Source of the DNA: Verrucomicrobiota bacterium
GTDB lineage: Bacteria > Verrucomicrobiota > Verrucomicrobiia > Limisphaerales > UBA9464
NCBI GenBank assembly: GCA_025360495.1
Contig: JANYCC010000163.1
Coordinates: forward strand, 1 to 49,345
Reading direction: 5' to 3'
Length of the DNA: 49,345 bases
A program made the position numbers and the translations under genes. Under the pieces are notes generated by a model. It searched no databases. It saw nothing but the letters and a program-made list of their open reading frames with translations, and had not been told where the DNA came from. Shown here piece after piece: positions 1 through 49,345 of this stretch. Each line of letters starts with the position of its first letter. The first letter of the stretch is position 1.

Positions 1-3000
1 TGAGGTTGAGCCCGGTCCCGGCGGCCCGCAGGGACAGCAGGAACACGCAGGGCTCGGTGTCGGCCTGGAACAGGTTGACCACTTCCTGGCGTCCCTTGGT
101 CTCGCCGGTGAGGATGTGGGTGCGGATGTTCCGTTCGCGACAGACGCCCTCGATGATCTTGAGCATCTCCACGAATTGCGAGAACAGCAGCACCTTGTTC
201 CCGGCCGCGAGGATCGGTTCGATCAGCTCGAACAGGGTGTCGGTCTTGCCCGAGGCCGAGTCGCTGCCCACGAGCCGGGGATGGCAACAGATCTGCCGGA
301 GGCGGGTGAGCGCAGCCAGGACGTGCATCTTGGATTTCGCGACGCCCTTTTCCTGCAGGGTCTTCATCACCTGGTCCCGGCTGCGGCGCAACTCGGCCAG
401 GTAAAGCTTCCGCTGTTCGTCGTCCAATTCGCAGTCGCGTCGCTCCTCGATGCGATCGGGAAGGTCCTGGGCCACCTGGCGCTTGAGGCGGCGGAGCATG
501 AGCGGTCGCAACTTGGCGCTGAGGCGGCGGCGCAACGTGCCCATCTCCCAGTCCGGGCCCTCGCCCTTGGTCTCGTACAGCTCGTTGAAACTGGACTGGC
601 TGCCCAGATAGCCGGGTTGGATGAAGTCCACGATCGACCACAGGTCGAGCAGGCGGTTCTCCAACGGCGTGCCGGTGAGGGCGAGACGCTGGTCGGCCTC
701 GATCTCCTTCACCGCGACTGTGACCTGCGCGGTGGGGTTCTTGATGAACTGCGCCTCGTCCAGGACCAGGGCCCGGAAATCGAACTTGCACAACTCGTCG
801 AGGTCCCGTCGGAGGATGGCATAATTGGTGACGACGATGTCGTTCTCCGGGATCTGTTTGCGCAGGTTATGGCGCGCCTGTCCGGATTGCAGCACCAGCA
901 CCTTGAGATGCGGGACAAACTTCTCCGCCTCCCGCCGCCAGTTGTAGAGGACCGAGGCCGGGCAGATGACCAGGGACGGTTTGCGGTCCTTCTTGAGCGT
1001 GGTCTCGTGGAGCCAGGTCAGCCACGCCAGGGTCTGCAGGGTTTTGCCGAGACCCATGTCGTCGGCCAGGATGCCGCCCAGTTTCAACCGGGTGAGATTG
1101 CAGAGGAAATTGAAACCCTCCTTCTGGTAGGGGCGCATCTCCGCGTGGACCGTCAGCGGGAGCTTGGTGTCGGGAACGCCCTTGAAATTGGCGAGCTTCT
1201 CGCGCAGGGCCGCCACCGCCTTCTCCGCCCCGAGGGCCGCCACCGTGGCCTCGTCCAGTTGGGTGGCGTGCAGCAACGACGCCCGCTGCGCTTCCGGGGT
1301 CAACCCCTCCAACCCGAGAGTCGCCGCGGTTTCATGCGCCTTTTTGTTGGCGTCCACATCGATCTCGACCCAACCGCCGTCGGGCAGTTTGACGAACCGG
1401 GTGTTGGCCGCCGCAAGACGCTGGAGGTCCGCGGGTGAAAGCTTCATGCCCTCCGCCTCCCATTCGGCGCTGACGCTCAGCCAATCGATGCCCGAGCCCC
1501 GGAGCACGAGCTTGGGTCGGACGATGCGGCGGGTGAGGAACAGGCGTTGGAACGCGGGGTTCCCGAGGTACTCGGCGTCGGCGGGCCGATCCTGCCAGGA
1601 GAACGCCAGCTGCGACAGGGCGTGTTCATTGGCGTCCAGCACCCAAAGCCCGGGCTCCGGGGTGAACCAATCGGCCTGTTGCAACCAAAGGATGGTCGGA
1701 TGCAGGCGCGGGTCATCGAGCAATTCCGGCCGGCCGTCCCCGCCGTTGCGGACCACGACCCGTTGCCATTCGTGACCGTTCCACTGCCATTCCGAACCGT
1801 CCTTTTCGCTGATGGCGAGCAGGCGGACGCGGATCACCTCGTCGGCCAGCTCAAAGATGAATTGGGGCCGCGCCGTGTGGGTTTCGCACAACTGGTTCCA
1901 ATCGGCCCCGGCATCCTCCTTCGCCTGGGTCTTGCGCAACTCGGTGAGCAGCCGCTGGGAGAGCCGGCGGACCGGCACGATGGGACGTTGGGCCCAGGGT
2001 CCCAGCAATTGCGGGGGCGGCGCGTGGCGGAGCACCAGGAACTCATTGTCCACCAGCACCAGGGGGGGTTCCCCGACGAAGAACCGGCTTTCCGGAAGCG
2101 AGCGTTGCTGGCCGTCGCCGGCCACCAGCACGTGGGTGAAACTCATCTCGCCGTCGATGGTTTCCAACCGCGGCTTCAGCTCGGCCACGCGCCCGACGAA
2201 CTGCAGGTTGGTGGCCGTGCCATGGAGTTCCAACCGCGGACCGTGCGCCCATTTCGCCACCCAGGCCAGCAGGTCCGGACCTTCCAGCACCAGCAGTTCC
2301 CCCTCCTTCACCTTCTCCGCCCAATTCGCATGCAACCAGTCGATCACCTGCCAGTCCTCGGCCGGGAACAGTTCCGCCTCATGCGCCGCCCGGGTCCGCA
2401 GGTCGCACAGGTCCGACAGGAACTTCTCCTTCTCGCCCGAGCGGGAACGGAACAGGAAGAACCGCACGACGAGCCGCCACTGGTTGATGTCGGCGGTGGC
2501 GCGCCGGGGCTCGCACACCACGCGCAATGCGGCGCGCGGGGAATCCAGGTGGGTGTGGTTCGGCGGGAACAGCCAATTCTCCAATTCCTGGACGAAACCC
2601 GATTCTTTCTCGGACTGCTCCACCTCGGCGAACCGCTCGAAATTCGCGTGCTGGATCAGTTCCGTCGGCAGGGAACGGTTGGAGCGCAGGAACAGCATCG
2701 CCACCTCTTCCAGCCGGGGTTTGCCATTGGCGACCTGGATCCGGGCCCACCAATCGTGCTGGCCAAAATCGTTCCGTCGCAGGGCCAGTTTCTCCAGGTA
2801 ATCGTCAAACAACAGGTAGGCCCGTTGCGGATCGGCACAGCCCGAGAGCAGCCGCAGGACCGCCTCCCGGTCCGCCACCTTCTCCTTCGAGTCCGCCAGC
2901 TCGCGCCGCAGGTCGGCAAACGACCCATAGGTGCTGTTCAACACCCGGTGGTGGGCGTCGTATTTCGTCGTGTTGACCGCGCGCGGCGCGGCCAGTTTGT

Positions 3001-3025
3001 TGCTGCTGCGTGTACCTCTAGCCAT
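1..3025 (-). CDS. SNF2/RapA-family DEAD-like helicase, C-terminus truncated by window start
   Basis: Open minus-strand frame from ATG at 3025 to the window edge (absent from ORF track because no stop lies in the window). Translation contains LADDMGLGKTLQTLAWLTWLHE (Walker A), VLDEAQFIKNP (DEAQ box), LTGTPLENRLLDLWSI, and VLLFSQFVEML / FLLSLRAAGTGLNL (helicase C motifs). Confidence 0.93.
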   Translation of the reverse strand, partial: MARGTRSSNKLAAPRAVNTTKYDAHHRVLNSTYGSFADLRRELADSKEKVADREAVLRLLSGCADPQRAYLLFDDYLEKLALRRNDFGQHDWWARIQVANGKPRLEEVAMLFLRSNRSLPTELIQHANFERFAEVEQSEKESGFVQELENWLFPPNHTHLDSPRAALRVVCEPRRATADINQWRLVVRFFLFRSRSGEKEKFLSDLCDLRTRAAHEAELFPAEDWQVIDWLHANWAEKVKEGELLVLEGPDLLAWVAKWAHGPRLELHGTATNLQFVGRVAELKPRLETIDGEMSFTHVLVAGDGQQRSLPESRFFVGEPPLVLVDNEFLVLRHAPPPQLLGPWAQRPIVPVRRLSQRLLTELRKTQAKEDAGADWNQLCETHTARPQFIFELADEVIRVRLLAISEKDGSEWQWNGHEWQRVVVRNGGDGRPELLDDPRLHPTILWLQQADWFTPEPGLWVLDANEHALSQLAFSWQDRPADAEYLGNPAFQRLFLTRRIVRPKLVLRGSGIDWLSVSAEWEAEGMKLSPADLQRLAAANTRFVKLPDGGWVEIDVDANKKAHETAATLGLEGLTPEAQRASLLHATQLDEATVAALGAEKAVAALREKLANFKGVPDTKLPLTVHAEMRPYQKEGFNFLCNLTRLKLGGILADDMGLGKTLQTLAWLTWLHETTLKKDRKPSLVICPASVLYNWRREAEKFVPHLKVLVLQSGQARHNLRKQIPENDIVVTNYAILRRDLDELCKFDFRALVLDEAQFIKNPTAQVTVAVKEIEADQRLALTGTPLENRLLDLWSIVDFIQPGYLGSQSSFNELYETKGEGPDWEMGTLRRRLSAKLRPLMLRRLKRQVAQDLPDRIEERRDCELDDEQRKLYLAELRRSRDQVMKTLQEKGVAKSKMHVLAALTRLRQICCHPRLVGSDSASGKTDTLFELIEPILAAGNKVLLFSQFVEMLKIIEGVCRERNIRTHILTGETKGRQEVVNLFQADTEPCVFLLSLRAAGTGLNL

Positions 3026-3142
3026 GTCGGTCCCAAAAAGCCGTCCAGCCCCGCAGGGACAGGCACGTCGGATCATTATGTCTCCGGTACGCCCTCCCGG
3101 GGTCAACAGGAAACGTGGAAATTGCCGGGTTTTCGCCGACGA

Positions 3143-4321
3143 CTACACGCCGCCGATCCATTTCCGATCGTCCCACACCGCCTTCAAGGAGGTCAGGTTG
3201 CGGGGGTCAAACACATGGCCGGCGGCCTTCCCCAACCGCCCCTTGCGGAGCGCCTGCCAGGCATCGCTGGCATTGATCGCGACATGCTGCAACACGCTCG
3301 GATCCCGGTAGCAATCGATCATGCAGCGGGTGCACCCGTCGCGAATCAGCTTCGAGTCGTCCCACTCGTACACATTGCACATCGGCGTCTCCCAGAAATG
3401 GCACCGGTAGAGGTTCAGATGCCAGTCGAGGTAGAAGTACTTGTGGCCGCCCAGACACCCGAAATGCTCCTTCTCGCCCTTCACATGGCGTTGCATTTCG
3501 GTCAGCGATTCGGTCGGGTTGACCACCGGAAACCCGCTCCGCTGCTTCATCCGCTTGATCTTCTCGAACAACTCCCACATCTCGTCGTTCGAATAGCTCA
3601 CCAACCCGCCATCGCTGAAACTCAGGTAACTGCTCTTCAGGTTGGTCAGCGGATAACTGAAGGTGCAGCTCTTGAACCCCATCGCTTCCAGGAATTCGGG
3701 GAGCTTGTCGTAATCCTCGATCAACCGGCTGGCCGTCACGCTCGCCGTCGTCTGGATCCCGGCCCCTTGGAAAAATTGATTCGCCCGCCGGATCTTGCGG
3801 CATACATCCGGCAATCCCCGGTTCTTCTCGTGCTTCGCCACGTCATGGGCGTCGATCGACATGATCACGCTGCTCAGGCCGTCGGAAGCCAGCGCCCGCA
3901 TGTTTTCCTCGTTCCACAGGCCGCCGTTGGTGCAGATCATCGGGTGGATGCCCTGGCGCGCCGAGGCCCGCACCATGGCGCGGAGATCGCGATGAACCAT
4001 GGGTTCGCCGCCGACGAACAGCAGGTAGCCGATGTGGTTGCGCTTCGCGATGTCGATCACGTCCAACGATTCCTGGAGCGTCACCGAGCGGCGCTTCTTG
4101 GGGTCGAACTGCGAGCGCGCGAACCCGCAGAACCCACAGTCGGCGTTGCACAGGTTGGTGATCGCGAACTGGAGATAACCCGGCCCGCCATTCTTGAGGA
4201 CATCCCCCAACAATTTGAGGACCGGCGTGCGCGGGCGCGGAACGGGGCGCGACAGGTCATCGGCCACCGCGACGGAGGCGGCGGAGGCGGCGGGCTTTTC
4301 AGGCAGGACGGCGGAACTCAT
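3143..4321 (-). CDS. Radical SAM protein with C-terminal auxiliary-cluster-like cysteines
   Basis: 392-aa ORF; CNADCGFC (CxxxCxxC), FVGGEPMVHRD (GGE motif), C-terminal cysteines GCLGG...YRCHFWETPMC...CTRCMIDC resembling SPASM/twitch-type auxiliary cluster ligands. Confidence 0.9.
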   Translation of the reverse strand: MSSAVLPEKPAASAASVAVADDLSRPVPRPRTPVLKLLGDVLKNGGPGYLQFAITNLCNADCGFCGFARSQFDPKKRRSVTLQESLDVIDIAKRNHIGYLLFVGGEPMVHRDLRAMVRASARQGIHPMICTNGGLWNEENMRALASDGLSSVIMSIDAHDVAKHEKNRGLPDVCRKIRRANQFFQGAGIQTTASVTASRLIEDYDKLPEFLEAMGFKSCTFSYPLTNLKSSYLSFSDGGLVSYSNDEMWELFEKIKRMKQRSGFPVVNPTESLTEMQRHVKGEKEHFGCLGGHKYFYLDWHLNLYRCHFWETPMCNVYEWDDSKLIRDGCTRCMIDCYRDPSVLQHVAINASDAWQALRKGRLGKAAGHVFDPRNLTSLKAVWDDRKWIGGV

Positions 4322-4383
4322 GCAATCGGGCGCGCAGTGTTGTCAAAAACGCGCTTCCCGCAATCCTTTCGTTGCGGAGGGGG

Positions 4384-4418
4384 GATTCGGAGATCGGGGA
4401 TCGCAGATGGGAGATCGG
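4384..4418. repeat. Degenerate heptamer tandem array (about 5 units of 7 bp)
   Basis: GATTCGG AGATCGG GGATCGC AGATGGG AGATCGG read directly. Confidence 0.7.
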
Positions 4419-4732
4419 GGGAAATGAGACCGGGCTGAACCGATGGGAAGGTGATGAACAACGAAGGGTGCGAAGGGATCGGAAAAGCCAAGGCACGCGA
4501 TGGAACCGGCCGGAACCGAAACCAGGGAGGGCGTACGAACGCGCGACAGCGTCTTGGAGCGCGGGAGTCCCCTACCGCTTTCCTGCGGGGATACGGGGCG
4601 GATTGGCGGCCGCTTTTCCCTATCGGCGCCCGGATCCAGGCAGGGGCGCCCGGATGAAACCGAAAAATTCCCACGGTGTTGATCTGCGCACGCCGCCGCC
4701 GGAAACTGCGGGTCCAACCGGATCGGAATGTC

Positions 4733-4786
4733 ATGGAAAACCCAGGGTCAATCGACCGAGCAGCGCCGGCCACCTCCGAGCCATGA
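4733..4786 (+). CDS. Possible 17-aa leader ORF (MENPGSIDRAAPATSEP) overlapping the downstream start by ATGA
   Basis: ATG at 4733, TGA at 4784-4786, overlapping ATG 4783. N-terminus matches MENPRSIDR of the ORF at 6182. No expression evidence. Confidence 0.3.
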   Translation: MENPGSIDRAAPATSEP

Positions 4787-6078
4787 CCCCGCGCCGCCGA
4801 AGGCTTGCCGTCGCCGCGGTGATCGTGGGGATTTCCGCCCTGTGGCCGTTGATGATCTGGCGTTCGACCGGCTCCACACTCGGTCGACTCCGCGCCCAAG
4901 GCCTGCCGACAACACCCAAAGAGCTCGACGAATGGCGCCACCCGGTCCCGGACGCCGATAATCTGGCAACCGCGATTCTCGATGCGCAGTCGGCTTTCCG
5001 GACGCCCCGCGACACCAACACACCTTTTCTGACGAATCTCATGGTGCCTCCACATCCGGTGGACCCGACCTTGCTGGCCCGGTGGAGGACAGAGGTCGGT
5101 TACAATCGCGAAGCTCTGGAGGCACTACGGGCAGGCCGCGGACGGACGGCGTCGCACTATCCCGTGACCGTCCAAGCCGGGATCCCCATCAGTCCGTTCC
5201 GTTATCGGGAAGCGATGGCCCTGGCCCGGGTTTGCGCGCTCGCGTCGCTGACCGATGCGGAATCCGGCCGACCTGGCGAGGCGGTGAATGATGTCGAGGA
5301 CATCCTGTTGATCGCCCGAAGCCTTGAGCCAGAACCCAACAACCTTTCGCAATTATTTCGGGTCGTCTTCATCGAGACCGCCGCCCGCGCGACAGCCCTC
5401 AGCCTGCCCCGCGCGACCGTGGATGAAGGCGCGTGGAAAAGTCTTCAGGATGCCTTTGCCAAGGCGGATGACCTCCAAGGGATCCGGACCGGACTGGTGG
5501 GGGAAATCGCCAACGCGGATCGTGGATTTGACTTGATGACGCCCTTGGGGTGGTCGGGGGATTTTCACAGTTTTTTCTATCATTGCTCTGGTCGGCGGGC
5601 CGTGGACCAGGATTCCTATGTCGGATGCCTCGGGGACCTATTGGACGCCTTGAACCACCCGTTTCCCGACGCCATACGGCTAGGCGAAGCCCCCACTTTG
5701 CGCCTCAGGAGTCAGCACCAACGACTGTCCAAGAGATTCGGATTCTCCCCCATGAGCTCCTCGGGCGTGACCCGTGGCATCCTCTCCCAAGCCGGTTGCC
5801 TGGCCTACGCCCGGTCCGCGACCCTTGTCTGCGCCGTCGAACGTCACCGACTCGCGCACGAAGGCCGGCTTCCTGACAAGCTGAGTGATTTGGTGCCGGC
5901 ACTGATTTCCTCCGTGCCGACGGACCCGTTCGACGGGCAACCCTTGCGGTATCTGCGGACCGGCGAGTCTTATACCCTATATAGCGTCGGGCAGGACACA
6001 CGGGATGATGGGGGCCAGATTGGAAAACCGTTCGATGATACCCGAGGTCCCGATGTGGGGCTGAAGGTGGGCCGGTAG
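4783..6078 (+). CDS. Hypothetical membrane-anchored protein
   Basis: ORF continues upstream to 4372, but ATG 4783 gives an N-terminal TM helix (LAVAAVIVGISALWPLMIW). C-terminus ERHRLAHEGRLPDKLSDLVPALISSVPTDPFDGQPLRY is a motif I associate with planctomycete/verrucomicrobial uncharacterised proteins. Confidence 0.65.
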   Translation: MTPRRRRLAVAAVIVGISALWPLMIWRSTGSTLGRLRAQGLPTTPKELDEWRHPVPDADNLATAILDAQSAFRTPRDTNTPFLTNLMVPPHPVDPTLLARWRTEVGYNREALEALRAGRGRTASHYPVTVQAGIPISPFRYREAMALARVCALASLTDAESGRPGEAVNDVEDILLIARSLEPEPNNLSQLFRVVFIETAARATALSLPRATVDEGAWKSLQDAFAKADDLQGIRTGLVGEIANADRGFDLMTPLGWSGDFHSFFYHCSGRRAVDQDSYVGCLGDLLDALNHPFPDAIRLGEAPTLRLRSQHQRLSKRFGFSPMSSSGVTRGILSQAGCLAYARSATLVCAVERHRLAHEGRLPDKLSDLVPALISSVPTDPFDGQPLRYLRTGESYTLYSVGQDTRDDGGQIGKPFDDTRGPDVGLKVGR

Positions 6079-6181
6079 GTGGACGGCAAACGCCGTCTTT
6101 GAACAGCGGGACCGAGAACGGATCGCGGGATGAAACCTGATGAAACCGAAATCCTCCCCCCGGTGTTGATCACGGCGCGTC

Positions 6182-6457
6182 ATGGAAAACCCAAGGTCGA
6201 TCGACCGATTTGTGCTGGCACCTCTCCTGACACTTTTGGGTGTCGCCACCGTCGCGGCCCTCGGCACCGGCGTTTACCTCAGAGAATGGGACATCGTGTT
6301 GGAATGGCTCGTGTCAGTCGCGGGCCTCGTTGGTTTTTGCGGGCTGCTCGGGATCCTGAATGCGGCCTTGTTTGGACCGATTTTCTGGCTGATGAGCCGA
6401 ATGGCGGACCGGAAGGCCGGCGATGGGAATCGGATCTCTCCTCCTCGCCGGGATTGA
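6182..6457 (+). CDS. Small two-TM hypothetical protein
   Basis: 91-aa ORF, two hydrophobic stretches; shares upstream leader and MENPxSIDR start with the 4733 ORF. Confidence 0.5.
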   Translation: MENPRSIDRFVLAPLLTLLGVATVAALGTGVYLREWDIVLEWLVSVAGLVGFCGLLGILNAALFGPIFWLMSRMADRKAGDGNRISPPRRD

Positions 6458-6482
6458 CACTATGGGAACACTCGCAAAAACG

Positions 6483-6713
6483 AACCACGGATGACACGGA
6501 TGACACGGATGACACGGATGACACGGATGACACGGATGACACGGATGAGAGGAAGAAAACGAACCGGCCAATCCATGAGGCAGGCAAGGATGTGCCCACG
6601 AAACTCACGAAACACACGAAAGGGAAGGCGCGCTTCCGGCCCCTGGGCATTCGTGCGTTTCGTGTGTTTCGTGGGCAGCCCTTTCTTTCCATGCCCATCT
6701 GTAATCCGTGGTT
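6483..6713. repeat. Nested inverted-repeat element made of 9-bp units
   Basis: AACCACGG followed by 6x ATGACACGG (6491-6544); inner arm TGCCCACGAAACTCACGAAACACACGAA (~6593) pairs with TTCGTGCGTTTCGTGTGTTTCGTGGGCA (~6650-6677); outer AACCACGGAT (6483) pairs with ATCCGTGGTT (6704-6713); core GGAAG-GCGCG-CTTCC. Confidence 0.85.
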
Positions 6714-6768
6714 GGTTTCCTTCGTTCCCTTTGCGTTCTTTCGCGGCCCTCTATGCGGGTCGCGGCTC

Positions 6769-8238
6769 TCAGGCCGTCCCCAGCGCCAGCCCGATCAGGC
6801 CGCCGCCCAGCACCAGCCAGGCGGAGTTCACTTTCCAACGGAACAGGAGCAGGGCCGAAACCAACGCCAACAGCACCGTCGGCACGTCCATGATCGCCCC
6901 GACCGCAAGCCGGACCGTGACCACTGCCATCAGGCCCATTGACGCCGCATTCACGCCGTCCAAGAGCGCACCGGTGGCGGGCCACGAACGCAATTTGGGG
7001 ATCAATGTCCCACTCGCCGCCACGAGTACGAAAGCCGGCAGGAAAATCCCCACGGTCGCCGCCGCCGCCGCCGGGACTCCGCCCAGCACATAGCCAATGA
7101 ACGTCGCCGTTGTGAAGACCGGGCCCGGCGTGAACTGCCCCACGGCGACCGCATCGAGCAGTTGGTTCTCGGTCAACCAATGGCGGTGTTCCACCAGGTC
7201 GGTCCGCAGGAACGCCAGGAGCACATAACCACTCCCATATAATACCGACCCGATTTTGAGGAAGACACCGAACAGGGCCGCGGTGCTGAACGGTGCCATT
7301 CCCGCCACCGCAACCCCTGCACCCGTCGCGCCCGCCACCGGGGCGGAGAGCGCCGTCCCCCACGGCGACAGGCCGATCACGGGTACGCGGCCTTGGATCC
7401 CACCACCGCCCGGTCGCCCCAAGACCCGCAACAGGGCCACCAGTCCCGCCGCCAGCAGTACGGGGAGTTCGGAGATCCCAGCGAAACTCAGCGCCGTCGC
7501 GATCAGCCCGATCCCGGCGAGCCAACGGGTGCGCAGTGCGGTCCGTCCCAGCTTCCAGACGGCCTGTCCCACCACCGCGATGATCACCGGTTTGACGCCG
7601 TATAGCAGGCCTTGGGCGGCCGGCAGTTTTCCAAAACGGACATAAGCCCAGCCCACGCCGATCACGATCAGGGTCGCCGGCAGGATGAAACACAGGCCGG
7701 CGACCAAGAGCCCCGCCCACCCGGCGCGTCGATGCCCGAGCAGCAGCGCCATCTCGGTGGAATTGGGGCCGGGAATGAGGTTGGTGGCGCCCCAGAGATC
7801 GAGGAATTCGGCGTGCGTGACCCAACCCCGGCGCCTCACCATCTCCTCTTCCATCATCGCCACATGGACGGCCGGCCCCCCGAAAGTCGTGGAACCGAGC
7901 CGGAGGAACACGGCGGCCACCTCGCGCAGCCGGCGGTTTCGTTCCGGGCCACTCCTTCCGTTCCAGCTCGGGTCGGGCTGACTGGACCGGGGCGGTTCGA
8001 CCGTGGGCATCCCCGGGACTCTGCGCGGCTGCGGTTTCGCCGGCAATCCGATCGATGGGTCCGGTAGGGCGAGTTTCCACCCGAGCCGCGTTGGTTTGGC
8101 GGCGGTGTGCATGGAAGGGGCATTCAAGATCGGCTCGGGTGGAACCTCGCCCCACCGGCCAATGCCTGTCTCCGTCATTGCCGCCGCGCCCTCCCATCGT
8201 TCAGCCTCGCCGTCACGGATGATCATCGAGAAGTTCAC
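6769..8238 (-). CDS. chrA: Chromate transporter, ChrA family (long form); start uncertain, ATG at 8010 is an alternative
   Basis: RLGSTTFGGPAVHVAMMEEEMVRRRGWVTHAEFLDLWGATNLIPGPNSTEMA and a second half-repeat KIGSVLYGSGYVLLAFLRTDLVEHRHWLTENQLLDAVAVGQFTPGPVFTTATFIGY, typical two-half CHR architecture. Confidence 0.9.
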   Translation of the reverse strand: MNFSMIIRDGEAERWEGAAAMTETGIGRWGEVPPEPILNAPSMHTAAKPTRLGWKLALPDPSIGLPAKPQPRRVPGMPTVEPPRSSQPDPSWNGRSGPERNRRLREVAAVFLRLGSTTFGGPAVHVAMMEEEMVRRRGWVTHAEFLDLWGATNLIPGPNSTEMALLLGHRRAGWAGLLVAGLCFILPATLIVIGVGWAYVRFGKLPAAQGLLYGVKPVIIAVVGQAVWKLGRTALRTRWLAGIGLIATALSFAGISELPVLLAAGLVALLRVLGRPGGGGIQGRVPVIGLSPWGTALSAPVAGATGAGVAVAGMAPFSTAALFGVFLKIGSVLYGSGYVLLAFLRTDLVEHRHWLTENQLLDAVAVGQFTPGPVFTTATFIGYVLGGVPAAAAATVGIFLPAFVLVAASGTLIPKLRSWPATGALLDGVNAASMGLMAVVTVRLAVGAIMDVPTVLLALVSALLLFRWKVNSAWLVLGGGLIGLALGTA

Positions 8239-9469
8239 CTTCGGCGTCGGCGACCGATTCGCCCATCAGGCCCGAGCCCAACTCCGCGCCTTCCAACAAC
8301 TCGCCTCCGACGGCGTCACGGTCACGCCCGTCTGGAACAAGTCGAACCGCGAACACACCTTCATCGGCAGCGAACCCCAAAGCGTTTTCGATGCCGCCCG
8401 CACCGCCGTCACCGCGCTCGGTTGGACCGCCGGGTGGCACGTCGATGCCGATCACATCCGTTTGGAGACCGTCGACCGTTTCATCCCCTGCTCCGATTTT
8501 TTCACGATCGATGTCGCGGATAGCATCGGACGCCCCGCCCCGGCCTCCGACGTGGCGGCTTTCGTGGACCGCCACCCGGAATTGGTCGGTGACATCGTGA
8601 TCCCCGGGATCGGCCAACCTTTCCGAACCACCCGTGCCGCCGTCGAATCCTGCGCCGGAAAATATCTTTTGGCCGTGCGGGATGCCGGGCGGATCCACCG
8701 GCACATCACCGCGGCCAATGGCGGACCCGGGGCCTTCATCGCGGAGGTGTCGATGGACGAGACCGATCAACCGCAAACCCCGCCCGAACTGCTGGTGATC
8801 CTGGCGGCGCTGGCCGACGAAAAGGTGCCGGTGCAGACGATCGCGCCGAAGTTCACCGGGCGGTTCAACAAGGGGGTCGATTATGTCGGCGACCTCGGGC
8901 AGTTCGAAAAGGAGTTCAACGACGATCTCGCCGTGATCGCGCAGGCCGTGTCGCGATACGGGCTCCCCGCCGGGCTCAAGCTCAGCGTGCATAGCGGCTC
9001 CGACAAATTCTCCCTCTACCCGATCATCCGCCGCGCCCTTTCCCGCACCGGTGCCGGGGTGCATGTGAAGACCGCCGGCACCACGTGGCTCGAGGAATTG
9101 ATCGGCTTGGCGGAGGCCGGCGGAGCGGGGCTCGACCTGGCCCGCGAGGTTTATGCGACCGCCTTGGAACACATCGACGAACTCTGCGGACCCTATGCCA
9201 GTGTGATCGACATCGACCGCGCCCGGTTGCCGTCGGCGGTGGTGGTCGGGCATTGGACCGGAACGCAATTTGCCGACGCCCTGCGTCATGTGCCGGACCA
9301 TCCGGAATTCAACGCGAGTTTCCGCCAACTCCTTCACGTATCGTTCAAGCTCGCCGCCAAACAGGGGCGCCGTTACCTGGATCTTCTCGTGGCCAACGAA
9401 CCCGTCGTCGCGCGCAACGTGACCGAAAACCTGTATTCCCGGCACCTGCGGCCCCTGTTCATCGGCTGA
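8219..9469 (+). CDS. uxaE: Tagaturonate epimerase (UxaE) family protein
   Basis: MIIEKFTFGVGDRFAHQARAQLRAF...TPVWNKSNREHTFIGSEP...HVDADHIRLETVDRFIPCSDFFTIDVAD; recalled resemblance to the UxaE family. ORF track start (8003) lies upstream of the likely ATG. Confidence 0.75.
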   Translation: MIIEKFTFGVGDRFAHQARAQLRAFQQLASDGVTVTPVWNKSNREHTFIGSEPQSVFDAARTAVTALGWTAGWHVDADHIRLETVDRFIPCSDFFTIDVADSIGRPAPASDVAAFVDRHPELVGDIVIPGIGQPFRTTRAAVESCAGKYLLAVRDAGRIHRHITAANGGPGAFIAEVSMDETDQPQTPPELLVILAALADEKVPVQTIAPKFTGRFNKGVDYVGDLGQFEKEFNDDLAVIAQAVSRYGLPAGLKLSVHSGSDKFSLYPIIRRALSRTGAGVHVKTAGTTWLEELIGLAEAGGAGLDLAREVYATALEHIDELCGPYASVIDIDRARLPSAVVVGHWTGTQFADALRHVPDHPEFNASFRQLLHVSFKLAAKQGRRYLDLLVANEPVVARNVTENLYSRHLRPLFIG

Positions 9470-9490
9470 ATTCCTTTCCCACCCCGAAGC

Positions 9491-10252
9491 ATGATCCCCA
9501 GCGAGGCAGCCGCACTGCTCGACCGGTTCCAACGCGGCGAGGTGACGCGTGACGAGGCGGTCCGCGCCTTCCAAGCCGCGCCGATGGTGGATCTCGGATT
9601 TGCCGTCGTCGACACGCACCGGGCATTGCGGAAGGGCTTTCCCGAGGTGATTTTCGGGGCCGGCAAAACCCCCGCCCAAGTCAACGCCATCGCCGCGAAA
9701 ATCATCGCCGCCGATGGACGCGTGCTCGTCACCCGGGTCACCGCCGATCACGCCCGGCATTTCCGTCGGAAGTTCCGTCGGGCGGGATATCACGAGGCGG
9801 CCCGGTGCCTGACCTTCGAGACCCAACCGTTGCCGCGCCGACCGGGGTATATCGCCGTGGTGGCCGCGGGGACCTCCGATCTGCCGGTGGCGGAGGAGGC
9901 CGCCGTCACCGCGGAATTCATGGGCAACGAGGTGCGGCGCATTTCCGACGTCGGGGTGGCGGGATTGCACCGCCTCTTGCAACGCCTGCCCGATCTGCAG
10001 GCCGCCAACGTCATCATCGTGGTGGCGGGCATGGAGGCCGCCCTGCCCTCGGTGATCGGCGGCCTGGTCGGCAAACCGCTGATCGGGGTGCCCACCAGCG
10101 TGGGTTATGGATCCCATTTCGGCGGGGTGACCGCCCTGCTCGGGATGCTCAATTCGTGCGCCAGCGGCCTGACGGTGGTGAACATCGACAATGGATTCGG
10201 AGCCGGTTATGCGGCGAGTGGCATCAATGCCCTGGCCGCCGGCAACCCGTGA
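9491..10252 (+). CDS. larB: Nickel-pincer cofactor biosynthesis protein LarB (PurE-like carboxylase)
   Basis: 253-aa ORF; GYIAVVAAGTSDLPVAEEAAVTAEFMGNEV..., VAGMEAALPSVIGGLVGKPLIGVPTSVGYG, typical PurE-like C-terminal domain of LarB. Confidence 0.92.
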   Translation: MIPSEAAALLDRFQRGEVTRDEAVRAFQAAPMVDLGFAVVDTHRALRKGFPEVIFGAGKTPAQVNAIAAKIIAADGRVLVTRVTADHARHFRRKFRRAGYHEAARCLTFETQPLPRRPGYIAVVAAGTSDLPVAEEAAVTAEFMGNEVRRISDVGVAGLHRLLQRLPDLQAANVIIVVAGMEAALPSVIGGLVGKPLIGVPTSVGYGSHFGGVTALLGMLNSCASGLTVVNIDNGFGAGYAASGINALAAGNP

Positions 10253-10272
10253 ATCCCCGTCCTCCCCGACCC

Positions 10273-11685
10273 ATGCGAACCCTTTACCTCGACATTTTTT
10301 CCGGGCTCAGCGGCGACATGTTTCTCGGTGCGCTGATCGATCTGGGCGCCGATTTGCCGAAGCTCGAACGCGAACTCCGCCGACTGCCGCTGGACGGTTA
10401 CCATCTCCACGCCGCCCGCGCCTCCAAAGCCGCGATCGAAGGGGTGAAGTTTGAGGTGCATCTCGCCGATACGGAGTGCGGACACGGGCACGGGCATGGG
10501 CACGATCACGATCACGATCACGATCATGGGCACGGGCACGATCACGCACCCGTAGCCGCCGAGGTGCCGAGGCGGACCACGGAAGGATCCCAACCGGTCC
10601 CGCCTCAGGACTTCGTCGGCCCCGGGAAAGCAGGGGATCCGCCTCAGGACTTCGTCGGCTACGGGAAAAAAGGAGTTCCGCCTCATCATTACGTCGGCCC
10701 CGGCCACCGGGATCATGCCGCCATCCGCCGGTTGATCCTGGAGAGCAGCCTCGGTGATTGGGTGAAGGAAAAATCGCTGGCCGTGTTCGGACGGATCGCG
10801 GTGGCGGAGGGCAAGATCCACGGGGTGCCGCCCGATCGGGTGCATTTCCACGAGGTCGGCGCCGTGGATTCCATCGTCGACATTGTCGGTGCGTGCATCG
10901 CGCTGGATCTGTTGGGAAGGCCGCGGGTGTTGAGCGGAAGGGTGGTCGAGGGGACGGGTTTCGTGAAATGTGCCCACGGACGGATGCCTCTGCCCGCACC
11001 GGCGACCCTGGAGATCCTCGGCGCCCGCGGAGTGGGCGTGACCCAATGCGAGGAACCGCACGAATTGGTCACCCCGACGGGTGCGGCGTTGCTGGCGGAA
11101 TTCGCGGAAACATTCGGCCCGATGCGCTCGGTGGTCGGGGCACGGGTCGGTTATGGACTTGGAACCCGGGACCACCAGACCCGGCCCAACGTGGTGCGCG
11201 CGCTCCTTTGGGAGGAGGAAGCCGCGGCGGAAGCGGGGCACGATTGGGAGACCGACACCGTGGCGGTGCTGGAGACCAATGTGGACGACCTGAACCCGGA
11301 GATCCTCGGGCACGTGTTGGACAAGGCGCTCCGTTGGGGTGCGCTCGACGCCTTTCACACGCCGGTGCAGATGAAAAAACAACGACCCGGCGTGTTGCTC
11401 ACGATCCTCTGCAGCCCGGGTGAAGCGGATCGATTCACCGAATTGCTGCTGACCGAGACCAGCGCGTTCGGGGTGAGACGGACCCTGGCCGAACGGCGCA
11501 AGCTCCGTCGCGAGGTGGTGGAGGTGAAGACCGCGTTCGGGAGTGTTAAAGTGAAATTGGGGCGGCTCGACGGCCGGGTGGTGCAGGCGGCGCCGGAGTT
11601 TGAGTCGTGCCGGTCGGTGGCGGTGCAGGCGGGGGTGACCTTGAAGGAGGTCTATGCGGCGGCGGCCCGGGCGGTGGAAGAATGA
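10273..11685 (+). CDS. larC: Nickel-pincer cofactor insertion protein LarC, single uninterrupted ORF with His-rich and repeat-derived insert
   Basis: LYLDIFSGLSGDMFLGALIDLG, HFHEVGAVDSIVDIVGACIALDLL, PAPATLEIL, ELVTPTGAALLAEF, VLETNVDDLNPEILG, GALDAFHTPVQMKKQRPGVLLTILC. Confidence 0.93.
   Translation: MRTLYLDIFSGLSGDMFLGALIDLGADLPKLERELRRLPLDGYHLHAARASKAAIEGVKFEVHLADTECGHGHGHGHDHDHDHDHGHGHDHAPVAAEVPRRTTEGSQPVPPQDFVGPGKAGDPPQDFVGYGKKGVPPHHYVGPGHRDHAAIRRLILESSLGDWVKEKSLAVFGRIAVAEGKIHGVPPDRVHFHEVGAVDSIVDIVGACIALDLLGRPRVLSGRVVEGTGFVKCAHGRMPLPAPATLEILGARGVGVTQCEEPHELVTPTGAALLAEFAETFGPMRSVVGARVGYGLGTRDHQTRPNVVRALLWEEEAAAEAGHDWETDTVAVLETNVDDLNPEILGHVLDKALRWGALDAFHTPVQMKKQRPGVLLTILCSPGEADRFTELLLTETSAFGVRRTLAERRKLRREVVEVKTAFGSVKVKLGRLDGRVVQAAPEFESCRSVAVQAGVTLKEVYAAAARAVEE
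10549..10714 (+). repeat. Palindromic repeat with three direct ~39-bp units, inside the larC reading frame
   Basis: Inverted arm CCCGTAGCCGCCGAGGTGCCGAGGCGGACC (10549-10578) opposite GGTCCCGCCTCAGGACTTCGTCGGCCCCGGG (10596-10626); CGCCTCA at 10601, 10640 and 10679 (period 39 bp), encoding PPQDFVGPGKAGD / PPQDFVGYGKKGV / PPHHYVGPGHRDH. Confidence 0.85.
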
Positions 11686-11771
11686 ATGTCAAATGTCCTG
11701 GCCGGGGCGCTTGACCTTCCCGATTCGGTTGATAGTGTTCGCGGCTCCGCATCCCGCGGATCCCGTAGCAA

Positions 11772-11909
11772 ATGAAGCGTCAATATCAGCCTTCGAAAAT
11801 CTGCCGCGTTCGGCAGCATGGTTTCCGCGCCCGCATGTCCACCAAGGGCGGCCGCGCGAATCTCAACAACCGGCGCCGTAACGGCCGCAAGCGCCTCACC
11901 CCGGTGTAA
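11772..11909 (+). CDS. rpmH: 50S ribosomal protein L34 (bL34); below ORF-track length cutoff
   Basis: Translation [45 protein letters not shown]. Confidence 0.97.
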
Positions 11910-11934
11910 GCCGGCCGGGCTGACGCCCGCGCCC

Positions 11935-12297
11935 ATGGCCTTCACCCTGCCCAAGTCGCACCGGATCCGCCGCCGCTCCCAGTTTCTGGCGGTCCGGGAC
12001 CAGGGCGCCCGTCTGCCCAGTGGCTGTGTCGTCATCAATTGGCGACCCCTGCCACCCGGGCAGCCGTGGATGGTCGGGATCATCACGACCAAATCCGTGG
12101 GCTCCGCCGTCGTCCGTAACCGCGCCCGCCGTTGGATCCGCGAAGCTTTCCGCCGTCAACAACACCAGTTTCTCACCCCGGCCCATGTCGTTTTGATCGC
12201 CCGCCCCAGCATCGCCCGTTCCTCCTATCTGTGGGTGGAAAAGGATCTCCGCCGCGCCCTGGGCCGGGCCGGACTCATCCCCACGACACCCGCGTGA
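11935..12297 (+). CDS. rnpA: Ribonuclease P protein component
   Basis: [26 protein letters not shown]...[27 protein letters not shown]; immediately downstream of rpmH. Confidence 0.95.
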
Positions 12298-12551
12298 AGC
12301 CCTCTGACCTGCTCCGCCTGAGCCTCCTCGCCGGATTGCACCTCTATCGTCTGGTGCTTTCCCCGGCACGGCAGGTGTTCTTTGGCGGGCCCATCTGTCG
12401 CTTCAGCCCGTCCTGTTCCTCGTACGCCATCGAAGCCATCCGACGGCACGGGCCGTTCTCCGGATCCCGCCTCGCCGCCCGACGCCTCTGTCGCTGCCAC
12501 CCTTGGGGCGGCTGCGGTTCCGACCCCGTGCCCACTCATCTGTTCTCCTGA
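12294..12551 (+). CDS. yidD: Membrane protein insertion efficiency factor YidD
   Basis: GTG start overlapping the rnpA stop; [64 protein letters not shown]. Confidence 0.95.
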
Positions 12552-12562
12552 CCCCCGCTTTC

Positions 12563-14362
12563 ATGGACCGCAAGGGAATCGCCATTCTGGTTGCCGCCTT
12601 CGCCATTTTCCTCGCCCTGCCGTGGGTCTCGAAAAAGCTGTACCCACCCCTCCCGGTCCGGACGAATTCCGTTCCGACCCTGATCACCAACGGTGCCGTC
12701 GTGACCACGCCGACGACCCCGCAGTTGAATGGGATCAATCCGCTGCCGGGGGTCGCCGTCCCCAGTGTGCGGCCAGCCGGACCGGAGGAGATCTTCGTCC
12801 TGACCAACGCCCGCGCCCGCTTCGTCTTCACCTCCCACGGTGGCGGCGTCAAACGGGTGGAATTGCTCGCGTACAAGGCCTTTGCCGGACGCAAGCCTGC
12901 TTCCGGAGCCTCCAATTCACCGATCGTCCTCAACCACGACACCGCCCCGCCCCTCCTTTCCTTGCGCGACAATGCGCCCCTGGATGGTGACGGTGAATTC
13001 CAATTTCAACCCGAGGGCAACGGACTGCGGGCCATCAAGGATCTCCCGGGCGGACTCCGCATCACCCGGGAATTCCATCCCGGGACCAACGATTATCTCC
13101 TGAGTGCCGTGGTCCGGATCGAGAACCGGACCACCAACACGCTCCTGTTGCCCGCCCGCGAATGGGCCATTGGCACGGCGACGCCCATGAACAGCCACGA
13201 CAAGGGCGATGCCATCGGGGTCGATTGGTATAATGGTTCGTCCTCCTCCCAGGGTCTGGGATGGGTGTCCTCGCCGGGATTCCTCTGCATCCCGAGCAGC
13301 GCCCGCCAGGAATTCACCGCGGGCGAGTCCAATGTCGTCTGGGCCGGTGTCCACAGCCAGTTCTTCGCGCTGATCACCGTTCCGGACCGCCCCGCGGAAC
13401 GGACCGTCGGCCATCGCGTTTTGCTCCCCCCGCCGACCGCTGCCATGGTGAAGGGCGATCCGCTGGCGGTGGCGCAACCGATCGGGGTCCAGACCACGAT
13501 GCAGTATCCGGCGACGACCCTGAATGCCGGCCAGACGCTGGAACAACGGTTTTCGATTTACGCCGGGCCCAAGGAGTATTTCGGTCTTTCCCGCCTCCAA
13601 CCGGAACTCGACCGGGTCATGGGCTATGGATGGTTCGGCTTTTTCGCCAAGCCCCTGTTGTTGGGGATGAACCTGCTCCACAGCAGCATCTCCCTGCCCT
13701 ATGGCTGGTGCATCGTGGTGATCACGTTCCTGATCAAGTCGATCTTCTGGCCGCTGACCGCCGTGAGCACGCGCTCGATGAAGCGCATGGCGGAACTGGG
13801 ACCGCAATTGCAGGCGATCCGCGACAAATATAAGGAGGACCCGGCCAAGCTGAACGAGAAGACCCTCCAGTTCATGCGGGAGAGTGGGTACAACCCGGTC
13901 GCCGGTTGCCTGCCCATGATCGTCCAGATCCCGGTGTTCATCGGCTTCTTCACGATGATCCGGTCCGCCATCGAGTTGCGCGGGGCGAGTTTCATCTGGT
14001 GCGCCGACCTGTCGATGGCCGACACGATCTACATCGTCCCGGGACTGGGCTTCATCCCCTTGATCGGCGTGCCGGACGTGGGTCTCCCGATCAACCTGAT
14101 GCCGCTCTTCTATGTGGCGACGGCCCTCTGGCAGACGCATCTGACGCCGCCATCGCCCCAGATGGACCCGATGCAGCAAAAGATGATGCGCTGGCTGCCG
14201 CTGATGTTCCTGGCGCTGTTCTACAACTATCCGGCGGGGCTCACGCTTTACTGGACTGTCCAGAACCTGCTAAGCATCCTCCAGACAAAGCTGACCAAGA
14301 CGAAGGCCCGTGCCGTGGTCCCGGCAACTCCGGTGCGCCCCGTGCGTGCCAACCGTCGTTGA
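12563..14362 (+). CDS. yidC: Membrane protein insertase YidC
   Basis: MDRKGIAILVAAFAIFLALPW..., YGWCIVVITFLIKSIFWPLTAVSTRSMKRMAELGPQLQAIRDKYK, PVAGCLPMIVQIPVFIGFFTMI. Confidence 0.96.
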   Translation: MDRKGIAILVAAFAIFLALPWVSKKLYPPLPVRTNSVPTLITNGAVVTTPTTPQLNGINPLPGVAVPSVRPAGPEEIFVLTNARARFVFTSHGGGVKRVELLAYKAFAGRKPASGASNSPIVLNHDTAPPLLSLRDNAPLDGDGEFQFQPEGNGLRAIKDLPGGLRITREFHPGTNDYLLSAVVRIENRTTNTLLLPAREWAIGTATPMNSHDKGDAIGVDWYNGSSSSQGLGWVSSPGFLCIPSSARQEFTAGESNVVWAGVHSQFFALITVPDRPAERTVGHRVLLPPPTAAMVKGDPLAVAQPIGVQTTMQYPATTLNAGQTLEQRFSIYAGPKEYFGLSRLQPELDRVMGYGWFGFFAKPLLLGMNLLHSSISLPYGWCIVVITFLIKSIFWPLTAVSTRSMKRMAELGPQLQAIRDKYKEDPAKLNEKTLQFMRESGYNPVAGCLPMIVQIPVFIGFFTMIRSAIELRGASFIWCADLSMADTIYIVPGLGFIPLIGVPDVGLPINLMPLFYVATALWQTHLTPPSPQMDPMQQKMMRWLPLMFLALFYNYPAGLTLYWTVQNLLSILQTKLTKTKARAVVPATPVRPVRANRR

Positions 14363-14382
14363 AGCCCAGTCTCCCATTTGCC

Positions 14383-14841
14383 ATGAACGCCCCGGCGCCC
14401 AAGGAAACGCTGACCCAGATGCTCCATCATCTGGGTTTCACCGACGCCTCCGTGCAGGAACTCGAGATCGACGGCCAGTTGATGCTGGACGTCCATACCG
14501 CGGACCCCGGACGCCTGATCGGTCGCCAGGGCGCCACGCTCGGCGATCTCCAATACCTGCTCAACCGCATGATCCACCGGGGCGATGACACCGCCCCGCG
14601 CATCGTCCTCGATGTCGGAGGTTACCGCCGCCAGGCCCGCGAGATGCTCATCCAGCGCGCCGTCGAGGGTGCTGAACGCGTCCGCCGTTCCGGGGACATG
14701 ATCGAACTGGAACCGATGAACGCCTATGACCGGCGCATCGTGCACCAGGCCCTCAAGGAAGACCCGGACATCGAGACCCATAGTGTCGAGGTCGAAGGGT
14801 CCGACAAGAAGGCCATCCTGCTGCGCCCGCGCCGGGTCTGA
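14383..14841 (+). CDS. khpB: Jag/KhpB-like KH and R3H domain RNA-binding protein
   Basis: LIGRQGATLGDLQYLLNRMIHR (KH-like GxxG), ELEPMNAYDRRIVHQALKEDPDIETHSVEVEGSDKKAILLRP (R3H-like); directly follows yidC. Confidence 0.9.
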   Translation: MNAPAPKETLTQMLHHLGFTDASVQELEIDGQLMLDVHTADPGRLIGRQGATLGDLQYLLNRMIHRGDDTAPRIVLDVGGYRRQAREMLIQRAVEGAERVRRSGDMIELEPMNAYDRRIVHQALKEDPDIETHSVEVEGSDKKAILLRPRRV

Positions 14842-14920
14842 GTCGGCGGGGGCTGAAACCTATTCCCGGGAGTGCCTGCGACTTTGAGGCGCTTTCCGGG
14901 CAGGATCGGAGCTGTTTTCA

Positions 14921-17326
14921 ATGGGCCGCTTACCCCGACCGCTTCGTTGGATAATCGGGATCGTCGTCGGCACGGTGATCCTCTTGGGACTTGCCGCCCT
15001 CACGTTCCTGCTCACGTTACGCGCCAGCCTCGCCCGCTTGGACGGACCCCTCCCCATCCCGGGTCTCACGGCACCGGTCACCGTCGAACGGGATGACCAG
15101 GGTCTCGTCACCCTTTCCGCCGGTGACCGCGCCGATGCCGCCCGGGCCTTGGGATTCCTCCATGCCCAGGAACGGTTTTTCCAAATGGACCTGCTCCGCC
15201 GTTCCGCGTCCGGAACGCTCGCGGAATTGTTCGGACCCGCCGCCCGGCCGCGGGATCGCAAGGTGCGTCCGTTCCGGGGCCGGTTCCATGCCGCGGCCGC
15301 GCTCGGTCTCCTGCCGCCCGAGGAACACGCGATCCTGGATGCCTACACCGCCGGGGTGAACGCCGGGCTCGATGCACTGGTCGTCCGCCCACCGGAATAC
15401 CTGTTCCTCCGCCAGACACCCGCCCCATGGCAGTCCACCGACACCCTGCTGCTAAGCCTCACCTTCGGCTTCGCCCTGCAGGATGCGGCGGGCGACTTGG
15501 ATCGCCAGCGCGACCTGCTCCTCCGTGCCGTCGGCCCGGCCGCCTATCGATTCTATAATCCCCTAGGTTCGGATTGGGACGCCGCGCTCGACGGTCACGT
15601 CTTCGCCCCGCTACCGATCCCGCGTCCGGACGAATTCAGCGCTCCGGAAGCTCCCAAGGATTCTCCGGGAACCGCCGCCATGGGAATGTCCGACGACGCG
15701 ATGCGCCCCGGGAGCAACGCCTGGGCCCTCGCCGGTCGCCGCACCCGATCCGGATCCGCCCTCATCGCCGACGATATGCATCTGGACTTGGGACTTCCGA
15801 ATGTCTGGTTCCGGGCCGTGTTGAAATGGCGGGACGCCGATGGTCGGCAACACCGGCTCGCCGGGATCACCGTGCCCGGCGCCCCCACCCTGATCGTCGG
15901 CTCCAATGGCGACATCGCGTGGGGGTTCACCAACAGCCAGATCGACACCACCGACGTCATTGATCTCGAACTGGCGCCGGAACATCCCGGGCAATATCGG
16001 ACGCCCGACGGTTGGCGGGATTTTGAGGTTCTCGAGGAAACCCTCCGAGCCGCCGGAGCCCCGGCCGAAACGATGCGCGTGACGAACACGATCTGGGGCC
16101 CGGTCATTCCGGTCGCCGGCGAATCCCGGATGCGCGCCGTGTGCTGGGTGATGGCCCGGCCGGCATCCCTCGCCAGCCGTTTCGTCGATCTTGAGAAGGC
16201 CACGAACGTGACGGCGGCCCTCGACGCGGCGGCGCGGTCCGCCCGTCCGGTCCAAAACTTTGTCGTCGGCGATCGGGCTGGGAACATCGGATGGACGCTG
16301 ATCGGCGCAATTCCCGACCGGTTTGGAACCGATGGAACGAGGCCGGTTTCCTGGGCTGATGGCACGGCGGGTTGGCACGGACTGCTGCCACCCGAACGTC
16401 ATCCGCGGGTCGTGAATCCGGAGTCGGGCCAGATCTGGACGGCCAACCAACGCATCTTGGGTGACGCCGGTTATCTCGCCTTGGGGGACGGCGGCTGGGA
16501 CCTCGGAAGCCGTGCCGCCCAAATTCGCGATGACCTTTCCCCGCTGAAAGCAGCCACACCCGCGGAGATGCTGGCCATTCAACTCGATGACCAGGCCCGA
16601 CTGTTTCAGAACTGGCGGGAAAGGTTGATGCCGGCGCTCGACCGTCTCCGATCCCACGCGGCGGGCACCACCAATGAGGTGGTGTGGGCCTCGGCGCGGC
16701 AAAGGATCTCCGAATGGGACGGCAAGGCCGCGGCGACCAGCACGGCGTTTCCGTTCGTGGCCCGGTTTCGTCGCGAGGCCGTGCGTTTGCTTTTCGAGCC
16801 CGTGCAACAAGCCGTCCGAAAACTCGAACCGAAGGGTGGCTTTTTTCCCAACCAAGCGGAGGCCGTGGTGCAGCGGTTGTTGGCGGATCGTCCCGTGCAT
16901 TTGTTGAACCGGCGATACAGTTCCTATGAGGGACTGCTCGACGAGGCTGCCCGCCGGGCCAACACCGCCGGCGAATTCGTCGGAACACCCACTTGGGGCG
17001 GGTTGAACCGGCTTCAATTGCACCACCCCTTCAGTGAAGTTCTCCCCGCCTTGTCCCGTTGGTTGGATCTCCCGTCGTCCCCGCAGTCGGGTTATGCCAT
17101 GGGGATGCCACGGATTGCCGCACCCCGTTTCGGAGCCAGCGAACGGCTCGGGGTTTCACCGGGTCACGAAGAGGAGGCCTATCTCCACATGCCGGGCGGA
17201 CAGAGCGGCCATTTTCTCTCCCCATACTATGCGGCCGGGCATTCCGACTGGCGGGACGGTGTGCCCACGCCCTTGCTCGGCGGCCCCGTCCGGCATCTTT
17301 TGATCCTTAGTCCAGCGCGGCCCTGA
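14921..17326 (+). CDS. Penicillin acylase family protein (Ntn hydrolase)
   Basis: VTVERDDQGLVTLSAGDRADAARALGFLHAQERFFQMDLLRRSASGTLAELFG, SNAWALAGRRTRSGSALIADDMHLDLGLPNVWF, GFTNSQIDTTDV. Confidence 0.92.
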   Translation: MGRLPRPLRWIIGIVVGTVILLGLAALTFLLTLRASLARLDGPLPIPGLTAPVTVERDDQGLVTLSAGDRADAARALGFLHAQERFFQMDLLRRSASGTLAELFGPAARPRDRKVRPFRGRFHAAAALGLLPPEEHAILDAYTAGVNAGLDALVVRPPEYLFLRQTPAPWQSTDTLLLSLTFGFALQDAAGDLDRQRDLLLRAVGPAAYRFYNPLGSDWDAALDGHVFAPLPIPRPDEFSAPEAPKDSPGTAAMGMSDDAMRPGSNAWALAGRRTRSGSALIADDMHLDLGLPNVWFRAVLKWRDADGRQHRLAGITVPGAPTLIVGSNGDIAWGFTNSQIDTTDVIDLELAPEHPGQYRTPDGWRDFEVLEETLRAAGAPAETMRVTNTIWGPVIPVAGESRMRAVCWVMARPASLASRFVDLEKATNVTAALDAAARSARPVQNFVVGDRAGNIGWTLIGAIPDRFGTDGTRPVSWADGTAGWHGLLPPERHPRVVNPESGQIWTANQRILGDAGYLALGDGGWDLGSRAAQIRDDLSPLKAATPAEMLAIQLDDQARLFQNWRERLMPALDRLRSHAAGTTNEVVWASARQRISEWDGKAAATSTAFPFVARFRREAVRLLFEPVQQAVRKLEPKGGFFPNQAEAVVQRLLADRPVHLLNRRYSSYEGLLDEAARRANTAGEFVGTPTWGGLNRLQLHHPFSEVLPALSRWLDLPSSPQSGYAMGMPRIAAPRFGASERLGVSPGHEEEAYLHMPGGQSGHFLSPYYAAGHSDWRDGVPTPLLGGPVRHLLILSPARP

Positions 17327-17347
17327 GGTGAATCGGGTGCCGGCCAC

Positions 17348-17403
17348 GGCGCATTCCCATGCGCCACTACGGGCCACTCGCCCCGCGAGGAACGAGTGGG
17401 GGA
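17348..17403 (+). repeat. Partial copy of the GCGCATTCCCATGCGC element (hairpin plus right arm)
   Basis: GGCGCAT-TCCC-ATGCGCC (17348-17365), then CTCGCCCCGCGAGGAACGAGTGGGGG (17377 on); matches the element at 43.5-43.66 kb. Confidence 0.8.
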
Positions 17404-17480
17404 GGGGTCGGCCGGTGGCGAGGTCCTCGTACTCGTGCTTCTCGTCCTCGGCCCTCGTCCCCTCGATCGGCCCTGTGCTT

Positions 17481-17532
17481 CGAGGATGAGACGCGAGGAT
17501 GAGACGCGAGGACGAGACGCGAGGACGATTAG
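17481..17532. repeat. 13-bp tandem repeat, 4 units
   Basis: CGAGGATGAGACG CGAGGATGAGACG CGAGGACGAGACG CGAGGACGATTAG. Confidence 0.85.
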
Positions 17533-17540
17533 ACGGCTTG

Positions 17541-17624
17541 CGGGGCCTCCTCTTCCCGGCCCTCCTCTTTCGTGCCCCAGGAAGACTCGGAGACGGGACC
17601 AGCCACGGCGCATTCCCATGCGCC
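17541..17624 (+). repeat. Partial copy of the GCGCATTCCCATGCGC element (left arm plus hairpin)
   Basis: GGCCTCCTCTTCCCGGCCCTCCTCTTTCGTGCCCCAGGAAGA...GGCGCATTCCCATGCGCC; parallels 43522-43605. Confidence 0.75.
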
Positions 17625-17684
17625 GCCACTGCAGAGGATCAATTCCGGCTTCGCAGCGGGGCGGCCGATCCTGATACTCCGCCC

Positions 17685-18719
17685 ATGATCAACGTGGGTC
17701 TCATCGGCACCGGCTTCATGGCCCTGGCCCATCTCAAGGCCTATCAAAAGGTCCCGGGCGCCCGGATTGTCGCGCTGTGCAACCCCAGCGGACGGCATCT
17801 GGACGGCGATTTTTCCCAAGTCGCGGGCAACGTGGGCGACCAGAACCCGCTCCGCCTCGACATGACCGTGGTGAGACCCTACCACCATGTCGCCGACCTG
17901 CTGGCGGACCCCGAGGTCCAGGCCGTGGATATCTGCACCCCAACCCGAAGCCATGTGGATCTGGCCCTCGCCGCCCTCGCCGCGGGTCGTCATGTTCTGG
18001 TTGAAAAACCCCTCGCGCGCCACACCGCTGGCGCCCGCCGGATTGTCGAGGCCGCCGCCATCGCCGCCGGTCGCGGCATTTTCCTGATGCCGGCCATGTG
18101 CATCCGCTTCTGGCCGGAATACGCCTGGGTCCGTCAGGCGATCCGGGCCGGGACCTACGGACGGGTCTTGGACGCCCGTTTCCGTCGGGTCGCCCAACCC
18201 CCCGCCTGGGGCCGGCAACATTTCCTCCAAGGCAATGACTCCGGCGGGGCCCTGCTCGACCTGCACATCCATGACACCGACTTCATCCAGCATTGCTTTG
18301 GTCGCCCGCAAGCGGTGACCTCGTCGGGCTACAGCCGGGTCAGCGGGGCGATTGACCACGTCTGCACGCTCTACCGGTATCCCGGCGGACCGGTGGTGAC
18401 TGCCGAGGGATCATGGAGCATGGCCGTCGGATTCGGATTCAACATGGCGTTCACCGTCAACTTTGAACAGGCCACCGTGGACTATGACCTGGCCCGCGGT
18501 GCCGATGCCTTGCGCCTCTTCGTCCCGGGCGCGCCCGCCACGACCCTCCGACCCGACGGGGGCGATGGCTATGTGGGTGAAATCAGGCATTTCGTCGAAT
18601 CCATCCGGACCGGACGCGCCCCGGAAACCGTCACTCCTCACGACGCCCTGAGTGCGGTGGAGATCTGTGAGGCGGAAGAGGCCTCCATTCTTCGCGGCGA
18701 AACCATGATGCTCCCATGA
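17685..18719 (+). CDS. Gfo/Idh/MocA family oxidoreductase
   Basis: NVGLIGTGFMALAHLKAYQKVPGARIVALCNPS (Rossmann), VDICTPTRSHVDLALAALAAGRHVLVEKPLA (EKP motif). Confidence 0.94.
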   Translation: MINVGLIGTGFMALAHLKAYQKVPGARIVALCNPSGRHLDGDFSQVAGNVGDQNPLRLDMTVVRPYHHVADLLADPEVQAVDICTPTRSHVDLALAALAAGRHVLVEKPLARHTAGARRIVEAAAIAAGRGIFLMPAMCIRFWPEYAWVRQAIRAGTYGRVLDARFRRVAQPPAWGRQHFLQGNDSGGALLDLHIHDTDFIQHCFGRPQAVTSSGYSRVSGAIDHVCTLYRYPGGPVVTAEGSWSMAVGFGFNMAFTVNFEQATVDYDLARGADALRLFVPGAPATTLRPDGGDGYVGEIRHFVESIRTGRAPETVTPHDALSAVEICEAEEASILRGETMMLP

Positions 18720-19540
18720 ATGACCCCATCACGATCCGCGCCGGATTCAGTCCGCCGGCCCGGGTGACCGACGTCGTGTTCGACTGGGACGGGACCCTCT
18801 CTTATATCCGGGCGGGTTGGGGCGAGGTGATGCAGGCGCTGTTTCTCACCCATCTCCCGGCCGTCGCCGGCGAAGACCTGGAAAGCCGGCGCCGGTTGGC
18901 CCATGACGACATCTGGCGTCTCAATGGCAAACCGACCATCCATCAGATGCAATGCCTCGCCGAACGGGTCACTGATCGGGGCGGTCGCGCCCTGTCCCCG
19001 GGCGATTACCTCGACTTATATGCCCGGGCGCTCGGTCGGGTGGTGGGGGCGCGCTTGGATGATGTCCGGAGCGGGTTGGCGACGGCGGATGACTTCATGC
19101 CGCCGGGCACCCGCACCCTGCTGCAGTCCCTGCTTCAGCAGGGGGTGCGACTCCATGTGGCGAGTGGCACCGAACAACATCATGTCATCGCGGAAGCCGA
19201 AGCCCTCGGGGTGGCACCTTGGTTTGAAGGGCGGATCCATGGCCCGCTGACCGCCGACGATCGCAATTACAGCAAACGCGGCATCATGGAAGCCGTGCTC
19301 GACCAGCAGCGCATCCTTCCTGCGCAATTGGCGGTATTTGGGGACGGGCAGGTGGAGATCGAGCAGGCCCGATCGCTGGGGGCCACCGCCATCGCCGTGG
19401 CCACCGACGAGGAGATCTTCGGCTCGGGTCGGATCGATCCCTTCAAACAGGCGCGACTCAGTGCGGTGGGTGCCGATGCCGTGATCCCGGATTACCGCAA
19501 TCTACCCGGATTGCTGGCGTTGCTGGGAATCACGCCGTGA
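18716..19540 (+). CDS. HAD-superfamily hydrolase
   Basis: DVVFDWDGTLSYIRAGW (motif I), LHVASGTEQHHV, AVFGDGQVEIEQARSLGATAIAVATDE. Overlaps the previous gene's stop by ATGA. Confidence 0.88.
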   Translation: MNDPITIRAGFSPPARVTDVVFDWDGTLSYIRAGWGEVMQALFLTHLPAVAGEDLESRRRLAHDDIWRLNGKPTIHQMQCLAERVTDRGGRALSPGDYLDLYARALGRVVGARLDDVRSGLATADDFMPPGTRTLLQSLLQQGVRLHVASGTEQHHVIAEAEALGVAPWFEGRIHGPLTADDRNYSKRGIMEAVLDQQRILPAQLAVFGDGQVEIEQARSLGATAIAVATDEEIFGSGRIDPFKQARLSAVGADAVIPDYRNLPGLLALLGITP

Positions 19541-19541
19541 A

Positions 19542-20969
19542 TCACCGGGTCAACCGGTAGAGATCCTGTGCACCGGAGATCGGATGGACGACCGTGTTCT
19601 TCCCGTTGACGACGATCGGGTCCGGCGAAACGGTGGTCCAGACACCGGGCGGCACCATGTCGGTGGTGGATTGCAGGAAGAATCCCGCTGAATTGCCCGG
19701 CCACGACACGATCACTTCCGCTCCCGAGCGATTGATGGACAACGCCGGCGGCGGCGGCAACGCGACACTGAACAGGGTGCCATAGCCCGAACTCCCGCCA
19801 TTACCCGCCGTCCCGTATAGGATGTTGCCCACCAGGACCAATCCCGCCTGAGGGCCATACCCGTCCCCATTTGTCGCGGGGAACGACCCGGATGCCGCGG
19901 TGAAGCTATGCAAGATGGCGAAAGCCCCGCCGTGGGTGTTGACGGCGAAGACCGAACCGTGGCCCGAACCACCGCCCTCGGACGCGGTCCCGTACAGGGT
20001 GGATCCCGACAGGACCAATCCGGCCCTCGGACCGGCTCCATCGCCGCCGACGAAAGCATGCAAGGTCCTGAAATCTGTCCCGTCAACCTGGACCGAGAAC
20101 ACCGTGCCCTTACCCGGATCGCCCCCCCCGAGGGCCGTCCCATAAAGGGTGTTTCCCGCCAGTATCAAACCGGCGGACGGAGTGACCCCATCGCCATTTC
20201 CCGTGAAATCATGCAGGATGGCAAAACCAGAGCCATCGGCATTGACCTTGAACACCGTGCCACCCCCCGACAATCCGCCCCGGGTTGCCGTCCCGTACAG
20301 GACGTTGTCCGAAAGGACCAATCCGGCCTGCGGCGACACCCCGTCGCTGCCGCCGGAGAATTGGTGCAGGGTCTCGAAGCCGGTGCCGTCGGTGTTGAGA
20401 GTGAACAACGCGCCTTTGTCGGAGGTGCCGCCCCCATTGGCCGTCCCGTACAGGGTGTGATCCGCAACCACCAACCCGGCCTGCGGCCAGGCCCCATCCC
20501 CGTTGGTATAATCCGGGGCACCGGAGTTGGCCGTGAAGCTGTGGAGATTCTTGAAACCGCTCCCGCTGATGTTCACGGAAAACACCGAGCCATTCCCCGA
20601 ATCGCCTCCGGAAAACGCCGTCCCATAAAGGATGTTGTCCGACAACACCAATCCGGCCACGGGATTGGCACCGTCGCCATTGGCAAAGGAAGGGGCGGGG
20701 TTTGCCGTGAAATGATGGAGGATGGCGAAACCGGTGCCGTTGGTGGTGATTTTGAACAACGTGCCCTTGCCCGCAGTGCCTCCCTGAATCGTCGTTCCGT
20801 AGAGGGCATTGCCCGATGAAATCAATCCCGCCCGTGGAAATCCCCCTCCACTGCCGCCGGTGAAACTGTGCAGATTCTTATAGGTCTGGGCCGCGGCCCG
20901 ATCCCACGGCAGGAGGCCGAGACCGGCGATCAGCAGGGGCAGGAGGAATGAACGGACGGGATGGGTCAT
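19542..20969 (-). CDS. Secreted tandem-repeat protein of the GloVer type (TIGR03803-like)
   Basis: Signal peptide MTHPVRSFLLPLLIAGLGLLPWDRAAAQ; seven LYGT(T/A)xxGGxxxxGxxF units. ORF track start at 21248 is probably too far upstream. Confidence 0.88.
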   Translation of the reverse strand: MTHPVRSFLLPLLIAGLGLLPWDRAAAQTYKNLHSFTGGSGGGFPRAGLISSGNALYGTTIQGGTAGKGTLFKITTNGTGFAILHHFTANPAPSFANGDGANPVAGLVLSDNILYGTAFSGGDSGNGSVFSVNISGSGFKNLHSFTANSGAPDYTNGDGAWPQAGLVVADHTLYGTANGGGTSDKGALFTLNTDGTGFETLHQFSGGSDGVSPQAGLVLSDNVLYGTATRGGLSGGGTVFKVNADGSGFAILHDFTGNGDGVTPSAGLILAGNTLYGTALGGGDPGKGTVFSVQVDGTDFRTLHAFVGGDGAGPRAGLVLSGSTLYGTASEGGGSGHGSVFAVNTHGGAFAILHSFTAASGSFPATNGDGYGPQAGLVLVGNILYGTAGNGGSSGYGTLFSVALPPPPALSINRSGAEVIVSWPGNSAGFFLQSTTDMVPPGVWTTVSPDPIVVNGKNTVVHPISGAQDLYRLTR

Positions 20970-21244
20970 GCCACGACCCCGGGACGGTCCGGTGGGACTG
21001 GTGGGGTGGTGGACGGCACCGGCTGCCGCGCCGCTGTCGAAAAGGGGTTTCATGTTTTTTTGACGCCGGAATTCCAAGGGCCGTGGTCCCGGGGCCGCGG
21101 CATTCCCTGTCGATTGCCGCCCCGCCCCGAACGCACCCTTCCCCAGCCAGTGCGGAATTCCCGTCCCCAAGGCGCCAAATGATTTCAGAAACCTTTCCGG
21201 ACGGTGCCCGGCGACGCGTGCCCAGCCCGACCCCGCACCCGCGG

Positions 21245-21835
21245 TCACGCCCGTTCCATCTCATGCCGCAGCCAGGCCTTGGCATAAGCCCATTGGCGCA
21301 TGGCCGTCCGCTCCGAGATGCCCAGGATTCCCGCCGACTCCTCAATGCTCAACCCGACGAAATACCGCAGCTTGACCAACTCCGCCTTTTCCGGGTCTTC
21401 GGCGGCAAACTTCCCGAGGGCCTCATGGACCGCGAGGACTTCGTCATCACTCACCGGGGCGACGATCTCCACCTCCGCCACATCGACCCGCTCCTGTCCG
21501 CCCCCGTGGCGCCGGGCCTGTCGGCGCCGGGCGCGATCAATCAGGATGCGGCGCATCGCCTCGGAGGCTGCGCCAAAGAAGTGCGCACGGCTTTTCCAGT
21601 GCGGCGGCGGGTCACCCGCAACCCCCGCGACCCGCAGCCAGGCGTCGTGCACCAGCGCCGTGGCCTGAAGCGTCTGACCCGGCGCCTCCAACGCCATCCT
21701 CGAAGCCGCCAACTGGCGGAGCTCGGTGTAAACGAGCGCCAGCAACTCTTCACCGCCATGCCCGTCACTGCTGGCGATCCCGTCCAGAATGCGGACCAGG
21801 TCGTGAGGCGGGACATGGGGATGAGGATCACTCAT
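21245..21835 (-). CDS. ECF-type RNA polymerase sigma factor (TIGR02999-like)
   Basis: ALVHDAWLRVAG...WKSRAHFFGAASEAMRRILIDRARRRQARRHGGG...KAELVKLRYFVGLSIEESAGILGISERTAMRQWAYAKAWLRHEM. Confidence 0.92.
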   Translation of the reverse strand: MSDPHPHVPPHDLVRILDGIASSDGHGGEELLALVYTELRQLAASRMALEAPGQTLQATALVHDAWLRVAGVAGDPPPHWKSRAHFFGAASEAMRRILIDRARRRQARRHGGGQERVDVAEVEIVAPVSDDEVLAVHEALGKFAAEDPEKAELVKLRYFVGLSIEESAGILGISERTAMRQWAYAKAWLRHEMERA

Positions 21836-21877
21836 TCAGCGGTTCTTTCCAAGGCAACGGGCCGTGACTTTTCCCCG

Positions 21878-24800
21878 TCATTTTACTCCCATTTCAAGGG
21901 CCGGACCCCCGATCAACTTTTCTGCCTCTTGCAGGAGCAGCCTGGCAACCAGCCAGTCCGGGTCGCCCGCTTTCCCGCGCCACTGGGGCAGGATCTGTTG
22001 GCGGGCCTCCTGGAGCCCGGCCCGCGCACCCTCCCGATCATTCTGTTGGTGGCGGATCATCGCGAACAGGACCGAAGCCGCGGCTTTCGACGGCGGCCAC
22101 GGAATGTCCATCCGGTTCAACTGCTCCGCTGCCCGGGCCCAGTGTCCCGCACGATATTCGTTCAGTCCAGAGGTCAGAAAAAACCAGTGACGAAGGTCTG
22201 CGTCCCCTTCCAAGCCGCGGGCACTTTCAATGATGGCGGCAATGTCCGCGGCGGCGACTCCGGAATCGGGAGCCAGGAGACAGACCTTGGCCGTGCTGTC
22301 GGCCTCGTTCACCACTCCCGTATCCTTGAAGCGTTTCACCATCGCCGCGCAGGTCGCCCGGTAGCGCGGGTGATCCCGCCCCGCAACTTCCACGGCGGCC
22401 AAAAGGAACCAGACCATCCGCTCGTCCAAAGACCGACCTTCCCGCAGGCGTTCCTCCAAGGAATCCGCCGCTTCGGCAAATCTCCCTTCCTCGGCCAGTT
22501 TTTCCGCCGAGAGCGGTTGTTTCCAAAACTGCGCTGAGGACATCGAGGGCAACTGCTCGGTGCCGTCGAACTCAAAGGACAGGTACTTCAGCTTCGGCAG
22601 ATTGCGCAGGGCTTCCAAGTTGAGCGGGTCCGGTGGCAGGGTGATGCGTTCGAGGGTCGGAATCTCGGCCAGCACACCCACGTTCATGCCCGCGGCACCG
22701 CCGTCCAGGAAAAGGCTGGTGAGGGGCAGGCCTATGAGTGGGCGCACGTCGGTCACCTTCCCATTTTGAACACTGAGGAACCGGAGCGGCATTCCCTCCA
22801 GCGGGGTCAGGTCCGCGACTTTCGTGTTGGACAGCACGAGCACTGAAATGGGTGCTCCCGTCAGGCAGGTGAGGTCGCTCACGGCCTGATCCTGAATCGT
22901 GACGGACCACGTGCCATCCGGGAATGTCCGGTCCAGCGTGACCCTGCCTCCCGCCTTTCGCAACGGACCGAGGAACCGTGCCTGCCGGTCCCATTCCCGC
23001 CAAAACCGGTCTTTCGGACGAACGAGTTTGAGGGAACCCGGACCCGACGGGCGAACGGAATCGAGCTGCCGGATTCCCGGGTGCGTCCTCAGTGCGGAAA
23101 TGGCGGCATATTCCGCCTCCGGCAGGTTGGGGGAACCGATGGGAAGCACCAACACCTCCAGCGTTGGAAGGCGGGAGAGCACGGAGAAACCGGATGATTG
23201 GTCACACCCGTGCAGGCTGAGTTCCCGGAGCGGCATCTTGAGCAGGAAACCAAGATCCCGGACATAGGGTGCGTCCTGGATCGACAGTGTTTCCAATGGC
23301 AGGTCCGCAAGCGGGCTGAGGTCCTTGGCCAGAACCGCGGTCGCGAAGAGCTTTCTCAACTTCGTTTCTGACAGCGCGGAGAGATCATTGATGGGCAAAT
23401 ACTCAATGGCCAGGACTTCCAATGGCATGCCCCGGAGAGGGGCCAGATCCGCCACCCCGGTTCCGCCGATGGACAACTCCTTCAATGGCAAACCGTGCAG
23501 GGCCGCAAGATTGGTGATCTTGGTGCCGGTCGCGTACAGCCTCTCGAGGCCCGAAAGGCTCATCAGTGGCGACAAATCCGAGAGATGCGTCCTCCGCACC
23601 GAGAGTTCCTTCAGTGGCATCCCGTGCAACGGACCGAGTTCCTCGATGCCCACGCACTCATCGCAGTTCAGCACCCCGAGCGGCATTCCTGCGAGCGGGC
23701 GAAGATCCGTGATCTTCGTTTCGCTCAGGTCCAGGGCGAGCAGCCCGTCCGACCGCATCGTGAGGCGGTTTTCGAGCGGCGTCTCCGGCGGGATCGGCAA
23801 TGTTTTGAGCCGTTCCAGCCAGTAGGCCAGGAGGACTTTCTTTTCCTCGTTCAAAAGCCTGCCCACCCGCATGAGTTCGGCCGCGGACCGATGTTCCGTC
23901 TGCATCGCGACGAAGAGCTCGCCCAGGTTTTCACGCGCCAGCGCCCGCGGATCGGCAGATGCCGCGAGCAGCCTGTCGCACAGTGCCGCATTGGATTTGG
24001 CGCGCAGGTCGTCCGGTGCCAGCACCAGCACCGCCCGGTAGGCCGCTGCGGCTTCTGCCAACCGGAGTTGGCATTGTAACAGGTCGGCTTTGGCCCCCAG
24101 GTATTCGGCAGAATCCGGCCGGAGCTTCAGGGCATAGTCCAGCTTGTCGATGGCCCCGTCGAATTGCTCCCGGGCCACCAATGTCCGCGCCAATTCGGCG
24201 AAGGCCGGTGCGGTCGCCCGTAAATCCTCCAGGACCGCGCGGGTGCGTCTCTCGGCCGTCACGGCCCGCTCCGCCTCAGATCGCGCCCGTGTCGCCTGAT
24301 GCTCGGCCCGGGCCGCCTGCCAGACACTCGCCGTCAGCCCGACCACCAGCGCCGCCGCCACGGCCACCGCCGCCGAAACGGAAAACTTGTTTCGCCGCGC
24401 CAGGCGTTGAAAGCGATAGAGCCGGCTGGCAGGTCGGGCCAGGACCGGCTCGTCGTCCAGATGCCGCTGGAGGTCCATGGCCAGCTCATTGGCAGTCTCA
24501 TACCGCCGGGTCCGGTCCTTCTCGAGCGCCTTCATCACAATCCAGTCCAGGTCGCCCCGGAGGGTGCTGATGAGTTTCACGCCGTCGAGGCGACGGCACC
24601 GGGCCAGTTTCGTCCGCACATCGGCCCCCAGGGTGCTGAGAAACGTGGAGGGCCTTTGGGGTTCCCGCTCCCGGATCACCCGACGCATCTCATCATATCC
24701 AGCCTTCAGGAATTCCTGGGGATCAAAGGGCGTCCGGCCCGCAAGCAACTCATAGAGGAGCACGCCCAGGCTGTAGATGTCACTGCGGGTGTCGAGATCG

Positions 24801-25639
24801 GACCCGTCCCTCTCCACCTGCTCCGGGCTCATGTAGAGCGGCGTGCCGATCACCTGGTCAAACCGGGTGTGAATCGTCGGATCGGTGAGTTGATGTTGCC
24901 GGGTCGCTTTGGCCACCCCAAAATCGATCACCTTGGGGACTCCCGCGTCCGCCGGACCGTCGCCCTGGGTCACCAGGATATTGGAGGGCTTCAGATCCCG
25001 GTGAATGATCCCCTTCTGGTGGGCGTGCTGCACGGCATGGCAGACTTCGATGACCAACTTCAGACGTTCCTGGATGGGCAGGTTCCCCCGGTCGCAGTGA
25101 TCGGTGATCCGGATCCCACGCACCAGTTCCATGGCGAAAAAGGGACGCCCAAATCGCGTGGCTCCGGCGTCGAGAACGCGGGCGATATTGGGGTGCTCCA
25201 TCAGGGCCAGGGCCTGGCGTTCCTGCTCAAAGCGGACCATCACCTCCTGCGTATCCATTCCCAGCTTGATGATCTTCAGGGCCACCCGCCGACGCACCGG
25301 CCGTTCCTGCTCCGCCACCCAGACCACCCCGAATCCGCCTTCCCCAATCTGTTCCACCAGCCGATAGGGTCCGATGCGTTCCCCCGCTTGCTCCGGCTTC
25401 AGACGGGCCAACTCAGCGGCAACCCCGGGATCATCCGGACGCGGCGTTCGATCAACAACGGGCGTCTTTTCAAGGAATTCGTCCGCACTGTCGTAGGCGA
25501 ACAGGAGCTCCCTCAGCCGTTCGCGCAATCCGGCATCCGCCCCGCAGAATCCTTCGACGAACGCGTCCCGCGCTTCCCGTGATGGCTGATCAATCGCCTG
25601 GTTGAAGGCAGCCTCGATTCGCTGAAGGCGGGGGTCCAT
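21878..25639 (-). CDS. Ser/Thr protein kinase with TM segment, TPR-like region and leucine-rich repeats
   Basis: IGEGGFGVVWVAEQERPVRRRVALKIIKLGMD, GIIHRDLKPSNILV, VIDFGVAKA, GTPLYMSPEQ; TM FSVSAAVAVAAALVVGLTASVW; repeated L..L.GMPL..LSI...V.DLAPL units. ATG 25639 preferred over 25669. Confidence 0.93.
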   Translation of the reverse strand: MDPRLQRIEAAFNQAIDQPSREARDAFVEGFCGADAGLRERLRELLFAYDSADEFLEKTPVVDRTPRPDDPGVAAELARLKPEQAGERIGPYRLVEQIGEGGFGVVWVAEQERPVRRRVALKIIKLGMDTQEVMVRFEQERQALALMEHPNIARVLDAGATRFGRPFFAMELVRGIRITDHCDRGNLPIQERLKLVIEVCHAVQHAHQKGIIHRDLKPSNILVTQGDGPADAGVPKVIDFGVAKATRQHQLTDPTIHTRFDQVIGTPLYMSPEQVERDGSDLDTRSDIYSLGVLLYELLAGRTPFDPQEFLKAGYDEMRRVIREREPQRPSTFLSTLGADVRTKLARCRRLDGVKLISTLRGDLDWIVMKALEKDRTRRYETANELAMDLQRHLDDEPVLARPASRLYRFQRLARRNKFSVSAAVAVAAALVVGLTASVWQAARAEHQATRARSEAERAVTAERRTRAVLEDLRATAPAFAELARTLVAREQFDGAIDKLDYALKLRPDSAEYLGAKADLLQCQLRLAEAAAAYRAVLVLAPDDLRAKSNAALCDRLLAASADPRALARENLGELFVAMQTEHRSAAELMRVGRLLNEEKKVLLAYWLERLKTLPIPPETPLENRLTMRSDGLLALDLSETKITDLRPLAGMPLGVLNCDECVGIEELGPLHGMPLKELSVRRTHLSDLSPLMSLSGLERLYATGTKITNLAALHGLPLKELSIGGTGVADLAPLRGMPLEVLAIEYLPINDLSALSETKLRKLFATAVLAKDLSPLADLPLETLSIQDAPYVRDLGFLLKMPLRELSLHGCDQSSGFSVLSRLPTLEVLVLPIGSPNLPEAEYAAISALRTHPGIRQLDSVRPSGPGSLKLVRPKDRFWREWDRQARFLGPLRKAGGRVTLDRTFPDGTWSVTIQDQAVSDLTCLTGAPISVLVLSNTKVADLTPLEGMPLRFLSVQNGKVTDVRPLIGLPLTSLFLDGGAAGMNVGVLAEIPTLERITLPPDPLNLEALRNLPKLKYLSFEFDGTEQLPSMSSAQFWKQPLSAEKLAEEGRFAEAADSLEERLREGRSLDERMVWFLLAAVEVAGRDHPRYRATCAAMVKRFKDTGVVNEADSTAKVCLLAPDSGVAAADIAAIIESARGLEGDADLRHWFFLTSGLNEYRAGHWARAAEQLNRMDIPWPPSKAAASVLFAMIRHQQNDREGARAGLQEARQQILPQWRGKAGDPDWLVARLLLQEAEKLIGGPALEMGVK

Positions 25640-25901
25640 CAAGGAGAGGAGGCACCATCCGGCCGCCAATACGAGATCAACTGCCGGGAATCTGCGCGTC
25701 GGATTCCCGCGTTCCCTTCACGGAAACGGCGGGTGCGGAAGTGGTCCTTGGGCCCACACACCGCTCACGAACCCCCCCCTCACCCGTGCTGCATCCCCAC
25801 CCGGATGATCCGTCAAGTCCCCGCACCTGCCGGGTTTACAATGCGAATGATCCCAGCCAATGTCCCCCGCACGGGAGGCCGGGCTTCCCCTTTTTGAGCG
25901 C

Positions 25902-26903
25902 ATGACTGCTGATATCCGACACGATTGGTCGCTGGACGAATTGCAGGCGACCCATGACATCCCCTTGCTGGAACTCGTGTTCCGGGCGGCGTCCGTCCAC
26001 CGGCAATTCCATGACCCGGCGGAGATGCAGGTCAGCAAGCTGATCTCGATCAAGACCGGGGCCTGTCCTGAAGACTGTTCGTATTGCGCCCAATCGTCCC
26101 GTTACAGCACCGGCATCGACCCCGCCGGCCTGATGGACAAGGATCGGGTGTTGGAAATCGCGGTGCGGGCCCGGGAAGCCGGCGTGTCCCGCGTCTGCCT
26201 GGGTGCAGCTTGGCGAAGCGTGCGCGATGGCGAGCAATTCGACCGCGTGCTGGAGATGGTCCGGTCGGTGACCGACCTGGGATTGGAAGTCTGTTGCACG
26301 CTGGGGATGCTCTCCGAGGACCAGGCCCGACGCCTCGAACACGCCGGTCTTTACGCCTATAATCATAATGTCGATTCGTCCGCCGAGTTTTACGAGACGA
26401 TCATCACGACCCGCACGTACGCCGATCGGTTGGAGACCCTGGCCAATGTCCGGAAGACCCATCTCACCATGTGCTCGGGCGGGATCATCGGCCTTGGGGA
26501 AACCGTCTTGGACCGCCTCAAAATGCTCCAGACCCTGTCGTCGATCCGGCCCCATCCGGAATCGGTGCCGATCAACATCCTCAGCAAGGTGGTCGGAACG
26601 CCGCTCGCCGGGCAGGCCGATGTCCCGGTCTGGGAGGTGATCCGGATGATCGCCACCACCCGGTTGGTGATGCCCGCCTCGGACGTGCGACTCACGGCGG
26701 GTCGGGTGAAATTGGATCAGACGGCGCAGGCGCTTTGTTTCCTGGCGGGTGCCAATTCGATCTTCTCGAGTGAGACCGAGTTCATGCTGACCAAGGCGGT
26801 GCCGTCGCCGAGTTATGATGCCGACCGGGTCCTGCTGGAGGCACTGGGGATGCGGATGCGCGAGCCCTTCCAGCACGGCCAGGCCGTGACCGTTTGCGGT
26901 TGA
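25902..26903 (+). CDS. bioB: Biotin synthase
   Basis: [105 protein letters not shown] track start 25860 is an upstream alternative. Confidence 0.97.
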
Positions 26904-26964
26904 CCTCTCGGAAGGAGCCTGACCACGGATTCCACGGATTCCGGAGAGCCAGGCTGATTCCCCT

Positions 26965-27768
26965 TCAACCGGGCGGTTCCAGTCGCACCTGGCCGTCGCT
27001 CACCCCCCAGCCTCCATCCACGGCGATCACCTGGCCGGTGACAAACCGACTTTCCTCAGACAAGAGCCATACAACCGCGGCATCCAAGTCCTCCGGTCGC
27101 CCGATCCGACCGCCATCCAACGGCTGTTTGGTGCGGATGAAATCCAGGATGGCGACGTCTCCTTGGGCCCGCTGGGACATCGGGGTGGCGACCAAGCCTG
27201 GGGCGAGCACATTGAAACGGAGCCCGTTCGCGGCGTAGTAGGCGGCGGCTGAACGGGTGAGCCCGACGATGGCGGCTTTGGCCGCGGCGTAGGCGTGCGT
27301 GGCAAAGAAACGTGGGGACGGCGAGGAACCCAGGACGGATCCGCAATTCACCACACTCCCGCCCCCGCCCTGTTCCAAGAACGCCTGCACGGCCGCCCGG
27401 TTGGAGTTGAAAACCGTCGTGAGGTTGAGGTTGAGCGTATGGTCCCAACCCTCCGCGGTGATCTCGTGCAACGGACCGTCCCCTTGCCGCCGACCGCTTC
27501 CGCCCGCCACATGGTACAGGCCATGGAAACCTCCGAATTCAACCCGGGCCGTCCGGATTGCCTCGACCGCAGTGTGCCTTTCGATGGCGTCCGACGTCAG
27601 CACCCGCACGGCCGATCCCAATTCGGTGGCCAGGGCGTTCGCCTTGTCCGGATCGCGACCGACGGACACCACTCGCGCGCCGGCCCGGACGCAGGCCCGC
27701 GTGGCCGAGAGACCCAGACCGCTGGTGCCGCCGATCACCACGATGCACTTGTCGGAAAGAACGGCCAT
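26965..27768 (-). CDS. SDR-family oxidoreductase
   Basis: VIGGTSGLGLSATRACVRAGARVVSVGRD (TGxxxGxG-like), YAAAKAAIVGLTRSAAAYY (YxxxK), AVDGGWGVSDGQ. Confidence 0.93.
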   Translation of the reverse strand: MAVLSDKCIVVIGGTSGLGLSATRACVRAGARVVSVGRDPDKANALATELGSAVRVLTSDAIERHTAVEAIRTARVEFGGFHGLYHVAGGSGRRQGDGPLHEITAEGWDHTLNLNLTTVFNSNRAAVQAFLEQGGGGSVVNCGSVLGSSPSPRFFATHAYAAAKAAIVGLTRSAAAYYAANGLRFNVLAPGLVATPMSQRAQGDVAILDFIRTKQPLDGGRIGRPEDLDAAVVWLLSEESRFVTGQVIAVDGGWGVSDGQVRLEPPG

Positions 27769-27913
27769 GAGAGGTTGATGATGACGGGGCATCGACCGGT
27801 GGGCGAGTCCCCAAAAGAAGGGCGCCGGTCATTCCGGGCCCTGCCGGGGTGGGACTGACGGCAGCAACCAAAACAGAACAACCGGCGCCAAAAAGGGCCG
27901 CATGCGGGCTTGT

Positions 27914-28372
27914 TTATCCGACGGACACCCGGATCGGGCGATGTTCGGCCAGGCGTTTTGCGCGGAATCCGGGATCCTCCTGCACCAACCGGAGCAAGAC
28001 TTCGGAAAGCGCCGCGATGGCCAGGGGTTTTTCGCAGACTGCCAGCACCCCGGCCTGGGCGGCCGCCGCGTACACGTCGCCATGCACGCTGAGCAACACC
28101 ACCCCCACCGCCGGGTTGACCTGTTGCAATCCGCTCAAAACCTCCCAACCCCCGCGCTGCGGCCGGTTCACGTCCAGAAGCACCAAGTCAAAAAGACCGG
28201 CGGCATACCGGTGCACGCCGTCCGATCCATCCCCCACGGAACTCACCTCGAATCCCTCGCACTCCAACGCCATCCGGAGCGATTCCCTCACTTCGGGATC
28301 CGACTCGATCAGGAGAAGTTGCCCCCGCCTGGAGCGCACCGGAACCGATGGGATGGCCGCGGGAGCGGTCAT
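27914..28372 (-). CDS. Stand-alone response regulator receiver protein
   Basis: QLLLIESDPEVRESLRMALECEGFEVSSVGDGSDGVHRYAAGLFDLVLLDVNRPQRGGWEVL...GVLAVCEKP: acidic pocket, phospho-Asp, conserved Lys; no output domain. Confidence 0.88.
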   Translation of the reverse strand: MTAPAAIPSVPVRSRRGQLLLIESDPEVRESLRMALECEGFEVSSVGDGSDGVHRYAAGLFDLVLLDVNRPQRGGWEVLSGLQQVNPAVGVVLLSVHGDVYAAAAQAGVLAVCEKPLAIAALSEVLLRLVQEDPGFRAKRLAEHRPIRVSVG

Positions 28373-28396
28373 GGGGGGATCACCCGGGGATGCCGG

Positions 28397-28660
28397 TCAG
28401 GCCCCGCGGTGGGCCGGAGCCGTTTTCCGCGACGCGCTCTTCGGCGCCGGGGCCCCCTTGTGGGACTTGGGTTTGCTGACCCGTTTGTGAGGCTTGGCCT
28501 TGGACTTCTTGGCCGATTTCGCGGCCGGCTTGGACGGTGCGCTCAGCGGCGGATTTCCACCCGGCGGATTTCCACCCGGCGAAACGGGGGCCTCTTCGGC
28601 CATTGCCAGCCCCCCGACGGAGAGCGCGATCGAAACCAAAATCATTCGGATTGTTTTCAT
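28397..28660 (-). CDS. Small secreted Lys/Ala/Pro-rich basic protein
   Basis: MKTIRMILVSIALSVGGLAMAEEAPVSPGGNPPGGNPPLSAPSKPAAKSAKKSKAKPHKRVSKPKSHKGAPAPKSASRKTAPAHRGA: signal peptide then basic low-complexity tail. Confidence 0.6.
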   Translation of the reverse strand: MKTIRMILVSIALSVGGLAMAEEAPVSPGGNPPGGNPPLSAPSKPAAKSAKKSKAKPHKRVSKPKSHKGAPAPKSASRKTAPAHRGA

Positions 28661-29097
28661 GGAGACAGAGCTTAGCTCGAATCGCAAATCGGGCGCAACG
28701 GCGGGTCTCCTCCAATGGGGCCAACCCTCATGACGATCCAACCTCTCGTCGGTGATCCCGCGCCGCCAGCAAACAGGCCGGACAGCGCAGAGGTTTCCCG
28801 CCGCTGCGGCCGAAGGCGTGATACGCCGTCGACGAAGAAGGGACACGCGAACGCCGTGCCAAGAGTCCCGACCGGAAGACCCCCGCCAATTCCGCCCGAA
28901 TCCGCGAACTTTTTGCGGGGGCGCATCGGGCGATCGGCCAGTTGATTGCCACTTTGGAAAGGGATTGGCCATGCGACCGGGTTTTGCCGGCCCCGCCATG
29001 AAACCCATGGGACGGGTTGCGCAGTGGGGTTTGGGGTGCGTCTTGAAGTTCGTCCCTGACGCACCGGCCCGCTCGGGTGCACACTCAACCCCAACGG

Positions 29098-30462
29098 ATG
29101 CTACTCAACGTCAACCGCCGGATCACGGTGTTCGCCCTGGCGCTGGCGGCCGCAGGGGCCACGCTGGTGTGGGCCGGGGGCATCGCCTGGCTCACTGCGC
29201 GCCAACTCGGCGGCCAGCTTTCCGAGGAACAGGTCCAAAGCTTCAAGATCGGTGACGAATTCAACGCCGATCTCCGACAGGTCCAAAGCCTCATGGTCCG
29301 CTGCGAAATCCAGCGCGACGCCGAGCCGGTCCGCCAGTTCGAGACCGCCCAACGCCGCCTCGATGAATGGCTCGCCGAACAGGAGAAACGCATCTCCCGC
29401 CCGCTCGAACGCCAGTTGCTCAATGAGATCGACGCGGTTTATGACCGCTATTCCAGCGAGGCCCACCGCCTGATCGACCAGATCGGCACCAACGCCTCGG
29501 CGACGGAAATCGCCCCTTACCGGCTCAAGGTGGACGAAAGCATGAAGGAACTGGGGGAACTCGACAGCCGTCTGCTGGCCGCCCACGAACAGGCCCTGGT
29601 CGATGCCGTGGATGCTTCGCGCGCCCGGATGCGCCTTCTCCAGTGGATCATTTTGGGATCCCTTTTCTCCATCATCACGCTGGTGACCTTTCTCGCCGTC
29701 CTCGTCTGGCGCGATCTCATCCAACCGCTCCGACTGCAATTGGTCGAATCCCAGGACCTGATCAGCCAACAGGAGAAACTCGCCTCCCTCGGGGTCCTGG
29801 CCGCGGGGGTCGCCCATGAGATCCGCAATCCCCTGACCGCCATCAAAGCCCGGCTGTACACCCAACAGAAGGCGCTCGCCTCCGGTTCCACAGCCGCCGA
29901 ACATTCGCTCATCATCAGCCGGGAGATCGACCGTCTGGAACAGATCGTCCGCGGTTTTCTCGACTTCGCACGCCCGGCCGAACCCAGTCCCGAACCGCTC
30001 GAAGCCCAGGCTTTTCTTCGCGAAGTCCGCGACCTGCTCGCCCCGGCGTGGGAGGTCGACGGCGTCCGGATCGAGGTGGAATCCGATGCACCCATCCCGT
30101 TCGACGGCGACCGCGCCCAACTCAAGCAGGTGCTCATCAACCTCGTCCGCAATGCCGTCGAGGCCGCCGGGCCCCGCACCATCGTCCGGCTCCGCGCCCG
30201 CACCGCGCAGGCCCGTCTCCGGGGCGTCCTTGTCCCGGTCGTCATCCTCGAGGTCATCGACCAGGGACCCGGCATCCCACCCGAGGCGCGGGACCGGTTG
30301 TTCGATCCCTTCTTCACCACCAAGGAGGATGGCACCGGGCTCGGACTCAGCATCGCCGCCCGCATCGTCGAGAAACACGGCGGGGCCCTCGAATACCAGA
30401 CCGACCCCGGGGTGGGCACCACGTTCGGGGTGGTGCTCCCCCATCTCGCCAAGCCGACCTGA
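29098..30462 (+). CDS. Sensor histidine kinase (NtrB/ZraS type)
   Basis: Two TM segments; LGVLAAGVAHEIRNPLTAIKARLY (H box), QVLINLVRNAVEAAG (N box), DQGPGIPPEARDRLFDPFFTTKEDGTGLGLSIAARIVEKHGG. Confidence 0.95.
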   Translation: MLLNVNRRITVFALALAAAGATLVWAGGIAWLTARQLGGQLSEEQVQSFKIGDEFNADLRQVQSLMVRCEIQRDAEPVRQFETAQRRLDEWLAEQEKRISRPLERQLLNEIDAVYDRYSSEAHRLIDQIGTNASATEIAPYRLKVDESMKELGELDSRLLAAHEQALVDAVDASRARMRLLQWIILGSLFSIITLVTFLAVLVWRDLIQPLRLQLVESQDLISQQEKLASLGVLAAGVAHEIRNPLTAIKARLYTQQKALASGSTAAEHSLIISREIDRLEQIVRGFLDFARPAEPSPEPLEAQAFLREVRDLLAPAWEVDGVRIEVESDAPIPFDGDRAQLKQVLINLVRNAVEAAGPRTIVRLRARTAQARLRGVLVPVVILEVIDQGPGIPPEARDRLFDPFFTTKEDGTGLGLSIAARIVEKHGGALEYQTDPGVGTTFGVVLPHLAKPT

Positions 30463-30481
30463 TCCCGCCAACCTCCGTCCC

Positions 30482-31918
30482 ATGAACCGTCCGTCCCGGG
30501 TCCTGCTGATCGAAGACGATGCCAGTCTCGGGTCCGCCTTGGAGGCGGTGCTCGGCGCCGAGGGCTACCTGGTCACGGCCACCCGCCGGGGCGACGAAGG
30601 ATGCCAGCAGGCGCAGGCGACCCGTTTCGATGCCGTGTTGACCGACCTCCGCCTTCCGGGGATGGGAGGACTCGAGGTCGTGCGCCGCCTTCATGCCGCG
30701 TGGCCGACGCTCCCGATCATCCTGATGACCGCGCATGGGACCACCGACACCGCGATCGAAGCCATCAAGTTGGGGGCCTATGATTACCTGCTCAAACCGT
30801 TTGAAATGGATGAATTGCTGGTGCTGATCGAACGGGCGATCGACCAGGGCGAACATGCCGCCGACGCGTTGGTCTTGGGCGGGACCCCGACCACCCCGGG
30901 GGCCATCGTGGGCACCAGCCGCGCGATGCAGTCCATTTACAAGGAGATCGGCCGGATCGCCACCAAGCCGGTCAACGTGCTCATCCGCGGGGAGACCGGG
31001 ACGGGCAAGGAACTCATCGCGCGCGCCATCTTCCAACACGGGGACCGTTCGCGGGCGCCGTTTGTCGCGGTGAATTGCGCGGCGATCCCGGAGACTTTGC
31101 TGGAGAGTGAACTTTTCGGGCACGAACGCGGGGCCTTCACCGGTGCGGTGGAACGGAGGATCGGCCGGTTCGAACAGGCCGACACCGGCACGCTGTTCCT
31201 CGACGAGATTGGCGAGATGGGGGCGAGCACGCAGGCCAAGTTATTGCGGGTGCTCCAGGAACGCACCTTCCAGCGACTCGGCGGACGCGAGGCGATCGCC
31301 GTGGACGTGCGGGTGATCGCGGCCACGCAGGTGAACCTGGAGGAGGCGATCGTGGCCAAGACCTTTCGCGAGGACCTGTTTTACCGGCTCAACCAGTTCA
31401 CCATCTCCTTGCCGCCTTTGCGCGAGCGGGCGGAGGACATCCCGTCGCTGGCCACGCATTTTCTCCAAAAACACAGCCAATCACTGGGTATTGCGGCACC
31501 GTCGGTCGCGCCCGAGGCGTTCGAGGCCCTGCGCGGTTACTCCTGGCCGGGCAACATCCGGGAACTGGAGAACGTCGTCCGACAGGCCCTCCTGCAGGCG
31601 GGAAACCATGCGGTCACGGCGGGCCATTTCCGCCAGGTGTTGGCCGCCGCCCAACGCCCGGCCACGTCCACCACGGAGTCCTTCAGCCAGGTGGTCGCCG
31701 ATGTCCTCGCAGGTGCTCAACGGGGCGAGGTCGTGGATTCCTATGATGTGTTGGTGCGGCGTTTGGAACGGGAACTCTTCTCCCAAGCCATTCTCCTGGC
31801 GGGGGGCAACCAGGCCAAGGCGGCCCGTTGGCTGGGGATCTCGCGCGTCACCATGCGCGAAAAACTCCGCCAATACGGCCTTAAGGAATCACCGGACGCC
31901 CCCGAAATCCTCGGGTGA
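30482..31918 (+). CDS. Sigma54-dependent response regulator (NtrC family)
   Basis: Receiver VLLIEDDASLGSALEAVLGAEGY; AAA+ IRGETGTGKELIARAIFQHG, ELFGHERGAFTGAVERRIGRFEQADTGTLFLDEIGEM (GAFTGA); Fis-type HTH AKAARWLGISRVTMREKLRQYGL. Confidence 0.97.
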   Translation: MNRPSRVLLIEDDASLGSALEAVLGAEGYLVTATRRGDEGCQQAQATRFDAVLTDLRLPGMGGLEVVRRLHAAWPTLPIILMTAHGTTDTAIEAIKLGAYDYLLKPFEMDELLVLIERAIDQGEHAADALVLGGTPTTPGAIVGTSRAMQSIYKEIGRIATKPVNVLIRGETGTGKELIARAIFQHGDRSRAPFVAVNCAAIPETLLESELFGHERGAFTGAVERRIGRFEQADTGTLFLDEIGEMGASTQAKLLRVLQERTFQRLGGREAIAVDVRVIAATQVNLEEAIVAKTFREDLFYRLNQFTISLPPLRERAEDIPSLATHFLQKHSQSLGIAAPSVAPEAFEALRGYSWPGNIRELENVVRQALLQAGNHAVTAGHFRQVLAAAQRPATSTTESFSQVVADVLAGAQRGEVVDSYDVLVRRLERELFSQAILLAGGNQAKAARWLGISRVTMREKLRQYGLKESPDAPEILG

Positions 31919-32478
31919 GGATTCGAGTGGATGAAGCACCCATCGTTCACGTGAACCTCTTAGCCGAACTCAGCCAGGCGGCCGCGAAACGGGAACTTCG
32001 GTTCCTCGTCATCGGTGGTTTTGCCGTCGCGGCCCATGGGTACGGTCGCACCACCCGGGACGTGGACATCGTTGTCTGCCGCGAGGATCGCGCCGCATGG
32101 TTGACCCTGCTCAGCGGGCTCGGCTACGCGCCCTGGCACGATGGCGGATCCTTCCTCCAGTTTCACGGGCCGCCGGACTCGCTTCCCCTGGATGCGATGT
32201 TGGCGAATTCCGACACCTTTGCGAAACTGATGGCCGGCGCGCAATCCACGGTGCTCGAGGAAACCCAGGTGCTCGTGCCGGATCTGCCCAGTCTGTTGGC
32301 AATGAAACTTCATGCGTTGAAACATGGGGGCCTGAACCGTCAGTTCTCCGACCTCGACGACATCCTCCAGTTGCTTTCGGTCAACCGGATCAACCCGAGG
32401 GCACCCGAGATCCGCGCCCTCTTCGAGCGTTACGGCAGCCCGGAACACTATGAGCGAGTCCTCAAAGCCCTCGGCTGA
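31915..32478 (+). CDS. Nucleotidyltransferase-fold protein (MNT/AbiEii-like)
   Basis: LRFLVIGGFAVAAHGYGRTTRDVDIVVCRED (GG...DxD catalytic pattern), downstream LPSLLAMKLHALKHGGLNRQFSDLDDI. GTG start overlaps the preceding stop. Confidence 0.82.
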   Translation: MRIRVDEAPIVHVNLLAELSQAAAKRELRFLVIGGFAVAAHGYGRTTRDVDIVVCREDRAAWLTLLSGLGYAPWHDGGSFLQFHGPPDSLPLDAMLANSDTFAKLMAGAQSTVLEETQVLVPDLPSLLAMKLHALKHGGLNRQFSDLDDILQLLSVNRINPRAPEIRALFERYGSPEHYERVLKALG

Positions 32479-32641
32479 TCAGTTCGTCCAACTGGGCCCG
32501 GTCCCCGACTTCGAACTTCCCGATTGGTCGGGCAAGGATCGCACCCCGCCGCCCATGACCCTCGATCAGTTGTATGCGATGAGCGTCGCCCGGCATCCCA
32601 AGCCCGAATGGAAGCCCCCGTTGCCGGAATTCATCCTTTGA
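32450..32641 (+). CDS. Small protein overlapping the nucleotidyltransferase 3' end
   Basis: 63-aa ORF MSESSKPSADQFVQLGPVPDFELPDWSGKDRTPPPMTLDQLYAMSVARHPKPEWKPPLPEFIL; 29-nt overlap with the upstream gene. Confidence 0.55.
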   Translation: MSESSKPSADQFVQLGPVPDFELPDWSGKDRTPPPMTLDQLYAMSVARHPKPEWKPPLPEFIL

Positions 32642-32660
32642 GCCTCGCACCCAATCCCAA

Positions 32661-32775
32661 GGGCGTATCTGGGCATCGTGGGAAGGCGGGTAGGAAAACC
32701 CGCCCCCCGGAGCTGTCGCGGCCCACCCGACCCCCTACTCCAAGCGCCCGGCTTCCCACCATGCCCAGATGCGCC
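32661..32775. repeat. Long imperfect inverted repeat with an inner hairpin, upstream of thiH
   Basis: GGGCGTATCTGGGCATCGTGGGAAGG (32661) versus reverse complement of GGCTTCCCACCATGCCCAGATGCGCC (32750-32775); inner GGCGGGT-AGGAAA-ACCCGCC (32685-32704). Confidence 0.8.
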
Positions 32776-32840
32776 CCAATCCCAACCTCCCGAACCCGAC
32801 CTCTTGCTCCCGGGCGTTTTCTTGGTAGGATGACCGGACG

Positions 32841-34043
32841 ATGAGTTTCGTCGCGGAGTTCAACCGCCTGCCTTTGTCCGACCTGCTGCACCGGGCCCGC
32901 ACCGCCCCGGTGACGGAGGTCCGGCGCGTGGCGCAGGCGGGCGAACGCTCGCTCGCCGACTTCGCCACCCTGCTCTCCCCGGCCGGTGCGACCGAATTGG
33001 AATCCCTGTGCGGACGGGCGCAAACACTGACCCGCCAGCGGTTCGGCAAGGTCATCCGGCTCTTCGCCCCGTTGTACCTGAGCAACGAATGCATCAACAA
33101 CTGCGCCTACTGCGGGTTCTCGCGCGACAACCCCATCCTTCGCGTGACGCTGGGGACCGATGAGATGGTGCGCGAGGCGACCGCCCTGACCGACCAGGGC
33201 TTCCGCAACATCCTGCTCGTTGCCGGCGAACATCCGAAATTCGTCTCCAACGGCTACCTGGCCGAGTGCACCCGCGTCCTCCACGGGTTGGTGCCGTCGG
33301 TGTCGCTGGAGGTCGGCCCCATGGAAACCGCCGATTACGAACCGATCGTGCAGGCGGGGGCGGACGGCTTGGTGGTTTACCAGGAAACCTACGACCGGGA
33401 CCTGTACGCGCGCCTGCATACGGCGGGGCCGAAGCGGGATTTCGACTGGCGGATGGAATGCCCCGAACGGGCCTACGCCGCGGGTTTCCGGCGTCTCGGT
33501 CTCGGGGCCCTTTACGGTCTCGGTGATTGGCGTGCGGAGGCGATCTGTGTGGCGGCGCATGCGGCCTACCTGCTGCGCCATTGCTGGAAGGCGATGCTCA
33601 CGGTCTCCCTCCCCCGCATCCGTCCCTGTGCCGGCGAATTCCAACCGCTCAGCCATCTGGATGACCGGGACCTGGTGCGTTTGATCGCGGCCTTCCGGTT
33701 GTTTCTCCCCGATGTGGGACTCGTGCTTTCGACCCGCGAACCGGCCTGGCTGCGCGACGGATTGTTTCCGCTCGGCATCACCCACGCCAGCGCGGGCAGC
33801 CACACCGAACCCGGCGGCTACACCGGCGCGGGCCACGCGAAAATCCACCAGACCGTGCGCGGCCGCATCGTCGACGCCGGGGCCGGGGCCAGCATCGTCC
33901 CCACCGATTCCGGACGTTCGACCAATGCCACCGGGCAATTCGTGATCGCCGACGATCGCCCCCCGGCCGAGGTCGCCGCCTTGATCCGCCGACTGGGTTA
34001 CGAGCCGGTGTGGAAGGATTGGGATGCCGCCCTTTCCGCCTGA
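32841..34043 (+). CDS. thiH: 2-iminoacetate synthase ThiH
   Basis: LFAPLYLSNECINNCAYCGFSRDNPILRVTL (CxxxCxxC), LLVAGEHPKFV, VSLEVGPMETADYEPIVQAGADGLVVYQETYDRDLYARLHTAGPKRDFDWRMECPERAYAAGFRRLGLGALYGL. Confidence 0.95.
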   Translation: MSFVAEFNRLPLSDLLHRARTAPVTEVRRVAQAGERSLADFATLLSPAGATELESLCGRAQTLTRQRFGKVIRLFAPLYLSNECINNCAYCGFSRDNPILRVTLGTDEMVREATALTDQGFRNILLVAGEHPKFVSNGYLAECTRVLHGLVPSVSLEVGPMETADYEPIVQAGADGLVVYQETYDRDLYARLHTAGPKRDFDWRMECPERAYAAGFRRLGLGALYGLGDWRAEAICVAAHAAYLLRHCWKAMLTVSLPRIRPCAGEFQPLSHLDDRDLVRLIAAFRLFLPDVGLVLSTREPAWLRDGLFPLGITHASAGSHTEPGGYTGAGHAKIHQTVRGRIVDAGAGASIVPTDSGRSTNATGQFVIADDRPPAEVAALIRRLGYEPVWKDWDAALSA

Positions 34044-34111
34044 TGCCCCCATTCGTCTTCGTCTTCAACCGGACCCCGATTCTGATCGACTGAGCCTGCC
34101 CCTTTTCGCCT

Positions 34112-36004
34112 GTGTTCACTCTCTCCAACCTCGCCAAGGGATTTGGCGGACGCACCCTGTTCTCCGACGTCAGCCTCACCATCAACCGGACCGACCGGCT
34201 GGGCCTGGTGGGACCCAACGGCGCCGGCAAATCGACCCTGTTCAAGCTCCTGCTCGGTGACGAGGAACCGGACGAGGGCATCGTCTCCCGCCAACGCGGC
34301 GCCACGGTCGGATTCTTGCCGCAGGAAAGCGCACCGGCCGGCGAGGAAACGGTCCTGGAGATCGCCACCAGTCAGATCCACGGGGATGATCATCATCATC
34401 CGGACGGGACCTCCATCGCCAAGGCCAAGCGCATCCTGAAGGGTCTGTCGTTCTTGGAGACCGACTTCGAACGCCCGCTCCGGGAGCTTTCCGGCGGCTG
34501 GGTGATGCGCACGCACCTGGCCCGGTTGCTGGTTGAGGAACCGGACCTGCTGATGCTCGATGAGCCGACCAACCACCTCGATCTGGAAACGCTGATCTGG
34601 TTCCAAGAATACCTTAAGAATTATCCGGGTGGCATCGTGGTGATTTCGCACGACCGGGAATTCCTCAACCAACTGGTGACCGGCATCCTGGAATTGCGCA
34701 GTGGCCGGCTGTGGCGTTACCAGGGCAACTTCGACAAGTTTTTGGAGGAACGGGCCGCGCAGGAGGAACAGCAACTCGCCGCGCACAAAAACCAGCAGCG
34801 CGAGATCACCCGCCTGATGGATTTCGTGAACCGCTTCCGGGCGAAGAACACGACCGCCACCCGCGCCCAGGCCAAGCTCAAGCAGATCGACCGCATGGAG
34901 ATCATTGACGCCCCGGAAGCCGCCGCGGCGACGGTCGGGTTCGATTTCCCGCAGCCCGAATCCAGCGGCCATCGGGTCGTCACGCTCCGCGATGTCCATT
35001 TCGCCTATGGCGAGAACCGCGTTTACACCGGCGCCGCCTTTGAGGCCGTGAAGGGGGAACGGATCGTGTTGGTCGGCCCGAACGGCGCGGGCAAATCCAC
35101 GCTGATCAAGCTGCTCGCCGGGGCGCTCATCCCCCAGTCGGGCGAACGCGATCTCGGGCTCCGGGTCAAGCCGGGCTATTATTCCCAGTATCGCACCGAG
35201 ATGTTGCAGGCCGGCCGCACCGTCCTGGCCGAAGCCCTCGACACCCCGGCCCGGGTCACGGAACTCTATGTCCGCACCCTGCTCGGCTGCTTCCTGTTCC
35301 GCGATGACGACGTCTTCAAGAAGGTGTCGATCCTCAGTGGCGGTGAAAAGAGCCGGCTCGCGTTGGTGAAGATCCTGTTGGATCCCCCCAATTTGCTGCT
35401 CATGGATGAGCCGACCACCCATCTGGACATGGCGAGCATCGACGCCTTGGTGGCCGCCCTTTCCGAATATACGGGCACCCTGGTGTTCATCAGCCACGAC
35501 GTCTATTTCATCCGCGCCCTCGCCAAGAAGGTCATCCATGTCCATAGCGGTCGACTGACCCCCTATTCGGGCGACTACGATTATTACCTGGAAAAGACCA
35601 AGGCCACCTCGGCGCGGGTCGCCTTGACGGCGGCGGTGGACGGCCGGGCGACCGGACGACTGGCCGACGCGCGGCCGACCAATGTCGCCGTGGAGTCGGA
35701 AGGTCCGGCCCGACTCTCCCAGAAGGAGCGCAAACAGCAGGCCGCCGAAGCCCGCCGCCAACTGGGTACGCAGGGCCGGCTCGTGTCGGGCCTCGAGGCC
35801 CGCATCGCTGCGGCGGAAAAGCGCCAGTCCATCCTGGCGACCGAACTCCAACTCCCGGCGACCTATGCCAAGACCGGGCGCATCCAGGAAATCAACCTGA
35901 CGATGCGGGCGAACGTGGGGGAGATCGAACGTCTGAACAAGGATTGGGAGGCAGCCGCCACGCGTCTCGCCGAACTCGAAGCCGCCGCGCTCGACACGGC
36001 CTGA
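34112..36004 (+). CDS. ABC-F family ATP-binding protein
   Basis: Two ATPase domains: GLVGPNGAGKSTLFKLLLG and VLVGPNGAGKSTLIKLLAG; signature LSGGWVMRTHLARLLVEEPDLLMLDEPTNHLD; C-terminal coiled coil; GTG start. Confidence 0.95.
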   Translation: MFTLSNLAKGFGGRTLFSDVSLTINRTDRLGLVGPNGAGKSTLFKLLLGDEEPDEGIVSRQRGATVGFLPQESAPAGEETVLEIATSQIHGDDHHHPDGTSIAKAKRILKGLSFLETDFERPLRELSGGWVMRTHLARLLVEEPDLLMLDEPTNHLDLETLIWFQEYLKNYPGGIVVISHDREFLNQLVTGILELRSGRLWRYQGNFDKFLEERAAQEEQQLAAHKNQQREITRLMDFVNRFRAKNTTATRAQAKLKQIDRMEIIDAPEAAAATVGFDFPQPESSGHRVVTLRDVHFAYGENRVYTGAAFEAVKGERIVLVGPNGAGKSTLIKLLAGALIPQSGERDLGLRVKPGYYSQYRTEMLQAGRTVLAEALDTPARVTELYVRTLLGCFLFRDDDVFKKVSILSGGEKSRLALVKILLDPPNLLLMDEPTTHLDMASIDALVAALSEYTGTLVFISHDVYFIRALAKKVIHVHSGRLTPYSGDYDYYLEKTKATSARVALTAAVDGRATGRLADARPTNVAVESEGPARLSQKERKQQAAEARRQLGTQGRLVSGLEARIAAAEKRQSILATELQLPATYAKTGRIQEINLTMRANVGEIERLNKDWEAAATRLAELEAAALDTA

Positions 36005-36023
36005 GCGGGCGCCTCTTGACGGC

Positions 36024-36740
36024 TCACGCTGGCGCCACGGTCTTCGGCGCGCGGCCCCAACGGCACAGGAACCAATGGGTGGGCACAAACGCGAGCGCCA
36101 GCAGGGCCCCCATCCAGGCACACAGGTAGGCGGCCGGGGGCATCCATGACTGCGGTTGTGCGTCGTCAAAGCCGAAGACGTAATTGATGTTGTTCGGCGC
36201 CATGTGGCCCGCATAGGCCGCACCGGCGGGGGGCAGGAACAGGAAACAGATCACGCACAGGGTCCAACCCAGGGCGGTCCAGGCCGGCAGCGCACGCCGG
36301 TCATAACCCAGGCGACGGACCAGATACAGCAGCAGAAACGGCAGCCATCCGTGAAAGAGTGACAACCCGCGCAGGAACAGCGGGCGTTGCGCGTCGAACA
36401 TATAGGCCGTCATCCCGGTGATCCGCCCCCCGAGGAGTTGGGCCACGAAATCCACGCACCACAGCATCTGTGGCAGCAGGATCCCGACGGCGGCCATCGA
36501 GACCAGCAACCGGTTCTCCCACCAGACGCCGGCCAGGGTCAGCAACAGGGCGATATCGCAGAAATAGAGGAAATTCGTCGGACCGTACTTCACCCAGTAA
36601 GCGGGGATCAACACCCCCAGGAAGGCGGTGTAGGCGAGCTTGAGCCCGAGGGGCACACGACGCACCGCTGCAGGGCCGGCGGCCGGGTCGAAGTCGGTGG
36701 CGGACATGCGTGGATCAGTCCGGACTACATTCATCTTCAT
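36024..36740 (-). CDS. Multi-pass membrane protein of unknown function
   Basis: Six or so hydrophobic helices, e.g. TNFLYFCDIALLLTLAGVWWENRLLVSMAAVGILLPQMLW; NYVFGFDDAQPQSWMP. Confidence 0.75.
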   Translation of the reverse strand: MKMNVVRTDPRMSATDFDPAAGPAAVRRVPLGLKLAYTAFLGVLIPAYWVKYGPTNFLYFCDIALLLTLAGVWWENRLLVSMAAVGILLPQMLWCVDFVAQLLGGRITGMTAYMFDAQRPLFLRGLSLFHGWLPFLLLYLVRRLGYDRRALPAWTALGWTLCVICFLFLPPAGAAYAGHMAPNNINYVFGFDDAQPQSWMPPAAYLCAWMGALLALAFVPTHWFLCRWGRAPKTVAPA

Positions 36741-36841
36741 GGCGCCCGTTTCTTAGCAGCGGGCCGCGCGGGTCCATGAATCGGTAATCCGCAGGGGCCG
36801 ATTGATGCAGGTGATGGCCCGCATGGCGAGCCCGGCAAGTC

Positions 36842-36929
36842 CCGTAGCCGACGAGGTACGAGGCGGATCCCCGTAGCCGACGAGGCACGAGGCGGATCCC
36901 CGTAGCCGACGAGGTTCGAGGTGGACCCC
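36842..36929 (-). repeat. 29-bp tandem repeat, 3 units, same family as the larC insert
   Basis: CCGTAGCCGACGAGGTACGAGGCGGATCC / CCGTAGCCGACGAGGCACGAGGCGGATCC / CCGTAGCCGACGAGGTTCGAGGTGGACCC. Confidence 0.9.
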
Positions 36930-37012
36930 CATGCCGGCCGGAATGATGGGTCCAGGTCCTTTTTTGTGATCTTTTGCGTTCTTTTGCGGCCACCCAGTCG
37001 GGGGCCTGCCGG

Positions 37013-37040
37013 GGTCCGCCTCGTACCTCGTCGGCCACGG
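37013..37040 (+). repeat. Inverted single copy of the 29-bp repeat
   Basis: GGTCCGCCTCGTACCTCGTCGGCCACGG, reverse complement of the units at 36842-36929. Confidence 0.85.
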
Positions 37041-37097
37041 CCTGGCAACGGCTGCGTGACATTCACCCGGGATCCGTCAATCCTGTTCTTCTTCCAC

Positions 37098-38033
37098 ATG
37101 CGCGCCCTGGCCGTTCTTCTGCCGTGTCTCTGGTTGATCTTCCAAATCCAAGGCCCCGCCGCGGCAGCGTCACCACCCCACCCCGTCCGCGTGCTGGTGT
37201 GGGATGAGCAACAGCCCCAACAACGGATGGCCTATTCGAATTTCCTCGGCCAGGAAATCGCCGCCTTCCTCCGCACCCAACCCGGCCTCGAAGTCCACAC
37301 CGCCGCCCTGAACGACCCCGCCCAAGGCCTCGATCCGGCGGTGCTCGACCAGACCGACGTGCTCATCTGGTGGGGCCATGTGCGCAACAAGGAAATCACC
37401 CCGGACACCGGACGCGCCCTGGTCCGGCGCATCCAAGCCGGGCAACTGTCGCTCATCGCCCTGCACTCCGCTCACTGGTCGACCCCGTTCGTTGAGGCGA
37501 TGAATGAGCGGGCCCGGCAGGACGCCCGGTTCGCCCTGCCGGAATCCGACCGGGCGACCGCGCTGTTGGTGGAGACCAACCGGTATCCCAGCCGCTACAC
37601 CCCGCCGCGATCCGATGACCTCCGCACCCCGTGCACCTGGTATCGCAAGCCCGTGGAAGGCCCGGTTGAGATCACGTTGGCGTTGCCTAATTGTTGTTTC
37701 CCCGCCTACCGCCCCGACGCCATGCCCAGCCAGATGCGCGTCCTCCGCCCCGAACATCCCATCGCCCGCGGACTGCCGCCGACCTTCATCATTCCGCGCA
37801 CGGAAATGTATAATGAACCCTTCCATGTCCCGCCTCCGGACGAGGTCGTCTTCGAGGAGCGCTGGGCCACAGGCGAATGGTTCCGTAGCGGAAGTGTCTG
37901 GGCCCTGGGCCGGGGTCGGGTCTTCTATTTCCGACCGGGCCACGAGCTGTACCCGGTCTTCAAGGAGGCGACCTGCCTGAAGATCCTCGATAACGCCGTG
38001 CGCTGGCTTGCCGCCGAACAGTCCCGGCGCTGA
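37098..38033 (+). CDS. ThuA-domain (trehalose-utilisation-like) protein, secreted
   Basis: Signal peptide MRALAVLLPCLWLIFQIQGPAAAA; RVLVWDEQQPQQRMAYSNFLGQEIAAFLR, DVLIWWGHVRNKEI, LIALHSAHWSTPF, GRGRVFYFRPGHELYPVF. Confidence 0.85.
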   Translation: MRALAVLLPCLWLIFQIQGPAAAASPPHPVRVLVWDEQQPQQRMAYSNFLGQEIAAFLRTQPGLEVHTAALNDPAQGLDPAVLDQTDVLIWWGHVRNKEITPDTGRALVRRIQAGQLSLIALHSAHWSTPFVEAMNERARQDARFALPESDRATALLVETNRYPSRYTPPRSDDLRTPCTWYRKPVEGPVEITLALPNCCFPAYRPDAMPSQMRVLRPEHPIARGLPPTFIIPRTEMYNEPFHVPPPDEVVFEERWATGEWFRSGSVWALGRGRVFYFRPGHELYPVFKEATCLKILDNAVRWLAAEQSRR

Positions 38034-38085
38034 AAAGTCCCGGCGCTGAGTCAAGTCCGGGTCCGGGTCCAAGTCTGCACCCGGG

Positions 38086-38817
38086 TCACCAATCATTGCC
38101 GCGGCGCCCACTCCCCCGGAGCCGGAGCAGCAATTGCAGCAGCTGGAGCACCGCATTGAGCATGGAGGCCACGTAGGTCAGGGCGGCGGCGCCCAGCACC
38201 TGTTCCACCCCCGCCAATTCCGTGGGGTTCACCAATCCCAAACGGACCAATTCGCGCTTGGCCCGCGAACTGGCATCATATTCGACCGGCAGCGTGATGA
38301 CCTGAAAGAAGACGACGACCGAAAACAACATCACCCCCAGGATCACGAGGGTGTGACCGAAGCCGTTCCGGGACCCGAATCCGCCGAGCAGCGCCCCGGC
38401 AATGATGATCCACCAGGAGGCCTGGCTGGCGAAACCCGTCACCCCCACCAAGGCCATTCGCAGACCGAGCGGCCCATAGGCGGCCTTGTGCTGGATCGCG
38501 TGCCCGACCTCATGCGCGGCCACGCCCATCGCCGCCAGGGAAGTGCCGTCATAAACCGATTCCGACAGGAAGACGGCCCTTTTCGAGGGATCATAATGGT
38601 CGGTCAATTCCCCCTCGACCCGGAACACCTCGTGATTGGCCATGCCATTCCGGTCGAGCAACGTCCGGGCCGTCTCGGCCCCGGTGACACCGCGCGCGCC
38701 CGCCACCCGCGAATTGACGGCGTAGGCGGACGAAAGCCGCATCTGGGCCCAAAGCGCCACCAAGGCTCCGGGGATCGTCACCCAGAAATAGGGATCGATA
38801 TAAAAATAGGCGAGCAT
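38086..38817 (-). CDS. Zinc metallopeptidase, YugP/DUF-type membrane protease
   Basis: SLAAMGVAAHEVGHAIQHKAAY (HExxH), MLAYFYIDPYFWVTIPGALVALWAQ start, C-terminal TM region. ORF track start 38901 likely too early. Confidence 0.92.
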   Translation of the reverse strand: MLAYFYIDPYFWVTIPGALVALWAQMRLSSAYAVNSRVAGARGVTGAETARTLLDRNGMANHEVFRVEGELTDHYDPSKRAVFLSESVYDGTSLAAMGVAAHEVGHAIQHKAAYGPLGLRMALVGVTGFASQASWWIIIAGALLGGFGSRNGFGHTLVILGVMLFSVVVFFQVITLPVEYDASSRAKRELVRLGLVNPTELAGVEQVLGAAALTYVASMLNAVLQLLQLLLRLRGSGRRGNDW

Positions 38818-38910
38818 GGTTGGATTCCGTATCTGGGCACCGCACCAGGGTCGATACCCCTGAGACCAAGGGGAAGATACCCAAGGTCTGGCCGCCCGCA
38901 ATCCCCGTCC

Positions 38911-39040
<130 letters not shown>

Positions 39041-39066
39041 GCCCCCCCCTGCCCCCGCCCGCCAAG

Positions 39067-39606
39067 ATGGGCGCGATGGACACCGAAGAAATCTTTGACG
39101 TGGTCGATGCCGAGGATCAGGTGACGGGACAGCAGCCCCGACCCGAGGTGCATCGGCTCGGATTGCGGCACCGGGCCACCCACATACTGATCTTCAATGG
39201 GCGGGGTGAACTTTTTCTCCAACAGCGTTCCCTGGCCAAGGACATGTGGCCCGGCGTCTGGGACTCCTCCGCCTCCGGCCATGTCGATCACGGAGAAGAC
39301 TACGACTGCTGCGCGCTCCGGGAACTGGGCGAGGAACTCGGCCTGCCCCCCGACGCGCGGCCGGTTCGTTGGTTCAAGCTGGCGGCCGCGCCGGCCACCG
39401 GCATGGAGTTTTGCTGGGTTTACCGACTCGATCATGAAGGCCCGTTCCACCTGCAGGAATCCGAGGTGCGGGGTGGTGGCTGGTTTTCCGCCGCCGGCAT
39501 CGAGTCGTGGCTGCAACATCGCCCGGACGACTTTTCCAGTGCCTTCCGGTTGATCTGGAGCGAACTGGCCTCCCGCGGACTGCGCCCCGGGGGATCCGCT
39601 GCTTAG
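39067..39606 (+). CDS. NUDIX hydrolase
   Basis: WDSSASGHVDHGEDYDCCALRELGEELGL (GX5EX7REXXEEXG-like); ATG 39067 or 39076. Confidence 0.9.
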   Translation: MGAMDTEEIFDVVDAEDQVTGQQPRPEVHRLGLRHRATHILIFNGRGELFLQQRSLAKDMWPGVWDSSASGHVDHGEDYDCCALRELGEELGLPPDARPVRWFKLAAAPATGMEFCWVYRLDHEGPFHLQESEVRGGGWFSAAGIESWLQHRPDDFSSAFRLIWSELASRGLRPGGSAA

Positions 39607-40364
39607 CCGATCACCCGGATGAACCCGTCGGCGTGCAACCGGGCCACCACCGCCAGGTCATCCTCGCGCGCGCATAATTCCACATCCGCCGCCAAGTCCG
39701 GAATCTTCAGCAACCGGCGGCCATTGCGCGCGTGTTCCGCCATTGCCCCCGTCAGATCGACCCCGGCCGCCCGGTACGCATTGCGCGCCAACCGGGCCGA
39801 ATCCAACACTTCCACCCCCGCGAGGATCGGCCACAGTCGATCGACCAACGCCCCGGCCCCGAGAACGTCCTCGTAGGCGGCATCCTCATAGGTCCCGCTG
39901 CACACCACGAGCACTTCGCCGTCGGCATGCCGCGCCACCCAATTCGCGACCGCCCCGACATTTCGCAACGCCGCCGGCAACACCGCCACCGCCGCCGCAC
40001 AGGCCCGCAACGCCCGGGTCCCGTTGGTCGTCGTCGCCACCACCACCCGGCCCCCGACCTGTTCGGCCGTGAATTCACGCGGCGAATTCCCCAGGTCAAA
40101 CTCCACCCCACCCGTCCGATCCGCCCGGATTCTCACCCCGTCCCGTTCCCCGGCGAGCAGGACCGTCGGATCCCGCCGCCGCCACGCCAACGCCTCGGGG
40201 ATGTCCGCCACCGGGACCACCGCCGCCGCCCCATTGGCCAATGCCGTCAGCAGCGTTGTCGTGGCCCGCAGGACATCGAACACCACGCACACCGCCCCGG
40301 AAAGATCCCGACCCGCCAACGCTTGGAAATCGGCCGGCGTGAACAACACTTCAATGGATTTCAT
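39603..40364 (-). CDS. comB: 2-phosphosulfolactate phosphatase family protein
   Basis: VCVVFDVLRATTTLLTALANGAAAVVPV, LLAGERDGVRI, FDLGNSPREFT, VVATTTNGTRALRA, VVCSGTYEDAAYEDVLGAGALVDRL. Confidence 0.92.
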   Translation of the reverse strand: MKSIEVLFTPADFQALAGRDLSGAVCVVFDVLRATTTLLTALANGAAAVVPVADIPEALAWRRRDPTVLLAGERDGVRIRADRTGGVEFDLGNSPREFTAEQVGGRVVVATTTNGTRALRACAAAVAVLPAALRNVGAVANWVARHADGEVLVVCSGTYEDAAYEDVLGAGALVDRLWPILAGVEVLDSARLARNAYRAAGVDLTGAMAEHARNGRRLLKIPDLAADVELCAREDDLAVVARLHADGFIRVIG

Positions 40365-41344
40365 GATGCCTGCCGCCGCGCACCCGGACGGACAGGCCGA
40401 TCCTGCACCGTCGCGGGCGCGGTATCCACCCTGCGCTCGCCGCCCGCCGCCCAAGCCCGGCCCAGATGGGTCCGGGCATATTGGAACAGGTATTGTTGGG
40501 CATAACCGCTCCGGGACCCGAAATGGGTCGCACTGAACCGTTGCAACCGGGCCGGCGTCACGCGTCGGGCGCGCGGAAAATAAAATCGCTGCAACGCCTT
40601 CGCGATCCAGACATCGACCGGGAAGGCCCCGGGAAATCCGTAGGCGAAGAGCAGCACGCAATCGGCCACCTTCCGACCCACGCCCGGCAACGCCAGCAGG
40701 GCTTCCCTCGCCGCCGTCTCACTTTGGGTCCGCAATCCCGCCAGGTCGATCGCGCCCGCCGCCACCGCCCGCGCGGTGCCGAGCAGGTAGGGCGCTCGGA
40801 AACCCAGTTTGCATTCTCGCAAGGCACCCTCCCCGGCCGACGCCAACCGTTCGGCCGCCGGGAAAGCCCACGCCGGCGGATGCCCGGGCGGCACCTTCAC
40901 CGGTTCCCCAAAGCGTTCCGCCAGCAACCGGACCATCCCCTGGATCTGCACGACCTGTTTCGACGATGAACAGATGAAGCTGGCCAGGCATTCCCACGGA
41001 TCCTGTCGCAGCAATCGCAATCCCCGGCAGGCCGCCATCGCTGCCCGCATCGGTTCGTCGTCCGGGAAAGTCGCCAACACCGCCGCCAGGTCCTCGTCCA
41101 AGGCGAGGTGATGATCCAGCCATCCCCAGTCGGACCCCTCATGGGTGGTGACGATCCGCCACTGTCGTCCACCGTCCTCGATCCGCACCCACCGTCCCGA
41201 AACAACCCCTTCCCAAGCCTCGTCCACCCGGTGCCAACGGAAGGCCTGGCCGCCCCCCAACGTGGCCGACAGGTCATAATCCCGGATCGGCACTTCGCGT
41301 ACGGACGTCCCCCGTCCGGCCGGGTTCAGCGCAGGTTGCGACAC
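40361..41344 (-). CDS. 8-oxoguanine DNA glycosylase (OGG1-like, HhH-GPD)
   Basis: ATLGGGQAFRWHRVDEAWEGVV, ECLASFICSSSKQVVQIQGMVRLLAERFG, LPGVGRKVADCVLLFAYGFPGAFPVDVWI (HhH-GPD with Lys and Asp). Confidence 0.93.
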   Translation of the reverse strand: MSQPALNPAGRGTSVREVPIRDYDLSATLGGGQAFRWHRVDEAWEGVVSGRWVRIEDGGRQWRIVTTHEGSDWGWLDHHLALDEDLAAVLATFPDDEPMRAAMAACRGLRLLRQDPWECLASFICSSSKQVVQIQGMVRLLAERFGEPVKVPPGHPPAWAFPAAERLASAGEGALRECKLGFRAPYLLGTARAVAAGAIDLAGLRTQSETAAREALLALPGVGRKVADCVLLFAYGFPGAFPVDVWIAKALQRFYFPRARRVTPARLQRFSATHFGSRSGYAQQYLFQYARTHLGRAWAAGGERRVDTAPATVQDRPVRPGARRQAS

Positions 41345-43470
41345 GCGTATAATTGGTATTCGTGGAACAGCCGGCCCCGGTAGTGGACCTCCAACGGGCC
41401 GAGTGGCTCGACGCTTTCGAACTCCTTATACAGGCGCGGGGGCAGGGCCTTGGCCGGATCGTCCGGAGTTTCGCGCACGAACAGCGCGGTCTCCCCCCTG
41501 CGCCCGGAATAGCCCGGCCAGAAGGCGAACTGGCTCTTCGGGACGTCCGTGGTCAATTCATACACCAAGGGCGCCAGCACCGCTCCGGGATGGGCCTCCG
41601 GCAGGTAGAAACTGATCAGTCCCGCACGTCCGTAATGGTCCGCGACTATAAAAACCGGCCGTCCTTCGGCGAGCAACTTCTCGCGCGCCTTCCCGACCCC
41701 GAGCGCGAATTCCCGCAGCCCGCGCAGGCGCTTCAAGGGCTCGTATTGTTCCGGCAGGGGCCATCCCACGAGTTTCTCGACCAGGTTGGTGTCGTGCAAC
41801 AACGCGACGAACGGCAATCCGACGGCCAGGCCCGTGGCCACCCACGGGGCGACCGCGACCCGGGCCTCCCGCACCCGACGGTGCCAGTATAAGGTGGCCA
41901 ACAGCGCCACGGGGATGATCCCGCCGGCCACCCAGTTGGGCTGGACGCGTGACCGGAAGCTATAGGCGAAATAGAACAGCAGGATCGGCGCCCCCAACGC
42001 CCAGAGATAACGTTCCAACACCGGGGCCGGACGCCGCCACACCATCCATCCCGCCACCACCGCCAACCCCACCAGGACGGGGTTGAGCAACAGGGGCACG
42101 ACCAGCAGGAAATCCTGCACATACCGTAGCGTGAACCGATACGGCTCGGAGAGTCCGCCGCGCTCACTGAGGTGCCGCAGGGTGATCCAACCATGTTGCG
42201 AGTTCCACACCAGGACCGGGACAGTCGACAACGCGAGCAGGCCGAGCGCCAGCCAGGGTCCCGGACGCCGCAACTGGCGCCATCCCCCCGGAATCACCGC
42301 CAATGCGAGCAGCATCGTCGCCACCTGGAACGGTGCGAAATACTTGCTGAGGAATCCCCCCGCCCAAGCCACGCCCACCCAAAGCCACCAACCGGTGGAA
42401 TCCTCCGTCACGGCGCGCCAACCCGCGAGCATGCCCACGGTGCAGAAGAAAACGGTCAGCGGGTCGATGGTCATCAGCACCGAACCCGCGGCCAGCAACG
42501 GCACGGCGTTCAGGATCACCAGGAAGAGGAAACCGGTCCGGGCATCCGTCTGACGGGCCACAAAACGGAGCAGCATTCCGCCCATGGCCGCCGCCAGCAG
42601 CGGCGGCAGCAACCGCACCCCCAGTTCCCGGTCGCCGGCGATGTGTGTTCCCAACCACTGCGCATAGGCGATCAACGGAGGTTTGCTATAATAGGAGAGA
42701 TCAAGGTGTTTGGACCACAGCCACTGATAAGCCTCGTCCTCGCTCAGTTCGATCACCCGTCGCCAGATATAGAACCAACGTCCGGCCAGCAGCGCCCCGA
42801 TCAAGACCCAGCCCAGCCGCAGCCAGTGCGACGCCGTGTCACCCACCTCGGCGGTCCCTTCCGTCCGGATCCCTTCCTCCGGCGAGAGCAGCAGCGGAAG
42901 GCGTCTCCACCAGATCGGGAACAACCGCCCGCCGAGAATCCGCCATAGTCCGTCCAGCATGCGCGGCACCAGCGCCCCGTAAGTGACCCCCACGGCCCAA
43001 CCGGCCAGCACATCGGTCGGATAATGCACCCCGAGGTACATCCGGGAAACGCCCACGCCCAGCCCGACCGCCGCCATCGGGACCCAGCGGCGTCGATAAT
43101 ATAAGAAGGTGACGACCGTCACCGCGCCCCAGATCGCCGCGTGTCCCGACGGCATCGAATAAGACATCCCGCGGCCCGCCAGGAGCCGTGTTTCCGGGTG
43201 ATCGGTGAACGGGCGCGGCCGTTGGATCACCTTCTTGAGATTGCCCACGATCAGCGGGTCGCCGATCAGCAGCGTGACGGCCATCACGACCGAGAAGATC
43301 CGTCCCCGGCGTCCACCCCACAGCCACAGGGACAAAACCAACGCCGCCACCACCGGCCACAGCAACCGGTTCCCGCTCAGGAAAGCCATCACCGGGTCGA
43401 GCCACGGGGCCGCGAGATCCTGGTTGAAAAACCGGAATCCGGCCATGTCGCAGCGCTGCAGCCAACTCAT
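41326..43470 (-). CDS. PAP2 phosphatase fused to GT39/ArnT-like glycosyltransferase
   Basis: N-terminus KKVIQRPRPF...SYSMPSGHAA...GVHYPTDVLAGW (PAP2 motifs); C-terminus LSEDEAYQWLWSKHLDLSYYSKPPLIAYAQWLGTHIAGDRELGVRLLPPL (GT39-type). Confidence 0.92.
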   Translation of the reverse strand: MSWLQRCDMAGFRFFNQDLAAPWLDPVMAFLSGNRLLWPVVAALVLSLWLWGGRRGRIFSVVMAVTLLIGDPLIVGNLKKVIQRPRPFTDHPETRLLAGRGMSYSMPSGHAAIWGAVTVVTFLYYRRRWVPMAAVGLGVGVSRMYLGVHYPTDVLAGWAVGVTYGALVPRMLDGLWRILGGRLFPIWWRRLPLLLSPEEGIRTEGTAEVGDTASHWLRLGWVLIGALLAGRWFYIWRRVIELSEDEAYQWLWSKHLDLSYYSKPPLIAYAQWLGTHIAGDRELGVRLLPPLLAAAMGGMLLRFVARQTDARTGFLFLVILNAVPLLAAGSVLMTIDPLTVFFCTVGMLAGWRAVTEDSTGWWLWVGVAWAGGFLSKYFAPFQVATMLLALAVIPGGWRQLRRPGPWLALGLLALSTVPVLVWNSQHGWITLRHLSERGGLSEPYRFTLRYVQDFLLVVPLLLNPVLVGLAVVAGWMVWRRPAPVLERYLWALGAPILLFYFAYSFRSRVQPNWVAGGIIPVALLATLYWHRRVREARVAVAPWVATGLAVGLPFVALLHDTNLVEKLVGWPLPEQYEPLKRLRGLREFALGVGKAREKLLAEGRPVFIVADHYGRAGLISFYLPEAHPGAVLAPLVYELTTDVPKSQFAFWPGYSGRRGETALFVRETPDDPAKALPPRLYKEFESVEPLGPLEVHYRGRLFHEYQLYACRNLR

Positions 43471-43525
43471 GCGACGAGCCTACCGGGAAAGCCGCCCGGG
43501 ACCAGCACTGCGAGTTCACGGGCCT

Positions 43526-43659
43526 CCTCTCCCCCACCCTCTCCTCCTTCGTTCCTCAGGAAGAGAGGGAGACCGAGCCGGATCCGAAGCGCATTCCCAT
43601 GCGCTGCCACGGTCCCCCTCGCCCCGCGAGGAACGAGCGGGGAGAGGGTTGGGGAGAGG
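43526..43659. repeat. MITE-like inverted-repeat element with central hairpin
   Basis: CCTCTCCCCCACCCTCTCCTCCTTCGTTCCTC (43526-43557) versus reverse complement of 43628-43659 (CCTCTCCCCAACCCTCTCCCCGCTCGTTCCTC), 28/32 identical by hand count; central AGCGCAT-TCCC-ATGCGCT (43588-43605). Confidence 0.85.
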
Positions 43660-43663
43660 GGAA

Positions 43664-44479
43664 TCAATAGGTGCCGCCAGTTGCGTCCGACCCGTGGTTT
43701 CCCGTCCCGTCCAACAACTGACGTGCCCCTTCGGCCATCAGGTTCAGCTCGGTGCCGGTCTGAAAGAACTGGAAACCCTGCGCCAACCCGCGCCGGATGC
43801 CCGCCGACCCGCTCACATAACGGCCGGCCACCTTGCCATGCCGCTGCGCCGCCGCGACCACTTTCCCCATCGCGTCGTCCACCCTCGGATGCTCCATGTC
43901 GCCGCGCAGGCCCATCGAAAATGAAAGATCACTCGGGCCCACAAACAGGACATCCAGTCCCGGCGTCGCGGCGATCTCCTCGATCCGCTCGACCGCCCCC
44001 ACCTCCTCGATCACCGCGATCACCATCACGTTGCGGTCCGCAAAATCGGTGTACCCCTCCGGACTGGGCCACCGGAACGTCGCCAGTCCCGCACCGGAGC
44101 CCCGGCGTCCCGCGGGCGGATATTTGCAGGCGGCGACCGCCTGCCGGGCCAGTTCCGGCGTGCTGGTGAAGGGGAAAATCACGCCCAACACCCCGGCATC
44201 GAGCACCCGTTTCGCCATCCACAATTCATTCACCGGAACCCGGGCGAACGGCATCGCCTTCAATCCCCGCGTCGCCAGGACGATGTTCCTCACCGTCTCC
44301 AGGCTGAGCGGCGAATGTTCCATTTCCAGCCAGAGGAAATCAAAGCCCAGGCCCGCCGCCTGCGCCGCCACCTCGACCCCGTTGGTCGTGATCGTGACCC
44401 CCACCACCGGGTGCCCGGCACGCAACCGGGCCCGGACCGGGTTCTCCCACGGCGGGGTGGATTCTGGATCTTCAGGCAT
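43664..44479 (-). CDS. HpcH/HpaI aldolase family protein
   Basis: GFDFLWLEMEHSPLSLETVRNIVLATRG, PFARVPVNELWMAKRVLDAGVLGVIFPFTSTPELARQAVAACKYPPAGRRG, DVLFVGPSDLSFSMGL. Confidence 0.93.
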   Translation of the reverse strand: MPEDPESTPPWENPVRARLRAGHPVVGVTITTNGVEVAAQAAGLGFDFLWLEMEHSPLSLETVRNIVLATRGLKAMPFARVPVNELWMAKRVLDAGVLGVIFPFTSTPELARQAVAACKYPPAGRRGSGAGLATFRWPSPEGYTDFADRNVMVIAVIEEVGAVERIEEIAATPGLDVLFVGPSDLSFSMGLRGDMEHPRVDDAMGKVVAAAQRHGKVAGRYVSGSAGIRRGLAQGFQFFQTGTELNLMAEGARQLLDGTGNHGSDATGGTY

Positions 44480-44506
44480 GGTCTGGAAATCAGTTCGGCG
44501 AACGGT

Positions 44507-47053
44507 TCATTTCCTCATCAGCCAGATTTCCGAAACCTGACAGCCGCGTCCGTTCCCGCCCAACCCCGGTTCGCGACTCCAACTCAACTCCAATCCGCCG
44601 CCGGCCGTCGCCTCCGGCGGCACGTCGAATTCGACCGGACGATACGGCCATTCTTTCTTCAGCAGCGGATGGATCTCATACTTTCCGTTCGCGACCAATC
44701 GGATGGGTCGCTTGGGGCTGTCGCCCACATAGAGAACCCGCACCTTATACCGCGCCTGGGGATCCAGTCCCGCATAACGCACCCGTAACGGTTGGTCGAC
44801 CAGCGATTCCGCATGGTCCAGCCACGACCGCCGCATCGCCGCCTCGGGCTTCTCGTCCGGCTCATCGACCACGTCTCCCTCCTCGAAGCCGACCTTCGAT
44901 GAAACCAGGCTGGCCGGGTCCTGCTCAAACGGCAGTCCCCGCACGAGATGCGGCTGCCGCGCGACATTTCCCAGGTCGTCATAGAATCCGCCCGGCCCGG
45001 GGTTGGTCCAATTCACGATGCGATCGATGGCCTTGAGCCGCTCCGCCTCCGTCGGATTCCGCCGGGCCGATTCGAATTGTTCGCGCAGCCAACGGCGGTT
45101 GTTCAGGGGATAATCAATCGTGTCCAGGCTCGCCCCACGGTCCACGCCGATCGCCTGATAGCGCGGCACACTCAACTGCATCCGGATGCTCTGGAACAGC
45201 GCCTCTCCCAATTCGAACACCCGCGCCCTGAGGTCCGGCGCCACCGGTGCGCCCAACGCCCGGTCCAGGATCGTCTCCGCCTCGTTCAATGCCACCCGCG
45301 ACCCCAACCGCTCCGCCTCGCGCAACCGTTCCATCGCCCGTTCCTCCAGATCGGCCTCATGGATCAACCGGCTCCGGATATAGGCGTCATAATAGGCGCG
45401 GAACAACCCCTGTTGAAACCGCCAGTTCGTCCGGTCCCGCGGGGCGGCGGTGCGCTCCATCTCCCGGAATTGCTGGAGCGTGGTGGCCACCCCCTCGTTG
45501 GCCATCAACGGCCCCCGCCAGTTGCGCTCCAAGGCCAGCAATCCCTGCGCAAAACTGTCGGTGTAACGATCCCCGATGAAATACCGGCTGTAATCGCGCA
45601 GGATCTCGGTGACCGGTGCGTCCGGATTCCAGCCCAGCGCGCTCCAAACCGCCTTGTTCACATCATCGTTGCATCCCTCGGAATAAGTCAGGAACCCGAC
45701 CGTATAAGGCTGCAACAGGCGGAATATCGCCGCCTCATCCAGGGGACGCGGATTGATGCATTCGCGGCCCTCGGTGATCGCGAACGCCGTGTCCCAGTCC
45801 GGCACCGGATACTGGCATTGCCGCGTGTGGGTGATGTCCGGGTAATGCCGGATGGGATATTGTTTGGGGATCGCCGCCCGCAGTTCCGGCAGGCTGATCC
45901 GGACCTGGGGACCGAACACCACGCCGCTCAGCCAGGCCGGTTGATCCTTCGCCAGGATTCCCAGGAATTCGTCCAGCCATTCCCGGTTGAAACTCTGTGG
46001 CGAAACCCACATCTGCGCCTTCGGATGCGTGCGGTGCAAGGACCCGGCCTGTTTCTCCAACAGCGCCATCAGATGCTTCGGGGGCGTGTGTCCCGGATCC
46101 CCGCCGGGGACATAAACCGCGTCGATGCGGGGCAGGCGTCGGAAGACCTCGTCCCATTCCTTCAGGGCGGACGCGACCGTCTTGGGATCGGAATAATCCG
46201 GGTCCATCGCCGGATACCAGATCCAGACGTCCAACCCATAATCATCGGCCAGCTTCGACATGCCCGTCATCATCTGCAGCGGCGGCAGCGGGAAATGCGG
46301 GCTGTCCGCGTCGTCATCCGAGCGTGGCGGGATCAGTTCCACGGCATTCGCCCCGAACACGATCAGGTCGCGGTAATATTGCTCCCAGGTCGCCAGGTCC
46401 CACGCATCATAAGAGTGGGTCTTGGGACGGTACCCGAGTTGGTGCCCCCGCAGTGCGTACTGGGGCGCGGTCGTGAGGTTGAAGTCATCGGGCACCGCAA
46501 TGATCCCCGGGGCCAACCGCAATTGGCGCAGCAGATTCCCGACCCCGAACAACACTCCGCGAGCATCGTTGCCCACGATATAAACCGCAGGCGCGCCCGC
46601 CGCCGGCCGCACCCGGATCCGGAATCCCTCCGGGGCACCCGCCGGCGGGTCCGACAGGATCCCGTCCGGTGCGGGCTCCGATCCCGTCAATGCTTTCAGG
46701 GCCGAAGCCTGTCCCACGGCGATGACTGGTTTCCCGTCGGTGGGCCAGGTGGGCACCACTTCCCAGCGGATATGCGACCGCTTCTCCACCTCTTCCACCA
46801 GCATCGTGACGGCCTTCTGTTCCGGTCGGGACAGATTTGCCGGTGCCACCACGACGCCCCCGGTCAGGTCCAAGGCCAGCGCCCGGACTTCAGCGAGACC
46901 CGCCAGTAGCAGGACCCCGGACATCGCCGCGATCATCGCCCGGAACCGGACCCTTGGCCGTGGGGACGCAGCAAACGAATGAGTATGCCGGGGGAAATCC
47001 ATTTGCGATGGAGGTTGGCAATTTGCGGACGAGGAATCACCAACGAACTCCAC
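44507..47053 (-). CDS. Large secreted glycosidase-like protein of uncertain specificity
   Basis: GGVVVAPANLSRPEQKAVTMLVEEVEKRS..., YIVGNDARGVLFGVGNLLRQLRL, APQYALRGHQLGYRPKTHSYDAWDLATWEQYYRDLIVFGANAVELIPP: GH20b-like N-terminal domain then TIM-barrel-like segment. Confidence 0.75.
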   Translation of the reverse strand: MEFVGDSSSANCQPPSQMDFPRHTHSFAASPRPRVRFRAMIAAMSGVLLLAGLAEVRALALDLTGGVVVAPANLSRPEQKAVTMLVEEVEKRSHIRWEVVPTWPTDGKPVIAVGQASALKALTGSEPAPDGILSDPPAGAPEGFRIRVRPAAGAPAVYIVGNDARGVLFGVGNLLRQLRLAPGIIAVPDDFNLTTAPQYALRGHQLGYRPKTHSYDAWDLATWEQYYRDLIVFGANAVELIPPRSDDDADSPHFPLPPLQMMTGMSKLADDYGLDVWIWYPAMDPDYSDPKTVASALKEWDEVFRRLPRIDAVYVPGGDPGHTPPKHLMALLEKQAGSLHRTHPKAQMWVSPQSFNREWLDEFLGILAKDQPAWLSGVVFGPQVRISLPELRAAIPKQYPIRHYPDITHTRQCQYPVPDWDTAFAITEGRECINPRPLDEAAIFRLLQPYTVGFLTYSEGCNDDVNKAVWSALGWNPDAPVTEILRDYSRYFIGDRYTDSFAQGLLALERNWRGPLMANEGVATTLQQFREMERTAAPRDRTNWRFQQGLFRAYYDAYIRSRLIHEADLEERAMERLREAERLGSRVALNEAETILDRALGAPVAPDLRARVFELGEALFQSIRMQLSVPRYQAIGVDRGASLDTIDYPLNNRRWLREQFESARRNPTEAERLKAIDRIVNWTNPGPGGFYDDLGNVARQPHLVRGLPFEQDPASLVSSKVGFEEGDVVDEPDEKPEAAMRRSWLDHAESLVDQPLRVRYAGLDPQARYKVRVLYVGDSPKRPIRLVANGKYEIHPLLKKEWPYRPVEFDVPPEATAGGGLELSWSREPGLGGNGRGCQVSEIWLMRK

Positions 47054-47080
47054 AACGAACTCCCAACTCCCCGGCCCCAG

Positions 47081-48037
47081 TCATCCCCGGTCTTCGATCG
47101 CCCGGCGCACCCGGTCGGACACCCAACCTTCCGCGTTGATGAAAGAGGCATGGATCGGCAGGCGGGCGCGAAGTTCCAAACCGTGCCCGGCACAGGCTTC
47201 GGAATAGGGATCCGGCACGGTCCAAACCTGGGTGGGATCGGCGCATTCCAGGACCTCACCCAAACTCCCGAGGTCATCGATCAACGGCAAGAGGGCGCTC
47301 CAATGCGGATTGAGATTCGGATCGATCTGGAGGGCCACGCCTGGCGAAGCCCGCCGCCAGTGGGCGATCAGGTCCTCATACTCCTCCAGGCTGGGGGCGT
47401 GGGGTGCCACCCGCAGGGTCGAACCAGGGTTGGGCGCGAAGTTCTGCAGCATGACCGCCTGCAGATGTCCGTGCCGGGCGTGCAATCCGGCCAAGGCGTC
47501 CAGGGAACGTAATCGCGATTCCTGGCTCTCGCCCAACCCGATCAGGATCCCGGTCGTGAACGGAACCCGGGCGGCACCGGCCGCCGCGATGGCCGCCAGG
47601 CGTCCCGCCGCGGTCTTCTCCGGGGCCACGGTGCGATTGAACGAGTCGTCCCCATTCTCCAGCATCAACGTCATCGCGGCATTGACGGGCCGGAGTCGGT
47701 CGAACTGGGCGCGGGTCAGGGCGCCCAGGTTGCTGTGGGGAAGAAAACCCCGTTCCAGTGCGCGTTCACAGGCCCAGCGGGCATAGGCGATGAAATCCGG
47801 GAACCCGCGACGGCGCAGTTCGGAACGCAAATGAGGCAGGGTGTCGGATGCCTCACCGGCCAGGAACTGGATCTCCGACACACCCTGCGCCTGGGCGAGA
47901 TCGAGCAAGCGATGGAACTCGGCGTCAGCGATCAATCCCTGGTGATCCGTGCGAAAACCGCAATAAGTGCAGTGCCAGGGACAGTCCGGGGTGAGCGCCA
48001 CGGTGAACGAGGGCGAATAGGTGACCGTGCGGGGCAT
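47081..48037 (-). CDS. cofG: CofG-like radical SAM protein (7,8-didemethyl-8-hydroxy-5-deazariboflavin synthase CofG subunit family)
   Basis: VTYSPSFTVALTPDCPWHCTYCGFRTD (CxxxCxxC), GFLPHSNLGALTRAQFDRLRPVNAAMTLMLE, RVPFTTGILIGLGESQESRLRSLDALAGLHARHGHLQAVMLQNF. Frame extends to 48160; ATG 48037 preferred. Confidence 0.78.
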   Translation of the reverse strand: MPRTVTYSPSFTVALTPDCPWHCTYCGFRTDHQGLIADAEFHRLLDLAQAQGVSEIQFLAGEASDTLPHLRSELRRRGFPDFIAYARWACERALERGFLPHSNLGALTRAQFDRLRPVNAAMTLMLENGDDSFNRTVAPEKTAAGRLAAIAAAGAARVPFTTGILIGLGESQESRLRSLDALAGLHARHGHLQAVMLQNFAPNPGSTLRVAPHAPSLEEYEDLIAHWRRASPGVALQIDPNLNPHWSALLPLIDDLGSLGEVLECADPTQVWTVPDPYSEACAGHGLELRARLPIHASFINAEGWVSDRVRRAIEDRG

Positions 48038-48399
48038 GAACGGACAAGCTACCGGCGCCCCGACCCCCGCGGCAATCCGAACCGAACAGGACCGGGCGCG
48101 GATTCTGGCACTGCCCCCATGGACGCCAAGCGCCATCGGGTGCCCGTTCGGCTTCCACACGTTCGGAGCACTTCGGAAGAAAACCTCTTCGGACCCCTGG
48201 CACCCTTTGTTGTTCCAAACTCACGCGCCCCCGATCCGGACCCGGACCAGTGCCGCTCCGAAACCGGACCAACACCGCGTTCATAAGCCTCTTTTCCGGC
48301 CTGTTTCCCGTCACTTTCACCGGAATTGTCCGCTGGCATCCCCGATGCTTGGGCAGGCATCGCGTCCCACACGGTGTGGGTCGCAAAGAGAAACACACC

Positions 48400-48804
48400 A
48401 TGACACTTATCAAAACAAACAGCGTCTCCCTGCGGTCGGTCCTGATGACCCTGCTGGTCACCTTCACGCTCAGCCTTTTTTCCGGCCTGTCCCTGGCGTC
48501 CGGGGGCAGTGGCTCGGGGGGCGGCGGCGGCGGCACCGCCAACGTGGACACCATCAAGGTCAGCAAATGTTATTATGACGCCCCCACCGGACAGATGCTC
48601 ATCAAGGCGGCCAGCTCGGATCCGACCGCCCGTCTTTATGCCTATCGCCCGGACGGAACCTATCAGGGCGAGGTGCAGAACGGCGGCGGCAGCCGGTACG
48701 GCGGCACGGTGATGGGCTGGATCCCGTACGATCCCGGCACCATGACGATCAAGAGCAGCTCCGGCGGCACCGTCACCGTGCCGACGACCCCGTTCCAGAT
48801 CTGA
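48400..48804 (+). CDS. Small secreted Gly/Ser-rich protein of unknown function
   Basis: MTLIKTNSVSLRSVLMTLLVTFTLSLFSGLSLASGGSGSGGGGGGTANVDTIKVSKCYYDAPTGQMLIKAASSDPTARLYAYRPDGTYQGEVQNGG: signal peptide, Gly linker, small domain. Confidence 0.7.
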   Translation: MTLIKTNSVSLRSVLMTLLVTFTLSLFSGLSLASGGSGSGGGGGGTANVDTIKVSKCYYDAPTGQMLIKAASSDPTARLYAYRPDGTYQGEVQNGGGSRYGGTVMGWIPYDPGTMTIKSSSGGTVTVPTTPFQI

Positions 48805-48829
48805 ACGTCGATCCAACCCCGGACACGAT

Positions 48830-49345
48830 ATGAAGACGTCCTGCATGGCCCTGGCTGCCGCCGTTTTCACGCTGTCGGGAGCGGCTCAGACTTATATCAT
48901 CACGGATCTCGGCACGCTCGGGACCAACGCCAGTTTCGCCACGGGCGTCAACAACTCCGGCCAGGTGTCCGGGTACTCGGTGGACGGCGCGAACGCGGCC
49001 CGGGCGTGGCGCCATTCACCGGGTTCCGGTTTGACGGATCTGGGCTCGTTCGGCGGCACGGATACGCGGGCATCAGCCATCAACAACGCCGGACAGGTCA
49101 CCGGGTATTCGACGGATCAAAACGGCGTGGCCCACGGGTTCGTCCTCAACAACGGCGCGCTGAAAGACATCGGGGGTTTCGGTGGTGGCGCCGATGTCTT
49201 TCCGCAATCGATCAACACTCCGGGTCAGGTCGCCGGGTACTCCCAGGTCAGCAATGCGGACCGGCCTTTCCTGTTCACTGAAACCCGGGGCTTCACCGAT
49301 CTCGGCACGATCGCGAGCACCCCGCCTCCCGCGATGGCCGCGGCC
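48830..49345 (+). CDS. HAF-repeat extracellular protein, truncated by window end
   Basis: MKTSCMALAAAVFTLSGAAQTYIITDLGTLGTNASFATGVNNSGQVSGYSVDGANAARAWRHSPGSGLTDLGSFGGTDTRASAINNAGQVTGYS: repeated (I/V)NNxGQVxGYS / DLGxxGG units. Absent from ORF track because it runs off the edge. Confidence 0.9.
   Translation, partial: MKTSCMALAAAVFTLSGAAQTYIITDLGTLGTNASFATGVNNSGQVSGYSVDGANAARAWRHSPGSGLTDLGSFGGTDTRASAINNAGQVTGYSTDQNGVAHGFVLNNGALKDIGGFGGGADVFPQSINTPGQVAGYSQVSNADRPFLFTETRGFTDLGTIASTPPPAMAAA

Follow-up and report, generated by a model that had tools for sequence, protein, structure and literature searches.

A GTAG-tagged REP cluster as the very probable source of a 53-residue segment in a verrucomicrobial LarC

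The gene larC on contig JANYCC010000163.1 of a Verrucomicrobiota genome (GCA_025360495.1) contains an array of short DNA repeats that also recur between genes of the window, the whole 49,345-nucleotide stretch of DNA analysed here. How such repeats came to be read in frame within an enzyme, and whether they serve it, are the questions raised by this locus.

The larC segment and its absence from related proteins

LarC1 and LarC2 (NCBIfam) and PF01969 (Pfam) match the larC product well above cut-off, with normal domain scores despite the insert, and the gene is laid out as follows:

9491..10252, + strand: larB-like gene directly upstream of larC (ORF and codon-usage score; named from its sequence and gene order)
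10273..11685, + strand: larC, nickel-pincer cofactor biosynthesis protein, 470 aa, intact (NCBIfam and Pfam)
10477..10545, + strand: His-rich loop, residues 69–91 (alignment and translations; present in relatives, variable in length)
10546..10704, + strand: inserted segment, 159 nt or 53 codons, residues 92–144 (relatives lack it)
10552..10575, + strand: REP copy A, GTAGCCGCCGAGGTGCCGAGGCGG, translated as VAAEVPRR (no mismatch to the family pattern)
10600..10623, − strand: REP copy B, its GTAG changed to GGGG, translated as PPQDFVGP (2 mismatches)
10639..10662, − strand: REP copy C, GTAGCCGACGAAGTCCTGAGGCGG, translated as PPQDFVGY (no mismatch)
10678..10701, − strand: REP copy D, degenerate, translated as PPHHYVGP (4 mismatches; keeps the 39-nt register of B and C)

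The segment is built from four copies of a 23–24-nt repeat, one inverted and three direct, and much of this had been recognized in the initial annotation, which described an inverted arm (present at 10549–10578) followed by three direct units (starting at 10600, 10639 and 10678, indeed 39 nt apart). Its placement within larC also stands, with limits now set at 10546–10704, slightly to the left of the start at 10549 first given. The 39 nt proposed as the unit are better regarded as a spacing, the unit itself being a 23–24-nt hairpin headed by GTAG, and the count of one inverted and three direct elements becomes four GTAG-type units, one on the + and three on the − strand, the last of them degenerate. 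Copies A and B face each other head-to-head across a 24-nt spacer, and the cluster can be described as one such dimer with two further copies in tandem.

A segment of this kind could be an old feature of LarC, and comparison with relatives argues otherwise. A tblastn search over 39 genomes, that of the window included, detected LarC in 38, and residues 92–144 were unmatched in LarC of the 37 relatives; in most of these the match ends near residue 92 and restarts near 145, and in congeners G003 and G008 (83–85% identity) the two flanking matches abut, being separated by 6 nt at most. The segment is likewise exclusive to the window's protein in an alignment with 12 orthologues, and inspection of LarC translations from 29 relatives revealed no such segment wherever the loop was in view. 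Orthologues thus match on both sides of residues 92–144 and not within them, the opposite of the ordinary protein-level conservation across the order that the initial annotation had named as the result that would speak against capture.

What the relatives do share is the His-rich loop, which varies freely among them. An AlphaFold2 model (mean pLDDT 73, 13 sequences) assigns pLDDT below 50 to residues 66–143, between a strand at 58–64 and a helix at 148–157, and the insert is therefore predicted to sit in a pre-existing disordered loop of variable length within an otherwise intact protein. The DNA alignment of the locus was made with the insert left out, and a target-site signature is not definable at the insert because the loop is too variable. 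In the more distant G036 (locus L077) and G025 (L086), the same His-rich loop of LarC holds a far longer insertion. The two insertions are alike in sequence and look folded (GPHGGPLV...ELSVFETNVPPRFRLYF), and they bear no relation to REPs.

The genome is a metagenome-assembled genome (MAG) of 482 contigs, many of which end in REP clusters, and a repeat cluster might conceivably have been misjoined into larC by assembly or binning. This is highly improbable, since normal LarC domains lie in frame on both sides of an insert of exactly 53 codons, the larB–larC order is intact, and comparable in-frame inserts are present in further, independent MAGs.

A dispersed hairpin family and its candidate transposase

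The same repeat lies between genes of the window at four positions:

36844..36866, + strand: intergenic REP, short variant
36873..36895, + strand: intergenic REP, short variant
36902..36924, + strand: intergenic REP, short variant, 2 core mismatches
37016..37038, − strand: intergenic REP, short variant, in opposite orientation to the + copies at 36844–36924

The first three (starts 36844, 36873 and 36902) confirm the 29-nt intergenic period noted earlier. Searching the entire 5.8 Mb MAG at up to two mismatches gave 66 matches to the long variant and 153 to the short one, with none for either reversed-pattern control, so that the repetition is far beyond chance. A non-redundant set at up to three mismatches holds at least 234 copies of the DNA motif, which probably underestimates the true number, as it does that of REP-flanked transposase genes, because contigs often end in or near REP clusters (e.g., C275:12-34, C427:11-33, C85:27-49 and C305:11-34).

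The unit reads GTAG-CCG-M-C-GA-X-(GTN or GTNN)-Y-GA-G-G-CGG, 23–24 nt in length and thus within the 20–40 nt of a REP with an unpaired GTAG end; 159 of the 234 copies match this consensus exactly, GTAG included. At the loop-closing X–Y position the pair is G–C in 153 copies, A–T in 49, C–G in 26 and non-Watson–Crick in only six. Watson–Crick pairing thus occurs in 228/234, against a mean of 115 after shuffling of the 3′ side. In copies related by descent such covariation falls short of proof, and it supports an imperfect hairpin, whose stem contains a tandem G·A mismatch; an irregular stem is also needed by the TnpA-REP of E. coli (PMC8266576). Neighboring copies are most frequently arranged head-to-head (65 cases, spacer mode 22 nt), followed by 55 head-to-tail cases, mostly 25–43 nt apart.

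These properties bear on whether the larC segment could be an ordinary protein repeat, a 39-nt tandem duplication in a low-complexity loop whose likeness to intergenic DNA reflects GC-rich chance. The segment is indeed GC-rich and adjoins a His-rich simple repeat. Yet two of its copies show no mismatch to a family pattern whose reversed controls find nothing in 5.8 Mb, the covarying pair is kept, and A and B retain the head-to-head geometry of the family, leaving this explanation with next to no probability.

By its unit, its predicted stem-loop and its high, dispersed and mainly intergenic copy number, the repeat is classed from sequence as a GTAG-tagged REP. Its inverted doublets with preferred spacing, together with a REP-flanked RAYT gene, likewise assign it to the REPINs. 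That gene was missed by a PF01797 search, which returned two Y1_Tnp genes (C476 and C325) with no REPs nearby in this genome and, in the congeners, matches with no REPs nearby either. The resulting reading that no REPtron is present was overturned when the REP-specific model NF047646 recovered a candidate at C158:902-1303(−). The full protein (C158:776-1342(−)) displays an HUH motif (MPDHLHLL) and a tyrosine ahead of ILANPVR, and its gene is flanked by REPs at 708–730 and 754–776 on one side and at 1389–1411 on the other, the TAG of one flanking REP serving as the stop codon. This layout of a gene plus flanking REPs is the same as that of REPtrons (PMC3733652, PMC3116915).

RAYT homologues compared across relatives are 47–72% identical, each with flanking GTAG hairpins. 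The REP type of the window's genome borders those of G015, G042 and locus L206, and variants with 3–4 mismatches border those of G019, G044 and G003; next to those of G032 and G013, the flanking sequence reads as different GTAG hairpins. The REP family has thus very probably been mobilized by the RAYT (TnpA-REP) HUH tyrosine transposase of its own genome. Weighing against this are a C158 score of 53.5 bits, below the 80-bit cut-off of NF047646, and an imperfect correlation between RAYT and REP presence among relatives: G005 has 236 REP copies and only a distant RAYT, while RAYT homologues of G003 and G032 are accompanied by other REP variants. Different REPs flanking related homologues make the co-evolution of transposase and repeat directly testable.

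With considerable confidence, then, the larC segment can be read as an in-frame cluster of GTAG-tagged REPs from a dispersed family that RAYT very probably mobilized. The suggestion that a mobile or spreading repeat had been captured in larC agrees with the in-frame position, the abundance of the family and the LarC proteins of relatives.

Relation to known elements

GTAG-tagged REPs, with their dimers, RAYT neighbors and intragenic copies, were described by Di Nocera, De Gregorio and Rocco in 2013 (PMC3733652), who found in-frame intragenic copies to be most numerous in the verrucomicrobium Opitutus terrae and already proposed that such copies are neutral within linkers or loops. The present family shares with theirs the GTAG end, the short stem-loop, the high copy number, the head-to-head dimers and larger groups, the REP-flanked RAYT genes and the in-frame intragenic copies. 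O. terrae belongs to a different verrucomicrobial group, the two families being compared here by description and not by consensus sequence, and LarC is absent from the host genes named in the main text of that study. In Pseudomonas fluorescens, the inverted REP doublet is the repeated unit and is tied to a specific RAYT (Bertels and Rainey 2011, PMC3116915); doublet and RAYT association are the same here, but the P. fluorescens doublets were described in extragenic space, whereas a sizeable share is intragenic in some of the present genomes.

The parallel first drawn was with the palindromic elements of Rickettsia. It is apt as an analogy, these also being palindromic repeats found in frame within unrelated genes, essential ones included, but a GTAG-tagged REP/REPIN accompanied by a RAYT is the closer match. 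Family 1 of the Rickettsia elements measures about 150 nt (PMC10969869), the R. conorii sequences have CGTC ends, and no dedicated transposase goes with CGTC repeats (PMC3733652); the larC-type REP differs from that class in its GTAG end and REP-flanked RAYT.

Beyond the 2013 study, no report of this REP family was found in a literature search that covered few subscription papers. Added here are the REP family of this group, a RAYT whose flanking REPs have diversified, a clear LarC insertion set against many insert-free orthologues, and many in-frame cases in relatives. LarC thereby provides a clean example from nature in which a bacterial mini-mobile element has lengthened an enzyme by 53 residues with its frame unbroken, and the likely transposase has been found.

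Reading frame, tolerance and copies in other genes

How the frame of larC was kept requires no special mechanism, because the REP is stop-free in five of six frames, or in four for the commonest A–T variant; at least one frame is open in 33 of the 36 REP clusters of the genome. We infer RAYT activity, the order of events and neutrality as follows. RAYT would act on single-stranded head-to-head REP dimers, and the dimer of A and B would have entered the His-rich loop after the lineage split from the sampled congeners. One REP would then have multiplied in tandem with a 39-nt period, like other arrays of this genome. The reading frame would have survived given an insert that is a multiple of three and these open frames, and the insertion would have been tolerated in a disordered loop whose length is unconstrained.

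In its own genome the family is nearly all intergenic: a home-made gene caller based on codon usage labels 84% of that DNA coding, yet only 13 of the 252 loose matches lie within genes, and several of these 13 are chance matches at four mismatches. Credible in-gene copies other than those of larC are located in a WD40 kinase loop (C202), at a glycosyltransferase C-terminus (C276) and in a Gate-domain protein (C176), where a degenerate copy occupies a linker that differs from one relative to another. In-gene copies are more frequent elsewhere. A public-genome scan placed the REP pattern almost wholly in MAGs of Verrucomicrobia among the matches listed, and 49 of 267 copies at the loci inspected, which were selected for having REPs, lie in predicted genes. 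In G042, 11 of 42 head-to-head dimers are within genes, where they use open frames and avoid the one that reads a stop in GTAG, a usage that matches the prediction for random insertion with purging. Host genes identified by family searches in other genomes include valS, gatB, dnaK, ubiD and a molybdopterin oxidoreductase.

A stronger claim of the initial annotation was that the repeat had been domesticated as a protein linker, meaning that captured 13-residue PPQDFVG(Y/P)GK.G repeats were selected as a functional spacer, for example one that modulates how the His-rich loop handles nickel. The perfect 39-nt register of the three units and a larC intact throughout would fit such a role, and with only 17 of the 55 head-to-tail spacings in the genome divisible by three this register is at least what frame selection leaves; but the frame must be kept with or without function. 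The segment is found in one genome only, loop length is dispensable across relatives, differences between B and C are non-synonymous, and in-gene copies across genes and genomes occupy every stop-free frame instead of encoding one peptide. Domestication is therefore very doubtful, and the claim was not borne out in a loop already variable, His-rich and predicted to be disordered. Such a loop and the use of every stop-free frame fit neutral tolerance, so that a non-domesticated REP cluster is adopted as the default, which is not a demonstration. A broader proposal, that RAYT-driven REPINs of this verrucomicrobial group routinely yield in-frame protein segments, a few of which, such as the 13-residue repeats of larC, are now functional, is unlikely; if true, it would concern roughly one dimer in four in some genomes, essential genes included. 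Genomes rich in in-frame insertions within housekeeping genes make the question of neutral versus useful segments statistically approachable. For annotation, extra residues resembling SRRREEA...PPPHVGGY in verrucomicrobial proteins can be recognized as REP insertions.

Several individual loci deserve mention. In the WD40 kinase gene (L135, about 2204–2260), a tract of GAGGCG repeats after the REP encodes SASASASA and is possibly the product of slippage seeded by the REP. The valS of MAG LaPlata_bin-1618 (L183:496-3789, CAIWAH010000107.1) has an ORF about 240 residues beyond the family model and at least three different in-frame inverted repeats with GTAG starts and CTAC ends (1189–1256, 1493–1578 and 3146–3267); this single essential gene appears to hold three distinct REP families. 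Finally, the REP family of the window's genome is shared by MAG records titled Klebsiella pneumoniae (L193, L203, L215) and by others titled Akkermansia muciniphila (L199, L201 and L206 among them), titles that look wrong for environmental verrucomicrobial bins.
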